From the NCBI RefSeq assembly GCF_040581405.1, contig NZ_CP137157.1, positions 2,065,001 to 2,129,000 on the forward strand: 64,000 bases of DNA, given 5' to 3'. Shown here in pieces: positions 1 to 64,000 of this stretch. The position numbers and the translations under genes are program-made. Position 1 is the first letter of the stretch. The number at the start of each line of letters is the position of its first letter. Under the pieces are notes generated by a model. That model was not told the origin of the DNA, did no database searches, and saw only the letters and a program-made list of their open reading frames with translations. The stretch comes from Komagataeibacter sucrofermentans DSM 15973. GTDB lineage: Bacteria; Pseudomonadota; Alphaproteobacteria; Acetobacterales; Acetobacteraceae.

Positions 1-330
1 CCGCTGGCGGCCCCCGCATGGCAGAACACGCTGCTCTATATAAGCAACTGCATTCAGCTCGTTGCCCTGCCCGCCCTGATGGTGGGCAACGCGGTACTGA
101 GCCGGGGGGCAGACCAGCGCGCGGCGGAAGACCATGCGGCGCTGATGGAAATTCTGAATGACGTACGCGATGAGGTGACCGAACTGAAAACGGTCATCAA
201 TGACCTGACCCGCAAAACGGATGAAGTGGCCCATCGCCCACCATCGGAAGTGGTGTCGATTTCCGATGAGGCTGTTATCAATGTGACGGATGAAGCGCCG
301 CATGTCACTCCGCCTGCCCCGGCATCCTGA
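1..330 (+). CDS. C-terminal part of a small membrane protein (5' end outside window)
   Basis: The reading frame is open from base 1 and stops at 328-330, so the N-terminus lies to the left of the window. The visible 109 residues begin with a hydrophobic stretch (about residues 8-30, ending LPALMVGNAVLS), followed by a charged, probably helical tail (residues 33-70: DHAALMEILNDVRDEVTELK) and an acidic, proline-rich end. A terminal membrane helix followed by a cytosolic coiled segment is the pattern of DUF1003 and low-affinity iron permease-like proteins, but no diagnostic motif is visible and I do not assign a family. It ends 25 bases before hpxZ on the same strand, so the two may be co-transcribed. 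Confidence 0.6.
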   Translation, partial: PLAAPAWQNTLLYISNCIQLVALPALMVGNAVLSRGADQRAAEDHAALMEILNDVRDEVTELKTVINDLTRKTDEVAHRPPSEVVSISDEAVINVTDEAPHVTPPAPAS

Positions 331-355
331 CCAGTCACTATTGAGGGAAAACCAC

Positions 356-745
356 ATGCCCCCGGAACTGAACCGCAATGAAATCGTGGCGGAACTGACC
401 GCCATGTCCGACCGCTACGAGCGTGCATTGGGTGAAAACGACATCCCTGAACTCGATGCCCTGTTCTATCACGGACCTGAAACGGTGCGTTATGGCGTGG
501 GCGAGACGTTATATGGATATGACGAAATTGCCGCCTTCCGCCGCAACCGCACGGGCGGTTCGCCACCGCGCGATGTGCTGCGTCGGCACATCACCGCCAT
601 TGGCACGGATCTGGGCACGGTTGATCTGGAATTCCGCCGCCATGGCAGCGAACGCATCGGGCGGCAGAGCCAGACATGGGTGCGTATGCCCGATGGCTGG
701 AAGATCATCGCGGCCCATGTCTCCCTCATGGCCGATATTTCCTGA
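356..745 (+). CDS. hpxZ: HpxZ/AtzH-like protein of oxalurate catabolism
   Basis: The 129-residue protein has the small SnoaL/NTF2-like fold pattern of the HpxZ/AtzH family. Visible landmarks are RYERALGENDIPELDALFYH near the N-terminus, TVRYGVGETLYGYDEI, and RIGRQSQTWVRMPDGWKIIAAHVS at the C-terminus. Family knowledge: hpxZ belongs to the hpxWXYZ genes needed for oxalurate use in Klebsiella, and AtzH in the cyanuric-acid pathway acts on a dicarboxyurea. The ATG at 356 is chosen because GAGGG lies about ten bases upstream; an earlier in-frame start at 290 would lie inside the previous gene. Its partners hpxW, hpxX and hpxY are about 47-50 kb away. It converges on thiM with one base between the stop codons. 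Confidence 0.85.
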   Translation: MPPELNRNEIVAELTAMSDRYERALGENDIPELDALFYHGPETVRYGVGETLYGYDEIAAFRRNRTGGSPPRDVLRRHITAIGTDLGTVDLEFRRHGSERIGRQSQTWVRMPDGWKIIAAHVSLMADIS

Positions 746-746
746 T

Positions 747-1571
747 TTAATCGTGCGCCATGCCCTGCAACTGCGCCAGGGCATCAACAAACGCCGTGGC
801 GAAGGAGGCTGGGCCCTGCGCTGGGCCAGCCGCTTTTTCGGCAGCGCGGGCATACAGGGCATGCACTGCCGCGACGGCTGTCAGCCGCTCGTCTGGCCTG
901 GGGGTTACGGCAAGGCTGGCAGCAATCAGGCCGCCCAGGGCACAGCCCGCCCCGGTTACGGCTGTCAGCCAGACATGCCCGCCCGGTATGATGATCAGCG
1001 CACCATCGGGGGAAAGGACATGATCCTCCGGCCCGCTGATGGCCACGATCGCACCCAGCCTGTGCGCCAGTTCCTGCCCCAGTGGCACGGCCTGCGTGAT
1101 CGAGGCCGTTGTTTCCACCCCGCGCGCGGTGGCGGCACCGCCTGCCAGCGCCATGATCTCGCTGGCATTGCCGCGAATGACCGCAGGCCTGCGCGCTGCC
1201 ATGCTGCGAATGATGTCATCATATTCCGCAGCGCCAGCCCCCATGGCCACGGGGTCGAGCACCCACGGTACCGCTGCCGCGTTGGCCGCGTCGATTGCAG
1301 CCAGCATATCGTGCACTGTCGCGTTGATCAGCCCCGCCGCATTCACCCATAGCCCACCAGCCCCCGCCCCGAAGGCGGCAGGCCAACCGGGAGCGGCCCC
1401 AATGGCAGGCGCCGCGCCTGCGGCAAGCAACACATTGGCGCTCAGGGTGGCGGCGACATAGTTCGTCAGGCCATAAACAAAAGGGGCACGCACGCGGATG
1501 CGCCGCAGGACGGGGCCGCAATCGGGACTATCATGCTGCATGCGGCGCGTGACACATGTTACAGAATGCAT
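747..1571 (-). CDS. thiM: Hydroxyethylthiazole kinase
   Basis: ThiM phosphorylates 4-methyl-5-(2-hydroxyethyl)thiazole, salvaging the thiazole half of thiamine in the cytoplasm. The sequence shows the family's N-terminal pattern (FVYGLTNYVAATLSANVLLAAGAAP), the WVLDPVAMGA segment and the C-terminal catalytic glycine loop TAVTGAGCALGG, whose Cys replaces the usual Asp of ribokinase-fold enzymes, as is typical of ThiM. The ATG at 1571 gives 274 residues and has AAGGGAAGGA about nine bases upstream; a shorter start at 1541 and a longer one at 1649 are possible. No thiD or thiE is adjacent. I looked for a TPP aptamer upstream and saw none. thiL, for the last thiamine step, lies at 8350. Confidence 0.9.
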   Translation of the reverse strand: MHSVTCVTRRMQHDSPDCGPVLRRIRVRAPFVYGLTNYVAATLSANVLLAAGAAPAIGAAPGWPAAFGAGAGGLWVNAAGLINATVHDMLAAIDAANAAAVPWVLDPVAMGAGAAEYDDIIRSMAARRPAVIRGNASEIMALAGGAATARGVETTASITQAVPLGQELAHRLGAIVAISGPEDHVLSPDGALIIIPGGHVWLTAVTGAGCALGGLIAASLAVTPRPDERLTAVAAVHALYARAAEKAAGPAQGPASFATAFVDALAQLQGMAHD

Positions 1572-1740
1572 GGATGCGTTTCCTTCCCTTCCCGTCATGC
1601 AGGCAGAGGGCATGAAACAGACAGGGGGTTGCCTTTTGATGATAATCAACTGAAAAACAAAGAACGAAGCCGGTCAACCATGCCGGAGCCCAGTGACGAC
1701 CTTCATGCTCCCAGCCAGCCTATCGTAACAGGAACATATC

Positions 1741-2238
1741 GTGCGCCCAGCTCTTCTTTCCGCCCCCGTCCTTTTTGCAGCGGGACTACTGGCCGCCCCC
1801 TCCGCCTGGGCGGCTGACGCGCTGGGCCAGCCCACGGCTTCGCTGTGCTTTCGCCTGCATGACGCCGCCCTTGCCGGTGGCTATTCATGGGGCAAGGGGC
1901 GGCTTTATTTTGGCGGCCATTCCTACCCGGTCAAGATCACGGGCGGTGGCGCTGTGGGAATCGGCTACAGCACGCTACGCGGCGAGGGAAAGGTCTATAA
2001 CCTTGCCCGCCTGTCCGACATCAATGGCACGTACTGGTCGGTAAGGGCTGAAGGCACGATTGGCCGGGGCCGCAACGTGACGGTGCTCGATAACAACCAC
2101 GGCGTCGACATCAAGGCGACCATGCACACGAGCGGGGCGCATCTGGCTGCCGCCGTCATGCGCCTGACCCTTAAGGTCAATCCCGGTGGCGAACGGGTCG
2201 AGGCCACGCCCGCGGCCTGCACCTTTCCCATCCGTTAA
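1741..2238 (+). CDS. Secreted protein of unknown function
   Basis: The 165-residue product starts with GTG at 1741 and opens with a clear Sec signal peptide: a basic start, a hydrophobic core (ALLSAPVLFAAGLLAA) and a likely signal-peptidase I site after SAWA (about residue 24). The mature part is rich in glycine and beta-formers, with YSWGKGRLYFGGHSYPVKITGG, a VYNLARLSDINGTYWSV stretch, and two cysteines (C36 and C161 approximately) that could form a disulfide. I recognise a general resemblance to small periplasmic alphaproteobacterial proteins of unknown function and give no role. It is divergent from thiM and is followed by a strong bidirectional terminator. Confidence 0.75.
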   Translation: MRPALLSAPVLFAAGLLAAPSAWAADALGQPTASLCFRLHDAALAGGYSWGKGRLYFGGHSYPVKITGGGAVGIGYSTLRGEGKVYNLARLSDINGTYWSVRAEGTIGRGRNVTVLDNNHGVDIKATMHTSGAHLAAAVMRLTLKVNPGGERVEATPAACTFPIR

Positions 2239-2246
2239 CTGTTGAT

Positions 2247-2271
2247 GGAGCGCTTTTTTCAAAAGCGCTCC
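2247..2271. terminator. Bidirectional hairpin terminator
   Basis: A perfect inverted repeat (arms GGAGCGCTTTT and AAAAGCGCTCC around a TTC loop) sits between the convergent secreted-protein gene and the decarboxylase gene. U-rich arms on both strands make it a plausible terminator for both. Confidence 0.8.
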
Positions 2272-2278
2272 AGCTCAA

Positions 2279-3979
2279 CTAGACCGTACTGATCACGATC
2301 TCCACAAGGTTGGGCCGCCCAGACGCCATCGCGGCCTCAATGGCCGGTGCAATGTCGGCTGCCCGCGTGATCTGCCGGGCCTCCAGCCCGTATGAAGTCG
2401 CCATCGCCTGATAATCGATGGGCGGATCGCACAGATCCATCGCCAGAAAATTCCCCTGCCGGGCCGAGACATAATGCGTCTGCCCGCGCATGAAGCCCTT
2501 GAGCACGTTATATTCGCGGTTGTTCATCACCACGAATGTCACGGGCAACCGCTCGTGTGCGGCCGTCCAGATCGCCTGCGGGGAATAAAGGGCCGCGCCA
2601 TCACCCACAAGGCAGACCACCGGCTCGCGCCCCAACCCGAGCGAGGCCCCCACCGCAGCGGGCATGCCCCAGCCCAGCGCCCCTCCGCGCAGGAAGGAAT
2701 ACTGCGCTGCCCAGTCACTGTTGAGGAACATGCGCGTGTAGGACGACGTGGCGATTGCCTCATCCACAATGGCAACCTGCGGGCCAATGGCGCGCACGGC
2801 CTCGTGGGCGGCAACACAGGGGGCGATGACCGCATCATCCTGATGGGCCGCCACCAGTTCTTCGGCCTCGAGGCGCCTGCGGGTGCGGGCCGCCACAACT
2901 TTTTCGCGCGCGGCGACATGGGCCGCGCGGTTCGGCTCCGTCTCGCGCTGCAACAGCGGCAGCAGCACGTCGAGCGAGGCGCGGATATTACCCACGAGGG
3001 AGAGTGGCGTCTGGAACGTGCGGCCAAGGTCACGCGCATCAGCCGAGACCTGATAGACCGCGCAGCCCGGTGGCACGGGCGAACCTTCGGAATAAAGGAT
3101 GGTGATGAGCGACTTGCCGCCCAGCGCGAAAATCGCATCATAATCCGCAAGGCGGCTGGCGATATCGGTAGCGCGCGTGGGCATGTTGCCTGCCCAGAGC
3201 GGGCACGACGTGGCGAACGGAATGCGTGAGGGCCATGACGCGCCATAAACCGGCGCCCCCAGCATGTCAGCCACGGCAGCGACCTGTGCTGCGGCATCCG
3301 CCCCATGCACCTCGTCGCCCGCGATGATGGCCAGCCGGCCCGGCGCAATGCCAGCCAGCGCGCGGGCCAGTTCCGGCAGCCCGCCCGCTATGGCCTCGCG
3401 GTTGATGACAGACGGGCTGCCGATGTCGATATCGCTGGCCTCCTCCATCACATCCATGGGCAGCGACAGGAAAACCGGCCCCGAAGGTGCCGCCATCGAA
3501 TCGTTGAAGGCCCGGCGCACCAGCACGGGCAACTGGTCGGCATGCAGCACTTCCTGCGCCCATTTCACGGCCGGGGTGGCGATGCTGACCAGATCGCCAA
3601 ACAGCAGCGGATCGGAAATGGTATGCCGCGAATCCTGCTGGCCCGCCGTCACCACCAGCGGTGTCTGCGATACGCTGGCATTGAGCAGGTTGCCCATGCC
3701 ATGCCCCAGCCCGCCTGCCGTATGCAGGTTGAGAAAGCCGGGACGGCCTGCCGCCTGGGCATAGCCATCGGCCATGGCCACCACGCTGGCTTCCTGCAGG
3801 GCCAGGATATATTTCAGGTCCGGGCGGCGCTGCAGGGCATCGATCAGGGGGAGTTCCGTCGTGCCGGGATTGCCAAAGATATAGCGAACCCCTTCACTTT
3901 CCAGAATTTCCAGAAGGATGTCGGCGCCGCGCCGTCCGCCTGTTCCCCGTGCCGCGACCTCAAGCGGTGTAATGGCCAT
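2279..3979 (-). CDS. mdlC: ThDP-dependent decarboxylase, benzoylformate decarboxylase-like
   Basis: This 566-residue protein has the three-domain layout of thiamine-diphosphate decarboxylases. The N-terminal domain shows FGNPGTTELP (35-44), the cofactor-activating Glu in ALQEASVVA (Glu63) and NLHTAGG, whose His86 matches the catalytic His70 of benzoylformate decarboxylase. The C-terminal ThDP motif GDG...NN spans about 459-487. The nearest characterised family I recognise is benzoylformate decarboxylase; acetolactate-synthase-like or other 2-ketoacid decarboxylases are alternatives, so the substrate is uncertain. The ATG at 3979 has AGGGA six bases upstream. No mandelate-pathway partners are adjacent. 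Its promoter region contains a Fur-type palindrome about 100 bases from the start codon, so iron control is possible. Confidence 0.85.
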   Translation of the reverse strand: MAITPLEVAARGTGGRRGADILLEILESEGVRYIFGNPGTTELPLIDALQRRPDLKYILALQEASVVAMADGYAQAAGRPGFLNLHTAGGLGHGMGNLLNASVSQTPLVVTAGQQDSRHTISDPLLFGDLVSIATPAVKWAQEVLHADQLPVLVRRAFNDSMAAPSGPVFLSLPMDVMEEASDIDIGSPSVINREAIAGGLPELARALAGIAPGRLAIIAGDEVHGADAAAQVAAVADMLGAPVYGASWPSRIPFATSCPLWAGNMPTRATDIASRLADYDAIFALGGKSLITILYSEGSPVPPGCAVYQVSADARDLGRTFQTPLSLVGNIRASLDVLLPLLQRETEPNRAAHVAAREKVVAARTRRRLEAEELVAAHQDDAVIAPCVAAHEAVRAIGPQVAIVDEAIATSSYTRMFLNSDWAAQYSFLRGGALGWGMPAAVGASLGLGREPVVCLVGDGAALYSPQAIWTAAHERLPVTFVVMNNREYNVLKGFMRGQTHYVSARQGNFLAMDLCDPPIDYQAMATSYGLEARQITRAADIAPAIEAAMASGRPNLVEIVISTV

Positions 3980-4074
3980 GCTGTTCCCTGCCTGCTTTGA
4001 AGGTGTGGGTCATGGCAACACGTTTTAGGGTGCGGGTCCAGCAGCAGCGGGGGAAGCGGGCGTCAATTTTTATC

Positions 4075-4103
4075 TTGATAATAATAATTATTATCATTAT
4101 CAG
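4075..4103 (+). promoter_or_regulatory. Candidate sigma-70 promoter overlapping the Fur box
   Basis: TTGATA (4075-4080, five of six matches to -35) is followed after 17 bases by TATCAG (4098-4103, four of six matches to -10). The Fur palindrome occupies the spacer, a classic repressor position. A start site near 4109 would be expected. Confidence 0.5.
4077..4101. promoter_or_regulatory. Fur-type operator
   Basis: GATAATAATAATTATTATC (4077-4095) is a perfect 9-1-9 palindrome that differs from the classical Fur box GATAATGATAATCATTATC at only two positions; a further ATTATC (4096-4101) adds another hexamer half. It lies between the divergent decarboxylase gene and a rightward terminator, so it could control either direction. 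Naming Fur as the regulator is inference from the motif. Confidence 0.75.
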
Positions 4104-4108
4104 AACTG

Positions 4109-4207
4109 TCACCCGTGGGTTCCCCGACAGATTCCCGACCGTCGATTTCCCAACCCTTCCCACGGAAACTTACGGCATCACCTGCACCCCGGTGATGCCG
4201 TTTTTTT
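4109..4207 (+). ncRNA. Candidate iron-regulated small RNA (about 98 nt)
   Basis: A rightward promoter with an embedded Fur box is followed about 100 bases later by a strong rightward intrinsic terminator, with no convincing open reading frame between and no upstream plus-strand gene that would need that terminator. The predicted RNA has a 5' stem (CCGUGGG 4113-4119 with CCCACGG 4159-4165). It encloses a pyrimidine-rich loop with repeated CCC motifs (UUCCCC 4120-4125, AUUCCC 4131-4136, AUUUCCC 4145-4151) and CCCUUCCC at 4154-4161, which could pair with Shine-Dalgarno sequences. The arrangement resembles Fur-repressed sRNAs such as RyhB, PrrF and NrrF in logic; I see no sequence homology to them. 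Confidence 0.55.
4172..4207 (+). terminator. Rho-independent terminator
   Basis: An 11-bp perfect stem (ACGGCATCACC / GGTGATGCCGT) with an 8-base loop is followed by seven T residues on the plus strand. The minus strand lacks a T-run, so it acts rightward. Confidence 0.85.
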
Positions 4208-4286
4208 ATGACAGGCCAGAACAGGCCCGTGCCGCATGGCAGCCCAACCGTACATCTTGTGATTGACCACCCGCCACAACGCGAAG

Positions 4287-4781
4287 ATGATACACGCTTA
4301 CGCGACCATGAAAGTACGCCCCTTGCCTGCCGACAGTCCCGCGCCACTGACTGCCCAGCCAACCGCCCCTGGCACGCAGGCGGATCATGACCCGGCACTC
4401 CCCGTCATTATCGAGACCCTGCGCCATGATGGCATCATTACCGCCCGCCAGGTCGAGGCGGCACGGTTCTGGGCCACGGATTACCGGATTGGCGTGCTGG
4501 GGCTTGAAGATCCGCTGTTTGACCGGACATCGCTCGGCCTGTCGCGCCGCCCGCTCAACGGGCGGATCGGGTCGATCAACCGGTATCGCCACATTCACGA
4601 TATTATCGGGGCGCGTTACGAGCGCGTGCTCATTGCTGCGATGATCGACCAGCGCCCCCTGCCTGAACTCGCCCGCCATGCCCACCATGACCCGCAGCAT
4701 ATGGGGCAGGTGATCGCCCTGCTGCTCGATTTCCTGACCCGGCATTACGATGCCATGCCCGGTCATCTGTGGCGCGGCTGA
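4287..4781 (+). CDS. Hypothetical protein, possibly DUF6456-like
   Basis: From the ATG at 4287 the product has 164 residues; a TTG at 4263 and an ATG at 4308 are alternative starts, and none has a strong ribosome binding site. The first 40 residues are proline- and alanine-rich and probably disordered. The remainder is helical: ITARQVEAARFWATDYRIGVLG, a segment with RYRHIHDIIGARYERVLIAAMIDQRPLPELA, and a C-terminal VIALLLDFLTRHYDAM. The ITARQ-EAA opening and the helix with a late aliphatic LLDFLTRHY resemble the alphaproteobacterial DUF6456 domain, often found in putative helix-turn-helix proteins; this is a loose resemblance and the function is unknown. Confidence 0.6.
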   Translation: MIHAYATMKVRPLPADSPAPLTAQPTAPGTQADHDPALPVIIETLRHDGIITARQVEAARFWATDYRIGVLGLEDPLFDRTSLGLSRRPLNGRIGSINRYRHIHDIIGARYERVLIAAMIDQRPLPELARHAHHDPQHMGQVIALLLDFLTRHYDAMPGHLWRG

Positions 4782-4825
4782 AGTCTGCGCGCCCATAACA
4801 AACTGAAATCACAATTTTTTTGTGA

Positions 4826-4867
4826 AGCGTTTTAAAAAAATACCGCCCTTTCTTGCGAAAAGGCGGC
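4826..4867. repeat. Intergenic palindromic repeat copy 1, terminator of glk
   Basis: Read on the minus strand, the glk transcript meets GCCGCCTTTT-loop-AAAGGGCGG followed by seven T residues. The GCCGCC/GGCGGC hairpin is the core of the repeat family seen at 8270, 28346, 35444, 58002, 59459 and 63444. The flanking GAAGCGTTTT (4824-4833) is a remnant of the second hairpin of the family. Confidence 0.75.
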
Positions 4868-4918
4868 ATCAGGACGCTGTTATTATTTTTTATCAGGCAG
4901 CCCTTTCCGGGCTGGCTG

Positions 4919-5893
4919 TCAGTCTTGGCGGTAAGCCTCGGCAAAGGCGGCTGCCGCACCGAGCAGGCCGGGCTGCGGATAGGTAATCAGCTTCACCGGC
5001 ATTTCCGACATCATGCCCTCGAACCGGCCCTTGGCCACGAAGCGTTCGGCAAAGCCGGAATTGGGCAGGTGCTTGGCCAGGCGCAGCCCAAGGCCGCCTG
5101 CAATCACCACGGCGCTGCCGCCCTGCGCCAGCGCAAGATCGCCCGCCACGGTGCCCAGGCTGAGGCAGAAGCGCTCAAGCGCTGCGGCCGCCACGGGGTC
5201 GGAGCCTTCCAGCGCCATGGTCCACAGAGCCTTGTCATCACGCGCCTTGACCGAGAGTTCCCCCATTTCGGCAATCGCCTCATACAGGTTCAGCAGGCCC
5301 GGCCCGGACACCACGCGCTCGACCGACACGCGGCGGTAACGGCGGCGCAGCACGGTCAGGATCCGGTCTTCCAGCTGGTCGAGCGGCGAGAAATCGATAT
5401 GACCACCCTCGGTCTCGCACACGAAGTAACCATTCTTGCGCCGCACGATGTAAGCCGAGCCCAGCCCCGTGCCCGGCCCCACCACGGTGGTCACACCCTG
5501 CTCGGGCAGCGGAATGTCAGGCCCGCAGATATGCTGGAGGCTGTCCACGCCCACCTGGGCCACGGCATGGGCCACCGCGCCGAAGTCATTGACCAGGATC
5601 AGCTCGTCCACCCCCAGCTTGACCGGCAGCCACGCAGGCTGGATCACCCACGGGTTGTTGGTCAGCTTGAGGATATCGCCCTTGATCGGGCACGCCACGG
5701 CAATGCCGGCCGCCTTGGGCAGCGGGCGGTTGACCACGCGGGCAAAGGCTTCCCACGCCAGCTGCAGGCTGGCGTGATCGGCACATTTCAGGGTCGTGGC
5801 CTCCCCCAGCGTGACGACACGGCCCTGGTCTACCTGGGCAATGGCAAACCGCGCATGGGTTCCACCAATGTCAACTGCTACGATCTCTTTCAT
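4919..5893 (-). CDS. glk: Glucokinase
   Basis: Glk phosphorylates glucose with ATP in the cytoplasm. The 324-residue protein matches the bacterial Glk (ROK-unrelated, E. coli type) family in length and motifs: the phosphate-1 loop DIGGTHARFA at residues 8-17, LTNNPWVIQP, the catalytic Asp in VNDFGAVAHA (about residue 102), the glycine motif VVGPGTGLGSAYI, and ETEGGHIDFSP. An ATG at 5893 has GGAG about 11 bases upstream. A small hairpin (CAGCCC/GGGCTG near 4897-4914) and then the repeat-type terminator follow the stop. It stands alone, with the intergenic repeat on one side and 139 bases to the next small frame on the other. Confidence 0.93.
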   Translation of the reverse strand: MKEIVAVDIGGTHARFAIAQVDQGRVVTLGEATTLKCADHASLQLAWEAFARVVNRPLPKAAGIAVACPIKGDILKLTNNPWVIQPAWLPVKLGVDELILVNDFGAVAHAVAQVGVDSLQHICGPDIPLPEQGVTTVVGPGTGLGSAYIVRRKNGYFVCETEGGHIDFSPLDQLEDRILTVLRRRYRRVSVERVVSGPGLLNLYEAIAEMGELSVKARDDKALWTMALEGSDPVAAAALERFCLSLGTVAGDLALAQGGSAVVIAGGLGLRLAKHLPNSGFAERFVAKGRFEGMMSEMPVKLITYPQPGLLGAAAAFAEAYRQD

Positions 5894-6032
5894 GTCCGGT
5901 CACGCTCCGTGGCCATACGGCAGCTTGCTGCCCGCATCATTGTAATAAAAATGGCCTGCAAGTGTGCCCGCCCCCGGCATCACATGCAACAGGCGGATGA
6001 ATTGAAGCCTCGCAGGCCCATGGGTTTATATC

Positions 6033-6122
6033 TCAGAACTGAAAAGAGACCAGCCGGGTCGGCATTTCATTGATCGAGGTCACAAAATGGCCATAATCGT
6101 TGCGATCAGGACTAAAATACAT
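6033..6122 (-). CDS. Candidate 29-codon small protein or gene remnant
   Basis: Eleven bases downstream of the SDR stop codon, on the same strand, lies GGGGAGG followed by seven bases and ATG (6122), a near-ideal translation start. The frame encodes 29 residues beginning MYFSPDRNDYGHF and stops at 6033. The first residues recall the conserved start of flavin-reductase-like proteins (M-x-F-x-P-x-x-x-D/G-H-G), after which similarity ends and the other frames are closed. It may therefore be a real microprotein translated with the SDR gene, or the 5' stump of a deleted flavin reductase gene. No function is claimed. Confidence 0.35.
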   Translation of the reverse strand: MYFSPDRNDYGHFVTSINEMPTRLVSFQF

Positions 6123-6147
6123 TTTATAACCTCCCCGCACGGCCCGG

Positions 6148-6945
6148 TCAGTCCGTCTGGTCCGCCTTGATGGCGGCAAGGATACGCCGCTTGAGCGGCC
6201 ACGGCACCAGCGTATCGACCAGCCGCAGCACCGAAAACACGAACGGAAAGACCAGATGCGGCTGGTTACGGGCCACCGCGCGCGCAATGCGGTGGGCGGC
6301 AGAGGGCGCGCTCTGCAAAAAGGGCTTGGCCCCCACCACGCGGCGGCTCATGGGCGTATCGACAAACCCCGGCGAGACCAGCGTCACCCCGATGCCAAGG
6401 GGAGCAAGGGCCATCTGCTGGGCCTCGGCAAAACGCTTGAGCCCGGCCTTGGAGCCGGAATAGGCAGCGGCAAACGGCAGCGCATGAAAGGCCGCGACCG
6501 AACCGAGCATGACGATATGCCCCCGCCCGCGCGGCACCATGCATTCCGCCGCCGCCGCCGCCATGGCGGAAGGGGTGGCGTAATTGACCAGTCCCAGCCG
6601 CAGCACGTCCTCCGCCTTTTCCACCACCTCATCACCGCGGCGCATGTCGCCCAGTCCGGCGGCAAGGATGGCGATGCCGATGGGATGGGCGGCATCATCA
6701 GCGCGCAGGGCCGCGATGGCGGCGGCCCCGTCCGCCAGGTCGAGCACGCGGGTCTGCACCGCAACGCCATGGCCCCGCGCGCGCGCCGCCACCGCATCGA
6801 GCCGCCCGGCATCGCGCCCCCACAGCACAAGTGGGCGCCCCTGGGCCGCATAAAGCCACGCCAGTTCCGCTCCTATCCCGCTCGAGGCCCCCGTAATCAG
6901 CACATATCGACCTTCATCCGTGCGTGATGCAGAGCTTACTGTCAT
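6148..6945 (-). CDS. Short-chain dehydrogenase/reductase
   Basis: The 265-residue protein is a classical SDR. The Rossmann motif is TGASSGIG (about 18-25), the structural motif corresponding to NNAG is replaced by LAAGLGD, a Ser appears at the expected place in HIVMLGSVAAF, and the active site is YSGSK (about 160-164). A C-terminal hydrophobic extension (LVFPFVFSVLRLVDTLVPWPLKRRIL) could attach it to the membrane. The substrate cannot be told from sequence. AGGAAG lies about ten bases upstream of the ATG. It is divergent from the GNAT-like gene at 7102, with about 156 bases between, so the two could share regulation. Confidence 0.88.
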   Translation of the reverse strand: MTVSSASRTDEGRYVLITGASSGIGAELAWLYAAQGRPLVLWGRDAGRLDAVAARARGHGVAVQTRVLDLADGAAAIAALRADDAAHPIGIAILAAGLGDMRRGDEVVEKAEDVLRLGLVNYATPSAMAAAAAECMVPRGRGHIVMLGSVAAFHALPFAAAYSGSKAGLKRFAEAQQMALAPLGIGVTLVSPGFVDTPMSRRVVGAKPFLQSAPSAAHRIARAVARNQPHLVFPFVFSVLRLVDTLVPWPLKRRILAAIKADQTD

Positions 6946-7101
6946 TGTCCATCTTCCTTTTCAGGGTCCATCTGTGCCATGAGCACAACAACAGGACGGA
7001 CCACCGAATCATTTCTTTCAACCCATGCCTGCATAGCCTGCCCCGTTTTGCCACGGAATGAAGGTCGATGCCGGTAATGTTCAGGATGCAACGAACCGGT
7101 C

Positions 7102-8262
7102 ATGAACGAAACCGATCGCCTTACTATCATACCCGTTTCCGGTTTTCGTCAGATGACCACCTTCATCCAGTTGCCCCGCCATCTCTATGCGGGGCTGCCG
7201 GGCTATGTGCCACCACTCGACCTGACCCAGCGCGACCTGCTCACCCCGCGCAAGAACTCCTTTTTCCGCAACGGGCGGGCGCAGTATTTTCTGGCCATGC
7301 GCGGCAGGCGGGCCGTGGGCCGCATCTCGGCGCAGATCGATCCGGTCTCGATGGAGCATTATGGCGAGCCGATCGGCTTTTTTGGCGCGCTCGATGCGAT
7401 TGACGACCTTGAGGTGGTTTCCGCCCTGCTCGATGCCGCAGGCACATGGCTGCACCAGCGCGGCATGAAGACCATGCGCGGCCCCCAGACACTCGACAGC
7501 AATGGCGAGTTCGGGATGATGCTCGAAGGCCACCACGCGCTGCCCATGGTGGCCATGCCGTGGCACCCCAAATGGCTGCCCGGCATGATGGATGCCTGCG
7601 GCTGCACCAAGGTGCGCGACCTCGTGGCCTACCAGATGCATACCGGGCCGGATGCGGAGGAAGCCCATCTCGTGCCCGCCAGCCTGCGGCTGGGCGAAGG
7701 CAGGCTGGGCAATGTCACCACGCGCGGCCTGCGCATGGACCGCATCAAGGAAGATGGCGAGATCCTCCGCCAGCTTTACAACGATGCCTGGCGCAATAAC
7801 TGGGGATCGATCCCGCTGGCGCGCGAAGACATCGAATCCATGATCGTGGAGATGAAGCCACTGCTCAAGCCCGAGCATTTCGTGCTGATCGAGCAGGCGG
7901 GCAAGCCGGTCTGCGTGGCGCTGGTGGTGCCCAACGTGTTCGACATCTCGGCCGACCTGAATGGTGACCCCTCGCCTCTGGGCTGGCTCAAGCTGGGCAA
8001 GCGGCTGCTGCGCCACGAGTTCCATTCCGCCCGCGTGATCCTGCTTGGCGTAAGCTCCGTGCTCGATGGCACCGCGCTGGGCGCGATCATGCCGGCCCTT
8101 GCCATTACCGAACTCATGAAGCGTGGCCGCAGCCTGCCCTACCGCACCATCGAACTGGGCTGGGTGCTAGAAACCAACACATCGATGCGCCGCCTGATCG
8201 AGCGCATCACGCCCGAGCCGTGCAAGCGCTACCGGGTCTATGACCGCGCGTTGGAAGAATAA
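7102..8262 (+). CDS. GNAT-like protein of the family often labelled 'dATP pyrophosphohydrolase'
   Basis: The 386-residue protein has the pattern of a widespread alphaproteobacterial family: an N-terminal FIQLPRHLYAGLPGYVPPLDLTQRDLLTPRKNSFF, then AQYFLAMRGRRAVGRISAQID (first GNAT-type strand-helix), the GFFGALDA turn and a C-terminal half ending in YRTIELGWVLETNTSMRRLIERI, which again resembles GNAT acyl-CoA-binding architecture. Many databases label such proteins N-acetyltransferase or dATP pyrophosphohydrolase; no Nudix box is present here, so the latter label is unsupported. The acyl acceptor is unknown. It is transcribed away from the SDR gene and ends at a complete copy of the intergenic repeat. 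Confidence 0.75.
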   Translation: MNETDRLTIIPVSGFRQMTTFIQLPRHLYAGLPGYVPPLDLTQRDLLTPRKNSFFRNGRAQYFLAMRGRRAVGRISAQIDPVSMEHYGEPIGFFGALDAIDDLEVVSALLDAAGTWLHQRGMKTMRGPQTLDSNGEFGMMLEGHHALPMVAMPWHPKWLPGMMDACGCTKVRDLVAYQMHTGPDAEEAHLVPASLRLGEGRLGNVTTRGLRMDRIKEDGEILRQLYNDAWRNNWGSIPLAREDIESMIVEMKPLLKPEHFVLIEQAGKPVCVALVVPNVFDISADLNGDPSPLGWLKLGKRLLRHEFHSARVILLGVSSVLDGTALGAIMPALAITELMKRGRSLPYRTIELGWVLETNTSMRRLIERITPEPCKRYRVYDRALEE

Positions 8263-8269
8263 GAAAAAA

Positions 8270-8350
8270 CAGAAGTTTCCGGGCGCCGTCTTTTTTCCAA
8301 AAGGCGGCGTTCTTCAAAGCTTTCCGAAAAAGCTTCACCAGAAACTTTCT
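8270..8350. repeat. Intergenic palindromic repeat copy 2 (complete, two hairpins inside outer arms)
   Basis: This is the fullest copy. Outer arms AGAAGTTTC (8271-8279) and GAAACTTTCT (8341-8350) are inverted relative to each other and enclose two hairpins: GCCGTC(T)n...AAAAGGCGGC (8285-8308) and AAAGCTTT...AAAAAGCTT (8316-8335). The RNA or single-stranded DNA could therefore form a three-way junction. It separates the convergent GNAT-like gene and thiL, and abuts the thiL stop codon, so it probably terminates both. Confidence 0.8.
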
Positions 8351-9336
8351 TATGTTTCAAGGTCGGCCACGTGGCTCCAGCCACGGTGGGCCAGTTTTAT
8401 GTCCTGCCCCGCTTCATCACGCACCTGCACGCCGCTCCCTGGCACGATCTGGCCAATACGGGTCATGGCCACGCCCACGCGGCCAGTATGGGCCAGCAGG
8501 CGGGCCTCCTGCGCGGGCGGCACGGCCAGCAGCAATTCATAATCATCGCCGCCTGTCAGGCAGCGCGGCAGCCATGTGGGGCCAAGTGCGCGCACCGCAG
8601 GCGAAAGCGGCACCCGTGCAGTCTCGATTATGGCACCCACACCGCTCTCACGCGCCATGTGCCCCAGATCCTGCACCAGCCCGTCCGACACATCCATGCC
8701 CGCCGAGGCAATGCCGCCGAGTTCAAGCCCCAGACGCGGGCGCGGCAACTGGTATCGGCTGGCAAGGAAGCCATCAGGGTCGGGCACCTGTCCCTGCCGG
8801 GCCAGCAGGCCCATGGCGCCATCGCCAATCGTGCCGGTGACCCATATCCCGTCACCTACCCGCGCCGTATTGCGCCGCAGCGCCATGCCCGGGGCCACAT
8901 GCCCCAGTATGGTGAGCGAGAGCACCAGCGGACCAGCCGTGGCGGTGGTATCGCCACCAAGCAGGGTAATGGCGAACTGCTGCTGGTCCTGCGCGAGACC
9001 TGCCGCAAACCCGGCAAACCAGGCCTCATCACGCGCAGGCGGCATGGAAACGGTCAGCAGGTAGCCCAGCGGCGTTGCATCCATGGCCGCAAGGTCGGAC
9101 AGGTTGCAGCGCAGCAGTTTGCGGCCAATGGTATGCGAAGGGTCATCAGGCAGAAAATGCACGCCCTCGACCATGGCATCCGCCGCGACGACAAGCTGCT
9201 GGCCCGCAGGGGGCGTAAATACGGCAGCGTCATCACGCAGGTCCAGCGCCCCGTTCCCGGCCAGCGGGCGGAACACGCGGGCAATAAAGCCGAATTCAGC
9301 CGGCAGGCCGTTCTCCTCGGCGTGATCCGCTGCCAT
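8350..9336 (-). CDS. thiL: Thiamine-monophosphate kinase
   Basis: ThiL makes thiamine diphosphate from thiamine monophosphate and ATP. The 328 residues show the AIR-synthase-fold landmarks: an N-terminal EFGFIARVFRPL, the Mg-binding LRDDAAVF (about 33-40), DAMVEGVHF, the NLSDLAAMDATPLG motif, ITLLGGDTTA and a C-terminal GGDDYELLLAV. It lies 24 bases downstream of nusB on the same strand, the usual nusB-thiL order, and is probably co-transcribed from nrdR or recQ. The stop codon is directly adjacent to the outer arm of the intergenic repeat. Confidence 0.93.
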   Translation of the reverse strand: MAADHAEENGLPAEFGFIARVFRPLAGNGALDLRDDAAVFTPPAGQQLVVAADAMVEGVHFLPDDPSHTIGRKLLRCNLSDLAAMDATPLGYLLTVSMPPARDEAWFAGFAAGLAQDQQQFAITLLGGDTTATAGPLVLSLTILGHVAPGMALRRNTARVGDGIWVTGTIGDGAMGLLARQGQVPDPDGFLASRYQLPRPRLGLELGGIASAGMDVSDGLVQDLGHMARESGVGAIIETARVPLSPAVRALGPTWLPRCLTGGDDYELLLAVPPAQEARLLAHTGRVGVAMTRIGQIVPGSGVQVRDEAGQDIKLAHRGWSHVADLET

Positions 9337-9360
9337 GGCCGCCCTCCTTATCTCCCCGCT

Positions 9361-9909
9361 TCAGGAAGCCGGGCTGTCGGGCGCTTCTTCATCAACGACT
9401 TCCTGAACCGCCTCGACCGTGGCGGCGGGAGCCGGTTCGTTCACGCGGCGTGACAGGGCATCGAGCACGCCGTTGAGCATGCGCGGCTCATCACCGGCCA
9501 GAAAGCCATGGCCGATATCCATGTATTCATTGATGATGACGCGCGCGGGTGCGGGGTCAGCGGCCAGCATCTCGCCGCCTGCCGCATGCATGATGGCGCG
9601 CGGCACCGGGTCAAGCCGGGCCAGCGGCCACGAGGCGGGCAGGATCTCGTGCAGCAGCGCGTCGATACGCTCCTGCCGGGCCATGGCCCCGCGCACCACA
9701 ATGCCGAACAGCCGCGCATCGGCTTCAGGCACCTGGCCTTCGGCATATTCGGACCCGGCCCCGCCAAGGCGGTGGCGGTTGAACTGGTTGATGACCTGCT
9801 CCGCCCCTTCATGGCCCTGTTCGATCTGGAACAGGGCCTGCACCGCTGCCACGCGTGAAGCGGTACGGGAACGGACCTTGGGCTGCCGGTCGCCGTCTGT
9901 CTGTGTCAT
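9361..9909 (-). CDS. nusB: Transcription antitermination factor NusB
   Basis: NusB binds boxA RNA with S10 in rRNA antitermination complexes. The 182-residue product has the conserved opening RSRTASRVAAVQALFQIEQ, the DARLFGIVVRGAMARQERIDALL helix, and the C-terminal RLDPVPRAIMHAAGGEML...VIINEYMDIGHGFLAGDEPRMLNGVLD motif. The C-terminal 25 residues are an acidic Ala/Pro/Glu-rich tail beyond the usual domain end. It sits between nrdR and thiL. In many relatives ribD, ribE and ribH lie between nrdR and nusB; here they are absent. Confidence 0.94.
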   Translation of the reverse strand: MTQTDGDRQPKVRSRTASRVAAVQALFQIEQGHEGAEQVINQFNRHRLGGAGSEYAEGQVPEADARLFGIVVRGAMARQERIDALLHEILPASWPLARLDPVPRAIMHAAGGEMLAADPAPARVIINEYMDIGHGFLAGDEPRMLNGVLDALSRRVNEPAPAATVEAVQEVVDEEAPDSPAS

Positions 9910-9981
9910 GGCGCGTTACTCCTGCTGTGGCGTTGCTGCAAAATCACGGCTTCATCGCCTCTTTGGGCGGCGGGGTCCAGT

Positions 9982-10488
9982 TCAATCTTTGTCTTTCGGG
10001 CCGGAAGGCGGAAAGTCCTCGCCGCCCTCCCCCGGCCCGGCGGTTGAAATCGTGGCCAGAATATCAGCAAAATCCTTGGTTTCACGGAAATCCCAGTGCA
10101 CGCTGGCAAAACGGATATAGGCAACCGAATCAATTTCGCGCAGCGTTTCCATGACCAGCCGCCCGATATCGCGTGAGGGGATGTCCGTCTCGCCCATCGC
10201 CTCGAGCCTGCGCACCAGTCCGTTGACGATCCGCTCGATCCGCTCGGCATCCACCGGGCGCTTGCGCAGCGCGATCCGCACCGAGCGGGCAAGCTTGTCG
10301 CGCTCAAAGGGCACGCGCCGCGCATCGGCCTTGATGACCACAAGATCGCGCAACTGCACGCGCTCGATGGTGGTGAAGCGCTGCCCGCATGAGCCACAGA
10401 TGCGCCTGCGGCGGATGGCCGCCCCATCTTCATGCGGGCGGCTGTCCTTTACCTGTGTGTCATCATGTCCGCAAAAAGGGCAACGCAT
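9982..10488 (-). CDS. nrdR: Transcriptional repressor NrdR
   Basis: NrdR represses ribonucleotide reductase genes by binding NrdR boxes in an ATP/dATP-dependent way. The N-terminal zinc ribbon is intact (CPFCGHDD...[12 protein letters not shown], four cysteines), followed by the ATP-cone domain ([30 protein letters not shown]) and the conserved end [15 protein letters not shown]. The ATG at 10488, starting MRCPFCGH as in the family, is preferred over a TTG two codons upstream; this gives 168 residues. A Gly/Pro-rich tail follows the domain. It lies 47 bases downstream of recQ. No ribonucleotide reductase gene is in the window. Confidence 0.94.
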
Positions 10489-10535
10489 GGGCAAGCTGTT
10501 CCTGATCTGGGGGCAAAATCATGCATGGCGCGGCC

Positions 10536-12374
10536 TCAGGCCCCGGTTTGCGCCAGCACATCGAGCACCGCCTCACCGTAGCGGGCCAGTTTCGAGCCCC
10601 CCACGCCACGGATCATGCCAAGTTCATCAAGCGAGGTCGGCCGCTCAAGGGCAATATCATGCAGCACGGCATCATGAAAAATGACATAGGGCGGAATTTC
10701 CTGCTCACGGGCCTCGCCTAGCCGCCAGTTGCGCAGCGCCTCGTAGCGGGCGGCAGCCTCAGGCGTCAGGTCGGCCATGGCAGGCCGGGTGCCGCCGCCG
10801 ACGCCACGCACTGCGGTGGCCTTGAGATCCTCGGTTGCGTCCTCGCGCAGCATGATCGGCTGCTCACCCCGCAATATGGGCCGCGCGCGCCCTTCCTCAA
10901 GGGCCAGGGCGTTATATTCGCCCGTTACCCTGATGGCGCCGCGCGCGATGAGCTGGCGGATCACGCCACGCCAGAACGGCTCGGGCCGGTCGCGGCCTAT
11001 GCCGAACACGCTCAGCTTTTCATGCCCGTGCCGCGCCGTCATGTCCGATGTCTTGCCGCGCAGCACGCCCGCCACATGCACCGCGCCAAAGCGCTGCCCG
11101 GTGCGGTAGATGGCCGAGAGCACCTTCTGCGCGGCCACCGTGCCATCAAACGTGGCCACCGGGCTGCGGCAGTTGTCGCAATGGCCGCAGGCTTCATCGA
11201 GTTCCTCGCCAAAGCACGAGAGCAGCGCCTGCGTGCGGCAGCCCGTGGTTTCGGTCAGGGCGATCATGGCTTCGAGCCGTGCGCTCATGATGCGTTTCTG
11301 CGCATCGGGCGCGTTGGACTGCTCCAGCCAGTAACGCGCGCGGGCCATGTCATCGCCGCCATAAAGCAGCACGGTTTCCGCCTGCTCGCCATCGCGCCCG
11401 GCGCGGCCGATCTGCTGGTAATACCCTTCGGGCGAGGAGGGCATGTCCAGATGCACCACGGCGCGCACGTCGGGCCGGTCGATGCCCATGCCAAAGGCGA
11501 TGGTGGCCACGATCACCACCGGCTCGCCCGAGCGGAAGCGCATCAGTGCCGCACGCTTTTCCACCGGCGAGAGACCGGCATGGAACGGCAGCGCCGCATA
11601 GCCCTTGCCCGCAAGCGAGCGGGCCACGCGCTCGGTCTTGCTGCGGCTGCCGCAATACACGATGGAGGCCGCCCCGCGATGCCGGTCGAGAATGGCGGTG
11701 AGCTGGCGGATTTCCGATGTCTTGGGCTTGACCGCAATATCAAGATTGGGGCGGTGGAAGCTGGCCTTGAGCACCGTGGCATCGGGCATGGCCAGGGCTT
11801 CAAGGATGTCGCTGCGCGTGCGTGCATCCGCCGTGGCGGTGAGGGCTATGCGCGGCACATTGGGGAAATGCTGCGGCAATGCCGCAAGCTCGCGGTATTC
11901 GGGGCGGAACTCATGCCCCCAGGCCGAGATGCAGTGCGCCTCGTCAATGGCGATGACCGAGAGCGTCAGCCGCCCGAGCCGGTCGAGCATGCCCGGCGAG
12001 AGCAGGCGCTCGGGCGAAACGTAAAGAATGTCGAGCCGCCCCGCCATCAGGTCGGAACGCACGCGGGCAGCATCCTCTGGTTCCTGCTCGGAATGCAGGG
12101 CACCCGCGTTGACGCCAAGCTGCCGCAGCGCGGCAACCTGGTCATCCATCAGCGCAATCAGGGGGGATATGACCAGCCCCGTGCCGGGCCGGGCAAGGGC
12201 GGGCACCTGGTAGCACACGCTCTTGCCGCCGCCGGTGGGCATGAGCACAAGGCAGTCGCGCCCGGCCATGACCTCCGCCACCGCCTGCTGCTGCAGGCCG
12301 CGGAAATCGGGAAAGCCGAAAACCTCGGCCAGCACCGCGCGCGGGTCGCGCGTGCCGCCTTCGGGCGTGGTCAT
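10536..12374 (-). CDS. recQ: ATP-dependent DNA helicase RecQ
   Basis: RecQ unwinds DNA 3'-to-5' in recombination and fork repair. The 612-residue protein has Q-motif-like FGFPDFRGLQ, Walker A MPTGGGKS (about 44-51), DEAH box (IDEAHCISAWGHEFRPEYR with the aromatic-rich loop), SIVYCGSR, the motif VI region QQIGRAGRDG, a zinc-binding region with CRTQALLSCFGEELDEACGHCDNC, a winged-helix RQC domain and a C-terminal HRDC domain (YEALRNWRLGEAREQEIPPYVIFHD...). Length matches standard bacterial RecQ. It is followed on the same strand by nrdR, and preceded by a small OmpA-like lipoprotein gene 23 bases upstream. Confidence 0.96.
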   Translation of the reverse strand: MTTPEGGTRDPRAVLAEVFGFPDFRGLQQQAVAEVMAGRDCLVLMPTGGGKSVCYQVPALARPGTGLVISPLIALMDDQVAALRQLGVNAGALHSEQEPEDAARVRSDLMAGRLDILYVSPERLLSPGMLDRLGRLTLSVIAIDEAHCISAWGHEFRPEYRELAALPQHFPNVPRIALTATADARTRSDILEALAMPDATVLKASFHRPNLDIAVKPKTSEIRQLTAILDRHRGAASIVYCGSRSKTERVARSLAGKGYAALPFHAGLSPVEKRAALMRFRSGEPVVIVATIAFGMGIDRPDVRAVVHLDMPSSPEGYYQQIGRAGRDGEQAETVLLYGGDDMARARYWLEQSNAPDAQKRIMSARLEAMIALTETTGCRTQALLSCFGEELDEACGHCDNCRSPVATFDGTVAAQKVLSAIYRTGQRFGAVHVAGVLRGKTSDMTARHGHEKLSVFGIGRDRPEPFWRGVIRQLIARGAIRVTGEYNALALEEGRARPILRGEQPIMLREDATEDLKATAVRGVGGGTRPAMADLTPEAAARYEALRNWRLGEAREQEIPPYVIFHDAVLHDIALERPTSLDELGMIRGVGGSKLARYGEAVLDVLAQTGA

Positions 12375-12397
12375 ATCATCAAAAGCGGGGCCTTCGC

Positions 12398-12772
12398 TCA
12401 GCGTCCGCCAACCTCGATCTCGACCCGGCGCGAGGCCAGCGCACCGTCCTCATTGTTCATCGGGCCACGCGGCTGCTGGCTGATATGGCCTGCATCCACG
12501 CCGTCAACCGCAAGCTGGCGGGCCACGATCTTGGCGCGGTCAATGGCCAGCAGCTCATCGGCCGACAGGTCATGGCTGGCAGCGGCATAGCCTTCAACGC
12601 GCACCTTGGCGTTGTGCGCCACCGCGCGCTGGGCCGCCTGCGAGATCACGGTCTGGGCCGGAGCATCAAGCTGGGCCGAATTGGGGGTGAAGAACACGAC
12701 ATATTTGCCCGGATGGCCACCAGCGCATCCTGTCAGCAGACCAAGACCAAGAAGAAGGGACAGGCGACGCAT
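12398..12772 (-). CDS. Small OmpA-like lipoprotein
   Basis: The 124 residues start with a lipoprotein signal (MRRLSLLLGLGLLTGCAGG; lipobox LLTG-C, acylated Cys16). The mature part is a shortened OmpA-type peptidoglycan-binding domain: YVVFFTPNSAQLDAPAQTVISQAA, then VRVEGYAAAS and LAIDRAKIVARQLAVDGVDAGHISQQPRG, ending ASRRVEIEV, where the R-R and D are typical peptidoglycan contacts. It is likely an outer-membrane-anchored protein that touches the cell wall. It precedes recQ closely and may be co-transcribed with it. Confidence 0.82.
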   Translation of the reverse strand: MRRLSLLLGLGLLTGCAGGHPGKYVVFFTPNSAQLDAPAQTVISQAAQRAVAHNAKVRVEGYAAASHDLSADELLAIDRAKIVARQLAVDGVDAGHISQQPRGPMNNEDGALASRRVEIEVGGR

Positions 12773-12906
12773 GATGGAGTTACTCCCGTTTCAGATATGC
12801 ATGACGGACCGCGCCCAGCCTTGAGGTGTGTCCGATCCGGTTTTCCGCTACTTCGTGCCCGCTGGGGCGGGGCACGTCAATCCTTTCGGCGGGCATGACC
12901 GCCCCT

Positions 12907-14604
12907 TCATGCCGTAGCGGCCACAGTTTTGCCACCCACGATACGCCATGCCTGATCCAGCTTTTCCACACCCGTCAGCCGATGCACGATCAAAATGACC
13001 GTGCGCCCCTGCGTCACGTCATTGAGGGTGAGCAGGAATTCACGCTCGGTCTGGGCATCAAGCCCGGTGGCCGGTTCATCCAGAATCAGGATCGGCGCGC
13101 GCGACAGCAGCACGCGGGCCAGCGCCAGCCGTCGCCCCTGCCCGCCGGACACGCTCGCCCCCCCTTCACCCAGCCAGCTATCCAGCCCATCAGGCAGGTC
13201 GCGCACCACATCGGCCACGCGGGCCTGCTCGAGTGCTGCCCACAGGTCGGCCTCGGTGGCATCGGGGCGGCCAAGCAGCAGGTTGGCGCGAATCGTATCG
13301 GTAAACAGATGCGTCGCCTGTGACAGCCACGCAATCCGCCCGCGCAGCGCCTCGTCGCGGATGGTGGCGATATCCTCGCCCCCCAGCGTAATGCGCCCCG
13401 CCTGCGGCCCCACCACCTTGAGCAGCAGCGCCGCCAGCGTGGACTTGCCCGCCCCCGATGGCCCCATGACCGCAATGCGCTGCCCTGCGGGAATGCTCAG
13501 GTCAAGATGATCGAGCACGGGCGCGCGGGCCTCATCCCAACGGAAGGAAACCTGCTCGAAGCGGATATCGGTGCCTTCGGGCGCGGGTTGCGTGCCTTCA
13601 GGCGGCGCATGCCCGGGCAGGTCGCCCACCGCCACCACGCGGGCGGCGGCACGGGTGATGTTGCCCGCCAGCGCGCCCGCGCGCGTCAGCCCGCCAATGC
13701 TCTCGAAGGCCGCAACCGTGAGGAACAGCACGGCGGCGGCAGGCAGCGGGGCAATGCGCGGCATACCCAGCCCAAGGGCCGCGGCCAGAACCGCAACAAC
13801 CGCCGCCTGCCCGCACAGATAGGAGGCAGCGCCAGCAAGCGCCAGCATACGGGCCTGCTTCATCTGCGCGCGGCAAAGGGCGGCATCCCGGTCGCGCACA
13901 TGGTCGAGCATGCGCCCCTCCGCACCGAAGGTCGCGATTTCACGCAGGCCACCCACCATGTCGAGCACGCCCACGCGCAACTGCGCGGCCTCATGGTTGA
14001 CCACTCCACCTTCGCGCCGCCCCAGCATGGCGGCGCACAGCGGCAGCACGAACGCCCCGCAGGCGAACAGCGCACACACCACCATGGCCAGAACGGAACT
14101 GACCATGTTGATGGCAATGAACAGGAACGGCAGCACAAGGCACGCCCCCGCCAGCGGAATGATGATGCGCAGGTAAAGCCCGTCCAGCGTCTCGACATCC
14201 GATACGAGGCGCGAGAGCAGATCGCCCGCGCGGCGGAAGCCAAGCCCCGCCGCCGCCCCGCGCGCAAGGTGGCGGAAGAACCACACCCGCACATCCGCCA
14301 GCGCGCGGAACATGGCATCATGCGTGACCAGCCGCTCCGCATAGCGCAGGATCACCCGCGCACTGCCAAAGATGCGCAGCGCCCCGGTGGTGACCACGAT
14401 CATGCCCATGGTCATGGCCGCGACGCGGATGCCGGCCTCGCGCATCAGCACAAGGCCGATGATCAGGGCCAGCAGCGACAGCAGCGCCCCCGCCGTGAGC
14501 AGCGGCGCACGACGCTGCCAGATCTGCAGGATGCGGCCCACGGGGGCGAGCACGCCCTCGCGCCGGGCCATGCGGTTCAGTTCCCTTGTCTGTGAGGATT
14601 TCAC
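12907..14604 (-). CDS. cydC: CydC, subunit of the CydDC ABC exporter
   Basis: CydDC exports cysteine and glutathione to the periplasm and is required for assembly of cytochrome bd. This half-transporter has 565 residues: about six hydrophobic segments in the first 310, then an ABC ATPase with Walker A GPSGAGKST, signature VSGGQGRRLALAR, Walker B ILILDEPATG and the switch His in VHRLTG. The conserved RYAERLVTHDAMFR motif early in the membrane domain is typical of CydC. It overlaps the end of cydD by four bases. The structural genes cydAB are not in the window. A GC-rich inverted repeat (GTGCCCGC/GCGGGGCAC near 12859-12875) follows the stop and may terminate. Confidence 0.92.
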   Translation of the reverse strand: MKSSQTRELNRMARREGVLAPVGRILQIWQRRAPLLTAGALLSLLALIIGLVLMREAGIRVAAMTMGMIVVTTGALRIFGSARVILRYAERLVTHDAMFRALADVRVWFFRHLARGAAAGLGFRRAGDLLSRLVSDVETLDGLYLRIIIPLAGACLVLPFLFIAINMVSSVLAMVVCALFACGAFVLPLCAAMLGRREGGVVNHEAAQLRVGVLDMVGGLREIATFGAEGRMLDHVRDRDAALCRAQMKQARMLALAGAASYLCGQAAVVAVLAAALGLGMPRIAPLPAAAVLFLTVAAFESIGGLTRAGALAGNITRAAARVVAVGDLPGHAPPEGTQPAPEGTDIRFEQVSFRWDEARAPVLDHLDLSIPAGQRIAVMGPSGAGKSTLAALLLKVVGPQAGRITLGGEDIATIRDEALRGRIAWLSQATHLFTDTIRANLLLGRPDATEADLWAALEQARVADVVRDLPDGLDSWLGEGGASVSGGQGRRLALARVLLSRAPILILDEPATGLDAQTEREFLLTLNDVTQGRTVILIVHRLTGVEKLDQAWRIVGGKTVAATA

Positions 14605-16313
14605 GATACTTTCTCCCCACTGGTCACGACATGGCCCTGCGCCAGGTCAATCCGCTGGCCGTCAAAGCCCGTTACAGCACTGGAATGGGTCGCCAGGATG
14701 ACGGTGCGCCGGGCGGCAAGGCGGCGCAGGCTTTCAAACACATCGGCCTCGGTATCGGGGTCAAGATGCGCGGTTGGCTCATCAAGCACCACAAGCGGCG
14801 CATCCTTGAGGAAGGCGCGGGCGATCGCCACACGCTGCGCCTGCCCGCCAGACAGGCCAAAGCCTCCCTCGCCAATAAAGGTATCAAGCCCGTGGGGCAG
14901 GCTGGCCACGAAATCCTCGGCCGCTGCCGCCACAACGGCCGCTTGCAACTGTTCGGGTGTTGCATGGGGGCGGGCAAACAGGATGTTCTCGCGCAGCGTG
15001 CCCGCAAACAGCACCGGCTTCTGCCCGATCCACGAGGTCATGGCCACCAGCGCTTCAGGCGCCAGCGTGGTCATGTCCACGCCGTTGAACGTAATGCGCC
15101 CGCTGGCGGGCTGGATGAAGCCGAGCAGCAGTTCGATGATGGTGGACTTGCCCGAACCCGATGCACCGCACAGCAGCAGCGTCTGGCCCGCGGGCACGTT
15201 GAAGGAAACATCATCAACCGCCATGCCGCGTGCCGCATCCCATGCGAAGCTGACATGCTCGAAAGCGACCGCGACACCCCCCGTCATGTCGCACACCGCC
15301 TGCCCGCCAACCCGCGCGGGCGTGGCATCGGGCAGGATGCGCATCGCGCCCGCCGCACCCGAGGCATGGGCCCGGTCCTGATAGGCCAGGGCAAGACTGC
15401 GGAAGGGCGCAAAGAATTCCGGCACCACCAGCACCACGAACAGCCCGCGCGCGACCTGCCCTGCCATGATGGCGGCAGGCACGCCCTGCTCATGCAGGTC
15501 CATCAGGTGGGCGCCGTTGCGCAGGGCGATGAGCACGAGGGCCACAACCATGGCGCAGTCGATGGAGGCGGAAGACAGGAAGGCCACGCGCAGCACCTTC
15601 ATGGTGCGCAGGCGCAACTCCTCGGCCGCAGCGGCAAGCTTGCGGGTTTCATCCTCCGTGCGACCGGACAGGACAATGGTGGCGATGCCGCGCACCCGGT
15701 CGAGAAAGCGGGCCTGCAGGCGGGTCATGGCCAGAAACTGGTTGCGTGAGGCCACGGCCGCCCCGATGCCGAACAGCGCCTGGCCAAACGGCACGGCCAT
15801 GCCGCACACGGCCATGATCAGCGCCGAGCCCGGCTGCACGAACGCCGCGAGCACGCCAATAACAAGCGGTGCCGCCACCCACAGCACGGAAGCGGGCAGC
15901 CAGCGGGCGAAGAACCCGTCCAGCGCCTCGATCCGGTCAACGGCCAGCGCGGTCAGCTCACCCGTGTGGTGCTGGCGCAAAAGGCCCGGCCCGCCACGCA
16001 TGATGGCCTCGATCACGCCATTACGCAGCCGGGCGCGGCCTTTCATGCCCGCCCGCGCGGCCAGGGTGTCAGACCCCGCCTGCAACCCCGCGCGCGCTAC
16101 CGCCAGCCCGGCCAGCCCGGCCAGCGGCCACGCAACGACCGGCATGCCACCGGGCACCAGCACGCAGGCCAGCACGGTGGCGATGCACCACACCTGCCCC
16201 ACGGCGATGGCGGATATGGCCAGACCCAGCAACACGACAGGCATGGCCTGCCTGCGCCCCAGGCGCGACTGTGCCCGGGTCCACGCCTTCATCACTGTCT
16301 TGTCATCGTTCAT
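14601..16313 (-). CDS. cydD: CydD, subunit of the CydDC ABC exporter
   Basis: The partner half-transporter, 570 residues, has membrane segments in the first 320 and an ABC domain with Walker A GASGSGKST, signature LSGGQAQRVAIAR, Walker B LVVLDEPTAHLD and switch ATHSSA. The LRNGVIEAIMRGGPGLLRQHHTGELTALAVDRIEALDGFFARWLP segment is typical of CydD. cydD precedes cydC with a four-base overlap, implying translational coupling. The start ATG at 16313 leaves 98 bases to the upstream kinase gene, which carries the promoter. Confidence 0.92.
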   Translation of the reverse strand: MNDDKTVMKAWTRAQSRLGRRQAMPVVLLGLAISAIAVGQVWCIATVLACVLVPGGMPVVAWPLAGLAGLAVARAGLQAGSDTLAARAGMKGRARLRNGVIEAIMRGGPGLLRQHHTGELTALAVDRIEALDGFFARWLPASVLWVAAPLVIGVLAAFVQPGSALIMAVCGMAVPFGQALFGIGAAVASRNQFLAMTRLQARFLDRVRGIATIVLSGRTEDETRKLAAAAEELRLRTMKVLRVAFLSSASIDCAMVVALVLIALRNGAHLMDLHEQGVPAAIMAGQVARGLFVVLVVPEFFAPFRSLALAYQDRAHASGAAGAMRILPDATPARVGGQAVCDMTGGVAVAFEHVSFAWDAARGMAVDDVSFNVPAGQTLLLCGASGSGKSTIIELLLGFIQPASGRITFNGVDMTTLAPEALVAMTSWIGQKPVLFAGTLRENILFARPHATPEQLQAAVVAAAAEDFVASLPHGLDTFIGEGGFGLSGGQAQRVAIARAFLKDAPLVVLDEPTAHLDPDTEADVFESLRRLAARRTVILATHSSAVTGFDGQRIDLAQGHVVTSGEKVS

Positions 16314-16411
16314 GACCGCTCCCTATACCGAATGACACGACACAGGGACAGCCATCATGCGCCGCCATAAACTGCCCGTGAGATAACTCTGCCATGCATT
16401 TTTGCATGTAT

Positions 16412-18217
16412 TCAGTCGGCCAGTTCGTCCTGATCGGGCCGCTTTAACGGAAAAACAAGCACATAGCGGGTGCCGTTTTCCTCGAACATCTGCAACGTGC
16501 CGCCCAGTTGCCGCGCAAAGCCGCGGATCAGCTGCATGCCGATTCCGCTGCGCTCATCTTCCGCGCCCCCAAGGTTGCGGCCCGCCGCCATGCCCACGCC
16601 GTTATCGGCAATCCACAGGCACGCCCGCCCGCCATCAAGCGCGCGCAGCCCCACTTCCAGCGTGCCGTGCAACTGATCGGGGAAGGCGTATTTGATGGTG
16701 TTGCTGACCGCCTCGGTCACGATCAGGGCCAGCGGCACGGCCTGATCGGGCACCATCAGCAGGTCATCGACGCGGATATCAAGCGTGATGCGCGCTTCAT
16801 CGGCTTCACCAATGGCATGTATGATCTGGCCACACAGTTCACGCACGAAGCTCTGCATGTTCAGGCTGTACAGCTCGCCATCGGCATACAGGTAGCGGTG
16901 CAGGGTCGCCAGCGCGCGCACGCGGTCACGCGCCTGGGCAAATTCCTCGCGCGCCCCGGGCTGGCGGATGCGCCCCGCCTGCAGGTTGAGCAGGGAGGCC
17001 ACGATCTGCAGGTTGTTCTTGACGCGGTGGTGCATCTCCTTGAGCAGCAGCTCCTGGCGCACCTGCGCGCGTTCAAGGCGCTTTTCATGGCGCGCCAGCC
17101 TGCGCGTGGCCTTGCTGAAGGCATGGGCCAGCTGCCTGACTTCAAGCGGCATGGCCCAGTTCGAACGCACGTCATACACGCCGCCAAGCTGCCATTGATT
17201 GACCGAGGCCGTAAGCTGGCGCAGGGGCGTTATGACCAGCACATCCGCACTTTTCGAGGCCCCCAGAAGCCCCACGAGCAGCAGCACCCCGCTGGAGACG
17301 AGCGAGATGGCGAACATGACCACCGCATGCCGCTCGCTGGCGTTGCGCCGCGTCATGGTGAGCACATACACGCCCCCCTGCACCCGCCCGATGGAATACG
17401 AGCCTTCCGGCAGGGTGATGTGGTCGTGCTCCACGCCATGCGTGACCTCGAAGCGCGCCCACTGCATGATCCGCGCCGGTGGGTGGTCCTGCCAGTTGCA
17501 ATCCGCGCATAGCGGCATGGTGGCGCGGGCACGGCTGTCCATGACCCAGATCTCGATCGGGCCGTTCTGCTGCATCAGGTCAAGCCGGGGGTCGCTGGTC
17601 TGGAGCATGGCGCTGCGCCATGACAGCGGCATGATGGCCGTAAGGTAGCCCGACCGGGCCGTACGCCCGGCATCATCGCCAATCATGGCCGCAACCGTGA
17701 TGCGGAAATGATCGGGCACGCCCGTCAGCGCATCAGGTATGGCCACAAGCTTCACGTCACCCTGAAAGCGGGGCATCTCGTCAACGGTCAGGGGTGTCGC
17801 GTCATGGTCGGGGCCGACGGCGGCGGCGATATTGCCCCGGTCATCGGCCAGCGCGATCTGGCTGTAATGCCGCCCGGTCAGGGAATCGACAAGCTGCAGC
17901 ATCCGCGCAAGCCCGCCGCTATCGAGCCGCATGCGCGCCACGGCCTGCAGCAGCGAGGCGACATGCTCGGATTCATGGCGCAGTTCAAGATCGATGCGCG
18001 CCACGGCCATATCGGTGCGGTAGCCCGGCGCCTCGAGGGTATTGTGATAGCTATGCCATGCCTGCACGGCCCCGATCAGGGCGATGGGCATGGCCGCAAG
18101 CAGGATGATCGCCATCATCCGGCCACGCACGGCGTCGAACACTCGCCCGACCCGCGTAAACAGGCTGCGATGGCGCCCGTGCCTGCCGCCCCGACCGGAG
18201 GAAGGTGGAAGGGACAT
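16412..18217 (-). CDS. Sensor histidine kinase of the HisKA_2/HWE type, probable PhyR kinase
   Basis: The 601-residue protein has a short basic N-terminus, a first membrane helix (about 34-51), an extracytoplasmic sensor region of about 240 residues, a second membrane helix (about 303-322), a HAMP-like linker and a HisKA_2 dimerisation domain with EMHHRVKNNLQIVASLLNLQ (His396 or 397 phospho-acceptor). The C-terminal ATPase domain has the N box EAVSNTIKYAF and IADNGVGM. Kinases of this type phosphorylate PhyR in other alphaproteobacteria (PhyK in Caulobacter, LovHK in Brucella). The gene starts immediately after the nepR stop codon (TAG-ATG), so both are translated from one message, supporting a role as stress-response input. 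The ligand is unknown. Confidence 0.88.
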   Translation of the reverse strand: MSLPPSSGRGGRHGRHRSLFTRVGRVFDAVRGRMMAIILLAAMPIALIGAVQAWHSYHNTLEAPGYRTDMAVARIDLELRHESEHVASLLQAVARMRLDSGGLARMLQLVDSLTGRHYSQIALADDRGNIAAAVGPDHDATPLTVDEMPRFQGDVKLVAIPDALTGVPDHFRITVAAMIGDDAGRTARSGYLTAIMPLSWRSAMLQTSDPRLDLMQQNGPIEIWVMDSRARATMPLCADCNWQDHPPARIMQWARFEVTHGVEHDHITLPEGSYSIGRVQGGVYVLTMTRRNASERHAVVMFAISLVSSGVLLLVGLLGASKSADVLVITPLRQLTASVNQWQLGGVYDVRSNWAMPLEVRQLAHAFSKATRRLARHEKRLERAQVRQELLLKEMHHRVKNNLQIVASLLNLQAGRIRQPGAREEFAQARDRVRALATLHRYLYADGELYSLNMQSFVRELCGQIIHAIGEADEARITLDIRVDDLLMVPDQAVPLALIVTEAVSNTIKYAFPDQLHGTLEVGLRALDGGRACLWIADNGVGMAAGRNLGGAEDERSGIGMQLIRGFARQLGGTLQMFEENGTRYVLVFPLKRPDQDELAD

Positions 18218-18454
18218 CTATTTTGTCCGCTTCCGGTCTTCCTCAATAAGACGCAGCAGTTCCTCGGGAACAGGCTCTTTGGTCACATCATCGAACAACT
18301 GGTGCAGCCCTCGCCTCAACCATAGCTCGAACGCATCATCCGATTTGCCTGTGGACTTCTTTCCTGGTTGCCTGGGAGGACACCTGTCCTTCAGAGCCAT
18401 CGCATTATCCCGAAGTAAATTCCCGTTCGTAGCGGCATGCCCGGGCGGTTTCAT
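18218..18454 (-). CDS. nepR: NepR-type anti-sigma factor
   Basis: NepR holds EcfG sigma factors inactive until phosphorylated PhyR titrates it. The 78 residues have a disordered, basic N-terminus and the family's core (W)LRRGLHQLFDDVTKEPVPEELLRLIEE, corresponding to the two NepR helices joined by the D-D-V-x-x-E-P-V-P linker. The start at 18454 is uncertain; an internal ATG at 18400 (MALKDR) would keep the whole core. Position between the stress sigma genes and the kinase gene, with TAG directly followed by the kinase ATG, supports the identification. Confidence 0.87.
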   Translation of the reverse strand: MKPPGHAATNGNLLRDNAMALKDRCPPRQPGKKSTGKSDDAFELWLRRGLHQLFDDVTKEPVPEELLRLIEEDRKRTK

Positions 18455-18552
18455 TGGAAAATATATCTCGCTTTTCCTTCAGGCATAACCGCCTGCCATG
18501 CTGCTGACCCCAGGGATGGAGCCGTTTTCATTCCGATATGTTAAGGCACGCC

Positions 18553-18936
18553 TCAGTCCGCACCAAGAGCAGCCGCCCTGTCGTCTTTCTGCCGCCAGTA
18601 ACGGGAAACCGCCAGCAGAACAAACGGTATGACAAGAACAAACGGACCGATGGCCCCCATGAGAAGAAACATCAAGAAATATGCGAGGCCATGCTCGTAA
18701 ACAAAGGCAACACCAGAGAGAATCCACTCGAAGAACGTCTTCGCGTCATCGTCCTTTTTCTTCTTGCCCTCGTCTTCACCGGTTGCGGTGATCTGGGTAA
18801 CGGCCATGTTCAGCAGGTATGATGACAGAAGCCACACGATCAACATGCTGAAAAGCAGGGCCGCCAGGTAGCCAGGGCGCTCGTACCACCAGTGCGCCCT
18901 GAAGAGACCGAATATATACTGCTGATGCTCGTGCAT
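18553..18936 (-). CDS. Small membrane protein of unknown function in the stress locus
   Basis: The 127-residue protein has two or three hydrophobic helices (about 24-44, 76-92 and 93-112) separated by a highly charged cytosolic-type loop (EDEGKKKKDDDAK, about 54-66). I do not recognise a family. AGGTGA lies four to five bases before the ATG at 18936. It is placed between the sigma gene at 19065 and nepR, all on the minus strand, and a near-consensus EcfG-type promoter lies about 50 bases upstream of its start, so it is probably itself a stress-response target. Confidence 0.7.
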   Translation of the reverse strand: MHEHQQYIFGLFRAHWWYERPGYLAALLFSMLIVWLLSSYLLNMAVTQITATGEDEGKKKKDDDAKTFFEWILSGVAFVYEHGLAYFLMFLLMGAIGPFVLVIPFVLLAVSRYWRQKDDRAAALGAD

Positions 18937-18990
18937 ATGTCACCTACCCCCATACAACCGCTGGCTACGCCAGCACGCTCTTCCCCTGTA

Positions 18991-19015
18991 AACGCCGGGA
19001 TACCAGCGGTGTTGC
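18991..19015 (-). promoter_or_regulatory. Candidate EcfG-type promoter of the membrane protein gene
   Basis: On the minus strand GCAAC (19015-19011), 16 bases, then CGTT (18994-18991). This matches the alphaproteobacterial general-stress promoter GGAAC-N16/17-CGTT at eight of nine positions with the correct spacing. The start codon at 18936 is about 50 bases downstream. Confidence 0.5.
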
Positions 19016-19064
19016 CATTGTCAGTGCCATATTCACGTCACAATTCAAAGTAGGAATTCCCGTA

Positions 19065-19637
19065 TCAGGCCGATGCCGTTGCCGTAGCGACACGGGCCTG
19101 CGTGCGCGAGCGCAGGCGCTCCACGGCTCCGCGCAGTTCAACGGTGGAGATATCGCGCTCTTCACCATACAGCCACGTGGCGAGCTGGCGGCGGGCACGG
19201 AACACGCGGCTCTTGGCGGTGCCCACGGCGCAGCTGGTGGCGGCGGCAAGCTCGTCATAGCTCATGCCCTGCATCACCACGAGCACCAGCGCCTCGCGCT
19301 GGTCGGCGGGCAGGCGGTTCATGGCTTCGGCCAGTTCCTTGACCATCAGGCGCTCTTCATGCGCGCCGCTGCCAGCCATGCTCGATGCGGGCACATCGTC
19401 GATATTGCCGGTCTCGCGCTTCTTGCGCAGGTCGGAAATGAAGCGGTTGCGCAGGATGCGGTGCATCCATGCCGAGAAATTGGTGCCCGGCGTAAAGCTG
19501 TGCTGGGCGGCCAGGGCATTGCACACGGCATCCTGCACCAGATCATCGGCTGCCGCGCGGTTGCGCGTGAGCGACAGGGCCTGCACACGCAGTCGGGGCA
19601 GGATTGCAATCATCTGGTCATGAAAGCTGCTGGTCAT
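19065..19637 (-). CDS. ecfG: ECF sigma factor, EcfG-like
   Basis: The protein has sigma-70 region 2 (MIAILPRLRVQALSLTRNRAAADDLVQDAVCNALAAQHSFTPGTNFSAWMHRILRNRFISDLRKKRE) and region 4 with helix-turn-helix (ADQREALVLVVMQGMSYDELAAATSCAVGTAKSRVFRARRQLA), without an anti-sigma domain. GTN...AWM..ILRN is typical of the EcfG group that drives the general stress response. The ATG at 19637 (190 residues) is chosen because AGGGGAG lies six bases upstream; starts at 19643 or 19664 would lengthen it. A perfect GGAAC-N16-CGTT promoter lies 80-100 bases upstream, indicating autoregulation. It is downstream of a second ECF gene on the same strand. Confidence 0.88.
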   Translation of the reverse strand: MTSSFHDQMIAILPRLRVQALSLTRNRAAADDLVQDAVCNALAAQHSFTPGTNFSAWMHRILRNRFISDLRKKRETGNIDDVPASSMAGSGAHEERLMVKELAEAMNRLPADQREALVLVVMQGMSYDELAAATSCAVGTAKSRVFRARRQLATWLYGEERDISTVELRGAVERLRSRTQARVATATASA

Positions 19638-19715
19638 TTTCATCTCCCCTGTTTCGTCGTTCATGCCGGTGCAATGAACGGGAGAGAGGAAAGGTTACAT
19701 TTTTCATGTAACGAA

Positions 19716-19740
19716 AACGCGAGCACCGCGCGGTGGTTCC
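19716..19740 (-). promoter_or_regulatory. EcfG-type general stress promoter
   Basis: Minus strand: GGAAC (19740-19736), 16 bases (19735-19720), CGTT (19719-19716), an exact match to the general-stress consensus. The spacer contains the 12-bp perfect palindrome CACCGCGCGGTG. It directs transcription into the EcfG-like gene, with a leader of about 70 bases, and overlaps nothing but the short gap after the second sigma gene. Confidence 0.8.
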
Positions 19741-19741
19741 C

Positions 19742-20233
19742 TCAGCCTTCGCCCCCGGCGCCCGCCTGCATGTATTCCATGATCTGTACGCGCGCGCGTG
19801 ATACGCGGGCCTTGAGCGTGCCCACCGTCACGCCGCACACATGGGCGGCCTCGGCGTAAGTCATCTCCTGCACGCCCACCAGCACCAGCGCCTCGCGCAG
19901 GCGGGGGGTGAGCTGCCAGATCGCGCCGTTGAGGTCGCGCAGCGCATCGGCCTCGCCCGCGCTGGCGCCACTTTCGGCCTGGTCGGGGCGACAGGCGTAA
20001 TCCGACATCACGTCACGCTCGCGCCTGCCTTTTCGCGCCTGCTCGTAAAACAGGTTGCGCGCGATGGTATAAAGCCACGCCTTCATGCTGGTGCCCGGCG
20101 TGAACTGCTCGAGCGCGCCGAGCGCGCGCAGCACTGTTTCCTGCACCAGATCATCCGCCGCCGCGGGCTGGCCGGTCAGGAAGCGGGCAAAACCACGCAA
20201 TTGTGGCAGGAGAGACAGGATCTCCCCACGCAA
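19742..20233 (-). CDS. Second ECF sigma factor, EcfG-like paralogue
   Basis: Region 2 (LLPQLRGFARFLTGQPAAADDLVQETVLRALGALEQFTPGTSMKAWLYTIARNLFYEQARKGRRE) and region 4 (RLREALVLVGVQEMTYAEAAHVCGVTVGTLKARVSRARVQIMEYMQ) are complete and close to the EcfG pattern, with the E-A-A-x-x-C-G-V-x-V-G-T-x-K recognition helix. The frame has no ATG or GTG near its beginning: TTG at 20233 is the only standard-type start before an in-frame stop near 20285, so the start is provisional. It lies about 125 bases from the divergently transcribed phyR and about 100 bases upstream of the other sigma gene. Confidence 0.82.
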   Translation of the reverse strand: MRGEILSLLPQLRGFARFLTGQPAAADDLVQETVLRALGALEQFTPGTSMKAWLYTIARNLFYEQARKGRRERDVMSDYACRPDQAESGASAGEADALRDLNGAIWQLTPRLREALVLVGVQEMTYAEAAHVCGVTVGTLKARVSRARVQIMEYMQAGAGGEG

Positions 20234-20360
20234 GTGCGTGACCCGTGACGGATCGGATGGTATTCTGGATTCCAGTTTGTTTACTCTTCAACTCTTGCAG
20301 CACAGTCTAACGCTGTCATGATCCGGAGTGTAACAGTTTATCTGGAGAGATGAATGCCTC

Positions 20361-21101
20361 ATGCCGCTATCACGGCGTCAAGACCTGCTTCGCGCCCTGC
20401 CCTATGCCCGGCGTTACGCCCGTGCATTATGTGGCAGCCAGTCAAGCGGCGACCTTCTGGTGGCCGAAAGCCTGCGCGAACTCATGGCGGTGGATGACCC
20501 CACCCTGCCACCGAGGCTACGCCTTTACCAATGGATCTCGCGCCACCATGCCCAGCACGGCGCGCAGGATGCAAAGGCGGGCGGCATGCCGCCGCTGGCA
20601 CGCAAGCTGCTCCTGCTCACCTCGCTCGAGGAACTCAGCGTGAATGACGCCGCCCGCGTGCTGGCCATTGCCCAGCCGCAGGCCGCCGCCATGCTGGAGG
20701 ATGCCCATGCCCGCCTGCGGTCATGCGCCCAGACCAGCGTGCTGATCATCGAGGATGAACCGATCATCGCGATGGATATCGAGGAACTGGTGCGCCAGTG
20801 CGGCCACACCATTGCCGGCGTTGCCAGCAGCGAGGAAGAGGCCGTGCGCCTTGCGCGCGAGACCCGGCCCGGCCTGATCCTGGCCGACATCAACCTTGGT
20901 GATGGCGGCGACGGGATGAAGGCCGTCTCGGCCATATTGCAGCACCAGGATATTCCGATCATCTTCGTCACCGCCTACCCCGAGCGACTGCTCACGGGTG
21001 ATACGATCGAGCCTGCCTTTGTCATCACCAAGCCGTTCGAACCACTGACGCTGGCGGTCTCCACCTATCAGGCCGTATCGGGCGGCGTGCCGCTGAACTG
21101 A
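20361..21101 (+). CDS. phyR: Stress response regulator PhyR (anti-anti-sigma factor)
   Basis: PhyR couples a sigma-like domain to a receiver domain; after phosphorylation the sigma-like part binds NepR and frees EcfG. In this 246-residue protein residues 1-120 resemble ECF regions 2 and 4 (LPYARRYARALCGSQSSGDLLVAESLREL...; LTSLEELSVNDAARVLAIAQPQAAAMLEDAHARL). Residues 125-240 form the receiver, with acidic pair E131/D132, phospho-acceptor Asp176 (LILADINLGDGGDG), Thr in FVTAYPE and Lys in ITKPFEP. GGAGAG lies about 12 bases upstream of the ATG. It is transcribed away from the two sigma genes and toward otsA. Confidence 0.95.
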   Translation: MPLSRRQDLLRALPYARRYARALCGSQSSGDLLVAESLRELMAVDDPTLPPRLRLYQWISRHHAQHGAQDAKAGGMPPLARKLLLLTSLEELSVNDAARVLAIAQPQAAAMLEDAHARLRSCAQTSVLIIEDEPIIAMDIEELVRQCGHTIAGVASSEEEAVRLARETRPGLILADINLGDGGDGMKAVSAILQHQDIPIIFVTAYPERLLTGDTIEPAFVITKPFEPLTLAVSTYQAVSGGVPLN

Positions 21102-21226
21102 CAAAGCCGCATGCCTGTCCCGGTGCAACCGGCATCCCCCTGTCCGGTTAGATGTGTATGCTGCCCCTGTCGTGCTGCCGGACAAAGCTGGGCCGCCATG
21201 CGACAGCTGAGTGAAGAGAGGGCAGA

Positions 21227-22606
21227 ATGAAACGGCTGGTCATCGTCTCCAATCGCGTTCCCGTTCCCAAGGAGGGGCTGCGGCCAGGCGGCCTTGCGGT
21301 GGTACTCAAGGACCTGCTGGCCCGCCAGGGCGGCATGTGGTTCGGCTGGAACGGCACCTGCCACCCCGATGCCGCCCACCTGCCACCTGAACACCAGCAG
21401 GCGGAAGGGGTGGAATACGCCACCATCGGCCTCACGCCAGCCGAGCACCGCAATTATTACACCGGCTTTTCCAACGCCACGCTGTGGCCGCTCATGCACT
21501 CGCTGCCCGAGCACATCCACTTCGAGCGCCGTGAGCTTGAAACCTACTGGTCGGTCAACCAGCGCTTCTGCGAGAACCTGCTGCCCCTGCTGCGGCCTGA
21601 TGACATCATCTGGATTCACGACTACCACCTGCTGCCGCTGCCCGCCCTGCTGCGCCGCAACGGGGTGCGCCAGCCCATCGGCTTCTTCCTGCACACCCCC
21701 TTCCCCGCGCCCGACATGCTGGCCACGGCGCCTGATGGCGGCACGTTCCTGCGCGACCTGCTCAAGGCGGACCTGCTGGGCTTCCAGACTGCGGATGACA
21801 CCGCCAACTTCATTTTCGCCGCAACCCGCACCGCCGGCGCGATCCATACAGTCGAGGACACGCTGGTGTTCGAGGGGCATACGGTGCGGGTGGGCACCTT
21901 TCCCGTCGAGATCGACCCGCAGGCCTTTGCCCGCGTGGCCGCCACGGCCGCCGATTCGCAGGATCTCAGGCGCCTTTCAGGCTCGCTGGCGGGGCGCAAG
22001 CTGATCTTTGGCGTGGACCGCATGGACCCCACCAAGGGGCTGGACCACCGGCTGGCAGGCTACGAGCGCATGCTCGAGACCTACCCCAAGCGCGAGCGGC
22101 AGGTCACCTTTTTGCAGATCGCGGCCGAAAGCCGCACCGAGGTGGCCTCCTACAAGGCGCTGCGCAAGAAGCTCGAGCACCAGATCGGCAAGCTCAACGC
22201 CCATCGCGGCCAGGCGGACTGGACGCCGCTGCGCTTCCTCACCCGTGGCAGCCCGCGCCCCACGGTGGCGGGCTACATGCGGCTGGCCGATATCGGCTAC
22301 ATCACCCCGCTGCGCGATGGCATGAACCTCGTGGCCAAGGAATTCATCGCAGCCCAGGACCCCGAAAACCCCGGCGTGCTCATCCTGTCGCGGCTGGCGG
22401 GGGCGGCCAACCAGCTTGATGCCGCCCTGCTGGTCAACCCGCTCGACCATGATGGCATGGCCGATGCGCTCGAGCGCGCGCTGGCCATGCCTGCACCCGA
22501 AAAGCGTGAACGCTGGCAGGCCTGCTGGAACGCCATCGCCAACCGCACCGCGCTGGGCTGGGGGCTTTCCTTCCTCAAGCTGCTGGAAAGCACGGCGCGC
22601 AAATAG
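21227..22606 (+). CDS. otsA: Trehalose-6-phosphate synthase
   Basis: OtsA joins UDP-glucose (or another NDP-glucose) to glucose-6-phosphate in the cytoplasm, the first step of trehalose synthesis. The 459 residues are a GT20 glycosyltransferase: [11 protein letters not shown] at the start, the N-loop [54 protein letters not shown] and the nucleotide-binding [16 protein letters not shown]. It follows phyR at 126 bases on the same strand. GAAGAGAG precedes the ATG. No otsB phosphatase gene is adjacent. Trehalose genes are frequent general-stress targets; a weak GCAAC-N16-GGTT sequence lies at 21125-21149. Confidence 0.95.
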
Positions 22607-22659
22607 GGGTTGCCCACACGGACCTTGCGCCAGGCCCGCCAGAGGCGACATAAGCGGGT

Positions 22660-24486
22660 ATGGCTCCTCCTCCCCTTCTCCTCCTCCAGGATATTACCCT
22701 GACCCTTGGCGGCGCGCCGCTGCTTGATGGCGCGGGGTTTGGCATCGGCCCCGGCGAGCGGCTCTGCCTTGTCGGGCGCAATGGCTGCGGCAAGTCCACC
22801 CTGCTGCGCATTGCGGCGGGCGAGATCCAGGCCGATGACGGCACGGTGTTCCTCCAGCCCGGCACCACGGTGCGCTACCTGCCGCAGGAACCCGACCTGT
22901 CGGGCTTTGCCACCACGCTGGATTACGTGCGTGCGGGCATGGGGCCGAACGACCCGGAATACCGCGCCGAACTGCTGCTGAACGAACTCGGCCTGAATGG
23001 CACGGAAGACCCGGCCACGCTCTCGGGCGGGGAAGCGCGCCGCTGCGCACTCGCCCGCGCGCTGGCCCCCGAGCCGGACCTGCTCCTGCTCGATGAGCCG
23101 ACCAACCACCTCGACATGCCCACCATTGAATGGCTGGAGCGTGAACTGCTTTCACTCTCATCGGCCATGGTCATCATCAGCCATGACCGCCGCCTGCTCG
23201 AGACACTATCGCGCTCGGTGGTGTGGCTCGACCGTGGCGTGACCCGCAGGCTCGACCAGGGCTTTGCCCGCTTCGAGACCTGGCGCGAGGAGGTGCTTGA
23301 GCAGGAAGAGCGCGACAGCCACAAGCTCGACCGCCAGATCGCGCGGGAGGAAGACTGGATGCGCTACGGCGTGACCGCACGCCGCAAGCGCAACGTGCGC
23401 CGCGTGGCCGAACTGGCCGAACTGCGCAACCAGCGCCGCACCGCCATCCGCCCGCAGGGCGGGCTGAAGATGGAAGCCCGCGAGAGCGACCTGTCGGGCA
23501 AGCTCGTCGCCGTGGCCGAGGATGTCTGCCGCGCCTATGACCCCGCCCACCCCGTGGTCAGCCACCTCGACCTGCGCGTGCTGCGCCGCGACCGGCTGGG
23601 CATCGTGGGGGCAAACGGCGCGGGCAAGAGTACGCTGCTGCGCCTGCTCACCGGGCAGGACCAGCCGGATTCGGGCACGATCAGCATCGGCAGCGCGCTG
23701 TCGGTCGTGACACTGGACCAGCAGCGCCGCACGCTCGACCCCAGGGCCACTTTGGCCGATACGCTGACCGGCGGCGGTGGCGACATGGTGCAGGTGGGCG
23801 ACGAGAAGCGCCATGTCATTGGCTACATGAAGGACTTCCTGTTCCGCCCCGAGCAGGCGCGCACCCCGGTGGGCGTGCTGTCAGGCGGTGAGCGCGGGCG
23901 GCTGATGCTGGCCTGCGCGCTGGCACGCCCTTCGAACCTGCTGGTGCTTGACGAACCGACCAACGACCTTGACCTTGAAACGCTCGACCTGCTGCAGGAG
24001 ATGCTGGCCGCCTATTCCGGCACGGTGCTGCTCGTAAGCCACGACCGTGACTTCCTCGACCGGGTCGCCTCCTCCATCCTGATGGCCGAAGGGGGTGGCA
24101 AATGGGTGGAATATGCCGGTGGCTACAGCGACATGCTGGCCCAGCGACAGGATGCCACCCTCGCCGCCCGCCCCCGCGCCGAGCGCAGTGAGGCCGCTCC
24201 CGCCCAGCCCGATGTCAAGCCCACCGCCTCGCCCCGCCAGCCCGCGCGCAAGATGACCTACAAGGACAAGCATGCGCTTGAGCAGCTGCCGAAGCAGATG
24301 GCGGCACTCGAGGCGGAAATCGGGCGCCTGCGCGCAATCCTGAGCGATGGCGGGCTTTATGCCCGCGACCCGGCAGCCTTCACCACCGCCACCGCGGCAC
24401 TGGAAAAAGCGCAGACCGACCTGACGGCCGCCGAGGAACGCTGGCTGGAACTCGAAATGCTGCGCGAGACGCTTCAGTCCCCCTGA
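22660..24486 (+). CDS. uup: ABC-F ATPase of the Uup type
   Basis: The 608 residues contain two ABC ATPase domains without membrane segments: Walker [10 protein letters not shown] (about 39-47) and GANGAGKST (about 321-329), signatures [15 protein letters not shown] and [15 protein letters not shown], and Walker [13 protein letters not shown] and [12 protein letters not shown]. The linker is the charged helical arm of ABC-F proteins ([25 protein letters not shown]), and the C-terminus carries a coiled-coil ([25 protein letters not shown]...) as in Uup, which binds branched DNA and ribosomes. The 3' end overlaps the convergent oxidoreductase gene by 13 bases. Confidence 0.9.
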
Positions 24487-25475
24487 ACGGGGGGAATGAT
24501 CAGCCCCGAGGCCTCCATCCGCACCCGTGTTGCGGCAATGCCCTGTGTTACCGCAAGGGCTGCCGCCAGCGCCCGGCGGCCTGCCGCACCATCCACCAGC
24601 ACTTTCGCGCCATCAAGGCAGGATGCGGCAAAGGCCGCGTGTTCGGCGGCCAGCGTGTCATGGTCGCGCCACGTGACCGATTCGCGGCGGAAGCCGCCTG
24701 TGCCCGGCAGCGGCAGGCCACGCTCGCGCCCGATCATGGTCAGTTCGCGCTTCATGAAATCGGCGGAGAGATAGCCTTCCTGCGAGAACACGCGCATGCG
24801 CCGCTCGGTCTTGAGCGAGATGCGGCTGGCAGCAATCGTGGCGACACAGCCATTTTCAAAACGCACGCGGGCATTGGCAATATCCTCGAACGGTGAACTC
24901 ACCGCCGCCCCCAGCGCATCCACGCTTTCGATCGGGCTGTCCACGATGGCCAGCACCAGGTCGAGGTCATGGATCATGAGGTCAAGAATGACCGATACAT
25001 CCGTGCCGCGCGGCTTGTAGGGCGCGATGCGGGTCGCCTCGATATAGAGCGGGCGGGTGATGCGCTCGGTAATGGCCCGGTGCTCGGCGGAATAGCGCAG
25101 CAGATGGCCAACCTGAAGCACCACGTCGTGCTTCCGCGCCAGATGCATCAGCTCATCGGCCTGCTCCAGCGTCGCGGCCATGGGTTTTTCCACCAGCACA
25201 TGCTTCCCTGCCATGAGTGCTGTTCGGGCAAGGTCGAAATGATATTCGGCAGGGGCGGCCACGATGATCGCGTCGGAACAGGCCAACAGGTCGGGGTAGG
25301 ACAGCACCGGCACGCCACCGGCCTCATCAGCTACCTTGCGCGCCCGCGCGGCATCGGGATCATGGATGCCCACGAGTTCCTCCCGCGCGCCAGACAGCAC
25401 CTTGAGCGCGTGAAAGCGGCCAAAATGCCCTGCCCCCACAATGCCGATGCGTAACCGCCGTGCTGCCTGCGCCAT
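24474..25475 (-). CDS. Gfo/Idh/MocA family NAD(P)-dependent oxidoreductase
   Basis: The 333-residue protein has the N-terminal Rossmann fold (IGIVGAGHFGRFHALKVL, about 10-27), the family's EKP motif (VLVEKPMA, about 112-119) and the C-terminal beta-sheet domain with DLMIHDLDLVLAIVD, in which the D-x-x-x-H-D-x-D segment supplies the catalytic histidine. Substrates of this family are sugars, inositol and UDP-sugars; a UDP-GlcNAc 3-dehydrogenase role (GnnA in lipid A modification) is one possibility, but no lpx genes are adjacent. The gene is convergent with uup and divergent from secD. Confidence 0.85.
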   Translation of the reverse strand: MAQAARRLRIGIVGAGHFGRFHALKVLSGAREELVGIHDPDAARARKVADEAGGVPVLSYPDLLACSDAIIVAAPAEYHFDLARTALMAGKHVLVEKPMAATLEQADELMHLARKHDVVLQVGHLLRYSAEHRAITERITRPLYIEATRIAPYKPRGTDVSVILDLMIHDLDLVLAIVDSPIESVDALGAAVSSPFEDIANARVRFENGCVATIAASRISLKTERRMRVFSQEGYLSADFMKRELTMIGRERGLPLPGTGGFRRESVTWRDHDTLAAEHAAFAASCLDGAKVLVDGAAGRRALAAALAVTQGIAATRVRMEASGLIIPPVQGD

Positions 25476-25510
25476 ATCCTGCCTTCCCTGCGTATTGTTC
25501 TTTCAGGACC

Positions 25511-25548
25511 GTTTCAGAAGCGGGCCCATGCGACCACGCTTTTGAAAC
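25511..25548. promoter_or_regulatory. Unassigned hairpin in the secD/oxidoreductase divergent region
   Basis: GTTTCAGAAGCG (25511-25522) and CGCTTTTGAAAC (25537-25548) pair with one G-T mismatch. It lies between two divergent genes, where no terminator is expected. The rest of the 25549-25782 stretch shows no clear motif to me. Confidence 0.4.
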
Positions 25549-25782
25549 AGCCCCCCTGCCGGATTAGCAGCCAGCACGCCGGTAGCCCAGCCCCTGCCCT
25601 GCCCGCTTCTCCCCGCCAATGCGGCAAAACGGCAACGCCGGGCAGGCGCTCCGCGCATCAGCGGTTGCATCATCGGGCGTGGGGCGGCATGTTCCCGCAC
25701 TGATTTTACGTGCACACGACACATTGACCATGCCGGGCAAGTGAACCGGCTCAGCCGGGCGCAGGGAGCTTTCCATCAAGTC

Positions 25783-27333
25783 ATGATGTATTACAGTCGG
25801 CTCAGAATGGCTTCGGTCATTGGCGTATGTCTGATCGGGCTGGCGCTGTGCCTGCCCAATTTCATCCGCCAGCCCAGTCCCTCCCTGCCCTGGCGCCAGA
25901 TCCATCTGGGCCTTGACCTGCGTGGTGGCTCATACCTGCTTCTGCAGGTGGACATGGCCAGCGTTACCGCCGACAGGCTGCGCGGCCTGCAGGATGAAAC
26001 GCGCCAGACCCTGCTCAAGGCCGGGCTGGGCTACCGCAATCTCGCCACCGGCGCCCATGCCGTAACCTTCACGCCCCGCACGCCCGACGAGACGCAGCCC
26101 GACCTCAAGGTGCTGCGCGCCATGCCGATGAACGCGCCGGGCGAGTTCAAGGTGGAACAGGGCGAAGGCGGCCAGATCGCCATCACGCTCGCGGCCGATG
26201 CGGCCCGCCAGCGCGCCTATGATGCCGTGACCCAGTCCATCGAGATCGTGCGCCGCCGCATTGACGCCACCGGCGCCATCGACCCCGAGATCACCCGCCA
26301 GGGCGAAGACCGGATCATTGTGGAGCTGCCCGGCATCAGCGACCCCGAGCGGGTGAAAAACCTGCTTGGCACCACGGCGAAGATGACCTTCCATCTTGTG
26401 GCCGATTCCGCCATTGGCTCAGCCGTGCCGCCCGCAGGCGTGGAAATGCTGCCCATGAGCGAGGGACAGGGCACGCTGCCGGTCTTTTCACACGTGGACG
26501 TGGATGGCGCTGACCTGACCAACGCCAGCGCCTCGATCGACCAGCAGAGCGGCGAATGGGCGGTGAACTTCACATTCGATTCGACCGGCGCGCAGGAATT
26601 TGGCGATGTCACCCGCGCCAATATTGGCAAGCGCTTCGCCATCGTGCTCGATAACAAGGTGATCGAGGCCCCGGTCATCCGCAGCGCCATTACCGGCGGC
26701 AACGGGCAGATTACCGGCGGCTTTTCCGCCCAGCAGGCCACCGACATCGCCCTGCTGCTGCGCGCGGGCGCCCTGCCCGCCCCGCTCAACGTGATCGAGC
26801 AGCGCTCCATCGGCCCGTCGCTCGGCGCTGATTCGATCCGCGCTGGCGGCTACAGCCTTGCGGCTGGTTTCGTGCTCGTGATCGCGTTCATGGCGCTGTT
26901 CTATGGCCGGTTTGGCTGGTACGCCAACATCGCCCTGCTGGCCAACCTGGTGCTGATGAGCGCCATCCTCTCGCTGTTCGAGGCCACGCTGACCCTGCCG
27001 GGCATGGCGGGCATGCTGCTGACCCTGGGCATGGCGGTGGATGCCAACATCCTCATCAACGAGCGCATCCGCGAGGAAGTGGCCCGTGGCCGCAGCGCCC
27101 TGCAGGCCATGCAGGCAGGCTTCGAGCGCGCCACAGCCACCATCGTGGACAGTAACGCCACCGCGCTGCTGGCCCATGTGATGCTGTTCGTTTTCGGAAC
27201 AGGGCCGGTGCGCGGCTTCGCGCTCACCATCACGATCGGTATCGTGACGACCCTGTTTACCACCCTTCTCCTATCCCGGATGCTGATGGTGCGCTGGTAT
27301 GCCCGCACACGCCCCAGCACCCTGCCGGTCTGA
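25783..27333 (+). CDS. secD: Protein translocase subunit SecD
   Basis: SecD with SecF uses the proton motive force to complete Sec-dependent export. The protein has one N-terminal membrane helix (LRMASVIGVCLIGLALCLPNF), the conserved HLGLDLRGGSYLLL, a large periplasmic domain with VERRIDATGAIDP-like VRRRIDATGAIDPEITRQGEDRIIVELPG, and five C-terminal helices including GLVVVMLFM-type ADSIRAGGYSLAAGFVLVIAFMALFY and MAVDANILINERIREE. I choose the ATG at 25783 (516 residues), which gives the usual MxYxSR start; a GTG at 25741 would add 14 residues. yajC is not adjacent. secF follows with ten bases between stop and start. Confidence 0.93.
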   Translation: MMYYSRLRMASVIGVCLIGLALCLPNFIRQPSPSLPWRQIHLGLDLRGGSYLLLQVDMASVTADRLRGLQDETRQTLLKAGLGYRNLATGAHAVTFTPRTPDETQPDLKVLRAMPMNAPGEFKVEQGEGGQIAITLAADAARQRAYDAVTQSIEIVRRRIDATGAIDPEITRQGEDRIIVELPGISDPERVKNLLGTTAKMTFHLVADSAIGSAVPPAGVEMLPMSEGQGTLPVFSHVDVDGADLTNASASIDQQSGEWAVNFTFDSTGAQEFGDVTRANIGKRFAIVLDNKVIEAPVIRSAITGGNGQITGGFSAQQATDIALLLRAGALPAPLNVIEQRSIGPSLGADSIRAGGYSLAAGFVLVIAFMALFYGRFGWYANIALLANLVLMSAILSLFEATLTLPGMAGMLLTLGMAVDANILINERIREEVARGRSALQAMQAGFERATATIVDSNATALLAHVMLFVFGTGPVRGFALTITIGIVTTLFTTLLLSRMLMVRWYARTRPSTLPV

Positions 27334-27343
27334 GGCGCGCCGA

Positions 27344-28297
27344 ATGATGTTTGATCGTCCCCTTCTCCGGTTCGTGCCGCGTGGCACGAAAATCAACTTC
27401 ATGCGCGGGCGCTTCATCGGGCTGGCCACGTCCGCCGTGCTGTCCATCGCCTCGCTGATCCTGTTCTTCCACCCCGGGCTGACGCTGGGGCTGGATTTCC
27501 GGGGCGGCATCGTGGTCGAGGCCCGCACGCAGGGGCCGGCTGATTTCAACGTCATCCGCACGGCCCTTGCTGCCCAGCATGTCTCGGCTGCGGGGGTGCA
27601 GTCCTTTGGCGGCCCGGACGATGTGCTGATCCGCCTCGACACCCCGCCAGACAGCGAACCCGACCACGAGGCCCGCACGCAGGCCATGGTCGACTCCGTG
27701 CGCCATGCCATCGCCACCCTGCCCGGAGCCCAGGTGTTGCGGGCTGATGCGGTGGGGGCCTCGGTGTCGAAGGAACTGTTCCGCAACGGCATGCTGGCGC
27801 TGGGCATCAGCCTGCTGATGATCCTGGCCTATATCTGGTTCCGTTTTGAATGGGAGTTCGCGGTCAGCGCGGTGGTGACGCTGGTGCTGGACCTGACCAA
27901 GGCCATCGGCTTTCTGGTCATTACGCATTTCGAGTTCGATCTGGTGATGGTGGCCGCCATCCTGACCATTCTGGGCTATTCCACCAACGACAAGGTGGTG
28001 GTGTATGACCGCGTGCGCGAGAACCTGCGCAAATACCGCACCATGCCGCTGGCCGAACTGATTGACCTGTCGATCAACGAAACGCTGAGCCGCACGCTGG
28101 GCACGTCGTGCACCGTGTTCCTTGCCGCCCTGCCGCTGGCGCTGTTTGGCGGGGCCAGCCTGTCCGGCTTTGCGTGGGTGATGCTGTTCGGGATCGTGGT
28201 GGGCACGTCCTCGTCCATCTTCATCGCAGCGCCCCTGCTGCTGCTGATGGGCGAGAAGCGCCTGCGCCGGGATGCACGACCGCCCGCGCGCTCCTGA
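27344..28297 (+). CDS. secF: Protein translocase subunit SecF
   Basis: The 317-residue partner of SecD has the family opening FVPRGTKINFMRGRFIGLATSAVLSIAS, the GLTLGLDFRGGIVVE motif, a small periplasmic domain and five C-terminal helices with ALGISLLMILAYIWFRFEWEFA, TILGYSTNDKVVVYDRVRENL and the conserved ETLSRTLGTSCTVFLAALPLALFGG. Two adjacent ATGs (27344, 27347) are possible starts. It overlaps no other gene and ends at a strong repeat-type terminator. Confidence 0.94.
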   Translation: MMFDRPLLRFVPRGTKINFMRGRFIGLATSAVLSIASLILFFHPGLTLGLDFRGGIVVEARTQGPADFNVIRTALAAQHVSAAGVQSFGGPDDVLIRLDTPPDSEPDHEARTQAMVDSVRHAIATLPGAQVLRADAVGASVSKELFRNGMLALGISLLMILAYIWFRFEWEFAVSAVVTLVLDLTKAIGFLVITHFEFDLVMVAAILTILGYSTNDKVVVYDRVRENLRKYRTMPLAELIDLSINETLSRTLGTSCTVFLAALPLALFGGASLSGFAWVMLFGIVVGTSSSIFIAAPLLLLMGEKRLRRDARPPARS

Positions 28298-28345
28298 GAG
28301 GCGAGTGTAAGCCCCTAAAATCCACAAAGATTAAACGTTTCCGGG

Positions 28346-28380
28346 TGCCGCCTTTTTTAAAAAGGCGGCATTCTTTTTTT
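28346..28380. repeat. Intergenic palindromic repeat copy 3, bidirectional terminator
   Basis: TGCCGCCTTTTTT (28346-28358) pairs with AAAAAGGCGGCA (28359-28370) and is followed by seven T residues on the plus strand. It lies between the convergent secF and lipoprotein genes. AACGTTTCCGGG immediately upstream matches the 5' flank of the complete copy at 8270. Confidence 0.85.
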
Positions 28381-28382
28381 GA

Positions 28383-28835
28383 TTATCTGGGGGCAGGCCC
28401 GGCCGATGGCGGCACGACCTGCCCGTTTGCATTGACCGGCATGAGCGGCGCGCCAGGAATGCAGCGTGGGGGCGCCACGCCATGCAACGTGGAGGGGTCA
28501 GGCTGGTTGGCGCATGCCACCATCAGCGCCACGGCCTGCCTGCCATCGCGGCGCGCGCGGCGCGAGGGCTTCTGCAGCACGGTCATGATCGTGTGCTTGC
28601 CGTATTTGAGCGAGGCCGCCATGTCATACACCTGCTGCCCCGACAGGCCGCCATCCTGCAGGCGGCTGACAAGGCTGCCCTCGGCCATGAAATAGGTCGA
28701 GACCAGCAGGTAATCCTGTGCCGGGCCGGGCAGACGCGCCATGTCCGGGCGCTGCGGGCCATGGCAGCCCGCAAGCAGGCCGGCTGCCGCTACAAGCAGC
28801 ATGCCGGAACGGACATGTCGTCGGATATCAATCAT
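28383..28835 (-). CDS. Putative lipoprotein of unknown function
   Basis: From the ATG at 28835 the product has 150 residues and starts with a lipoprotein signal peptide (SGMLLVAAAGLLAGCHG; lipobox LLAG-C, Cys near residue 24). The mature part is partly helical (AQDYLLVSTYFMAEGSLVSRLQDGG, QQVYDMAASLKYGKHTIMTVLQ), contains two later cysteines (ACANQP and PPRCIPG), and ends in a Pro/Ala/Gly-rich tail. A longer frame reaches 28892 but lacks a good start context; CAGGG lies 11 bases before 28835. No family is recognised. It is convergent with secF. Confidence 0.7.
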   Translation of the reverse strand: MIDIRRHVRSGMLLVAAAGLLAGCHGPQRPDMARLPGPAQDYLLVSTYFMAEGSLVSRLQDGGLSGQQVYDMAASLKYGKHTIMTVLQKPSRRARRDGRQAVALMVACANQPDPSTLHGVAPPRCIPGAPLMPVNANGQVVPPSAGPAPR

Positions 28836-29013
28836 GTAGCGCCAACCCTGTAACGGCTGTGAAAATTCTGTCATGCACAGTGCATGCCCCACGCCGTGGC
28901 CAGGCCAGGCGGTCAGGTTATGGCCATCGGGTTACACAAACGCCGCATCCGATCAACCTGCGCCTGCAATAGTGGGCACGCAGGCCAGCGGGCACAAGGG
29001 TGCGCACGGACAC

Positions 29014-29044
29014 AAAAAAACGGGCACCCATAACAGGGTGCCCG
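29014..29044 (-). terminator. Rho-independent terminator of mscL
   Basis: On the minus strand CGGGCACCC-loop-GGGTGCCCG is followed by a run of seven T residues. It begins 29 bases after the mscL stop codon. Confidence 0.85.
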
Positions 29045-29072
29045 TTCCTTACGCTGCGCCCGGGGCGTGCGC

Positions 29073-29582
29073 TCAGGCCTTGGGAGCCTCGCCCTTCTGG
29101 GCGGCTTCGGTCTTGAGTACGTCGAGAATGTCCTGCAGCAGCACTTCGCTGCGCGGGGGCGCGGGCGGCGTTGTGGGCTTCTCGGCTTCTTTCTTCGCGC
29201 TCAGGCGGTTGATGGCCTTGACCACCCAGAAAATCACGAAGCCGATGATGACGAACTGGATCACGGCGTTGAGGAACAGGCCCACGTTCAGGGTTACGGC
29301 CCCGGCCTTCTGGGCATCGGCCAGCGTGGCCAGATGCGGGCCGCGCAGGGTCACGAACAGGTTGGTGAAGTCGATGCCGCCAATGAGCAGGCCAAGGATG
29401 GGGGTGAAGATATCCTTCACCAGGCTGTTCACGATGGCGGTGAAAGCCGCACCGACGATAACACCGACAGCGAGGTCAACCACGTTGCCACGCATGAGGA
29501 AGTTACGGAATTCACCCAGCCAGCCGGGTACATGAATATCCTTGACGTGCAGCTCAGGCACGTGATCCGGCAGTTTCGCCAT
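29073..29582 (-). CDS. mscL: Large-conductance mechanosensitive channel MscL
   Basis: MscL is the pentameric inner-membrane valve that opens under osmotic down-shock. The 169-residue product has a 21-residue N-terminal extension before the canonical start-like EFRNFLMRGNVVDLAVGVIVGAAFTAIVNSLVKDIFTPILG (TM1 and the glycine-rich hinge), a periplasmic loop, TM2 (AVIQFVIIGFVIFWVVKAIN) and a charged cytoplasmic helix (VLLQDILDVLKTEA). The ATG at 29582 has AAGGA ten bases upstream; the longer frame to 29654 lacks support. Stand-alone gene with its own terminator. Confidence 0.93.
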   Translation of the reverse strand: MAKLPDHVPELHVKDIHVPGWLGEFRNFLMRGNVVDLAVGVIVGAAFTAIVNSLVKDIFTPILGLLIGGIDFTNLFVTLRGPHLATLADAQKAGAVTLNVGLFLNAVIQFVIIGFVIFWVVKAINRLSAKKEAEKPTTPPAPPRSEVLLQDILDVLKTEAAQKGEAPKA

Positions 29583-29742
29583 TAACGCCAATCCTTTATT
29601 TCTCAGAAGAGATTCACTCCTAGCAACATCGGACGCGCGTGACGACTGCATCAAGCCCGCTTTTTTGCCATTCCGCCCCCCTGATGCAACGCGGTAACAC
29701 CCGCCTGCCCACTAAAGGCGCGGGTTTTCTTGCCATCGGGTG

Positions 29743-29772
29743 TTGATCTCGGGCGCCCATCTCGTCTATAGG
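29743..29772 (+). promoter_or_regulatory. Candidate sigma-70 promoter of rpmE
   Basis: TTGATC (29743-29748), an 18-base spacer and TATAGG (29767-29772) lie about 60 bases upstream of the rpmE ATG. The plus-strand sequence 29583-29742 holds no recognisable gene. Confidence 0.45.
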
Positions 29773-29830
29773 CCAGCCGAACATACGCCCCCGGTCGGCA
29801 TCGGTGGGCCCAGCGCGAAAGTTGTTTGAA

Positions 29831-30061
29831 ATGAAATCCGGCATCCACCCCGACTACCACGAGATCAATGTCATCATGACCGATGGCACCGAGTACAAGA
29901 CCCGCTCCTGCTACGGCAAGCCGGGCGACACGCTCCGCCTCGACATCGACACCAAGTCACACCCGGCGTGGACCGGCGTGCAGCGCATGATGGACACCGG
30001 GGGCCAGGTCGCCAAGTTCAACAAGAAGTTCGGCGCGCTGGGCCAGCGCAAGAAGGGCTGA
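29831..30061 (+). CDS. rpmE: 50S ribosomal protein L31
   Basis: The 76-residue protein matches the alphaproteobacterial L31 pattern: [56 protein letters not shown] and a basic tail. It lacks the CxxC zinc ligands of the 'C+' form, so it is the 'C-' type that does not need zinc; a single Cys is present (RSCYG). An upstream frame to 29804 exists, but the family start at [10 protein letters not shown] is clear. Confidence 0.95.
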
Positions 30062-30113
30062 TAACCCTCACCTCCACCGAACATACACTGCGGTTACCGG
30101 CAATGCCCGGTCC

Positions 30114-30142
30114 CTTGAACGGGGGACCGGGCATTCCCATGT
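30114..30142 (+). promoter_or_regulatory. Sigma-32 (RpoH) heat-shock promoter
   Basis: CTTGAAC (30114-30120), 14 bases, TCCCATGT (30135-30142): near-exact match to CTTGAAA-N13/14-CCCCATNT. Transcription would start near 30150, leaving a leader of about 100 bases before hsp20. Confidence 0.75.
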
Positions 30143-30150
30143 CTGGACCA

Positions 30151-30247
30151 TGCGAACGCCCGAGCGGGTTCGCATATTCCCTACAGCGCGGCTCGCTCGA
30201 CCGAGGGGCCGCCCACCCGCAGACCTTGCTTCATGGAGGTTTTGAAC
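30151..30247 (+). promoter_or_regulatory. ROSE-type RNA thermometer in the hsp20 leader
   Basis: The last hairpin pairs ACCUU-G-C (30223-30229) with GGAGGU (30235-30240): A-U, C-G, C-G, U-A, U-G, a bulged G30228, C-G, and a UUCAU loop. It contains the diagnostic UUGCU opposite the Shine-Dalgarno GGAGG, the hallmark of ROSE elements of rhizobial small heat-shock genes. An upstream hairpin (GCGAAC...GTTCGC, about 30153-30174) matches the multi-hairpin layout. Confidence 0.7.
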
Positions 30248-30760
30248 ATGGCTTATGATTTCGCACCGCTGTTTCGCAGCGCAATCGGGTTTGACCGGCT
30301 GGCACAGCTTGTCGATACGGCGGCCCAGAATCCGGTCAGCCCGTCCTATCCGCCCTATAATATCGAAAAACTGTCCGATGCCCGCTACGTCCTGACCATG
30401 GCGGTGGCAGGCTTCGGCGCCGATGACATCGAGCTGACCGTGCAGGACAACACGCTGATCGTGGCCGGTCGCGTGGCGGAAAACACGCAGGACCGCGAGA
30501 TGCTCCATCGCGGCATCGCAACCCGTGCGTTCGAGCGCCGCTTCGTGTTGGCCGACCACGTGGTAGTGGAAAAGGCGGACATGACCAACGGCATGCTGCG
30601 CATTGCCGTGCGCCAGATCGTGCCCGAAGCGCTCAAGCCGCGCCGCATCCCCATCTCGTCGGGGCAGGTCATGGGCATGGAAGGCGCACAGCCTGCGCCA
30701 GACTCCGTTGCAGCGCCTGCCATGACGGCACAGCCCGCCGCCTGTGGCTGCGCGGCCTGA
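30248..30760 (+). CDS. Small heat shock protein, Hsp20/IbpA type
   Basis: The 170-residue chaperone has an N-terminal arm (MAYDFAPLFRSAIGFDRLAQLVD), an alpha-crystallin domain from YPPYNIEKLSDARYVLTMAVAGFGADDIELTVQDNTLIVAGR to ADMTNGMLRIAVRQIVPEALKP, and the C-terminal I-x-I motif RRIPI used in oligomer assembly. Unusually it continues with about 40 residues of Ala/Pro-rich tail ending ACGCAA. The start is fixed by GGAGG eight bases upstream. Expression is predicted to be controlled by a sigma-32 promoter and by the thermometer hairpin that hides the ribosome binding site. Confidence 0.93.
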   Translation: MAYDFAPLFRSAIGFDRLAQLVDTAAQNPVSPSYPPYNIEKLSDARYVLTMAVAGFGADDIELTVQDNTLIVAGRVAENTQDREMLHRGIATRAFERRFVLADHVVVEKADMTNGMLRIAVRQIVPEALKPRRIPISSGQVMGMEGAQPAPDSVAAPAMTAQPAACGCAA

Positions 30761-30777
30761 ACAGGGTCATGAATGAC

Positions 30778-30807
30778 GGGGCGGGCCATCTGGCGCGCCC
30801 CTTTTTT
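30778..30807 (+). terminator. Rho-independent terminator of hsp20
   Basis: GGGGCG...CGCCCC with an inner CCA/TGG pairing is followed by six T residues. Confidence 0.75.
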
Positions 30808-30897
30808 ACATGGCGCGGGAGCCTGCCCGGCTGGTGGCCGTATTTGCAAACTTCAGGCTGATGGATGCGAAACATCCGGCGCGGGCGGATTGAAGTC

Positions 30898-30926
30898 TTG
30901 ACCTTTGGCGCCCTCAACCTTCATAT
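30898..30926 (+). promoter_or_regulatory. Candidate sigma-70 promoter of trcR
   Basis: TTGACC (30898-30903), a 17-base spacer and TCATAT (30921-30926). The start codon of trcR is about 130 bases downstream, leaving a structured leader. Confidence 0.45.
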
Positions 30927-30971
30927 CACTTCCACGAGTGTTTTCCGTTTCTGGCGCGCCAGCAGGTACGC

Positions 30972-31039
30972 ACGGCTCCCGCTTCGGGATGGAGCCGTTT
31001 CAAACACCCTTTCAGGTGCCTGCGTGTGGCGCCACACGC
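30972..31039 (+). promoter_or_regulatory. Structured leader upstream of trcR (two hairpins)
   Basis: ACGGCTCC (30972-30979) pairs with GGAGCCGT (30991-30998) and is followed by TTT. The 18-bp perfect palindrome GCGTGTGGCGCCACACGC (31022-31039) lies immediately before the AGGA ribosome binding site. This fills most of the gene-free stretch 30808-31057. It could be an attenuator-like leader or an operator. Confidence 0.4.
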
Positions 31040-31057
31040 TGTAGGACCTGAGTGACA

Positions 31058-31645
31058 ATGACTGCCCTGCCCCTGATGCCCAAGGCAACCGCCGTGTGGC
31101 TTATTGAAAAGACGGCGCTGACCTTTACCCAGATTGCCGAGTTCTGTGGAATGCACCCCCTTGAGGTGCAGGCCATCGCCGATGGCGAAGTGGCGCAGGG
31201 AATCGTGGGCTATGACCCGATTGCCAACCACCAGCTGACCCAGGCTGAAATCGACCGCTGCGAAAAGGACCCTGAGTCGCGCCTCAAGATCCTGCCGCCC
31301 GCCAACCCGATCAACCGCCGCTCGAAGGGCGCGCGCTATACGCCGGTGGCCAAGCGCAACGACCGCCCGGATGCGATTGCGTTCATCCTGCGCAACTTCC
31401 CGCAGCTGTCCGAGCAGCAGACCAGCAAGCTCCTGGGCACCACCAAGGACACAATCGAGAAAGTGCGCAGCAAGCAGCACTGGAACAGCCCCAACATCAA
31501 GCCGCGTGATCCCGTCACGCTGGGCCTGTGCAGCCAGACCGACCTCAACGCCATGGTTGCCGCCGCCAATGAGCGCCTTGCGCGTGAAGGCCAGGCCGTG
31601 CCCCCGCCGCTCGAACTTGACGACGACGCCGAGCACTCACTGTAA
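31058..31645 (+). CDS. trcR: Cell cycle transcriptional regulator TrcR (DUF1013)
   Basis: The 195-residue protein is a full-length DUF1013 member, a family almost confined to alphaproteobacteria and annotated as TrcR. Conserved stretches are LPLMPKATAVWLIEKTALTFTQIAEFCGMHPLEVQAIADGE (helix-turn-helix-like), GYDPIANHQLTQAEIDRCE, and YTPVAKRNDRPDAIAFILRNFPQLSEQQTSKLLGTTKDTIEKVRSKQHWN (second helix-turn-helix-like region). A GTG six bases upstream is an alternative start; the ATG at 31058 matches family N-termini. A strong hairpin follows the stop. Its regulon cannot be read from the window. Confidence 0.9.
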   Translation: MTALPLMPKATAVWLIEKTALTFTQIAEFCGMHPLEVQAIADGEVAQGIVGYDPIANHQLTQAEIDRCEKDPESRLKILPPANPINRRSKGARYTPVAKRNDRPDAIAFILRNFPQLSEQQTSKLLGTTKDTIEKVRSKQHWNSPNIKPRDPVTLGLCSQTDLNAMVAAANERLAREGQAVPPPLELDDDAEHSL

Positions 31646-31652
31646 GCCTGAT

Positions 31653-31695
31653 CGCCCGGCGGCATGAGCCACCGGGCGGAAGCAGGGCTTTTTTT
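31653..31695 (+). terminator. Rho-independent terminator of trcR
   Basis: CGCCCGG (31653-31659) pairs with CCGGGCG (31672-31678), followed by a run of seven T residues (31689-31695). It ends at the stop codon of the convergent DUF465 gene. Confidence 0.7.
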
Positions 31696-31865
31696 CAGCC
31701 CAGCCTGGCCAGTCGCTCGATTTCTTCCTTTACGCGCAGTTTTTCCAGCTTGAGCCGCCTGATCGCGCCTTCATCGGGCAGCGGCCTGCGGTCTTCATCA
31801 AAAATGCGGGCATCAAGCCGCGCATGGCGAGTTTTGAGGCTGTTGATACGCGCTTCATACGACAT
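31695..31865 (-). CDS. DUF465 (YdcH-family) small protein
   Basis: The 56-residue protein, starting MSYEARINSLKTRHARLDARIFDEDRRPLPDE and continuing IRRLKLEKLRVKEEIERL, has the DUF465 signature of two antiparallel helices: a first helix with L-x-x-x-H-x-x-L-D and a second basic helix with L-K-x-x-K-L-x-x-K-x-E-I. GGAGGG five bases before the ATG at 31865 fixes the start over an ATG at 31883. The function is unknown. A second DUF465 gene is divergent 160 bases away. Confidence 0.85.
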   Translation of the reverse strand: MSYEARINSLKTRHARLDARIFDEDRRPLPDEGAIRRLKLEKLRVKEEIERLARLG

Positions 31866-32024
31866 GGAACCCTCCAGCGTCATTGCTACGACCCGATCAG
31901 GCTAGACCAGACGCGCAGGCAAATTCCATGCTAAAATTGCAGACCGTAGGGCAGGGTGCGCATTTCGCCTTTTGGCGCGGATATGCTTAGACTAGGCCCC
32001 TGCCCACCGAACAGATGAGCCGCC

Positions 32025-32225
32025 ATGCTGACAGATCGCGAGACCCTCCTTCGCAAGCTGCATGAACTGCGCAGCGAACATCGTGACCTTGATACGGTCA
32101 TAAGCCGCATGGCCCTGCAGATATCGGACCAGTTGCAGCTGCAACGGCTGAAAAAGCGCAAGCTGCTGCTCAAGGACGAGATCACCTGGCTGGAAAGCCG
32201 CCTGATCCCCGACAGCATTGCCTGA
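32025..32225 (+). CDS. DUF465 (YdcH-family) small protein
   Basis: The 66-residue product, with [24 protein letters not shown] and [22 protein letters not shown], is another DUF465 member with the same two-helix pattern but only loosely similar to its neighbour at 31695. It is divergent from that gene, with about 160 bases of shared upstream region. It ends 25 bases before the GTG start of purE and may be read through into it. Confidence 0.85.
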
Positions 32226-32250
32226 CGACCTGACGAGAGTATTTCAAACC

Positions 32251-32751
32251 GTGAGCCACCCCTCTTCCGCCTCCCCCCGCGTGGGGATCATCATGGGCAG
32301 CCAGTCCGACTGGGAAACCATGCGCCACGCCATCGCCGTGCTGGAAAAGCTTGAAGTTGCGCATGAAGTGCGCATCGTCTCCGCCCACCGCACGCCAGAC
32401 CGTCTGGCCGAATACGCCAAATCAGCCCAGGGGCGCGGTCTTTCGGTCATTATCGCGGGCGCGGGCGGGGCGGCCCACCTGCCGGGCATGTGCGCGGCAT
32501 GGACGGCGCTGCCGGTGCTGGGGGTTCCGGTCGAATCGCACGCGCTCAAGGGCATGGACAGCCTGCTTTCCATCGTGCAGATGCCCGGCGGCGTCCCCGT
32601 GGGCACGCTGGCCATTGGCAAGGCCGGGGCCACCAATGCCGCGCTGATGGCATCTGCCATCCTCGCCCTGTCCGACCCGGCGCTTGGCACGCGGCTGGCG
32701 GCATGGCGCGCCGCCCAGACAGCCGCCGTGGCGGATGAGCCGACCCGATGA
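32251..32751 (+). CDS. purE: N5-carboxyaminoimidazole ribonucleotide mutase
   Basis: PurE (class I) moves the carboxylate of N5-CAIR to make CAIR in purine synthesis. The 166-residue product has [17 protein letters not shown] (phosphate-binding S-x-S-D), [17 protein letters not shown] with the catalytic SAHR motif, and [25 protein letters not shown]. The start is taken as GTG at 32251 because it gives the usual short N-terminus; an ATG at 32218 overlapping the preceding gene would add 11 residues. The stop overlaps the purK start by four bases. Confidence 0.95.
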
Positions 32752-33893
32752 GCATACTGCCCCCCGGTTCCGTTCTGGGCATTGTGGGCGGTGGCCAGCT
32801 TGGCCGCATGTCCGCCATCGCCGCGGCCCGCCTTGGCTACCGCGCCCATATCCTGACCACCGAGGCCGATGGCCCGGCGGCCCAGGTGGCGCATGCCGTG
32901 ACCCTTGGCAAATATGATGACCACGACGCCCTGCGCCGTTTTGCCAATGCGGTAGATGTCATTACCTTCGAGTTCGAGAACATCAGCGCCGACGGGCTCG
33001 ACCTGCTCTCGAGCCTGCGTCCGGTTCACCCGGCGGGCGCCATCCTGCGTATCAGCCAGGACCGCATTGCCGAGAAAACCTTCATGGGCGAACACGGCAT
33101 TCCCGTCGCCCCCTGGCACGCGGTGGAAAGCCGGGCCGACCTTGACCGCGCAGCGGAAGTGCTGGGCTATCCCTTCATCCTCAAGACCACGCGGCTGGGC
33201 TATGACGGCAAGGGGCAGGCCCGCATTCACAGCGCCGCCGATCTGGACCCCGCATTCGATACGCTCCGCCCTCATCCGCTGGTGGCCGAGGGCATGATCC
33301 GCTTCGCCTGCGAGGTGAGCGTGATGGTGGCGCGCAACGAACACGGCGAGATCAGCACCTTTGACGTGACCGAGAACCGCCACCGCAATGGCATTCTCGA
33401 CATCAGCCTGGCCCCGGCCCGCATCAGCCCTGATCTGGCGGCGCAGGCCCATGACCTGGCCCGGCGCATTGCCGCGGCCCTCGGCCTTGTCGGCCTGCTG
33501 GGCGTGGAAATGTTCGTGGACCACGATGGCAGCCTGCGCGTGAACGAGATCGCGCCCCGACCGCATAATTCAGCCCACTGGACCATGAATGCCTGCCCGG
33601 TGGACCAGTTCGAAATGCATGTGCGCGCCGTAACCGGCCTGAAGCTGCCGCCCGCCACCCGCCATAGCGACGCGGTCATGAAAAACCTGATCGGCCCGGA
33701 TGACATGGCGCTGTGGCCTGAAATCATGGCCACCCCGCACCTTCTGGCCCACCACTACGGCAAGGCCGAGGCCCGGCCGGGGCGCAAAATGGGGCATGTG
33801 AACGTGATCTTTCCGCTTGGCAGCCTGCCCGGTGAGTTCGGCGTTGAAGCAGCACTTGGTCCGCTCGCGACCCCTGCGGACGCGACCGGCTAG
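32748..33893 (+). CDS. purK: N5-carboxyaminoimidazole ribonucleotide synthase
   Basis: PurK carboxylates AIR with ATP and bicarbonate to N5-CAIR, feeding PurE. The 381-residue ATP-grasp protein has [23 protein letters not shown] (pre-ATP-grasp fold), [25 protein letters not shown] (ATP loop), and [23 protein letters not shown] overlap with purE shows coupling. The last 30 residues are variable. It is convergent with radC across a degenerate repeat copy. Confidence 0.95.
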
Positions 33894-33900
33894 GTCAGCC

Positions 33901-33960
33901 TGAAAAATGCTCAAGGCTGCCGGGTGTCGCCTTTTTTAACAGGCTTCACCAATCTGCCTT
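33901..33960. repeat. Degenerate intergenic repeat copy (rearranged)
   Basis: GCCGGGTGTCGCCTTTTTTA joins directly to AGGCTTCACC, that is, the left arm of the GCCGCC hairpin fused to the right arm of the AAGCTT hairpin. The intact copies have both arms of both hairpins, so this looks like an internal deletion of the repeat between convergent purK and radC. Confidence 0.55.
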
Positions 33961-33972
33961 TCAGGCAGCCTC

Positions 33973-34650
33973 TCAGGTAATCAGCCCCATGGCGCGAAAG
34001 CTATGGCTACGCCCGTTACCCACGATAATATGGTCATGCACCACAACGCCCATCAGCTTGCCGATCTGGGCAATGCGCATGGTCATCTCGATATCGGCGC
34101 CCGATGGCTCGGGGCGGCCTGCGGGGTGGTTATGGGCCAGCACCAGCTTTTTGGCACCAAGCTGAAGGGCGCGCCGCATGATCTCGCGCGGATAGACGGG
34201 AGAATGGTTGACCGTGCCGGTGCCCATCAGGTCATCGGCCAGCAGGCGGCATTGCCCATCGAGAAACAGCACCCGGAACTGTTCGATCACCTCATGGCCC
34301 ATGCAGGCCTGCAGGTAGGCCTCCAGCCCCTTGCGCCCCGCAAGCACATCCGTGCGCCGCACCCGGCCCCGATACAGCCGTAGCGCCGCCTCACGCGCCA
34401 CTGCGAGCAGCGGCGGCACGAGGGTTCCGCGCCCCGCTACTTCATCAAGCCCGCCCACATGCGCCGAAAGCGCCATGCCCGCCGAGCCAAAACGCGCCAG
34501 AAGGCTGGCGGCCAGCCGGTCGGGGGCGGGATGCGCCGCATCAAGCGTGCGGATGAGGCGATGCAGGAAGGCATGGTCCTGCGCGCGGCTGATGGTGCTG
34601 CCGCCCAGAGGCACCGATGCGGGGACGGGTGGTCGCTCAGGATCGGACAA
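33973..34650 (-). CDS. radC: RadC-family JAB/MPN domain protein
   Basis: The 225 residues comprise an N-terminal helical part (HAFLHRLIRTLDAAHPAPDRLAASLLARFGSAG) and a C-terminal MPN+ (JAMM) domain with the intact zinc motif HNHPAGRPEPSGAD (about residues 173-186) and an upstream Glu (HEVIEQFRVLFLD). RadC proteins are predicted metallopeptidase-fold enzymes whose physiological role is unclear; the old repair assignment is disputed. A second, metal-site-deficient relative lies at 35493 on the same strand. Confidence 0.9.
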   Translation of the reverse strand: MSDPERPPVPASVPLGGSTISRAQDHAFLHRLIRTLDAAHPAPDRLAASLLARFGSAGMALSAHVGGLDEVAGRGTLVPPLLAVAREAALRLYRGRVRRTDVLAGRKGLEAYLQACMGHEVIEQFRVLFLDGQCRLLADDLMGTGTVNHSPVYPREIMRRALQLGAKKLVLAHNHPAGRPEPSGADIEMTMRIAQIGKLMGVVVHDHIIVGNGRSHSFRAMGLIT

Positions 34651-34733
34651 AACGGCCCTTCTCCAACAATTGCAGGACAGAACGCGCCGCCATGGTGCAT
34701 GATGGCGACAAAATAAGGAGGTTATGAACCTGC

Positions 34734-35426
34734 ATGCGTCTTCATCAGTCCCATACCGTACTTTTTGACCTCGACGGCACCATCATCCGCTCGCGCGATG
34801 GCATTGTCGAATCCATCCATGCCGTGCTGCGCGACCTCGGGCATGAGCCTGACCTGTCGATGGACCTGACCTGGGTGGTCGGCCCGCCGCTTGAGGAACT
34901 GATCGGCCACATCCTTGCCCATTATGGCGATGACCGGGTGCACGAGGCAATGGCGCTGTATCGCAAGCACTACGAGTCGGGCGGCATGCACAAGAGCCCG
35001 GTGTTCGAGCATATGCGCGAGGTGATCGAGACCCTCTCGGCCGAAGGCGTGCGGCTGTTCGTGGCCACCTCCAAGCCGCGCTACCTGGCGCGCAAGATCC
35101 TGCATATGCGTGGCCTCGTGCAGTATTTTGATGGCCTGTCCGGCGCGCGCGAGGATGAAAGCGGGGCCGAAAAGCCCGAACTGATCGCCGCCGTGCTGCG
35201 TGAATACGCGGTCAACCGCGAGGATGCGCTGATGATCGGCGACCGCCGCTTCGACATCAGCGGCGCGCATGCCAATCATGTGCGCGCGCTGGGTGTGCTG
35301 TGGGGCTACGGCACGCGCGAGGAACTGGTGCTGGCAGGTGCGGATGCGCTGGTCAGTCAGCCCTCCGAACTGCTTGCGGCCATCCGCCAGCAATTCGCGG
35401 CAGCCGAGGCGCATCCCCATAGCTGA
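34734..35426 (+). CDS. HAD-superfamily hydrolase, phosphoglycolate phosphatase-like
   Basis: The 230-residue protein has the four HAD motifs: VLFDLDGTII (motif I, nucleophile and acid Asp), VATSKPRY (motif II), the Lys in GAEKPELI (motif III) and MIGDRRFDISGA (motif IV). Its cap domain is the small helical type of the Gph/PpaX group. AAGGAGG lies 12 bases upstream of the ATG, a slightly long spacing. The substrate is unresolved. It lies between the two radC paralogues, in the opposite orientation to both, and ends at a repeat copy. Confidence 0.87.
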   Translation: MRLHQSHTVLFDLDGTIIRSRDGIVESIHAVLRDLGHEPDLSMDLTWVVGPPLEELIGHILAHYGDDRVHEAMALYRKHYESGGMHKSPVFEHMREVIETLSAEGVRLFVATSKPRYLARKILHMRGLVQYFDGLSGAREDESGAEKPELIAAVLREYAVNREDALMIGDRRFDISGAHANHVRALGVLWGYGTREELVLAGADALVSQPSELLAAIRQQFAAAEAHPHS

Positions 35427-35443
35427 ACGGGTTATCCGTCAAT

Positions 35444-35480
35444 GCCGCCTTGCTGAAAAAAGGCGGTGCCCAAAAATACC
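35444..35480. repeat. Intergenic palindromic repeat copy 4
   Basis: GCCGCCTTG-loop-AAAAAAGGCGGT (35444-35467) followed by GCCCAAAAATA, matching the flank GCACCCAAAAACTT of the copy at 59459. It lies between the convergent HAD gene and the second radC-like gene. Confidence 0.75.
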
Positions 35481-35492
35481 TGTTCTCCGCTT

Positions 35493-36188
35493 TCAGCGTT
35501 CCATCAGCGCCCGCATGCTCACCACCTGCCCCGCTCCGCGCACCAGACAGTCCTGAAACATCAGGCCAAGCAGGCGGGCATGCGCGTGCAGCATGCGCAA
35601 AAAGCGTAGTTCGGGCAGGTTTTCTGGCGGTGGTGGCGCATTCTGGCCCATATCGCGCACCGCAATGAGCGAGACCGCATGCAGTTCCAGCGCGCGGGCC
35701 AGAACCGCGCGGCACTGTTCGGGCGCGGGGCCTGCGGGCACGACCTCATCGGCCAGCATGTGCCGGGCTGAATCAAGGTAGAACAGACGCATGCCATCAG
35801 CCTCGCAGGCAGGCAGGCGGTCGCAGTAATCGAGCAGCACCGCCATATCGGTAAAGACAACCTGCCCGCGCAGGTCGGCATGGGCCAGGCGCTGCGCCAC
35901 CTCCGCCGGCACGCTGACAACCGCTACCCCGCGCGGGCCAAGCCCCGCAGCCCGCAGGGCGGCGGGCGTGGCCTCAAGCACCGCCTCAAGGCTGCCAAAC
36001 TCAGCCAGCAGCGCCTTGGCCTGCGGCTTGGTGTCGCGCCGGGGGGTTGATGCAAACAGCAGCACCTCCAGCAGTTCATAATCGGCCAGCGAGTGCGCGC
36101 CCGCCACGCGAATGCGCTGGCGCATGCGCGCCCTGTGGCCGCCGGGGCCGACCCGCGCCGGTGTTTTTGCGGGTTCTGTTGCCTTCAT
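35493..36188 (-). CDS. RadC-like protein with degenerate JAMM motif
   Basis: The 231-residue product starts at the ATG at 36188, preceded by GGGGAGGGGAC. The N-terminal half is a recognisable RadC helix-hairpin-helix region (HRARMRQRIRVAGAHSLADYELLEVLLFASTPRRDTKPQAKALLAEFGSL). The C-terminal half aligns with an MPN domain (RLFYLDSARHMLADEVV, LELHAVSLIAV), but where HNHPxG should stand the sequence reads RDMGQNAPPPPENL, so both zinc histidines and the Asp are missing. It is therefore predicted to be non-catalytic, and could partner the intact RadC 1.5 kb away. A frame continues upstream to 36407 but overlaps the helicase leader. Confidence 0.8.
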   Translation of the reverse strand: MKATEPAKTPARVGPGGHRARMRQRIRVAGAHSLADYELLEVLLFASTPRRDTKPQAKALLAEFGSLEAVLEATPAALRAAGLGPRGVAVVSVPAEVAQRLAHADLRGQVVFTDMAVLLDYCDRLPACEADGMRLFYLDSARHMLADEVVPAGPAPEQCRAVLARALELHAVSLIAVRDMGQNAPPPPENLPELRFLRMLHAHARLLGLMFQDCLVRGAGQVVSMRALMER

Positions 36189-36251
36189 GTCCCCTCCCCT
36201 CGCCCGATAGCATTGGTGCGCACCACCCGGATTGGTATAGAAGAAAACGTG

Positions 36252-38465
<2,214 letters not shown>

Positions 38466-39368
38466 ATGAGCCTTTCCCCCCGGCGTCACGCCACCGAACT
38501 TGAAACCATATCGGTCACCGTTCCGCCTGAGGCGGTCGAGGCCTATGAATCCGCACTGGCCACCGTGTGCGCCACCATCGGCATCTTTGAACTCGATGAC
38601 AGCCAGACCCTGTGGCGCGTGGAAGGGGTGAAGGACACCGGTAACGGCGAGGACGAACTGCGCGCGGCCCTGATCCTGGCAGCCCTGACCAGCGGCGTGG
38701 ATGCCGAACTCGAGCGCAGCCACACCGAGGCCGAAGGCTGGCTGGCCCGCACCTACGAATCCTTCCCCGAGCAGCTTGCGGGCAAGCGCTTCGCCATTCG
38801 TGGCACGCACCTTGAGGATGCGCCCAGCCCACAGCGCATTACCATCACGCTTGATGCGGGCGTTGCCTTCGGCTCGGGCGAGCACGGCTCCACGCGCGGC
38901 TGCCTGCGCGCCCTCGAGATGGTGGCCTACCGCAGGCCCCAGCGTATCCTCGACCTTGGCTGTGGCTCGGGCATCCTTGCCATGGCGGCGGCAGCCCTGC
39001 TGCACAAGCCGGTGCTGGCAACCGATATCGACCCGTGGTCGGTGCGGGTGACAAAGCGCAACGCCGCCATGAACGGGCTGGCCAATCTGGTTGACTGCCA
39101 TCTGGGCAATGGCTGGGCCACGCCCGCTATCCGCCATCATGCGCCGTATGATCTTGTGTTTGCCAACATTCTGGCCCGCCCGCTGTGCAGCATGGCGGCC
39201 GACCTCGCGCTCAACCTGCTGCCCGGCGGCACCGCCATCCTGGCAGGCCTGCTCAACACGCAGGTGCGCATGGTGCTGGCCGCCCATCGCCGCCACAGGC
39301 TTGTTCTTGAGCGCCACCTGCGCGAGGGAGACTGGGGCACGCTGATCCTGCGCAAACCCCATGGCTGA
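38466..39368 (+). CDS. prmA: Ribosomal protein L11 methyltransferase
   Basis: PrmA trimethylates ribosomal protein L11 with S-adenosylmethionine. The 300-residue protein has the small N-terminal L11-recognition domain, the hallmark ITLDAGVAFGSGEHGSTRGCL, the SAM-binding ILDLGCGSGILAMAAA, ATDIDPWSV and the catalytic-region FANILARPLCSMA. The ATG follows the helicase stop codon with no gap (TAG-ATG), and the 3' end overlaps the GNAT gene by eight bases, so three genes are coupled. Confidence 0.94.
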   Translation: MSLSPRRHATELETISVTVPPEAVEAYESALATVCATIGIFELDDSQTLWRVEGVKDTGNGEDELRAALILAALTSGVDAELERSHTEAEGWLARTYESFPEQLAGKRFAIRGTHLEDAPSPQRITITLDAGVAFGSGEHGSTRGCLRALEMVAYRRPQRILDLGCGSGILAMAAAALLHKPVLATDIDPWSVRVTKRNAAMNGLANLVDCHLGNGWATPAIRHHAPYDLVFANILARPLCSMAADLALNLLPGGTAILAGLLNTQVRMVLAAHRRHRLVLERHLREGDWGTLILRKPHG

Positions 39369-39879
39369 CACGCCTGCCCTCCTGATCCGCGATGCGACGG
39401 ATGACGACATCCCGGCCATTGTCGAGATCGTCAACCACGCCATCCGCAACAGCACCTCGATGTGGGAAACGCAGGAAACCACCATCGAGGCCCGGCTGGA
39501 CTGGCTGCACACCAGCCAGGCCAGCGGCTTTCCCGTGCTGGTGGCGCAGATGCCCGATGGCAATGTTGCAGGCTACAGTAGCTGGAAGATGTTCCGCCCG
39601 TTTTCGGGCTACCGCCATACGGTGGAACATTCGCTGTATATCGCGCCCGACTACAAGCGCCAGGGCATTGGCAGCGCCCTGCTGCAGGCCCTGTGCGAGC
39701 GGGCGAAGGCTGCGGACGTGCATGTGATGATCGCGGGCATTACGTCAACCAACATCGCCTCGCGCAAGCTGCACGAGCGTTTTGGCTTCCAGCACGGGGG
39801 CCTGCTGCCTGAATGCGGCACCAAGTATGGCCGCTGGATGGACCTGCTGTTCCTGTACCGCATCATGTCGCCGGTGTGA
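39361..39879 (+). CDS. GNAT acetyltransferase, phosphinothricin/methionine-sulfone type
   Basis: The 172 residues match the PAT/MddA branch of GNAT enzymes: LIRDATDDDIPAIVEIVNHAIRNSTSMWETQETTIEARLDWL, GYSSWKMFRPFSGYRHTVEHSLYI, the acetyl-CoA loop YKRQGIGSALLQALCERA and ITSTNIASRKLHERFGFQHGG. Members N-acetylate methionine sulfoximine, methionine sulfone and phosphinothricin-like amino acid analogues. It is translationally coupled to prmA. The natural substrate is not known. Confidence 0.87.
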   Translation: MADTPALLIRDATDDDIPAIVEIVNHAIRNSTSMWETQETTIEARLDWLHTSQASGFPVLVAQMPDGNVAGYSSWKMFRPFSGYRHTVEHSLYIAPDYKRQGIGSALLQALCERAKAADVHVMIAGITSTNIASRKLHERFGFQHGGLLPECGTKYGRWMDLLFLYRIMSPV

Positions 39880-39907
39880 GTTCCAACCCCCATCCAAGGA
39901 TACGCCC

Positions 39908-41680
39908 ATGTCGCCTGTTCCCAGCCGCCCCGATGCCCTGCGTGCCGCCCTGAGCCAGATGGGCGTGGATGGCTTCATCCTGCCGCGTGGCGATGAGCAT
40001 CTGGGCGAATATGTCGCCCCCTGCGCGGAACGGCTGGCCTGGCTCACCGGCTTTACCGGCAGCGCGGGGCTGGCGGCCATCCTGCCTGAGCGTGCCGCCG
40101 TGTTCTCTGATGGGCGCTACATTACCCAGATGGACCAGCAGGTTGATGGAACAGCGTGGGAACGGCTGCACATCACCCGGACCCCGCCCGCCAGCTGGCT
40201 GGCGCAGCATGGCGCACAACGGCGCATCGGCTACGACCCGCGCCTGATTGCCGAGAGCGCGCTGCGCCCGTTCAATGATGCGGGGCTGACGCTGGTGCCG
40301 CTGGCCGAAAACCCGGTCGACCGGATCTGGACCGACCGCCCTGCGCCCCCCTGCACGCCCTGCGTGCCCCAGCCCGAGGCATGGGCCGGGCAGGCCAGCG
40401 CCCCCAAGCGCGAAGCCATTGCCGCCAGTCTGCGCGCGGCAGGCGAGCACGCGCTGGTGCTGAGTGACCCGGCCTCGATCGCGTGGCTGCTCAACATTCG
40501 CGGCGCCGATGTGCCCTACACCCCGCTCAGCCTGAGCTTTGCCATCGTGCATGATGATGCCCGGGTGACGCTGTTCATCGACCCGGCCAAGGTGGCAGGG
40601 CAGACGCGCGACTGGCTGGGGGCCGACGTGACCCTGCTGCCGCCCGCAGCACTGGAGGAGAGCCTGCGCGCCCTGGCTCCGGCCCGCGTGCAGGTGGACC
40701 CAGCCCGCAACGCCATCTGGTTCATGCAGGTGCTGGAACAGGCCGGGGCGACCGTCATCCGCAAGGATGATCCCTGCCAGTTGCCCAAGGCCATCAAGAA
40801 CCCGACCGAGCAGGAAGGCAGCCGCCGCGCCCACCTGCTTGATGGGGTTGCGATCTGCCGCTTCCTGCACTGGCTGGATGAAAACGCGGCCCGCACCACG
40901 GAACTGGCTGCGGCCGAAAAGCTCAACGGCTTTCGCGCCGACTGCCCCGATTACCGTGAGGAAAGCTTTCCCGCCATCTCCGGCGCGGGGCCGAATGGCG
41001 CGATCATCCACTACCGCGTCACCCCCGAAAGCAACCGCGCGCTCCACGCCAATGAGGTCTATCTGATTGATAGCGGCGGGCAGTATCCCTTTGGCACCAC
41101 CGACATCACCCGCACCATCTGGACCGGGCCGGATGCGCCTGATGCGGATGTGCGCGATGCCTTTACCCGCGTACTGCGCGGGCATATCGCGCTGGCCCGC
41201 GCGCGCTTCCCCACTGGGGTGACCGGGCACGCGCTCGATGCGCTGGCCCGCCATGCCCTGTGGGAGGGCGGCCTGAATTACGACCACGGCACCGGCCACG
41301 GCATTGGCAGCTACCTGTCGGTGCATGAGGGACCGGCCACGATCTCACCCGTGTTCCGGCCCGTGGCCCTGCATGCGGGCATGATCCTGTCCAACGAGCC
41401 GGGCTATTACCGGCCCGGCGCGTTTGGCATCCGGCTTGAAAACCTGCACCTGATCCAGCCCAGCACTGTGGGGGAGGCCAACCGCTCGTTTATGGAATTC
41501 GAGGTGCTGACCCTTGCCCCCTTTGACAGGCGGCTGATCGATGCCACGAGCCTTTCAGCAGCCGAAACTACGTGGCTGGACGGCTATCATGCACGGGTTT
41601 TTGAAAGCATCGCGCCGCATCTGCAAACTCCGGCGCGCACATGGCTTGCGGCGGCCTGCGCGCCGCTGCACGCCGGATAA
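39908..41680 (+). CDS. pepP: Xaa-Pro aminopeptidase (M24 family)
   Basis: The 590-residue protein is a three-domain M24B aminopeptidase of the long (APP1-like) type: two creatinase-like N-terminal domains (DGFILPRGDEHLGEYVAPCAERLAWLTGFTGSAG; later ALVLSDPASIAWLLNIRGADVPYTPL) and a C-terminal pita-bread metallopeptidase domain. Metal ligands are visible: Asp in YLIDSGGQYPFG, Asp in TTDITRT, His in GTGHGIGSYLSVHEGP, Glu in LSNEPGYY and Glu in FMEFEVLTL. It removes N-terminal residues before proline in the cytoplasm. AAGGA lies seven bases before the ATG at 39908. Confidence 0.92.
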   Translation: MSPVPSRPDALRAALSQMGVDGFILPRGDEHLGEYVAPCAERLAWLTGFTGSAGLAAILPERAAVFSDGRYITQMDQQVDGTAWERLHITRTPPASWLAQHGAQRRIGYDPRLIAESALRPFNDAGLTLVPLAENPVDRIWTDRPAPPCTPCVPQPEAWAGQASAPKREAIAASLRAAGEHALVLSDPASIAWLLNIRGADVPYTPLSLSFAIVHDDARVTLFIDPAKVAGQTRDWLGADVTLLPPAALEESLRALAPARVQVDPARNAIWFMQVLEQAGATVIRKDDPCQLPKAIKNPTEQEGSRRAHLLDGVAICRFLHWLDENAARTTELAAAEKLNGFRADCPDYREESFPAISGAGPNGAIIHYRVTPESNRALHANEVYLIDSGGQYPFGTTDITRTIWTGPDAPDADVRDAFTRVLRGHIALARARFPTGVTGHALDALARHALWEGGLNYDHGTGHGIGSYLSVHEGPATISPVFRPVALHAGMILSNEPGYYRPGAFGIRLENLHLIQPSTVGEANRSFMEFEVLTLAPFDRRLIDATSLSAAETTWLDGYHARVFESIAPHLQTPARTWLAAACAPLHAG

Positions 41681-41853
41681 TGTGACTGTAAAACCACCAG
41701 CCCGGCCCCGTGGCCCGATTGTCACGCCGGACTGGGGGGCCTAGGACTTTTAACCAGTTCCGACGGGGCACCCGGCAACGAACCGGGTCCGCCAAGCCGG
41801 TGCGTATGCTGAAACGCTTTTCAGTAGCAAGCACTAAAGGGAGACGTTCGAGA

Positions 41854-42882
41854 ATGTCCGCAGAAAAAACAATTCCCGCTACCCTGATTCCCGGTGATGG
41901 AATCGGGCCTGAAATTGTCGACTCCGTTGTCGAAATCCTTGATACCGTTGGCGCACCCTTCAAATGGGAAAAGGCGCTTGGTGGTGTTTCCGCCCTTGAA
42001 GCCACCGGCAGCCCGCTGCCCAAGGAAACGATCGAGAGCATCCGCCGCACCGGCCTTGCGCTGAAAGGCCCGCTGACCACGCCCGTCGGTGGTGGCTTCA
42101 AGTCCATCAACGTCACACTGCGCCAGGAGTTCGGCCTGTTCGCGAATGTGCGCCCCACAAAAACGATCGTGCCGGGCGGGCGCTTCGAGAACATCAATCT
42201 CGTCATCTTCCGTGAGAACCTCGAGGGCTATTACGCGGCACTCGAAAACTACATTCCCGTTGGTGATGACCCGCATGCCATTGCAACGAGCGCAGGCTAC
42301 ACCTCGCGCGCGGAATGCAACCGCATCGTGCGCTATGCCTTTGAATACGCGGTCAAGAACAACCGCAAGCGCGTGACACTGGTGCACAAGGCCAACATCC
42401 TGAAGCTGCTGACCGGCCTGTTCCTTGAGGAAGGCCGCAAGGTCGCCAAGGAATATGAAGGCCGCGTGGAAGTGAACGAGCGCATCGTTGACGCCTGCGC
42501 CATGCAGCTCGTGACCGATCCGTGGCAGTATGACTGCATTGTCACCACTAACCTGTTTGGTGACATCCTGTCCGACCTGACCGCCGGTCTGGTTGGCGGG
42601 CTTGGCCTGGCACCGGGTGCGAATATTGGCGAGAAGGCCGCCGTGTTCGAGGCCGTGCATGGTTCCGCCCCTGACATTGCGGGCCAGAACAAGGCCAACC
42701 CGACCTCGCTGCTGCTCGCTGCCAACATGATGCTGCAGCATGTGGGCCGCCAGGACCTGGCCACCCGCATCGACAAGGCCATCGAGAAGGTCATCTCCTC
42801 GGGCGCCGTGCGCACCGGCGATCTTGGCGGCAAGGCCAGCACGACCGACCTGACGGCAGCGCTGAAGCAGGCTGTTTCCTGA
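41854..42882 (+). CDS. icd: Isocitrate dehydrogenase, NAD-type
   Basis: The 342-residue enzyme of the isocitrate/isopropylmalate dehydrogenase family has TLIPGDGIGPEIV, LKGPLTTPVGGGFKSINVTLRQEFGLFANVRP (substrate loop), NLVIFRENLEGYYAALE, ANILKLLTGLF, the metal-binding FGDILSDLTAGLVGGLGLAPGAN, and AVHGSAPDIAGQNKANPTSLLLA. Its short length and the substrate loop resemble eukaryotic IDH3-like NAD-dependent isocitrate dehydrogenases more than isopropylmalate dehydrogenase. Cofactor choice is inference. AAGGGAG lies 11 bases before the ATG; the frame is open upstream to 41710, but that part looks like leader. A strong terminator follows. Confidence 0.87.
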   Translation: MSAEKTIPATLIPGDGIGPEIVDSVVEILDTVGAPFKWEKALGGVSALEATGSPLPKETIESIRRTGLALKGPLTTPVGGGFKSINVTLRQEFGLFANVRPTKTIVPGGRFENINLVIFRENLEGYYAALENYIPVGDDPHAIATSAGYTSRAECNRIVRYAFEYAVKNNRKRVTLVHKANILKLLTGLFLEEGRKVAKEYEGRVEVNERIVDACAMQLVTDPWQYDCIVTTNLFGDILSDLTAGLVGGLGLAPGANIGEKAAVFEAVHGSAPDIAGQNKANPTSLLLAANMMLQHVGRQDLATRIDKAIEKVISSGAVRTGDLGGKASTTDLTAALKQAVS

Positions 42883-42930
42883 TTTTCGGTGCATCCTGCG
42901 GCGGGGCGACCTGCCGCAGGTGCCTGCAAA

Positions 42931-42964
42931 AAGGGCCGTGGCATGATCGCCACGGCCCTTTTTG
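42931..42964 (+). terminator. Rho-independent terminator of icd
   Basis: A 12-bp perfect stem (AAGGGCCGTGGC / GCCACGGCCCTT) with an ATGATC loop, followed by T residues. Confidence 0.85.
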
Positions 42965-42976
42965 CGTTTATGCTTG

Positions 42977-43000
42977 TGAAGCTTTTTGAAAAAAGCTTCA
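42977..43000. repeat. Half copy of the intergenic repeat (AAGCTT hairpin only)
   Basis: TGAAGCTTTTT (42977-42987) and AAAAAGCTTCA (42990-43000) form a perfect palindrome, followed by CCAAACACTTCTGA. This is the second hairpin and right flank of the complete copy at 8270, without the GCCGCC hairpin. It lies just before the stop codon of uraH and likely terminates that operon. Confidence 0.75.
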
Positions 43001-43016
43001 CCAAACACTTCTGATC

Positions 43017-43373
43017 CTAACTGCCGCGATAGGTCGAAAACCCGAACGGCGAGGCCAGAAGCGGCACATGGTAATGCCCACCCTTGCCATCTGCCCCCGC
43101 TGGCGCGATGCCAAACGCGATCGGCACCACATCAAGGAACGGCGGGTCTGACAGCGCCGCACCCTGCGCGCGGAAATAGGCAGCCACGGCAAATTCCAGC
43201 CGGTAGGCGCCCGGGCGCATCTCGCCTGTCTGCTGGCCCAGTTCGGGGCAACGGCCATCGGCGTTGGTCACGCCACGGAACAGGCAGTCCTGCCCCGCCC
43301 ACAGGCTGATGGCCATGCCAGCGGCGGGCCTGCCCGATACGAGATCAAGCACATGCGTGGAAAGGGTGCTCAT
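43017..43373 (-). CDS. uraH: 5-hydroxyisourate hydrolase
   Basis: HIU hydrolase (transthyretin-like) opens 5-hydroxyisourate to OHCU after urate oxidation. The 118 residues show the family's N-terminal STHVLDLVSGRPAAGMAI, the GEMRPGAYRLEFAVAAYF strand, PFLDVVPIAFGI and the C-terminal signature YHVPLLASPFGFSTYRGS. It is the last gene of the purine operon; its ATG overlaps the uraD stop (ATGA). The repeat-type hairpin at 42977 follows. Confidence 0.95.
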   Translation of the reverse strand: MSTLSTHVLDLVSGRPAAGMAISLWAGQDCLFRGVTNADGRCPELGQQTGEMRPGAYRLEFAVAAYFRAQGAALSDPPFLDVVPIAFGIAPAGADGKGGHYHVPLLASPFGFSTYRGS

Positions 43374-43897
43374 ACGTCATGCTCCAGGCGTTCGAGCACA
43401 TCGGCCAGGCGGAGTGCTGCGATCTTGTTGATCTCGGCCAGCGCGGTCTGCTGCTCGGCCTCGGGCGTGTTTTCCAGCCGGGTCCGCAGTCCGTTCAGGA
43501 TGGCCTGCTTGTCCGAGCGCCGCACGCAGATGATGAAGGGCATGCCGAATTTGGCGGCATAGGCCTCATTGAGCGCGCGGAAGTCGGAAAACTCATCAGG
43601 CGTCAGCCGGTCCAGCCCGGCGGAGGCCTGCTCGGCCGCCGAGGCCGAGGTGAGCGTGGGGTCAACCCCCATGCGCTGCGCCAGTTCAGGGTGAGCGCGG
43701 ATAAGGGCCATCTTTTCGGCCTCATCGGCCTGCTCCAGCACCAGCGCCATGGCGGCCAGCATGGACTCATGCCCGGCAAAGGGCGCATGGCCATGGGCGC
43801 GCTGGGCAATCCAGGGCGAATGCTCGTATATCGGGCCGAACAGCTCTACAAACCGCACGGCGGAGAGCGCATTGACCCGGTCAAAAACGCGGTTCAT
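43370..43897 (-). CDS. uraD: OHCU decarboxylase
   Basis: UraD decarboxylates OHCU to S-allantoin. The 175-residue helical protein has FVELFGPIYEHSPWIAQRA (substrate-binding EHSPW), AFAGHESMLAAM-type PFAGHESMLAAMALVL, LIRAHPELA with the catalytic His-Pro, and LNEAYAAKFGMPFIICVRRSDKQAIL. The start at 43897 overlaps the puuE stop by four bases; the frame extends upstream to 43951 inside puuE. The uraD stop in turn overlaps the uraH start. Confidence 0.95.
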   Translation of the reverse strand: MNRVFDRVNALSAVRFVELFGPIYEHSPWIAQRAHGHAPFAGHESMLAAMALVLEQADEAEKMALIRAHPELAQRMGVDPTLTSASAAEQASAGLDRLTPDEFSDFRALNEAYAAKFGMPFIICVRRSDKQAILNGLRTRLENTPEAEQQTALAEINKIAALRLADVLERLEHDV

Positions 43898-44805
43898 GCC
43901 GGGTGCGTCTCCAGCCAGTGCCGCGCGATGTCCAGCCGGGTAGCGACCCACACCTTCTCGCGCTGGGCAATATAGTCAAGAAAACGCGCTACTGCCCGCG
44001 CACGACCGGGGCGGCCCGCCACGCGGCAGTGCAGGCCCACCGACATCATGCGCGGCCTGTCCGCCCCTTCCTCATACAGTTCATCAAACGTGTCGCGCAG
44101 GTAGTTGAAGAACTGCTCGCCCTCGGTAAAGCCGTTCAGCGCCACGAAGCGCATATCGTTCACATCAAGCGTATAGGGCACGACCAGTTGCGCCCGGCCA
44201 GAGCTGCGGTCGTAATAGGGCAGGTCATCAGCGTAGGAATCAGCGTCATATACAAACCCGCCTTCCTCGGCCACGATGCGGGCGGTATTGGGGCTGGTGC
44301 GGCCCTGGTACCAGCCCAGCGGGCGCGATCCGGTCAGCTTTTCATGCAGCGCGATACATTCAAGAATATGGGCACGCTCCACGGCCTCGGGCACGTGCTG
44401 GTAGTCAATCCAGCGCAGCCCGTGCGAGGCGATCTCCCACCCGGCTTCCTTCATCGCGGCAACTGCTGCGGGGTTGCGCGCCATGGCGGCGGCCACGGCA
44501 AAGACCGTAAGCGGCTGCCCGCGCTGCGTAAAGATGCGGTGCAGCCGCCAGAACCCGGCGCGTGAGCCATATTCATACAGGCTTTCCATCGCAATGGCGC
44601 GGGCGCCGGGAATGGACTGCGCCCCCACCATCTCGGACAGGAATGCCTCCGACCCGCGATCACCATGGAGGACCGAGTTCTCGGCCCCCTCCTCGTAATT
44701 GATGACGAACTGGACCGCGATCCGCGCCCCGCCGGGCCATTTTGCATCGGGCGGATTGCCCGCGTAACCAACCATGTCGCGCGGATAGGCACCTGTGTCA
44801 GACAT
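43894..44805 (-). CDS. puuE: Allantoinase, PuuE type
   Basis: PuuE is a metal-independent allantoinase of the polysaccharide-deacetylase superfamily and hydrolyses allantoin to allantoate. The 303 residues include RDMVGYAGNPPDAKWPGGARIAVQFVINYEEGAENSVLHGD, the GWEIASHGLRWIDYQ deacetylase-like strand and WYQGRTSPNTARIVAEEGGFVYDADSYADDLPYY. The ATG at 44805 has AGGAGA eight to nine bases upstream and is preferred over upstream frames to 44889. It lies 19 bases downstream of the aminotransferase gene. Confidence 0.95.
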   Translation of the reverse strand: MSDTGAYPRDMVGYAGNPPDAKWPGGARIAVQFVINYEEGAENSVLHGDRGSEAFLSEMVGAQSIPGARAIAMESLYEYGSRAGFWRLHRIFTQRGQPLTVFAVAAAMARNPAAVAAMKEAGWEIASHGLRWIDYQHVPEAVERAHILECIALHEKLTGSRPLGWYQGRTSPNTARIVAEEGGFVYDADSYADDLPYYDRSSGRAQLVVPYTLDVNDMRFVALNGFTEGEQFFNYLRDTFDELYEEGADRPRMMSVGLHCRVAGRPGRARAVARFLDYIAQREKVWVATRLDIARHWLETHPA

Positions 44806-44824
44806 TACGCCGGGTCTCCTGTTA

Positions 44825-46054
44825 TCAGTCGTTATAAGCGGCAAGGGCGGCATCGACGCCTGCACCCGCGGCAAAGCCGTGGCCTTCATGGCGCAGAACG
44901 GTTTCGAGCGCGCCCATGGTCAGCAGCACCTTGTGCTTCTCCGCATTGTAGCCCATGGCCCCGATGCGCCAGATCTTGCCCTGCAGCGGACCGAAGGCGG
45001 AGCCGATCTCGATCTCGAAATCCTCGCGCATGCGCGCGCGCACCTTCTCCCCGTCAATGCCCTTGGGAATGTACACGCCGGTCACGTTGGTCATGCGGTG
45101 TTCGTCGCCACCAAACAGTTCGAGCCCCATGGCGCGCAGCCCGGCGCACACCGCGCGCGAGGCGCTGGCATGACGGGCGAAGCGGGCCTGAAGCCCTTCC
45201 TCAAGCACCACGCGGGCGGCTTCACGCGCGCCATACAGCATGGTGGTGGCCTCGGTATGATGGTTCAGGCGCTTTTCGGACCAGTAATCCATGACCATGG
45301 CGAGGTCGAAATAGTTCGACGGAATGCGCACGCGGGTGCCGTCCGTGGTGTCGCTGCCGCGAATGCCAGCCTCGACATGACGGCGGGCGAAGATGTGCTC
45401 GGCCGCACGGTCGGAGATGGTGATGGGGGCCGAGCCCGGCGGGCCGCCCATGCACTTCTGCAGGCCCGAACTCACCACATCCACGCCCCAGCGGTCGGTC
45501 GCCACTTCCATGCCGCCCAGCGTTGCCGTGGTATCGACATAGGACAGCACATTGTATTTGCGGCAAAGCGCGCCCACGCCATCGAGCGGCTGGGCCATGG
45601 TGGTGGACGTATCGCCATGAATGCACGCCAGCACATGCGGGCGGTGGGTGATGATGGCGTCCTCGATCTGTTCAAGGCTCGCCACCTTGCCCCACGGCAG
45701 GTCCAGCGTCACGATCTCGGCGCCGATGCGCTGCGCGATCTCGGAGAGCAGCAGGCCAAAACGACCCGCGCGCACAATCAATAGCTTCATGCCCGGCTCG
45801 ACGAGCGAGACGAGGGCCGCCTCGATGCCCGCGCGCGCCGTGCCATCAACCAGCAGGGTCCAGCGGTTGTTGGTCATGAACACCTGACGGTAGAGTTCCA
45901 TCGTCTGGTTCATGTAGTCAGTCATTTCGGGGTCGAACTGGCCCAGCATGTCGGCCGCCATGGCGCGCAGCACGCGCGGGTGCGCGTTGACCGGCCCCGG
46001 CCCCATGAGCAGCCGGGCGGGAGGGTTGATCTGGCCGAAAAAGGTCTGGGTCAT
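44825..46054 (-). CDS. pucG: (S)-ureidoglycine-glyoxylate aminotransferase
   Basis: This fold-type I PLP enzyme transfers the amino group of S-ureidoglycine to glyoxylate, giving glycine and oxalurate. The 409 residues show LLMGPGPVNAHPRVLRAMAADMLGQFDPEM, HGDTSTTMAQPLDGVGALCRKYN, SYVDTTATLGGMEVATDRWGVDV and the PLP lysine in SSGLQKCMGGPPGSAP. It overlaps hpxK by four bases and belongs to the long purine operon. Serine-glyoxylate or alanine-glyoxylate aminotransferases are close relatives, but the context, between allantoate amidohydrolase and allantoinase, supports the ureidoglycine assignment (HpxJ in Klebsiella). Confidence 0.9.
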   Translation of the reverse strand: MTQTFFGQINPPARLLMGPGPVNAHPRVLRAMAADMLGQFDPEMTDYMNQTMELYRQVFMTNNRWTLLVDGTARAGIEAALVSLVEPGMKLLIVRAGRFGLLLSEIAQRIGAEIVTLDLPWGKVASLEQIEDAIITHRPHVLACIHGDTSTTMAQPLDGVGALCRKYNVLSYVDTTATLGGMEVATDRWGVDVVSSGLQKCMGGPPGSAPITISDRAAEHIFARRHVEAGIRGSDTTDGTRVRIPSNYFDLAMVMDYWSEKRLNHHTEATTMLYGAREAARVVLEEGLQARFARHASASRAVCAGLRAMGLELFGGDEHRMTNVTGVYIPKGIDGEKVRARMREDFEIEIGSAFGPLQGKIWRIGAMGYNAEKHKVLLTMGALETVLRHEGHGFAAGAGVDAALAAYND

Positions 46055-47322
46055 CCGAAATGTCTCTCAAAAAGTCCGATAAAGGCGATCATGGCCCGCA
46101 GCGCCGCATCCACATCCGCGTCGGTCACGGATTCCGCCGGGTTATGGCTGATGCCGCCCGCGCAGCGGATGAACAGCATGGAAACCGGGGCCAGATGCGC
46201 CATGATCATGGCATCATGCCCGGCACCGCTGACCAGCAGGCGCGGCTCTGTTCCCGTCACATCGCGCACGGCCTGCTCCATGAAGGATGTCAGGCGCGGG
46301 TCACACGGGGTGGCGTCAAGATCCTGCTGCACGCTGATGGCGACTTCCAGCCTGCGCGCCTGCGCCACAGCGCGAGCCACGGCCAGGATTTCCTGCGCCG
46401 CCCGGTCACGCGCTTCATTGGTGCCAGCCCGCACATCAAGCGTGAACACCACCTCGCCCGGCACCACGTTGGCGGCACCCGGCATCACATCGAGCGACCC
46501 CACGGTAGCCACCAGCCCCTGCGTGCCCGCGCGGCCGATGCGCTCGGCGACGAGAATGATCTCGGCGGCCCCGGCCAGCGCGTCGCGCCGCAGGTCCATC
46601 GATACGGTGCCCGCATGCCCCGCCATGCCGCGCAGGGTGATGCGGTAGCGGTGCTGGGCGGCAATGGCGCTGACCACGCCAAGGGCCCGGCCCTCTGCCT
46701 CGAGCACCGGCCCCTGCTCGATATGCGCCTCGACATAGGCAAGGATCTGCTCTCCCTTGCGGGATGCCTTGTGCATCTGGCCTGCATCCAGCCCGAATGC
46801 TTCGAGCGCCGAGGCCAGCGTTGCGGTCTCGGCCCAGTCGCGCATGGCGGGATCGGGGGCTTCGAGCACGCCCGCCACGGCATGCGAGGTCAGCATGCCT
46901 GAGGGAAAGCGCGAGCCCTCCTCATCGCCAAAGCCGATGACTTCCAGCGCGAAGGGGAAGCGCCTGCCCGCTGCCGCGAAATGGGCCACGGCCTCGATGC
47001 CGAGGATGACGCCCAGCATGCCATCAAAAAAACCGCCATCGCGCACGCTGTCGATATGCGAGCCGAGCAGCAGCACCGGGGCATCAGGCGTCAGGCCCTC
47101 ATACCGGCCCAGCAGGTTACCTGCCGCATCCATGCGCGTGGTCATGCCCGCCGCATGCATCCACGTGGCCAGCCGGTCGCAGGTGGCGCGGTAGGATGGG
47201 CCGAGATAGGGGCGGAACAGCCCGCCCTCCATCTCGGAATACGGCGCGCGCCCCAGTTCGGCGCAGCGTGCAACCGCACGCTGGCCCGAAGGCTGATCCA
47301 TGCCCGCCTGTGCGTTTACCAT
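46051..47322 (-). CDS. hpxK: Allantoate amidohydrolase (M20 family)
   Basis: It hydrolyses allantoate to S-ureidoglycine, CO2 and ammonia. The 423-residue zinc amidohydrolase of the M20/carbamoylase group has LLGSHIDSVRDGGFFDGMLG (His-x-Asp and bridging Asp), GFGDEEGSRFPSGMLTS (Glu-Glu), EAHIEQGPVLEAEG and the C-terminal SGAGHDAMIMA. The ATG at 47322 lies inside the end of hpxW; a GTG at 47334 and an ATG at 47301 are alternatives. Its stop overlaps the pucG start (ATGA). N-carbamoyl-L-amino-acid hydrolases are the nearest alternatives; context favours allantoate. Confidence 0.9.
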   Translation of the reverse strand: MVNAQAGMDQPSGQRAVARCAELGRAPYSEMEGGLFRPYLGPSYRATCDRLATWMHAAGMTTRMDAAGNLLGRYEGLTPDAPVLLLGSHIDSVRDGGFFDGMLGVILGIEAVAHFAAAGRRFPFALEVIGFGDEEGSRFPSGMLTSHAVAGVLEAPDPAMRDWAETATLASALEAFGLDAGQMHKASRKGEQILAYVEAHIEQGPVLEAEGRALGVVSAIAAQHRYRITLRGMAGHAGTVSMDLRRDALAGAAEIILVAERIGRAGTQGLVATVGSLDVMPGAANVVPGEVVFTLDVRAGTNEARDRAAQEILAVARAVAQARRLEVAISVQQDLDATPCDPRLTSFMEQAVRDVTGTEPRLLVSGAGHDAMIMAHLAPVSMLFIRCAGGISHNPAESVTDADVDAALRAMIAFIGLFERHFG

Positions 47323-48908
47323 GCTGCTACACACCCGTCGCTACGCGGATCGGTCGCCCCTTCGAGCAGGCCGGATTCATGGCGCACCAGCGCGCCCGCA
47401 TGCCCCATGATGGAGGAAAATGGCGCCACGCGTTCCATCTGGTGGCCTGCGGCACTCATGCGGGCAATCACCTCGGGGTCGAAGCGGTCCTCGTATTTCA
47501 GGCTGACGCTGGATTCCCCCCATGTGCGGCCCAGCAACCAGCGCGGCGCCGTTATGGCGCGCTGCAACGGCATGCCGTAACGCGCGTAGCGGGTGAATAC
47601 GGCCGCCTGTGTCTGGGGCTGTCCCTCGCCCCCCATGGTGCCGTACACCATGGTCCGGCCATCCTCGAAGCGCGCGCCCGCCGGGTTGAGCGTATGGAAC
47701 GGCTTGCGGCCTGGCTGCAGCCCGTTCCACCCCTGCGGGTCAAGGCCAAAGCTGGTGCCCCGGTTCTGCCACACAACACCCGTGCGCGGCAGCACCACGC
47801 CCGAGCCATATTCAAAATACAGGCTCTGGATCATGCTCACGGCCAGCCCGTCGGAATCGATCACGCCCAGCCAGACCGTATCACCCTGCTGCGACTGCCA
47901 GGGCCACGGTGCCGCCTTGTTGGGGTTGATGGCGGCTGCCATGCGGTCGAGCGCCTTGCGGTCATCAAGGATGTCCTGCGCCTGCACGGTCATGTAGGCG
48001 GGATCGCCCACATGCGTGTCGCGATAGCGGAACGCCTGCTTGGTGGCTTCAACCAGCCCGTGCAGGTAATCGAAATCATTCGCTTCCGCCGCCTTGAGCC
48101 GGTCGAACAGCGCCAGGATCAGCAGCGAGGCCACGCCCTGGGTGGGCGGCGCCATGTTGTACAGATCCGCGCCGTGAATGCGGGCATGGAGCGCTGGCTG
48201 GTGGGTTGCCCTGTGCGCCTGCAGGTCGGCCAGGGTGAGCGGGCTGCCAAGGGCCTGCAGGTCAGCGGCGAGTTCACGCGCCACCGTGCCGCGATAGAAA
48301 CTCGAAAGCCCTTCATCGGCCAGTTGGCGCAGCGTCGTGGCCAGGCGCGGATTGTGCAGGATGTCGCCTGCCTGCGGCAGCTTGCCACCGGGCATGAACT
48401 GCGCGGCAAAGCCGGGTATATCCTTGAGTTCTTCCACCTTCTGGCGGGTGATCTCGGCAGCACCAGCGGTTACGGGCACGCCCTGCTCGGCATAGTACAG
48501 CGCATCGCGCAGCACGCGGCCAAGCGGCAGGCCCGGCGCCATGGCGTGGCTCCAGGACAGGGCCATCTCCCACCCCGACACCGTGCCCGCGACCGTATTG
48601 GCCGCAAGCGGGCCACGCCACGGAATCGTGTCATGGCCTGCGGCGTGATAGAACGCGGCATCCGCCTTGCCTGCAGCCGCCCCGCAGGCATCAATGGTTT
48701 CAACCCTTCCATCGGGCCACATGGTCAGCCAGAAGGCATCGCCCCCGATGCCGGTCATGTGCGGATAGACCACGGCCAGGGCCGCGGCGGTGGCCACGGC
48801 GGCCTCAATGGCCGTGCCGCCTGCCTTGAGCACGTCAAGGCCTGCCTGGCTGGCAAGGTGGTGGGGGGATGTGACCATCCCCCGGCACGAACGCGGCGTG
48901 TTCAGCAT
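47316..48908 (-). CDS. hpxW: Oxamate amidohydrolase HpxW, gamma-glutamyltransferase fold
   Basis: HpxW is an Ntn-hydrolase of the gamma-glutamyltransferase family shown in Klebsiella to hydrolyse oxamate. The 530-residue precursor begins GMVTSPHHLASQAGLDVLKAGGTAIEAAVATAAALAVVYPHMTGIGGDAF and is cleaved before Thr344 (QQGDTVWLGVIDSDGLAVS), the new N-terminal nucleophile of the small subunit. The small subunit has TMGGEGQPQ, where true gamma-glutamyltransferases have the substrate-binding GG motif. No signal peptide is present, which fits a cytoplasmic catabolic enzyme rather than periplasmic GGT. It overlaps both hpxY and hpxK by a few bases. Confidence 0.9.
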   Translation of the reverse strand: MLNTPRSCRGMVTSPHHLASQAGLDVLKAGGTAIEAAVATAAALAVVYPHMTGIGGDAFWLTMWPDGRVETIDACGAAAGKADAAFYHAAGHDTIPWRGPLAANTVAGTVSGWEMALSWSHAMAPGLPLGRVLRDALYYAEQGVPVTAGAAEITRQKVEELKDIPGFAAQFMPGGKLPQAGDILHNPRLATTLRQLADEGLSSFYRGTVARELAADLQALGSPLTLADLQAHRATHQPALHARIHGADLYNMAPPTQGVASLLILALFDRLKAAEANDFDYLHGLVEATKQAFRYRDTHVGDPAYMTVQAQDILDDRKALDRMAAAINPNKAAPWPWQSQQGDTVWLGVIDSDGLAVSMIQSLYFEYGSGVVLPRTGVVWQNRGTSFGLDPQGWNGLQPGRKPFHTLNPAGARFEDGRTMVYGTMGGEGQPQTQAAVFTRYARYGMPLQRAITAPRWLLGRTWGESSVSLKYEDRFDPEVIARMSAAGHQMERVAPFSSIMGHAGALVRHESGLLEGATDPRSDGCVAAW

Positions 48909-50275
48909 GCCTTTTCCTTCCGTGCGTAACCCGCATCAAGCGGGCGGCAGGCGGCAAGGCCCGCGCGTTGCAGTTCGGCGGCTACGGCGAACAGTTTCGC
49001 CTCGGCACCCGCCGCGCCAATGAGCTGGATGCCCAGCGGCAGGCCGTCTACAGCCAGCGGCGTTGCCAGCACCGGCAGCCCGGCCAGGCTGATGGGCTGG
49101 GTATAGATGCCCAGATTGGCCCGCGCGGAGACACTCTTGCCATCCACCATGATGGAGGGCTGGTCGATGCGCGGCGCAACACCCACCGTGGTGGGGGCCA
49201 CCAGCACATCGGCCTGCGTGAAGGCTTCATGCACCTGCGCGCGGAACCACCGGCGGAAGCGCTGCGCCTGCACAAAGGTGGCGGCAGGCAGCATGGCGCC
49301 TGCCATGAGGCGGCTGCGGGTGGCGGGGTCATACTGCATGGAGCGCCTGCGCAGGCGGGGCAGGTGCAGGTTCCCCCCCTCCGCAGCACTGATGAGGAAG
49401 GCCGAGGCCCGCGCCCGCGCGACCTCGGGCAGTTCAATCACGCGGTCATGGCCCAGATGCGCCATCACGCCATCAATCGCGGCACTCAGTCCGGTGCTGA
49501 TATTGCGGGCGAACCAGCCCCCCAGCCGCGCCACTTTCACGGATGCCACATCGGGCAGGGCCGATACATCCCGGCCTGACATGATGGCATACACCGCCAT
49601 CAGGTCTTCGAGCGTGTCAGCCATGGGGCCTGCGGTATCGAGGCTGGCCACGAACGGATAGACCCCGCGCAGCGGCACCTGCCCAAAGGTGGGCTTGAGC
49701 CCCCACACCCCGCACAGCGCGGACGGAATGCGGATCGAGCCATTGGTGTCCGACCCCAGCGTAAAGGGCAGCAGCCCTGCCGCCACGGCGGCCGCCGACC
49801 CGCCGGAGGAACCACCGGCAAGGCGGGCATGGTCATGCGGGTTGCGGGTGGTGCCGTTATGCGCGTTCTCGGTGGAGAAGCCGTAGGCGAACTCATCCAT
49901 GTTCAGGGTTGCCACCGGCACGGCGCCGGCGGCGCGCAGGCGGGCGATGACGGTGGCGTCCTCGGTGGCGGGCAGGTTGTCACGCAGCACGATGGAGCCT
50001 GCGGTGGTGACCTCGCCACGCACGTCAAACAGGTCTTTTACGCCAAAGGGCACGCCCGCGAGCGGACCGGGGTCGCGGCCTGCGGCAATGGCCTTGTCCA
50101 CCTCCTCGGCCTGCGCCACGGCGGCGGGGCCAAGGATGCGGGTTACGCTGTTGAAGCGGGTATCACGCGCCTCGATATCGGAAATGACCGCCGTGACCAC
50201 GCCCACGGCATTGCGGTGGCCTGCGCGTATGTCAGCGGCGATGCCGAGCGCTGCCCCCATGGCGCGCGCACTCAT
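48902..50275 (-). CDS. hpxY: AtzE-type amidase HpxY
   Basis: The 457-residue amidase-signature enzyme has the Ser-cisSer-Lys triad: Lys80 (GVPFGVKDLFD), Ser156 in GGSSGGS and nucleophile Ser180 in GSDTNGSIR, where Asn replaces the usual Gly as in AtzE-like enzymes. Family knowledge: AtzE hydrolyses 1-carboxybiuret with a small AtzG partner; HpxY acts in the oxalurate pathway. The gene is preceded by its AtzG-like partner hpxX with a four-base overlap, and overlaps hpxW by seven bases. GatA is an alternative for this fold, but gatB and gatC are absent and the AtzG-like partner is decisive. Confidence 0.9.
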   Translation of the reverse strand: MSARAMGAALGIAADIRAGHRNAVGVVTAVISDIEARDTRFNSVTRILGPAAVAQAEEVDKAIAAGRDPGPLAGVPFGVKDLFDVRGEVTTAGSIVLRDNLPATEDATVIARLRAAGAVPVATLNMDEFAYGFSTENAHNGTTRNPHDHARLAGGSSGGSAAAVAAGLLPFTLGSDTNGSIRIPSALCGVWGLKPTFGQVPLRGVYPFVASLDTAGPMADTLEDLMAVYAIMSGRDVSALPDVASVKVARLGGWFARNISTGLSAAIDGVMAHLGHDRVIELPEVARARASAFLISAAEGGNLHLPRLRRRSMQYDPATRSRLMAGAMLPAATFVQAQRFRRWFRAQVHEAFTQADVLVAPTTVGVAPRIDQPSIMVDGKSVSARANLGIYTQPISLAGLPVLATPLAVDGLPLGIQLIGAAGAEAKLFAVAAELQRAGLAACRPLDAGYARKEKAC

Positions 50276-50508
50276 GGCGCGTACTCATAGGCTGGCTCGC
50301 AGTCATCAGGCAGCACGAAGCCTGTCACGAGGTCGGCATAGCCCTGCAGCAACGCCGTGTTGGCCAGGACATCGGGCAGGCAGGCCACCGGAATGTTCAG
50401 GCCGATGATCCGGGCCATGTCTGCCACGGGGGGAACCGTGTGGTCATTGCTTGCCCCCGCGCCGGCAACGCCCGGCGCGGAAGGTGAAAGGCTTACAGCG
50501 CTGCTCAT
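50272..50508 (-). CDS. hpxX: AtzG-like/DUF4089 partner subunit HpxX
   Basis: The 78-residue protein has a disordered, Ser/Pro/Ala-rich N-terminus (about 28 residues) and a C-terminal helical core (MARIIGLNIPVACLPDVLANTALLQGYADLVTGFVLPDDCEPAYEY) typical of AtzG/DUF4089. GatC-like small proteins of this kind wrap around the amidase partner and are needed for its activity. The stop overlaps the hpxY start by four bases (ATGA). GGGAGAGAG precedes the ATG at 50508. It lies 42 bases downstream of the monooxygenase gene. Confidence 0.87.
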   Translation of the reverse strand: MSSAVSLSPSAPGVAGAGASNDHTVPPVADMARIIGLNIPVACLPDVLANTALLQGYADLVTGFVLPDDCEPAYEYAP

Positions 50509-50550
50509 CTACTCACTCTCTCCCGAATGGATAAATCTACCCGGGGCGCA

Positions 50551-51999
50551 TCATGCAACAGGAGGATCGAGACTGACCAGTTCCGCCACGTCATAGGACA
50601 GCAGACTTTCAAGGTGCTGCTGGCCATCGGCCACGTACAGGTCACGCCCCAGCCCATGGGCCAGGCGCTCGACGCCAAAGCGCATGCCGCTGATAGAAGC
50701 GCCCGACAGCCCCATGCTCGGCGTGGCCGAGAACGTGAAGTTGTGGATGTTGGCCAGCATGGGCGCCAGCGGATCATCCTTGTGGCGCGGCAGGAACTGA
50801 TAGCAGTCGCCCAGATAGGGGTAGCTTTCCAGCACCGCGCTCTCGGAACCGGCAGGTGCCGTGTAGCGCTCGCCCCACAGCGCGACGGAGGGCGCAAACG
50901 ATGCGGTCTCGGGCCGGCGCGACAGGTCGGTGGCGAAGCCGGTGCCGATGATCACGAAGTCAAAGCGCATCTCGCCGGTGGGCGAATCAACAACGATTTC
51001 ATCGCCTTCCATGCGTGCGCCCGTCCAGGGGCAGCCGGTGCGGTAGGCGAAGTTTTCATGCTTGCGGCACCGCCAGAACGTATCCTGCGGCGGCGGCTGG
51101 TTGAGGTCGAAGATACGGCGCATGAAGCCCCAGCGCAGATCATCGGACAGGGCCGGGTAGTAGGCGAGGAAGCCCGTATTCTCCATCCACCGATACGGGT
51201 TGATGGAAGGGATTTCCTTGCGGCGCAGGCACAGCGTCACGCTGCCGGCACCATCCTCAAGCGCCGTGGCGGCGTTATCGAACGCCGAGGCCCCGGCGCC
51301 GAGCACGCCAATGCGCTTGCCCTTGAGTGCCGCGAAATCGATCGCCTCCGACGTGTGGGCATAACGGTCGCGCGGCAGGCCTTCACGGATGAAGTCGGGC
51401 ACATGCCACGTGCCACAGCCCTCGATGCCGGTGGCCAGCACCAGCTTGCGGGCATAATGCACGTGGCTCGTGCCATCCGGGCGGCGGAAGGTCAGGCGCA
51501 GCAGGCCATCCTCCCACGTCACACCCGTGAATTCATGGTCGTTGGCCACCGGCAGGTCGAGGATGTCGCGGTACCAGTCGAGATAGGCCTGCCAGTCACC
51601 ACGGGGGATCTTGTCCAGCTTCTCCCACGCGGTGGCGCCGTACTGCGCCTCATACCATGAGCGCGGGGTGAGAGAAGGCACGCCAAGGTCGGGGCCGGTC
51701 ACGTATTTGGGGGTGCGCAGCGTGATCATGCGCGCGAATGTCACCCACGGGCCTTCGCCACCTTTTGAGGCCCGGTCGAATATGCGCACGTTGGTGATGT
51801 TGTTGCGCTTGAGCGCAAAGGCCGTGGCAAGACCACCCTGCCCCGCGCCGATAATCGCCACATCAAGCACGCGCTGGCCATCACGTTCGATGGGAGGAAT
51901 CCATTCCTTGCGCGGGTAGCGGATGATTTCCAGATCACGGCGCACGGCTGCATCGAGCGCTGCCAGCCCCCCGTCTTTCGGCTGCATGTTGGTATCCAT
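50551..51999 (-). CDS. FAD/NAD(P)H-dependent monooxygenase of unknown substrate
   Basis: The 482-residue protein has two dinucleotide-binding folds: FAD site VAIIGAGQGGLATAFALKRN (about 47-66) and NAD(P)H site IGVLGAGASAFDNAATALEDG (about 223-243), with ATG-type turns at LVLATGIEG and VIIGTGFATD. Between them RYAHTSEAIDFAALKGKR resembles the class B flavoprotein monooxygenase fingerprint. It has about 40 extra N-terminal residues. It is the first gene of the hpxX-hpxY-hpxW-hpxK operon, directly downstream of the LysR gene. It is not similar to HpxO, the TetX-like urate hydroxylase. Because the cluster otherwise lacks a urate-oxidising enzyme, it may fill that step; this is inference. Confidence 0.8.
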   Translation of the reverse strand: MDTNMQPKDGGLAALDAAVRRDLEIIRYPRKEWIPPIERDGQRVLDVAIIGAGQGGLATAFALKRNNITNVRIFDRASKGGEGPWVTFARMITLRTPKYVTGPDLGVPSLTPRSWYEAQYGATAWEKLDKIPRGDWQAYLDWYRDILDLPVANDHEFTGVTWEDGLLRLTFRRPDGTSHVHYARKLVLATGIEGCGTWHVPDFIREGLPRDRYAHTSEAIDFAALKGKRIGVLGAGASAFDNAATALEDGAGSVTLCLRRKEIPSINPYRWMENTGFLAYYPALSDDLRWGFMRRIFDLNQPPPQDTFWRCRKHENFAYRTGCPWTGARMEGDEIVVDSPTGEMRFDFVIIGTGFATDLSRRPETASFAPSVALWGERYTAPAGSESAVLESYPYLGDCYQFLPRHKDDPLAPMLANIHNFTFSATPSMGLSGASISGMRFGVERLAHGLGRDLYVADGQQHLESLLSYDVAELVSLDPPVA

Positions 52000-52146
52000 C
52001 TGCGGGTCCCCATCTGTTTTTTCGTCTTTTGCTGATGCAGCCCCGTATGACGTCCCCCGACGCCATACGGATATCCCCCAACCGCACCATGATGGATTGA
52101 TCTAATCAGCCCGCAGGGTGTTTCGTCCAGTAGAATGATTTCATCG

Positions 52147-52159
52147 TTACGTTGCGTAA
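52147..52159. promoter_or_regulatory. LysR-type T-N11-A box
   Basis: TTACGTTGCGTAA is an inverted repeat (TTACG-TTG-CGTAA) fitting the T-N11-A rule of LysR-type regulators. It lies between the lysR stop and the monooxygenase-hpx operon, about 150 bases upstream of that operon's start codon. The rest of the 52000-52172 gap shows no further motif to me. Confidence 0.45.
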
Positions 52160-52172
52160 ATCGCAACAGTAG

Positions 52173-53129
52173 TCAGACCACCCGCTCGTCGCTCACGCCC
52201 TGCACGCGGCGCAGTTCAAGGCGCAGCTCCTCGATAACGGTTTCCAGCAGGGGCGGCAGCCAGCGGGATTCGCGCACATAGGCCCCGAGGTCGGTCACGG
52301 CGCGGGTGTCACGCAGCGGCACATGGCGCAGGCTGTCCTGGCCGGGCTGCACGCCCACCGCAAGCGGCGACTGGAAGGCCAGCCCCGCGCCTGCAAGCAC
52401 CATGCGGTTGGTCAGTTCGATCGAGCCGGTCTGGAGCACGACGTTCAGCCGGTCCTGCCACGGACGCAGCATGGGCTCCATCACGCGGTAGAGCGAGAGC
52501 GTGCGCGTGGGCAGGATCAGGCGGTAGGCCACGCATTCCTCCACCGTCACGGTGCGCAGGTGCGCGAGCGGGTGATCCGCGCGCACAATCGCGCCCACGG
52601 GAAAATGCCCCACCGCCACCCGCCGCAATTCGGGGTAGAGCGCCAGCGAGAACGCGATGCCAAGGTCAACCCGCCCATCCTGCAACGCCGAGACGATGGT
52701 CTTGGGCGCGCCCACCTCCACATGCAGTTCAACGGCGGGAAAGGCGGAGATGATGCGCTCGAGCAGCGCGGGCAGGAGCTGGCCCGCAATGCCTTCCACC
52801 GCCATGATGCGCAGCCTGCCATCATGCCGCCCGGACAGGGCGTTGATCTGCTCCTCCGTGCGGGCGGCATCCTGCATCACGGTCACGATATGGCGGGCCA
52901 TGATGGTGCCCACCTCGGTCAGGACCATGCCTTCGGGCAGGCGGTCGAACAGGGGCGCGCCGATCTCGGCCTCCATCTGCGCAAGCTGCCGCGTGAGTGC
53001 TGATGGGGTGACATTGAGCCTGCGCGCCGCCTCGCGGATGGAACGGCATTCCCGCACCGCATTGAAGTAGGAAATGCCCCGCGCGTGCAGGCGCATCATG
53101 CGGGGCGTGCGCGAAAGCGGATCGTTCAT
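52173..53129 (-). CDS. LysR-family transcriptional regulator of the purine genes
   Basis: The 318-residue protein has an N-terminal winged helix-turn-helix (ARGISYFNAVRECRSIREAARRLNVTPSALTRQLAQMEAEIGAPLFDRLPEGMVLTEVG, about 15-73) and a periplasmic-binding-protein-like effector domain (GRLRIMAVEGIAGQLLPALLERIISAFPAVELHVEVG; LTNRMVLAGAGLAFQS). It overlaps the end of xdhC by four bases, so it is made from the xdh message, and lies directly upstream of the hpx operon that carries the T-N11-A box. A purine intermediate is the likely effector by context only. Confidence 0.88.
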   Translation of the reverse strand: MNDPLSRTPRMMRLHARGISYFNAVRECRSIREAARRLNVTPSALTRQLAQMEAEIGAPLFDRLPEGMVLTEVGTIMARHIVTVMQDAARTEEQINALSGRHDGRLRIMAVEGIAGQLLPALLERIISAFPAVELHVEVGAPKTIVSALQDGRVDLGIAFSLALYPELRRVAVGHFPVGAIVRADHPLAHLRTVTVEECVAYRLILPTRTLSLYRVMEPMLRPWQDRLNVVLQTGSIELTNRMVLAGAGLAFQSPLAVGVQPGQDSLRHVPLRDTRAVTDLGAYVRESRWLPPLLETVIEELRLELRRVQGVSDERVV

Positions 53130-53980
53130 AAGCGTTTCTCATCCCCATCTGCATCACACCCTTCCTGCGGCGCGTGCAGGAAGCGCGTGACGATTTCCGC
53201 CGCCACCAGCGCCGCAATGACCGGGGGCCGCTTGTCACGCACGCCCTGCCCCCCGATCGGGCAGACCATGGCATTGATGCGGTCTTCGGGCAGGCCGAGC
53301 GCACGGAAGGCCGCGACAAAACGGCGGCGCTTGGTGTGCGAGCCGATCAGGCCCACATAGCGAAAATCGCCCCGTTCGAGGATGGATGCAACAATCACGC
53401 TGTCAAGCGCGTGGCTCTGGGTCAGCACCAGTGCGCCAGAACCGGCGGGCGCACCGGCTACAAGGTGCTGCCAGTCGCCATCATCATGCACGTCCACCCC
53501 TGCGGGAATGACGGGGCCGAATTCATGCGGGCGCGAATCGCACCAGGCCAGCCGCAGCGGCAGCGGCGCCAGCACATGGGCCAGCGCGCGGCCTACATGC
53601 CCTGCCCCGAACAGCACAAGCAGCGGCGCCGCGCGCCGCTGGCGCTCGAGTTCCGCCATGATGCCGTCCAGCCCCTTGCCATCGGGCACATCGATGAACA
53701 GCACCACCTCGCCCCCGCAGCACTGCCCTGAGCGACCGCCGAGGTCGATGCGCAGTTCCTGCGCCCCGCCCCCCGTGGCGAGCAGGGCGCGGGCGTGATG
53801 GATGGCATTCCATTCCAGATCACCACCGCCCACCGTGCCGGACTGCTCCGTGCTTGTGACCAGCATGAAGGTTCCCGCCTCACGCGGGGTGGACCCGCGC
53901 GCGGCGGCCACGCTGATCCGGGCCACCGGCTGGCCCATGAGCCGCCACCGGGCCAGATCGGCGCGCATGTCCATGCTCAT
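53126..53980 (-). CDS. xdhC: Xanthine dehydrogenase accessory protein XdhC
   Basis: XdhC binds molybdenum cofactor, promotes its sulfuration and inserts it into XdhB. The 284-residue protein has the N-terminal XdhC/CoxI motif RISVAAARGSTPREAGTFMLV, the GGGDLEWNAI segment, CGGEVVLFID, and a C-terminal Rossmann domain starting LFGAGHVGRALAHVL with LVLTQSHALD and YVGLIGSHTKRRRF. It follows xdhB by five bases and overlaps the lysR start (ATGA). Confidence 0.94.
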   Translation of the reverse strand: MSMDMRADLARWRLMGQPVARISVAAARGSTPREAGTFMLVTSTEQSGTVGGGDLEWNAIHHARALLATGGGAQELRIDLGGRSGQCCGGEVVLFIDVPDGKGLDGIMAELERQRRAAPLLVLFGAGHVGRALAHVLAPLPLRLAWCDSRPHEFGPVIPAGVDVHDDGDWQHLVAGAPAGSGALVLTQSHALDSVIVASILERGDFRYVGLIGSHTKRRRFVAAFRALGLPEDRINAMVCPIGGQGVRDKRPPVIAALVAAEIVTRFLHAPQEGCDADGDEKRL

Positions 53981-53985
53981 GGGGT

Positions 53986-56352
53986 TCAGCGGGCGGGAGG
54001 CTGGCCGCAGCGCAGGCGCTCTGCCGTGCGCAGGATCATCTCCGGCGTGGCGGGCGCGTCGAGCCGGGGGCAGGTGCGGTAGCCATCAAGGCTGGCCAGC
54101 GCATCCGATATGGCCTGCAACACCGACACCCCATGCACGAAGGGCGGCTCACCCACCGCCTTGGAGCGGAAGATGGTGTGCTCGCGGTTGGGCGCGTTTT
54201 CCAGCAGATCGACATTGAACACGCGCGGGCGGTCGGAACAGGCGGGAATTTTATAGGTGCTGGGCGCGTGCGTGCGCAGGCGGCCCGCATCATCCCATAC
54301 CAGTTCCTCGCATGTCAGCCAGCCTGCGCCCTGCACGAAGCCGCCCTCGATCTGGCCAATATCAAGGGCCGGGTTCAGCGACTGGCCCGCATCATGCAGG
54401 ATATCGACCCGGTCGATCCTGGTCTCACCCGTAAGGAGGTCGATCACCACCTCCGAACATGCGGCCCCGTAGGCGAAGTAATAGAAAGGCCGCCCCTGCC
54501 CCGTATCGCCATTCCACGAGATCTTGGGCGTTTTATAGAACCCGTTGGCCGACATGGACACACGCGCAAAATAGGCCTGCCGCGTAAGGTGCGAGAACGC
54601 GATGACCTTATGGCCCACATGCACGCCATCGGGGGCAAAGCGCACCTCGTCCTCGCCCACGTTCCAGTGGCTGGCGGCGAATTCAACAAGGCGGCGCTTG
54701 ATGCGGCGCACGGCATCGAGCACCGCCATGCCGTTGAGGTCGGCCCCGCTCGAGGCCGCGGTGGCCGATGTGTTGGGCACCTTGCCGGTGGTGGTGGCGG
54801 TAATACGGACCTGGTCGGTGCCAAGGCCGAATTCCCGCATTGCCACCTGCACCATCTTGGTGTGCAGGCCCTGGCCCATCTCGGTGCCGCCGTGGTTCAC
54901 CTGCACCGAGCCATCGGTATAGACATGCACCAGCGCGCCCGCCTGATTGTAATGGGTGGCGGTGAACGAGATGCCGAACTTGACCGGGGTGATGGCAATG
55001 CCACGCCGCAGGTAGGGGCTGGCCGCGTTGAACTCACGGCACGCCGCGCGGCGTTGCGCGTAATGGCAGCGCCGGGCCAGTGCGGGCAGCAGATCGTGGG
55101 TGATCGAGTCTTCCACCACCATGTTGTACGGCGTCACGTTACGGTCATGCGTGCCATAGGCGTTGCGCAGCCGGACTTCGAGCGGATCGAGGCCGGTGGC
55201 GAACGCGATCTCCTCGATCACGCGCTCGGCGGCGACAATGCCCTGCGGGCCGCCAAAGCCCCGATAGGCGGTGTTGGACTGCGTGTTGGTGCGCAGCGGC
55301 TCCGAGCGCAGGCGCACATCGGGGTAGAAATAGGCGTTATCGGCATGGAACAGCGCGCGGTCGATGACCGGGCCGGACAGGTCGGCCGACCAGCCACAAC
55401 GCGCGGCGAGCACCATGTCCACCGCCACGATCCGGCCTTCATCGGTAAAGCCGACATCGTAATCGATCACGAAGTCATGGCGCTTGCCGGTCATGGTCAT
55501 GTCGTCATCGCGGTCGAGGCGCATCTTGGCAGCACGGCCCGTCTTATCGGCCACGAGGGCAGCGAGGCAGGCACAGGCATTGGCCTGCGTTTCCTTGCCG
55601 CCAAAGCCGCCGCCCATGCGCCGCACCTCAACGGTAATGAGGTTTGAGGGACGGTCGAGCACATGGGCAATCATGTGCTGCGTCTCGGTCGGGTGCTGGG
55701 TGGAGGAGGTGACATGCATCTCCCCTTCCTCGCCCGGGCGGGCAAGGGCGACCTGCCCTTCAAGGTAGAAATGCTCCTGCCCGCCCACCGTAATGCGGCC
55801 TGAAAGCCTGCGTGGCGCATGTTCCAGCCCGGCCAGCGCATCGCCACGCTTCATTTCCATCTGTCGCCAGACCATGGGGCTGCCGTTTTCACGGGCCTGC
55901 GCAATGTTCAGGATAGCGGGCAGGTCTTCATATTCCACCTGCGCCAGACGCGCGGCACGCCGGGCCGCGCCACGCGTGGTGGCGGCAACCACGAACAGGG
56001 GCTGGCCGTAAAACGAGACAAGATCCTTGGCCAGCAGCGGCTCATCGCCCTTGCCCACCGGGCTGATCTGGTTCTCGCCCGATATGTCGGCTGCCGTATA
56101 GACCGCCACCACGCCCTCGGCCTGCCGCACGGCGTCAAGGTTCATGGACACGATGCGGGCATGGGCGCGCGCGCTCAGCCCGGGCACGAGGTGCAGCGTG
56201 CCACGGGGCTCGGGCAGGTCGTCAATGTAACTGGCCGTGCCCTGCACATGCATGGCCGCGCTCTCGTGGCGCAGGCTGTCCGATGCGCCGCCGGGCACGA
56301 AGCCCGCAGCCAGTACGGGGGCGGCGGTGGCCGCGATGTTTGCATCAGCCAT
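53986..56352 (-). CDS. xdhB: Xanthine dehydrogenase molybdopterin-binding subunit
   Basis: XdhB carries the molybdenum cofactor and hydroxylates hypoxanthine and xanthine to urate. The 788 residues include MHVQGTASYIDDLPEPRGTLHLVPGLS, MGGGFGGKETQA, SNTAYRGFGGPQG (moco contact and substrate arginine region), HGGTEMGQGLHTKM, NTSATAASSGADLNG and the catalytic glutamate in AVGEPPFVHG. The ATG at 56352 lies within the end of xdhA (8-base overlap); a frame continues upstream to 56403. Length and motifs fit the bacterial two-subunit XDH. Confidence 0.95.
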   Translation of the reverse strand: MADANIAATAAPVLAAGFVPGGASDSLRHESAAMHVQGTASYIDDLPEPRGTLHLVPGLSARAHARIVSMNLDAVRQAEGVVAVYTAADISGENQISPVGKGDEPLLAKDLVSFYGQPLFVVAATTRGAARRAARLAQVEYEDLPAILNIAQARENGSPMVWRQMEMKRGDALAGLEHAPRRLSGRITVGGQEHFYLEGQVALARPGEEGEMHVTSSTQHPTETQHMIAHVLDRPSNLITVEVRRMGGGFGGKETQANACACLAALVADKTGRAAKMRLDRDDDMTMTGKRHDFVIDYDVGFTDEGRIVAVDMVLAARCGWSADLSGPVIDRALFHADNAYFYPDVRLRSEPLRTNTQSNTAYRGFGGPQGIVAAERVIEEIAFATGLDPLEVRLRNAYGTHDRNVTPYNMVVEDSITHDLLPALARRCHYAQRRAACREFNAASPYLRRGIAITPVKFGISFTATHYNQAGALVHVYTDGSVQVNHGGTEMGQGLHTKMVQVAMREFGLGTDQVRITATTTGKVPNTSATAASSGADLNGMAVLDAVRRIKRRLVEFAASHWNVGEDEVRFAPDGVHVGHKVIAFSHLTRQAYFARVSMSANGFYKTPKISWNGDTGQGRPFYYFAYGAACSEVVIDLLTGETRIDRVDILHDAGQSLNPALDIGQIEGGFVQGAGWLTCEELVWDDAGRLRTHAPSTYKIPACSDRPRVFNVDLLENAPNREHTIFRSKAVGEPPFVHGVSVLQAISDALASLDGYRTCPRLDAPATPEMILRTAERLRCGQPPAR

Positions 56353-57913
56353 GAGCGTGTTCTCCCGTGGCGGCACAGGCGGCGTGCACGCTGGTGGGCA
56401 CACGGGCGGCCTGCGGCCCGCAATCAGCGTAAAGCCGGGTGAGCAGGTTGGCGGCTACCGTGCTGCGGTACCACGCACTCGCCCGCATGTCGGTCAGTGG
56501 CGTAAAATCCTTCATGATCGCCTCACGCGCGGCCTGTAGCGTGGCCTCATTCCATTTGCGGCCCGCAAGGGCTGCTTCCGCAAGCAACGCGCGGCGCGGG
56601 GTGGCGGCCATGCCGCCAAAGGCGATGCGCGGATTGCTGATGGTGCCATCGGGCGCAAGCGTGAGCGAAAACGCAGCCAGAATGGCCGAAATGTCCTGAT
56701 CGAAGCGCTTGGACACTTTCCACGCGCGGATGACCGTATCGGGCGCGGGAGCAGGAATGGTGATCCCTTCCACGAACTCGCCCGGCGCGCGGTCCTGTTT
56801 GCCGTAATCGATGAAAAAATCTTCCAGCGCGATGGTGCGGCGTGCCTCACCGCGGCGCAGGTGCACGCTCGCCCCTGCCGCGATCAGCACCGGCGGCCCA
56901 TCGCCAATGGGCGAGCCGTTGGCAATGTTGCCGCATACCGTGCCTGCATTGCGCACCTGCACCGAGCCGATGCGGCGGAATACTTCCTCATCCGGCTGGG
57001 GCAGAATTGCCGCCAGGGCTGCGCGGGCTTCCTGCCATGTAACGGCAGCGCCGATGTACAGCCCTTCTGCCGCAGGCTCGATACGCCGCAGGTCGGCAAT
57101 CTGGCCAATCGAAACCACATGCGGCAGTTCGCGCAGGCCCTTGGTCACCCACAGCCCCACATCGGTCGCCCCCGCCACGATGCGGGAATCGGGGTTTTCA
57201 AGCAACGTATCGGCCAATGCATCAGCCGTGGCGGGAATGGTCAGGCGGCCCGTGGGCGTGGCGATGTCAACCGTGGCCCCATCACGCAGGGCACGCAGGC
57301 GATCGGCCATATCATCCGCCATGGCATCGAAATGGTCCGGCCCGGCCTGCATGGCGTGGCGCATGGCGCGCACGATGGGCGCATAGCCGGTGCAGCGGCA
57401 CAGATTGCCTGCCAGCATGTCGTCAATGCCGCGTTCATCCTGCGCAAGTCCTGCGGCCTTGCGGCCCGCCACCATGGACATGACAAAACCCGGCGTGCAG
57501 AACCCGCATTGCGAGCCATGATGCGCCACCATGGCCTGCTGCACCGGGTGCAGCGTGCCATCGGGCGCGCGCATGTCCTCGATGGTCAGCACCTGCGCGC
57601 CATCGAGCATGCACACGAACTGGATGCATGCATTGACCGCACGCCAGATCAGGCGCTCGCCTTCCAGCCGCACCACCAGCACCGTGCAGGCACCGCAATC
57701 GCCTTCGTTACAACCTTCCTTGGTGCCGGTCAGGCCACGCTCCTCGCGCAGCCAGTCCAGCAGCGTGCGTGTTGGCGCGATGTTGTCCAACACATGATAC
57801 TCGTTTCCGACATAGAAACGGATATCGCGTCTGATCCCCGTCAAACCTGTTCCCTCATTCCTGTGGCCACGGACTGCCTCACCCCCCTCAAGGCAGACAG
57901 CCGGAACAGCCAT
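56345..57913 (-). CDS. xdhA: Xanthine dehydrogenase small subunit (2Fe-2S and FAD domains)
   Basis: XdhA passes electrons from the molybdenum centre through two 2Fe-2S clusters to FAD and NAD+. The 522-residue protein has plant-type ferredoxin cysteines (KEGCNEGDCGACTV plus NACIQFV), the second cluster (SQCGFCTPGF and NLCRCTGY), then the FAD domain (RIVAGATDVGLWVTKGL; RNAGTVCGNIANGSPIGD) and the CO-dehydrogenase flavoprotein C-terminal domain. The ATG at 57913 has AGGAAA eight bases upstream; the first 28 residues before the ferredoxin fold are unusual and may indicate a later start. It is the first gene of the xdh operon. Confidence 0.94.
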   Translation of the reverse strand: MAVPAVCLEGGEAVRGHRNEGTGLTGIRRDIRFYVGNEYHVLDNIAPTRTLLDWLREERGLTGTKEGCNEGDCGACTVLVVRLEGERLIWRAVNACIQFVCMLDGAQVLTIEDMRAPDGTLHPVQQAMVAHHGSQCGFCTPGFVMSMVAGRKAAGLAQDERGIDDMLAGNLCRCTGYAPIVRAMRHAMQAGPDHFDAMADDMADRLRALRDGATVDIATPTGRLTIPATADALADTLLENPDSRIVAGATDVGLWVTKGLRELPHVVSIGQIADLRRIEPAAEGLYIGAAVTWQEARAALAAILPQPDEEVFRRIGSVQVRNAGTVCGNIANGSPIGDGPPVLIAAGASVHLRRGEARRTIALEDFFIDYGKQDRAPGEFVEGITIPAPAPDTVIRAWKVSKRFDQDISAILAAFSLTLAPDGTISNPRIAFGGMAATPRRALLAEAALAGRKWNEATLQAAREAIMKDFTPLTDMRASAWYRSTVAANLLTRLYADCGPQAARVPTSVHAACAATGEHAHG

Positions 57914-58001
57914 TGATGTTTCCTGATCCTACCCTGCCACTCCGCCCGAAAGCAAAGGGGCAATGCCATGAAACGTTTTTTCAGGATGTGGTTTGAAACG
58001 T

Positions 58002-58023
58002 CGCCTTTTCTTTAAAGAAGGCG
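58002..58023. repeat. Intergenic palindromic repeat copy 5
   Basis: CGCCTTTTCTTT...AAAGAAGGCG with the right flank GCATCCAAAAACTTTCAT, similar to the copies at 35444 and 59459. It lies after the stop of the dihydropyrimidinase-like gene (minus strand) and before xdhA. Confidence 0.75.
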
Positions 58024-58064
58024 GCATCCAAAAACTTTCATCATTGTTGTCAGGACGTTAATTT

Positions 58065-59414
58065 TTAAACAGATAACCGCGCCGCCTGCCGCATCCGCGC
58101 CGACAGGCCGGGCTGGAACGCCGGGCAGGGCACGTAGGCACCCCGGCCCGCCCCCTCCTGCAGCGCCCCGTTGCGCAACGCCACCACGCCGCCCCGGATC
58201 ACGCATACCGCCTGCCCGCCCAGCATGATGCCACCATACAGGCCGCCCGCGCTGGCTGGGCGCATCTCCTGCGCATCGGGGTTCCACAGCACGAGATCGG
58301 CATCGGCACCCGGCATGATGGCCCCCTTGCGGGGGTAAATGTTAAACGCCCTTGCCGCCGCCTCCGACGTGGCGCGGACGAATTCCTCCGCCTCCATCAC
58401 GCCCGCCTGCACGCCATGCCGCCACACCACGCGCATCCGCTCGGCCAGCCCCTCCGGCATGCCGTGCGCCGCCTGCCCTGCCGGGCTGAAGCCACTGGCC
58501 ACCATGCCCACCGCGCCACAGGCCAGCGCGCCCCACAGCGCGCGCCGGTGCGTACTGTCCCGAAAAGGGGGGCGGGCCAGATAGGGGGAAGCATCATCAG
58601 CGTCATACACAGCCTCATCGAGCACAAGATGCGGGGCGAGCACATGCGCCTGCACGCGCTGGGCCTGGGCACGGGCGGCAATAATGGCGGCACATGAACC
58701 CGTGGTTGAAACCGGCCCCACATGCACCGGCGCCCCCACCAGTCCCGCCAGCATGATGGCGCGGCCTGCGGCTTCCGCCTCGATGGCGGGCGGGCAGGCC
58801 AGCAGGCAGGCCTCGGCCCCGCTCACCCCCGCATGGTCAAGGGCCGCGCGCAGGTAAGCCATGGCCTGCGCGTTCTGTGCCTCGATCACGCATAATGCGC
58901 CAAGACCCGCTGCATGGGCCGCCAGATCAAGGATTTCACGATCCGCCATGCCCGATGCCATGGACAGGTGAAAGCTGTTGACCCCATGGGCCGCCAGCAT
59001 GTCCATGCCGCCCATGACAGCGCCACCGGCATCAGGCAGCCCCATGCACAGCCCGACATCAACCGGCGCGTGGGCCGCTGCCTGCCGCCAGTCGCGCCAG
59101 GCCTGCGCCATGTCCCGCCCGTGGGGCCGCATCACATCAATGATGGTGGTGGTGCCGCCTGCCAGCGCCCCGGCCGTTGCGGCAAAACCGGCCTCATCCA
59201 CGCCAATGCCGGTGTGCGGGTCAACGCCGCCCGGCAGCACCAGCAGGCCATCGGCGTCAATGACCGTGCAGCCGGTGGGGACGTCAAGCTCCGGCCCCAC
59301 GGCCAGAATTTCCCCCACGCCGCCGCACAGCACGTCCACCCGCAGGCTGGCCTGACCCGTTACGACCATGCCGCCGCGGATCAGCAGCAGGTCGCGTTGC
59401 TCTCCGTGCTTCAT
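58065..59414 (-). CDS. Dihydropyrimidinase/hydantoinase-like protein lacking metal ligands
   Basis: The 449 residues follow the cyclic amidohydrolase pattern (DLLLIRGGMVVT...LVLPGGVDPHTG; GTTTIIDVM; PRKGAIMPGADADLVLWNPD; C-terminal sheet), but the binuclear metal site is gone. The HxH motif reads DPHTG (His67 kept, second His replaced by Gly69). The carbamylated-Lys position in GVNSFKxFM reads NSFHLSM (His149). The H-A-E-N-G segment reads VIEAQNA, the HVSS segment reads HVGPVST, and the catalytic S-D-H reads ASGFS (about 306-310). It is probably a non-hydrolytic member or one with another role. It lies upstream of xdhA across a repeat. Confidence 0.8.
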   Translation of the reverse strand: MKHGEQRDLLLIRGGMVVTGQASLRVDVLCGGVGEILAVGPELDVPTGCTVIDADGLLVLPGGVDPHTGIGVDEAGFAATAGALAGGTTTIIDVMRPHGRDMAQAWRDWRQAAAHAPVDVGLCMGLPDAGGAVMGGMDMLAAHGVNSFHLSMASGMADREILDLAAHAAGLGALCVIEAQNAQAMAYLRAALDHAGVSGAEACLLACPPAIEAEAAGRAIMLAGLVGAPVHVGPVSTTGSCAAIIAARAQAQRVQAHVLAPHLVLDEAVYDADDASPYLARPPFRDSTHRRALWGALACGAVGMVASGFSPAGQAAHGMPEGLAERMRVVWRHGVQAGVMEAEEFVRATSEAAARAFNIYPRKGAIMPGADADLVLWNPDAQEMRPASAGGLYGGIMLGGQAVCVIRGGVVALRNGALQEGAGRGAYVPCPAFQPGLSARMRQAARLSV

Positions 59415-59458
59415 GCCCGCCCCCTGTTACCGATATGCCTGAGCGTTATTGAAGGAAC

Positions 59459-59482
59459 GCCGCCTTTTTGGAAAAAGGCGGC
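59459..59482. repeat. Intergenic palindromic repeat copy 6
   Basis: GCCGCCTTTTT (59459-59469) pairs with AAAAAGGCGGC (59472-59482), followed by ACCCAAAAACTTTTA. It follows the ppx stop codon on the minus strand and precedes the dihydropyrimidinase-like gene, so it probably terminates ppx. Confidence 0.8.
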
Positions 59483-59516
59483 ACCCAAAAACTTTTATCC
59501 TGAACCAATTTTCCAC

Positions 59517-61013
59517 TTAATGGTCGCGGATACGCACCGGCATGTCCATGGCGCTGCCCAGGCGCTCAAGTCTGCGGCGCACGCTCTCGCCCTGCACCAC
59601 ATCGCGCCCCGGCGCGAAATGCAGCGACAGCGTGCCGCCCGCCATTTCCAGCCGCGTGCCATCAAGCAGGGCTTCCGTGCCGCCACTCACCGTATAGGCC
59701 AGCCGCAATGCCTGCCCCAGCACCACGGCATGGGCAAACTGCGCGGAGTCAAGCAACTGGCGCGAGGGCTGCAGATACGCCACCGACAGGTCGGCCCCGT
59801 AGCGCACCGCAAGCGTCAGCGACAGGAAAGCCCGCGCCTGATGCGTAAAGCCCACGCCCTGCAGGCGCAGGATGCGCAGGTAGGTCTGCTCGGCACGGTA
59901 TTCAGGGTGGTCATGCGCGCCAACATCCGACAGCCAGCACGCCACCGCGCGCAGGCGGCTGGCCACGGCGTCTTCATCGGGGAAGAGCGGTGCTGTCCAG
60001 TCAGCCAGGCGCTCGGGCAACTGCATACTGCGGCCAAGCATGCTGCACATCTCGCGCGCCACGGCATCCTGCGGGTCGTTATCGGCCACGCTGGCGGCGA
60101 CATTGCGCATGTACCACCCCTCGCGCAGGCCATCGACGCAGAAGACCAGCCCGTTGGGCTGCGCATGCCGCATGAGCCGGCGCAGCACGGTAGCGGCAAA
60201 GGGCGCATCATCCAGCCGCTTGCGCGGCACGCCGGGCAGGCGCTCGATCGAGCGTTTGTTGGCGCCCAGGATCCAGTCCGTCATCTCGCGCGCGGTGTCG
60301 GGTGCAAGCTGGTAAAGATGCACGATATTGAGCGGATAGGCCGTGCGCGCGATCTGCATGCGCGCCAGCGCGCGAAAGGCGCCACCCACCAGGTACAGAT
60401 CCTGCCCGCGCACATCCTCCAGCCAGCCCACGCGGGCCAGGTCTTCATCCACCAGCGCACGCGCGCGCGACAGGTCGCCATCGGCGCGGTCATTAAGCCG
60501 GATCACGCCCAGCGGCAGGGTGCAGGCATCGCGCTTGCGCCCGTTCTCGATGCGGATCAGCTCAAGCGAACCGCCGCCAATATCAGCCACCAGCCCGTTG
60601 GCATCAGGGATACCGCACAAAACGCCGGTAGCGGAATAATCGGCCTCCTCCTCCCCGCTCAATATACGGATCGGCACGCCGGGCAGGCGTGATTTCAGGC
60701 CCGCCACGAATTCAGGCCCGTTGGTGGCATCGCGCACCGCCGCCGTGGCCAGGACCTCGAAGGGGCTGGCCTCCATGCCACGCGCAATGGCGTTGAAACG
60801 GGCCATGACCTCCATGGCCAGCGGCACCGCCGCCTCGTTCAGTCGGCCCGTGGCGTTGAGCCCCCGGCCCAGCCTGAGCACGACCTTCTCGTTGAAAATG
60901 GGCGCGGGATTGCGCGAAATGCCGTCAAACACCACAAGGCGCACGGAATTCGAACCCAGATCAATGACCGCCGAACGGCGAAACCCGCCAGCACCCGTCA
61001 CATCGCGCCCCAT
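59517..61013 (-). CDS. ppx: Exopolyphosphatase, Ppx/GppA family
   Basis: Ppx releases phosphate from the ends of polyphosphate, and some members hydrolyse pppGpp. The 498-residue protein has the ASKHA-type phosphate loops VIDLGSNSVRLVVFD (about 16-30), LATAAVRDATNG, the catalytic-Glu loop LSGEEEADYSATGVL and VADIGGGSLEL. It is followed by a helical region and a C-terminal domain. Order hdaA-ppk-ppx is typical of alphaproteobacteria. It begins 45 bases after the ppk stop. Confidence 0.92.
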   Translation of the reverse strand: MGRDVTGAGGFRRSAVIDLGSNSVRLVVFDGISRNPAPIFNEKVVLRLGRGLNATGRLNEAAVPLAMEVMARFNAIARGMEASPFEVLATAAVRDATNGPEFVAGLKSRLPGVPIRILSGEEEADYSATGVLCGIPDANGLVADIGGGSLELIRIENGRKRDACTLPLGVIRLNDRADGDLSRARALVDEDLARVGWLEDVRGQDLYLVGGAFRALARMQIARTAYPLNIVHLYQLAPDTAREMTDWILGANKRSIERLPGVPRKRLDDAPFAATVLRRLMRHAQPNGLVFCVDGLREGWYMRNVAASVADNDPQDAVAREMCSMLGRSMQLPERLADWTAPLFPDEDAVASRLRAVACWLSDVGAHDHPEYRAEQTYLRILRLQGVGFTHQARAFLSLTLAVRYGADLSVAYLQPSRQLLDSAQFAHAVVLGQALRLAYTVSGGTEALLDGTRLEMAGGTLSLHFAPGRDVVQGESVRRRLERLGSAMDMPVRIRDH

Positions 61014-61058
61014 ATGCTGCCAGCGCGTTCTGCCTTGAGCCTGCCCATGACGTAATCC

Positions 61059-63356
61059 TCAGTCCTCAATAATCTGTTCCGCATGCCAAGGCTGCGATGC
61101 GCTGACCCGGATCGGGGCTTCTGGCGCGCCACGCACCGGATAACCCGGATGCTCCATGAAATACTCATGCGATGAAAAGGGCCTGCGCCCCGGCTCCAGC
61201 CGCCGCCAGACCCCGTTACGCTGTAGAATCCACGACTGCAGGTTGTCTTTGAGATCGATCATCATGATCTGGTCAAGCACGCGGGCATGAATTTGCGGGT
61301 CGAGCATGGGCACCATGCTTTCCACCCGCCAGTCCATGTTGCGCTGCATCCAGTCCGCCGAGGAGATATACAGCTTCGCCTGCTTTGATGGCAGGCGGTG
61401 CCCGTCGCCAAAGGCATAGATGCGCGCATGCTCCAAAAAGCGCCCCACGATGGACTTGACCTTGATGTTCTCCGAAAGGCCGGGAACACCGGGGCGCAGG
61501 CAGCAGATGCCGCGCACCACGGCCACTATGCGCACGCCTGCATTCGATGCCGCATACAGCCGGTCGATCAGGTCGGGATCGACCAGCGAGTTCATCTTGA
61601 GCCAGATCTGCCCCGGCCGGCCCGCCTGCACATGCGCGATCTCGCCTGCGATCAGTTCCTCAAGCGTGCGGCGGATGGTCACGGGCGAGAACGCGATCGC
61701 CTCCATCTTCGCGGGCATGGCGTAACCGGTCATGTAGTTGAACAGCCGCGCCGAATCGCGCGCAAGCTCCGGGTTGCACGTAAAGAACGACAGGTCGGTA
61801 TAGATCCGCGCCGTAATGGGGTGGTAGTTGCCGGTGCCGAAATGCGCGTACGAGCGCAGGCCACTGCCCTCGCGCCGCACCACGAGGCTGAGCTTGGCAT
61901 GGGTCTTGAGGTCGGAGAAGCCGAACACCACCTGCACGCCCGCCGCCTCAAGCGCGCGGGCGAGGCGGATGTTCGCCTCCTCGTCAAACCGGGCGCGCAG
62001 TTCGACCATGGCGGTGACCGCCTTGCCTGCTTCCGCCGCCTCGATCAGCGCCTTGACGATCGGGCTGTCGCGCGAGGTGCGGTAGAGCGTCTGCTTGATG
62101 GCCACCACGGCGGGGTCGAGCGCCGCCTGCCGCAGGAACTGCACCACCACGTCAAAGCTTTCAAACGGATGATGCACGATCATGTCGCGCGCGCGGATGG
62201 CGGCAAAGCAGTCGCCACCGCAATCAACAATCCGCTCGGGGAAGCGCGGCGTATAGGGCGGGAACAGCAGGTCGGGCCGGTCATCGACGATCAGCTGCTT
62301 GAGGTCCACCACCCCGATCAGCCCGGACTGCACGAACACTTCATCAGGCGGCGGGGCCAGCCCGTCGGCCATGGAGCGGGCCAGATCCTCGGGCATGCGC
62401 GATTCGATATCGAGATGGATCACCACGCCACGCCTGCGGCGCTTGAGCGCGCTCTCATAGGAGCGGACCAGATCCTCCGCCTCGTCCTCGAACTCCACAT
62501 CCGTGTCGCGCACCACGCGCATCACCCCCCAGTCGCCCGCCACAAGGCCGGGGAACAGGCGGTCGATGCACATCACGATCAGGCGCTCAAGCAGGATGAA
62601 GCGCGTGATGCCGGGTGGCGAGAGGCTTGCCGGCAGCCGGATGAAACGCTCGATGCGCGCGGGCAGCAGGATCAGCGCCTCCATCACGAACTGCCCGGTC
62701 TCGGCGTTCATCAGCCGCAGCGCCTGCGCGATGCCCATGTTGGGGATGAAGGGCAGCGGATGGGCGGGGTCGATGGCCAGCGGCGTGAGCACGGGAAAGA
62801 CGCGCTCCATGAAGCAGCTATCAAGCCATTCCTGCTCCTCGGCGGTGAAGGAGACTTCATCGCACACCACCACGCCAGCAGCTTCAAGCTCGCGCTGCAG
62901 GTCACGCCAGATGCGCTGCTGCTCCTGCAACAGCCGCCCCGTGCGCTCGCGCACGGCGGAAAGCTGCTGCTGGGGCGTCAGCCCATCGGGCGAGGTCTTG
63001 ACCAGCCCCTCGCGCACCTGCCCCACAAGCCCCGCCACGCGCACGGAATAGAATTCATCAAGATTGGAGGCGCTGATCGACAGGAAACGCACGCGCTCGA
63101 GCAGCGGATTGCGGGGATTATCAGCCTCATCAACCACGCGCTGGTTAAAGTCGAGCCAGGACAGTTCGCGGTTGATGAAGCGCGCGGGCGATGTGGCGTC
63201 GATGTGGGTTTCAGGGGCTTCGCGCACGGCAACCTGCCGCCCTGCCGCCGTGGCGGAGTGGGCGCGGCTACGCGCGCGGGGCGCCGGTTTTGCGCCCGTG
63301 GCAGGCTTGCGTGGCGTTCTGGCCAATGGATTCGCGCTCCCGTTCGGCGGTGGCAT
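61059..63356 (-). CDS. ppk: Polyphosphate kinase 1
   Basis: PPK1 makes polyphosphate from ATP. The product has a disordered basic N-terminus (about 60 residues), then [19 protein letters not shown] (N domain), the head domain, and catalytic domains with [24 protein letters not shown] (phospho-His) and the second conserved His in [46 protein letters not shown] segment is also clear. I take the ATG at 63356 (765 residues); a TTG at 63368 is an alternative. ppx follows after 45 bases. Confidence 0.95.
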
Positions 63357-63443
63357 TGCTTGTTGCAAGCGATTCTAGACGACGGGACACCCTCTTGGCC
63401 AGCACCAAGCCCATGCGTGCCCCGTTGCCCTCAAGGGGGCATC

Positions 63444-63523
63444 CGTAAGTTTCCGATGACGCTTTTTTCAAAACGCTTCGGGGAACGCCGCTTTTTTGCA
63501 AAACGGCGGCACCCGGCAACTTC
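63444..63523. repeat. Intergenic palindromic repeat copy 7 (both hairpins)
   Basis: A GACGCTTTTTTC/AAAACGCTTC hairpin (63458-63479) and a GCCGCTTTTTTG/CAAAACGGCGGC hairpin (63487-63510) lie between AAGTTTCC on the left and CAACTTCTA on the right. It is the complete two-hairpin form, with hairpin order reversed relative to 8270, as expected for the opposite orientation. It lies in the 235-base gap between hdaA and ppk, which holds no gene. Confidence 0.8.
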
Positions 63524-63603
63524 TATTTCCAAAAAATATCCACCGACGCGCTTCAGGCTGAAGCCCATGAATTTTTCATGACAGGCGCAAGCCCCTGTTT
63601 TTT

Positions 63604-64000
63604 CTAGTCCGACGGCATGAGCGGCAGTTCGACTGGCAGCAGGTCGGCCAGTGCGTGCACGGCCAGAGCGCGGGTGACCGGGCGCCCCGAGGCAAGGGCT
63701 GCGTGATCCAGCCGGTTCACGGCCTCCTGCATGGCCAAAGCCGTGCGCGGCAGGCGGCGCAGCAGCCACTCCACCACCGGCTGCGCCACCACGATCTGGC
63801 GCTCGGCCAGCAGGCGCAGCAAAAGCACGCGCAACAGCCCGTCACCCGGCTGGCCGATGGCCACCGCCATCGTCGCACGCAACCTGCTGGCCAGGTCCGG
63901 CAGCGCCACCATCCAGCGCGCGGGCGGCGTGCGCGCGCCGAGCAGCAGGACCATGCCATGCTCGCGCGCGGCGTTGATCAGGTGCAGCAGGGCGCGCTCG
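63604..64000 (-). CDS. hdaA: HdaA-like DnaA regulatory inactivator (C-terminal part, 5' end outside window)
   Basis: The minus-strand frame is open to the window edge and stops at 63604. The visible 132 residues match the end of the AAA+ core and the lid of HdaA/Hda proteins: LINAAREHGMVLLLGARTPPARWMVALPDLASRLRATMAVAIGQPGDGLLRVLLLRLLAERQIVV, then the helical lid VVEWLLRRLPRTALAMQEAVNRLDHAALASGRPVTRALA. The S-R-L-R segment carries sensor/arginine residues. HdaA stimulates ATP hydrolysis by DnaA after replication initiation. hdaA-ppk-ppx is a typical alphaproteobacterial order. Confidence 0.87.
   Translation of the reverse strand, partial: ERALLHLINAAREHGMVLLLGARTPPARWMVALPDLASRLRATMAVAIGQPGDGLLRVLLLRLLAERQIVVAQPVVEWLLRRLPRTALAMQEAVNRLDHAALASGRPVTRALAVHALADLLPVELPLMPSD

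Follow-up and report, generated by a model that had tools for sequence, protein, structure and literature searches.

A predicted Fur-controlled small RNA of Komagataeibacter and related acetic acid bacteria with complementarity to sdhC and acnA

The window analyzed here, a stretch of 64,000 nucleotides (G000:C1:2065001-2129000) from a genome of 3.44 Mb, very probably holds the gene of a Fur-repressed, trans-acting, iron-sparing small RNA (sRNA), one of two copies in that genome. The promoter box, a stem, the terminator, and a 12-nt core of the RNA are conserved, and the complementarity of the core to sdhC is found across genera. A preliminary description, made from the window sequence alone, had proposed an sRNA of the RyhB type. 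Conservation, the fold, boxes of the same types at fur and Fe2+ transport genes, and matches to sdhC and acnA all support that interpretation. The features on which the argument depends are as follows.

4075..4103, + strand: promoter with embedded Fur-type operator TTGATAATAATAATTATTATCATTATCAG, identified from sequence; the operator core is conserved
4109..4207, + strand: predicted small RNA, copy 1, about 99 nt from a predicted start; supported by conservation, fold, and covariance models R1 and R2
4113..4119, + strand: 5' strand of stem P1, pairing with 4159-4165; supported by 43 sequences
4125..4144, + strand: inner hairpin P2, in which CGAC (4125-4128) pairs with GUCG (4141-4144) and CCCGACC lies in the loop
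4134..4143, + strand: acnA-matching segment CCCGACCGUC, complementary with one G-U to acnA codons 2-5 (GACGGUUGGG)
4140..4151, + strand: 12-nt core CGUCGAUUUCCC, complementary with one G-U to sdhC mRNA from -20 to -9 (GGGAAAUUGACG)
4159..4165, + strand: 3' strand of stem P1; supported by 43 sequences
4172..4207, + strand: intrinsic terminator, an 11-pair stem (4172-4201) followed by a U-tail (seven T)

Structure and conservation of the RNA

We infer a start at position 4109 and hence a length of 98 to 99 nt. The closed 5' stem and the strong rightward terminator that had been described were both found, as P1 and as the 11-pair stem with its seven T. Open reading frames (ORFs) overlap the RNA stretch, none of them gene-like. 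Folding of the RNA from 4109 to 4210 gave -35.0 kcal/mol; shuffles averaged -20.0 (z, -5.3), and none of 200 equaled it. The sequence thus appears to specify a short, structured, self-terminated RNA, one of the marks of Fur-controlled iron-sparing sRNAs as a class.

In an alignment of 43 sequences, 98.7% of the P1 cells are paired and five of the seven pairs have changed on both sides; the stem reads CCGUGGG/CCCACGG in copy 1 and UCACGGC/GCCGUGA in the second copy of the same genome; P1 is maintained through compensatory changes. The figure for P2 is 91.5%, with the outer pair broken in 14 of the 41 sequences that have letters there. Across the whole structure, 94.3% of cells are paired and 13 of 22 pairs changed on both sides, values that 0 of 500 shuffles reached in either case. 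The covariation score was 0.314, which likewise none of the 500 shuffles attained. Of five measures of covariation, one did not exceed the shuffles: further pair types numbered 26, against 26.1 in shuffles (346 of 500 reached the value). This alignment (A3) was built without structure, and the structure was then set by hand on the same sequences; slid controls partly favor it because it was set after the sequences had been seen. An earlier alignment (A2), in which the stem of the second copy was mis-registered, was replaced by A3. Sequence conservation sits between the two P1 strands, in the inner hairpin and the core. All 12 core columns were invariant in the first alignment (20 sequences), and some members of the wider set differ.

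Positions 4060-4215 were searched in 40 genomes, our own included. Nearly the whole stretch was recovered from 17 of 18 same-genus (Komagataeibacter) relatives, and in the 21 more distant genomes no match was longer than some 30 nt. The preliminary description had set its reading a test, that related genomes should keep the promoter, the stem, and the terminator, and all three are conserved there. A second copy of the RNA lies at G000:C1:1990411-1990518. The sole same-genus relative without copy 1 (G005) carries the second copy type.

Covariance model R2, built from the 43 sequences, matched 38 of 397 Acetobacteraceae genomes at an E value of ≤0.01. Thirty-two genomes of five genera matched at ≤1e-6: 14 Komagataeibacter, 12 Gluconacetobacter (g59), 4 Novacetimonas (g89; one record is still named Gluconacetobacter entanii), 1 member of g26 (G043), and 1 of g47 (G150). 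These genomes supplied most of the sequences in the model, and matches to those arise by construction. Six matches above 1e-6 were excluded from the 32 (G098, G114, G178, G187, G230, and G284; inspection covered G114, G178, G187, and G230). Matches of model R1 in G178, G115, G020, G398, G220 (second place), and G172, with E values from 5e-5 to 0.01, were inspected and rejected as terminator look-alikes. R1 matches in this range were also obtained in G319, at a second place in G256, and at a third in G014. The genus of G150 had matches at an E value of ≤1 in 12 of 41 genomes, at 17 places. Among the 11 of these places inspected, only those of G150 and G409 look genuine, the latter kept for its Fur-like box.

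A decayed-looking second RNA copy with an altered core was also seen in G399 (L244:1608-1722, + strand), with a normal-looking Fur-type box upstream.

Predicted pairing with sdhC and acnA

The core CGUCGAUUUCCC complements GGGAAAUYGACG, located 20 to 9 nt upstream of the sdhC start. The gene was chosen as a textbook target, and all 11 RNA-bearing genomes of a first set carried CAGGGAAATYGACGAGACGACCATG at the sdhC start. The segment GGGAAATYGACG (20 to 9 nt before the ATG) complements the core; the match is perfect in the Gluconacetobacter members of that set and includes one G-U in Komagataeibacter and Novacetimonas. Extended to 48 RNA copies from 33 genomes, the comparison gave a pairing run of at least 12 at the sdhC start for 45 copies; the 33 did not include G004, G007, G012, G015, and G017, five Komagataeibacter members that carry copy 1. 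In G043 the longest contiguous run at sdhC is 7 (180 of 200 shuffles reach 7), G409 has a run of 11 at another place (39 of 200 reach 11), and the second copy of G399 has a run of 10 (31 of 200 reach 10).

Ranked by contiguous pairing minus opening costs, sdhC came first among 381 gene starts of its own genome for both RNA copies, at -11.9 and -11.0 kcal/mol net. The starts were called via a length/GC3 rule in the window and 20 about evenly spaced stretches (approximately 464 kb), and the rank stands against 380 other starts and is not blind, because the stretch 2770001-2790000 was chosen with the place of sdhC known. Up to one mismatch from the core complement, 24 sites were found in the genome (10 for a reversed-pattern control). 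Two are the RNA genes themselves, and otherwise only sdhC retains full pairing, via G-U. Plain duplex energies for a 159-nt sdhC region of the same genome were no better than those of shuffles (71 and 139 of 200 reach them), and such whole-region energies were replaced by contiguous, accessibility-corrected pairing. Support for sdhC therefore comes from contiguous, accessible pairing.

In 16 family genomes with no convincing RNA, the site is absent, and the two RNAs of our genome give sdhC runs of 6 to 10 only, a contrast that partly reflects phylogeny because these genomes belong to other genera (G398 to that of G150). The 5' region of sdhC is conserved across about 60 nt anyway, and the acnA site falls within a coding start that is itself conserved, so that conservation of the target sites is not specific proof of pairing.

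The acnA start ATGAAGACGGTTGGG has a 10-nt match to CCCRACCGUC in four of six genomes (G000, G009, G220, and G150), a partial one in G206, and none in G043. Net pairing energies there of -9.5 and -9.2 kcal/mol would rank fourth and third in the 381-start list, acnA being scored with a looser run limit than the background (6 versus 7 nt). This was a directed test of a small gene set (acnA, leuC, bfr, dps, fur, and the neighbors of both copies), in which only acnA scored; pairing was not notable at the starts of bfr, dps, fur, and leuC and was weak with the flanking thiamine-diphosphate (TPP) enzyme gene, with ORF 4308, and with the gene that follows copy 2. A further mark of the class is complementarity to the sites where translation of iron-using enzymes begins, seen here in sdhC and acnA. 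The loop had been said to carry CCC motifs able to pair with Shine-Dalgarno sequences. That idea stands for one of them, whose 12-nt match covers the ribosome-loading region of sdhC, but CCCRACC matches the acnA coding start rather than a Shine-Dalgarno sequence.

An iron-responsive sRNA might instead act mainly on other targets (outer-membrane receptors, as RusT does, or many contacts of CCC with Shine-Dalgarno sequences), with sdhC a minor one. We consider this unlikely. The scored gene starts do cover only about 464 kb of the genome, further CCC motifs exist, and the next-best start, at -10.9 kcal/mol, is close to sdhC; against this, sdhC is the top start for both copies, and conservation along the RNA is highest in the core.

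Pairing with sdhC also bears on how the RNA has changed. In the diverged genome G150 the usual core is lost, and a run of 15 nt, equaled by 0 of 200 shuffles, pairs the RNA with its own sdhC at a site that spans the start codon. Net pairing of these two is -19.8 kcal/mol, compared with -11.9 in our genome, and swapped partners give -5.9 and -6.4; the RNA and its sdhC target have changed together in G150. The same RNA keeps CCCAACCGUC for acnA. Both sides are richer in G/C in G043, where the RNA has UCCCCC for UUUCCC and the site has GGGGGA for GGGAAA, a co-change that is only suggestive because the contiguous run there is short and does not reach significance. In copy 2 of G010, the single G-U with sdhC becomes A-U.

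Promoter and probable link to iron

The rightward promoter that had been described, TTGATA-N17-TATCAG, was found, with the -35 hexamer at 4075-4080 and the -10 candidate at 4098-4103 on the + strand. A palindrome of 19 bp had been placed in its spacer; a perfect inverted repeat, TGATAATAATAATTATTATCA, is indeed embedded there, but it measures 21 bp (10-1-10) and spans 4076-4096. Two perfect 10-1-10 repeats occur in the window, compared with 11 summed across 30 window shuffles, and just 2 of 5,000 shuffles of 4060-4110 contain one. Taken by itself, the inverted repeat is weak evidence; it is raised above chance by its conservation in 17 of 18 same-genus relatives. CTTG is present at the -35 position in 18 of 18 copy-1 loci, the window counted (one of the two extractions was anchored on CTTG itself and the other was not). 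The operator core is nearly constant across these loci and the -10 hexamer is poorly fixed.

Copy-1 promoters carry CTTGATAATGATAATNATTATCATTATCA-like boxes. Those of second copies mostly carry TTGCAATTGATATTCNTTTGCAATA-like boxes at a similar distance to the RNA, with more variants in Gluconacetobacter. An apparent Fur-type operator is kept in promoters of both types, as the class of Fur-controlled iron-sparing sRNAs would require. The search with 4060-4215 also returned short operator-like matches in G002, G007, and G017, and an operator-like match in another family (L021, from G031) adjoins a TonB-plug receptor gene. The pattern TGATAATN5ATTATCA, for which the wrong spacing had been chosen, matched nothing in our genome.

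Promoter matrices were scanned over the window, the 20 stretches, and six smaller loci of the same genome (approximately 0.48 Mb), the fur locus included on purpose. The best matches were both RNA promoters, followed by a site just upstream of fur (L081), which scored 33.1 bits with the matrix of copy-2 promoters; the next matches outside the sRNAs scored 10.9 and 8.6 bits. In two same-genus relatives, a copy-1-like box lies beside a PF10634 (Fe2+ transport) gene. Iron-related genes adjoin 25 of the 34 examined loci that are not of the copy-1 type, dps in 18 and bfr, bfd, or fur in 7 others, and in 9 the flanking DNA examined has none of these.

At L081:668-1381 (- strand), a protein gene (DLSSSERLLVW...) is divergent from fur across the Fur-type box. 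This protein was also seen at L059, L060, L064, L068, L069, and L071, and in Gluconacetobacter it is found again next to the RNA, in the vicinity of bfr, dps, or fur.

Fur of Gluconacetobacter diazotrophicus is reported to complement an E. coli fur mutant (PMC9368920), so that classical boxes should be read. Control of the promoter by another regulator of the Fur family, or by a metal other than iron, seems to us distinctly unlikely. Room for it is given by the three Fur-family genes of our genome, two nearest Fur and one nearest Zur (below NCBIfam cut-offs and above those of Pfam), but the same types of box occur at fur and Fe2+ transport genes, and dps, bfr, bfd, and fur are the neighbors.

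Flanking genes

The gene to the left (2279-3979, - strand) encodes a TPP enzyme with Pfam TPP_enzyme domains, for which the nearest NCBIfam model is benzoylformate decarboxylase, under its cut-off. To the right, ORF 4308-4781 (+ strand, 157 amino acids [aa]) has no Pfam or NCBIfam match; it is conserved beside copy 1 in all 18 loci examined, at 62 to 100% identity, and all 18 loci, the window among them, share the order TPP enzyme-RNA-ORF 4308. Farther right, terminator-like hairpins on both strands (4839-4881) lie between ORF 4308 and a leftward gene (4919-5893, - strand) that is glucokinase-like, as judged by eye.

In 26 of the 34 non-copy-1 loci, the RNA is followed on the same strand by the gene for a conserved protein of about 325 aa (for example, L061:2542-3516, + strand), to which neither Pfam nor NCBIfam has a matching model; the match to this gene is split in two in L060 and L071. 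The gene mostly starts 23 to 31 nt past the terminator (57 nt in G150), which leaves little room for a promoter of its own, and it is probably expressed through read-through from the Fur-type promoter. The arrangement invites the view that the element acts mainly in cis, as a leader under Fur control whose terminator sets how much transcription continues into the gene behind it. We find this very unlikely as the main role, because copy 1 is followed, after about 100 nt, by the unrelated ORF 4308, the flanking DNA examined around the Gluconacetobacter copies L044-L047, L049, L050, and L054 holds no gene of the 325-aa kind, and the core matches sdhC in trans. The roles of sRNA and leader could coexist in copy 2, and the ancestral form may have been double-purpose, an sRNA that was also the terminated leader of a Fur-controlled gene.

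That the operator serves the divergent TPP enzyme gene and the terminated RNA is incidental is extremely unlikely: the operator does lie about 100 nt upstream of that gene, and a weak promoter-like site on the minus strand overlaps the operator, but the second copies, which lie far from this TPP enzyme gene, retain the box and the RNA with similar spacing, and the stem and core of the RNA are conserved.

Discussion

We propose that the RNA described here is a Fur-controlled, iron-sparing regulator. When iron suffices, Fur-Fe(II) would occupy the operator inside the promoter and keep the RNA off. Under iron scarcity, transcription would proceed as far as the RNA's own terminator, whose U-tail would suit Hfq; an hfq gene is present in the genome. 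Two overlapping segments of the RNA would then come into play, CCCRACCGUC pairing with the opening codons of the aconitase gene acnA and CGUCGAUUUCCC with the ribosome-loading region of sdhC, the first succinate dehydrogenase gene. Pairing would block translation of both, and two large iron consumers would be lowered.

Acetic acid bacteria live on membrane-bound enzymes rich in heme and Fe-S clusters, and iron rationing therefore bears on the production of vinegar, gluconate, and cellulose. The sections covered of the G. diazotrophicus iron transcriptome sequencing (RNA-seq) paper mention sdh and acnA a single time each, for their predicted Fur boxes, and do not list them among changed transcripts; in its main text, "sRNA," "small RNA," and "non-coding" never occur (PMC9368920). 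The RNA would give Gluconacetobacter a second possible route from iron supply to sdh and acnA, beside the Fur boxes directly predicted there (PMC9368920). Finding a Fur-boxed sRNA with sdhC and acnA matches in another alphaproteobacterial family also makes the question raised by Vogt et al. testable. We give even odds to the hypothesis that acetic acid bacteria independently evolved a Fur-controlled iron-sparing sRNA, in a class for which the literature covered showed none under Fur, and that it co-evolves with sdhC as its chief target, the pairing segment of G150 having been rebuilt against a shifted site.

Rfam covariance models gave no match at or above gathering score in the whole window and five related loci, and RyhB of Enterobacteria (RF00057) was not among the matches at E values up to 10. 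The best match below threshold was CcsR1 (RF02791; a stress-induced RNA with a conserved CCUCCUCCC motif), at 21.9 bits compared with a gathering score of 65.3, and the PrrF model (RF00444) scored 17.7 bits compared with 90; scores this low argue against membership in those families as defined. The preliminary description knew of no such RNA in acetic acid bacteria, and in agreement with this, a Fur-controlled sRNA of Acetobacteraceae was not among the matches listed from the open-access literature, a body of text mostly outside subscription papers.

Known systems share parts of this design. CcsR1 resembles the RNA in the C-rich loop ahead of a terminator stem; it belongs to stress control, whereas the promoter here is of the Fur type, and its CCUCCUCCC motif is absent from the RNA sequence here. 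PrrF1 and PrrF2 of Pseudomonas are two related Fur-controlled copies with iron-sparing targets, and our genome likewise has two related copies, though not in tandem. FsrA, NrrF, and IsrR are Fur- or iron-controlled sRNAs whose C-rich segments act on mRNAs of iron enzymes; the C-rich segments are shared, but these RNAs belong to other bacterial groups, and the Rfam searches here gave no match to them at gathering score. The classic targets of RyhB include sdh and aconitase. RusT of Caulobacter, as described in the sections covered of its report, is an iron-starvation-induced sRNA of 118 nt that acts with Hfq and largely targets membrane transporters (PMC11005374). It is alphaproteobacterial, like the RNA here, which would likewise respond to iron starvation, but it is under NtrYX rather than Fur, has transporter targets, and lies at another locus. 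RyhB, in the parts of the literature covered, is a Fur-repressed, iron-sparing, Hfq-using sRNA (PMC11005374, PMC11475020). The logic of a Fur-repressed iron-sparing sRNA appears to be common to both, in a different sequence, in another bacterial class, and with no Rfam match here. The kind of device, RyhB-like, is known; as an RNA family, and under Fur in Alphaproteobacteria, it looks new, and it would do a job that unrelated RNAs do in other bacteria.
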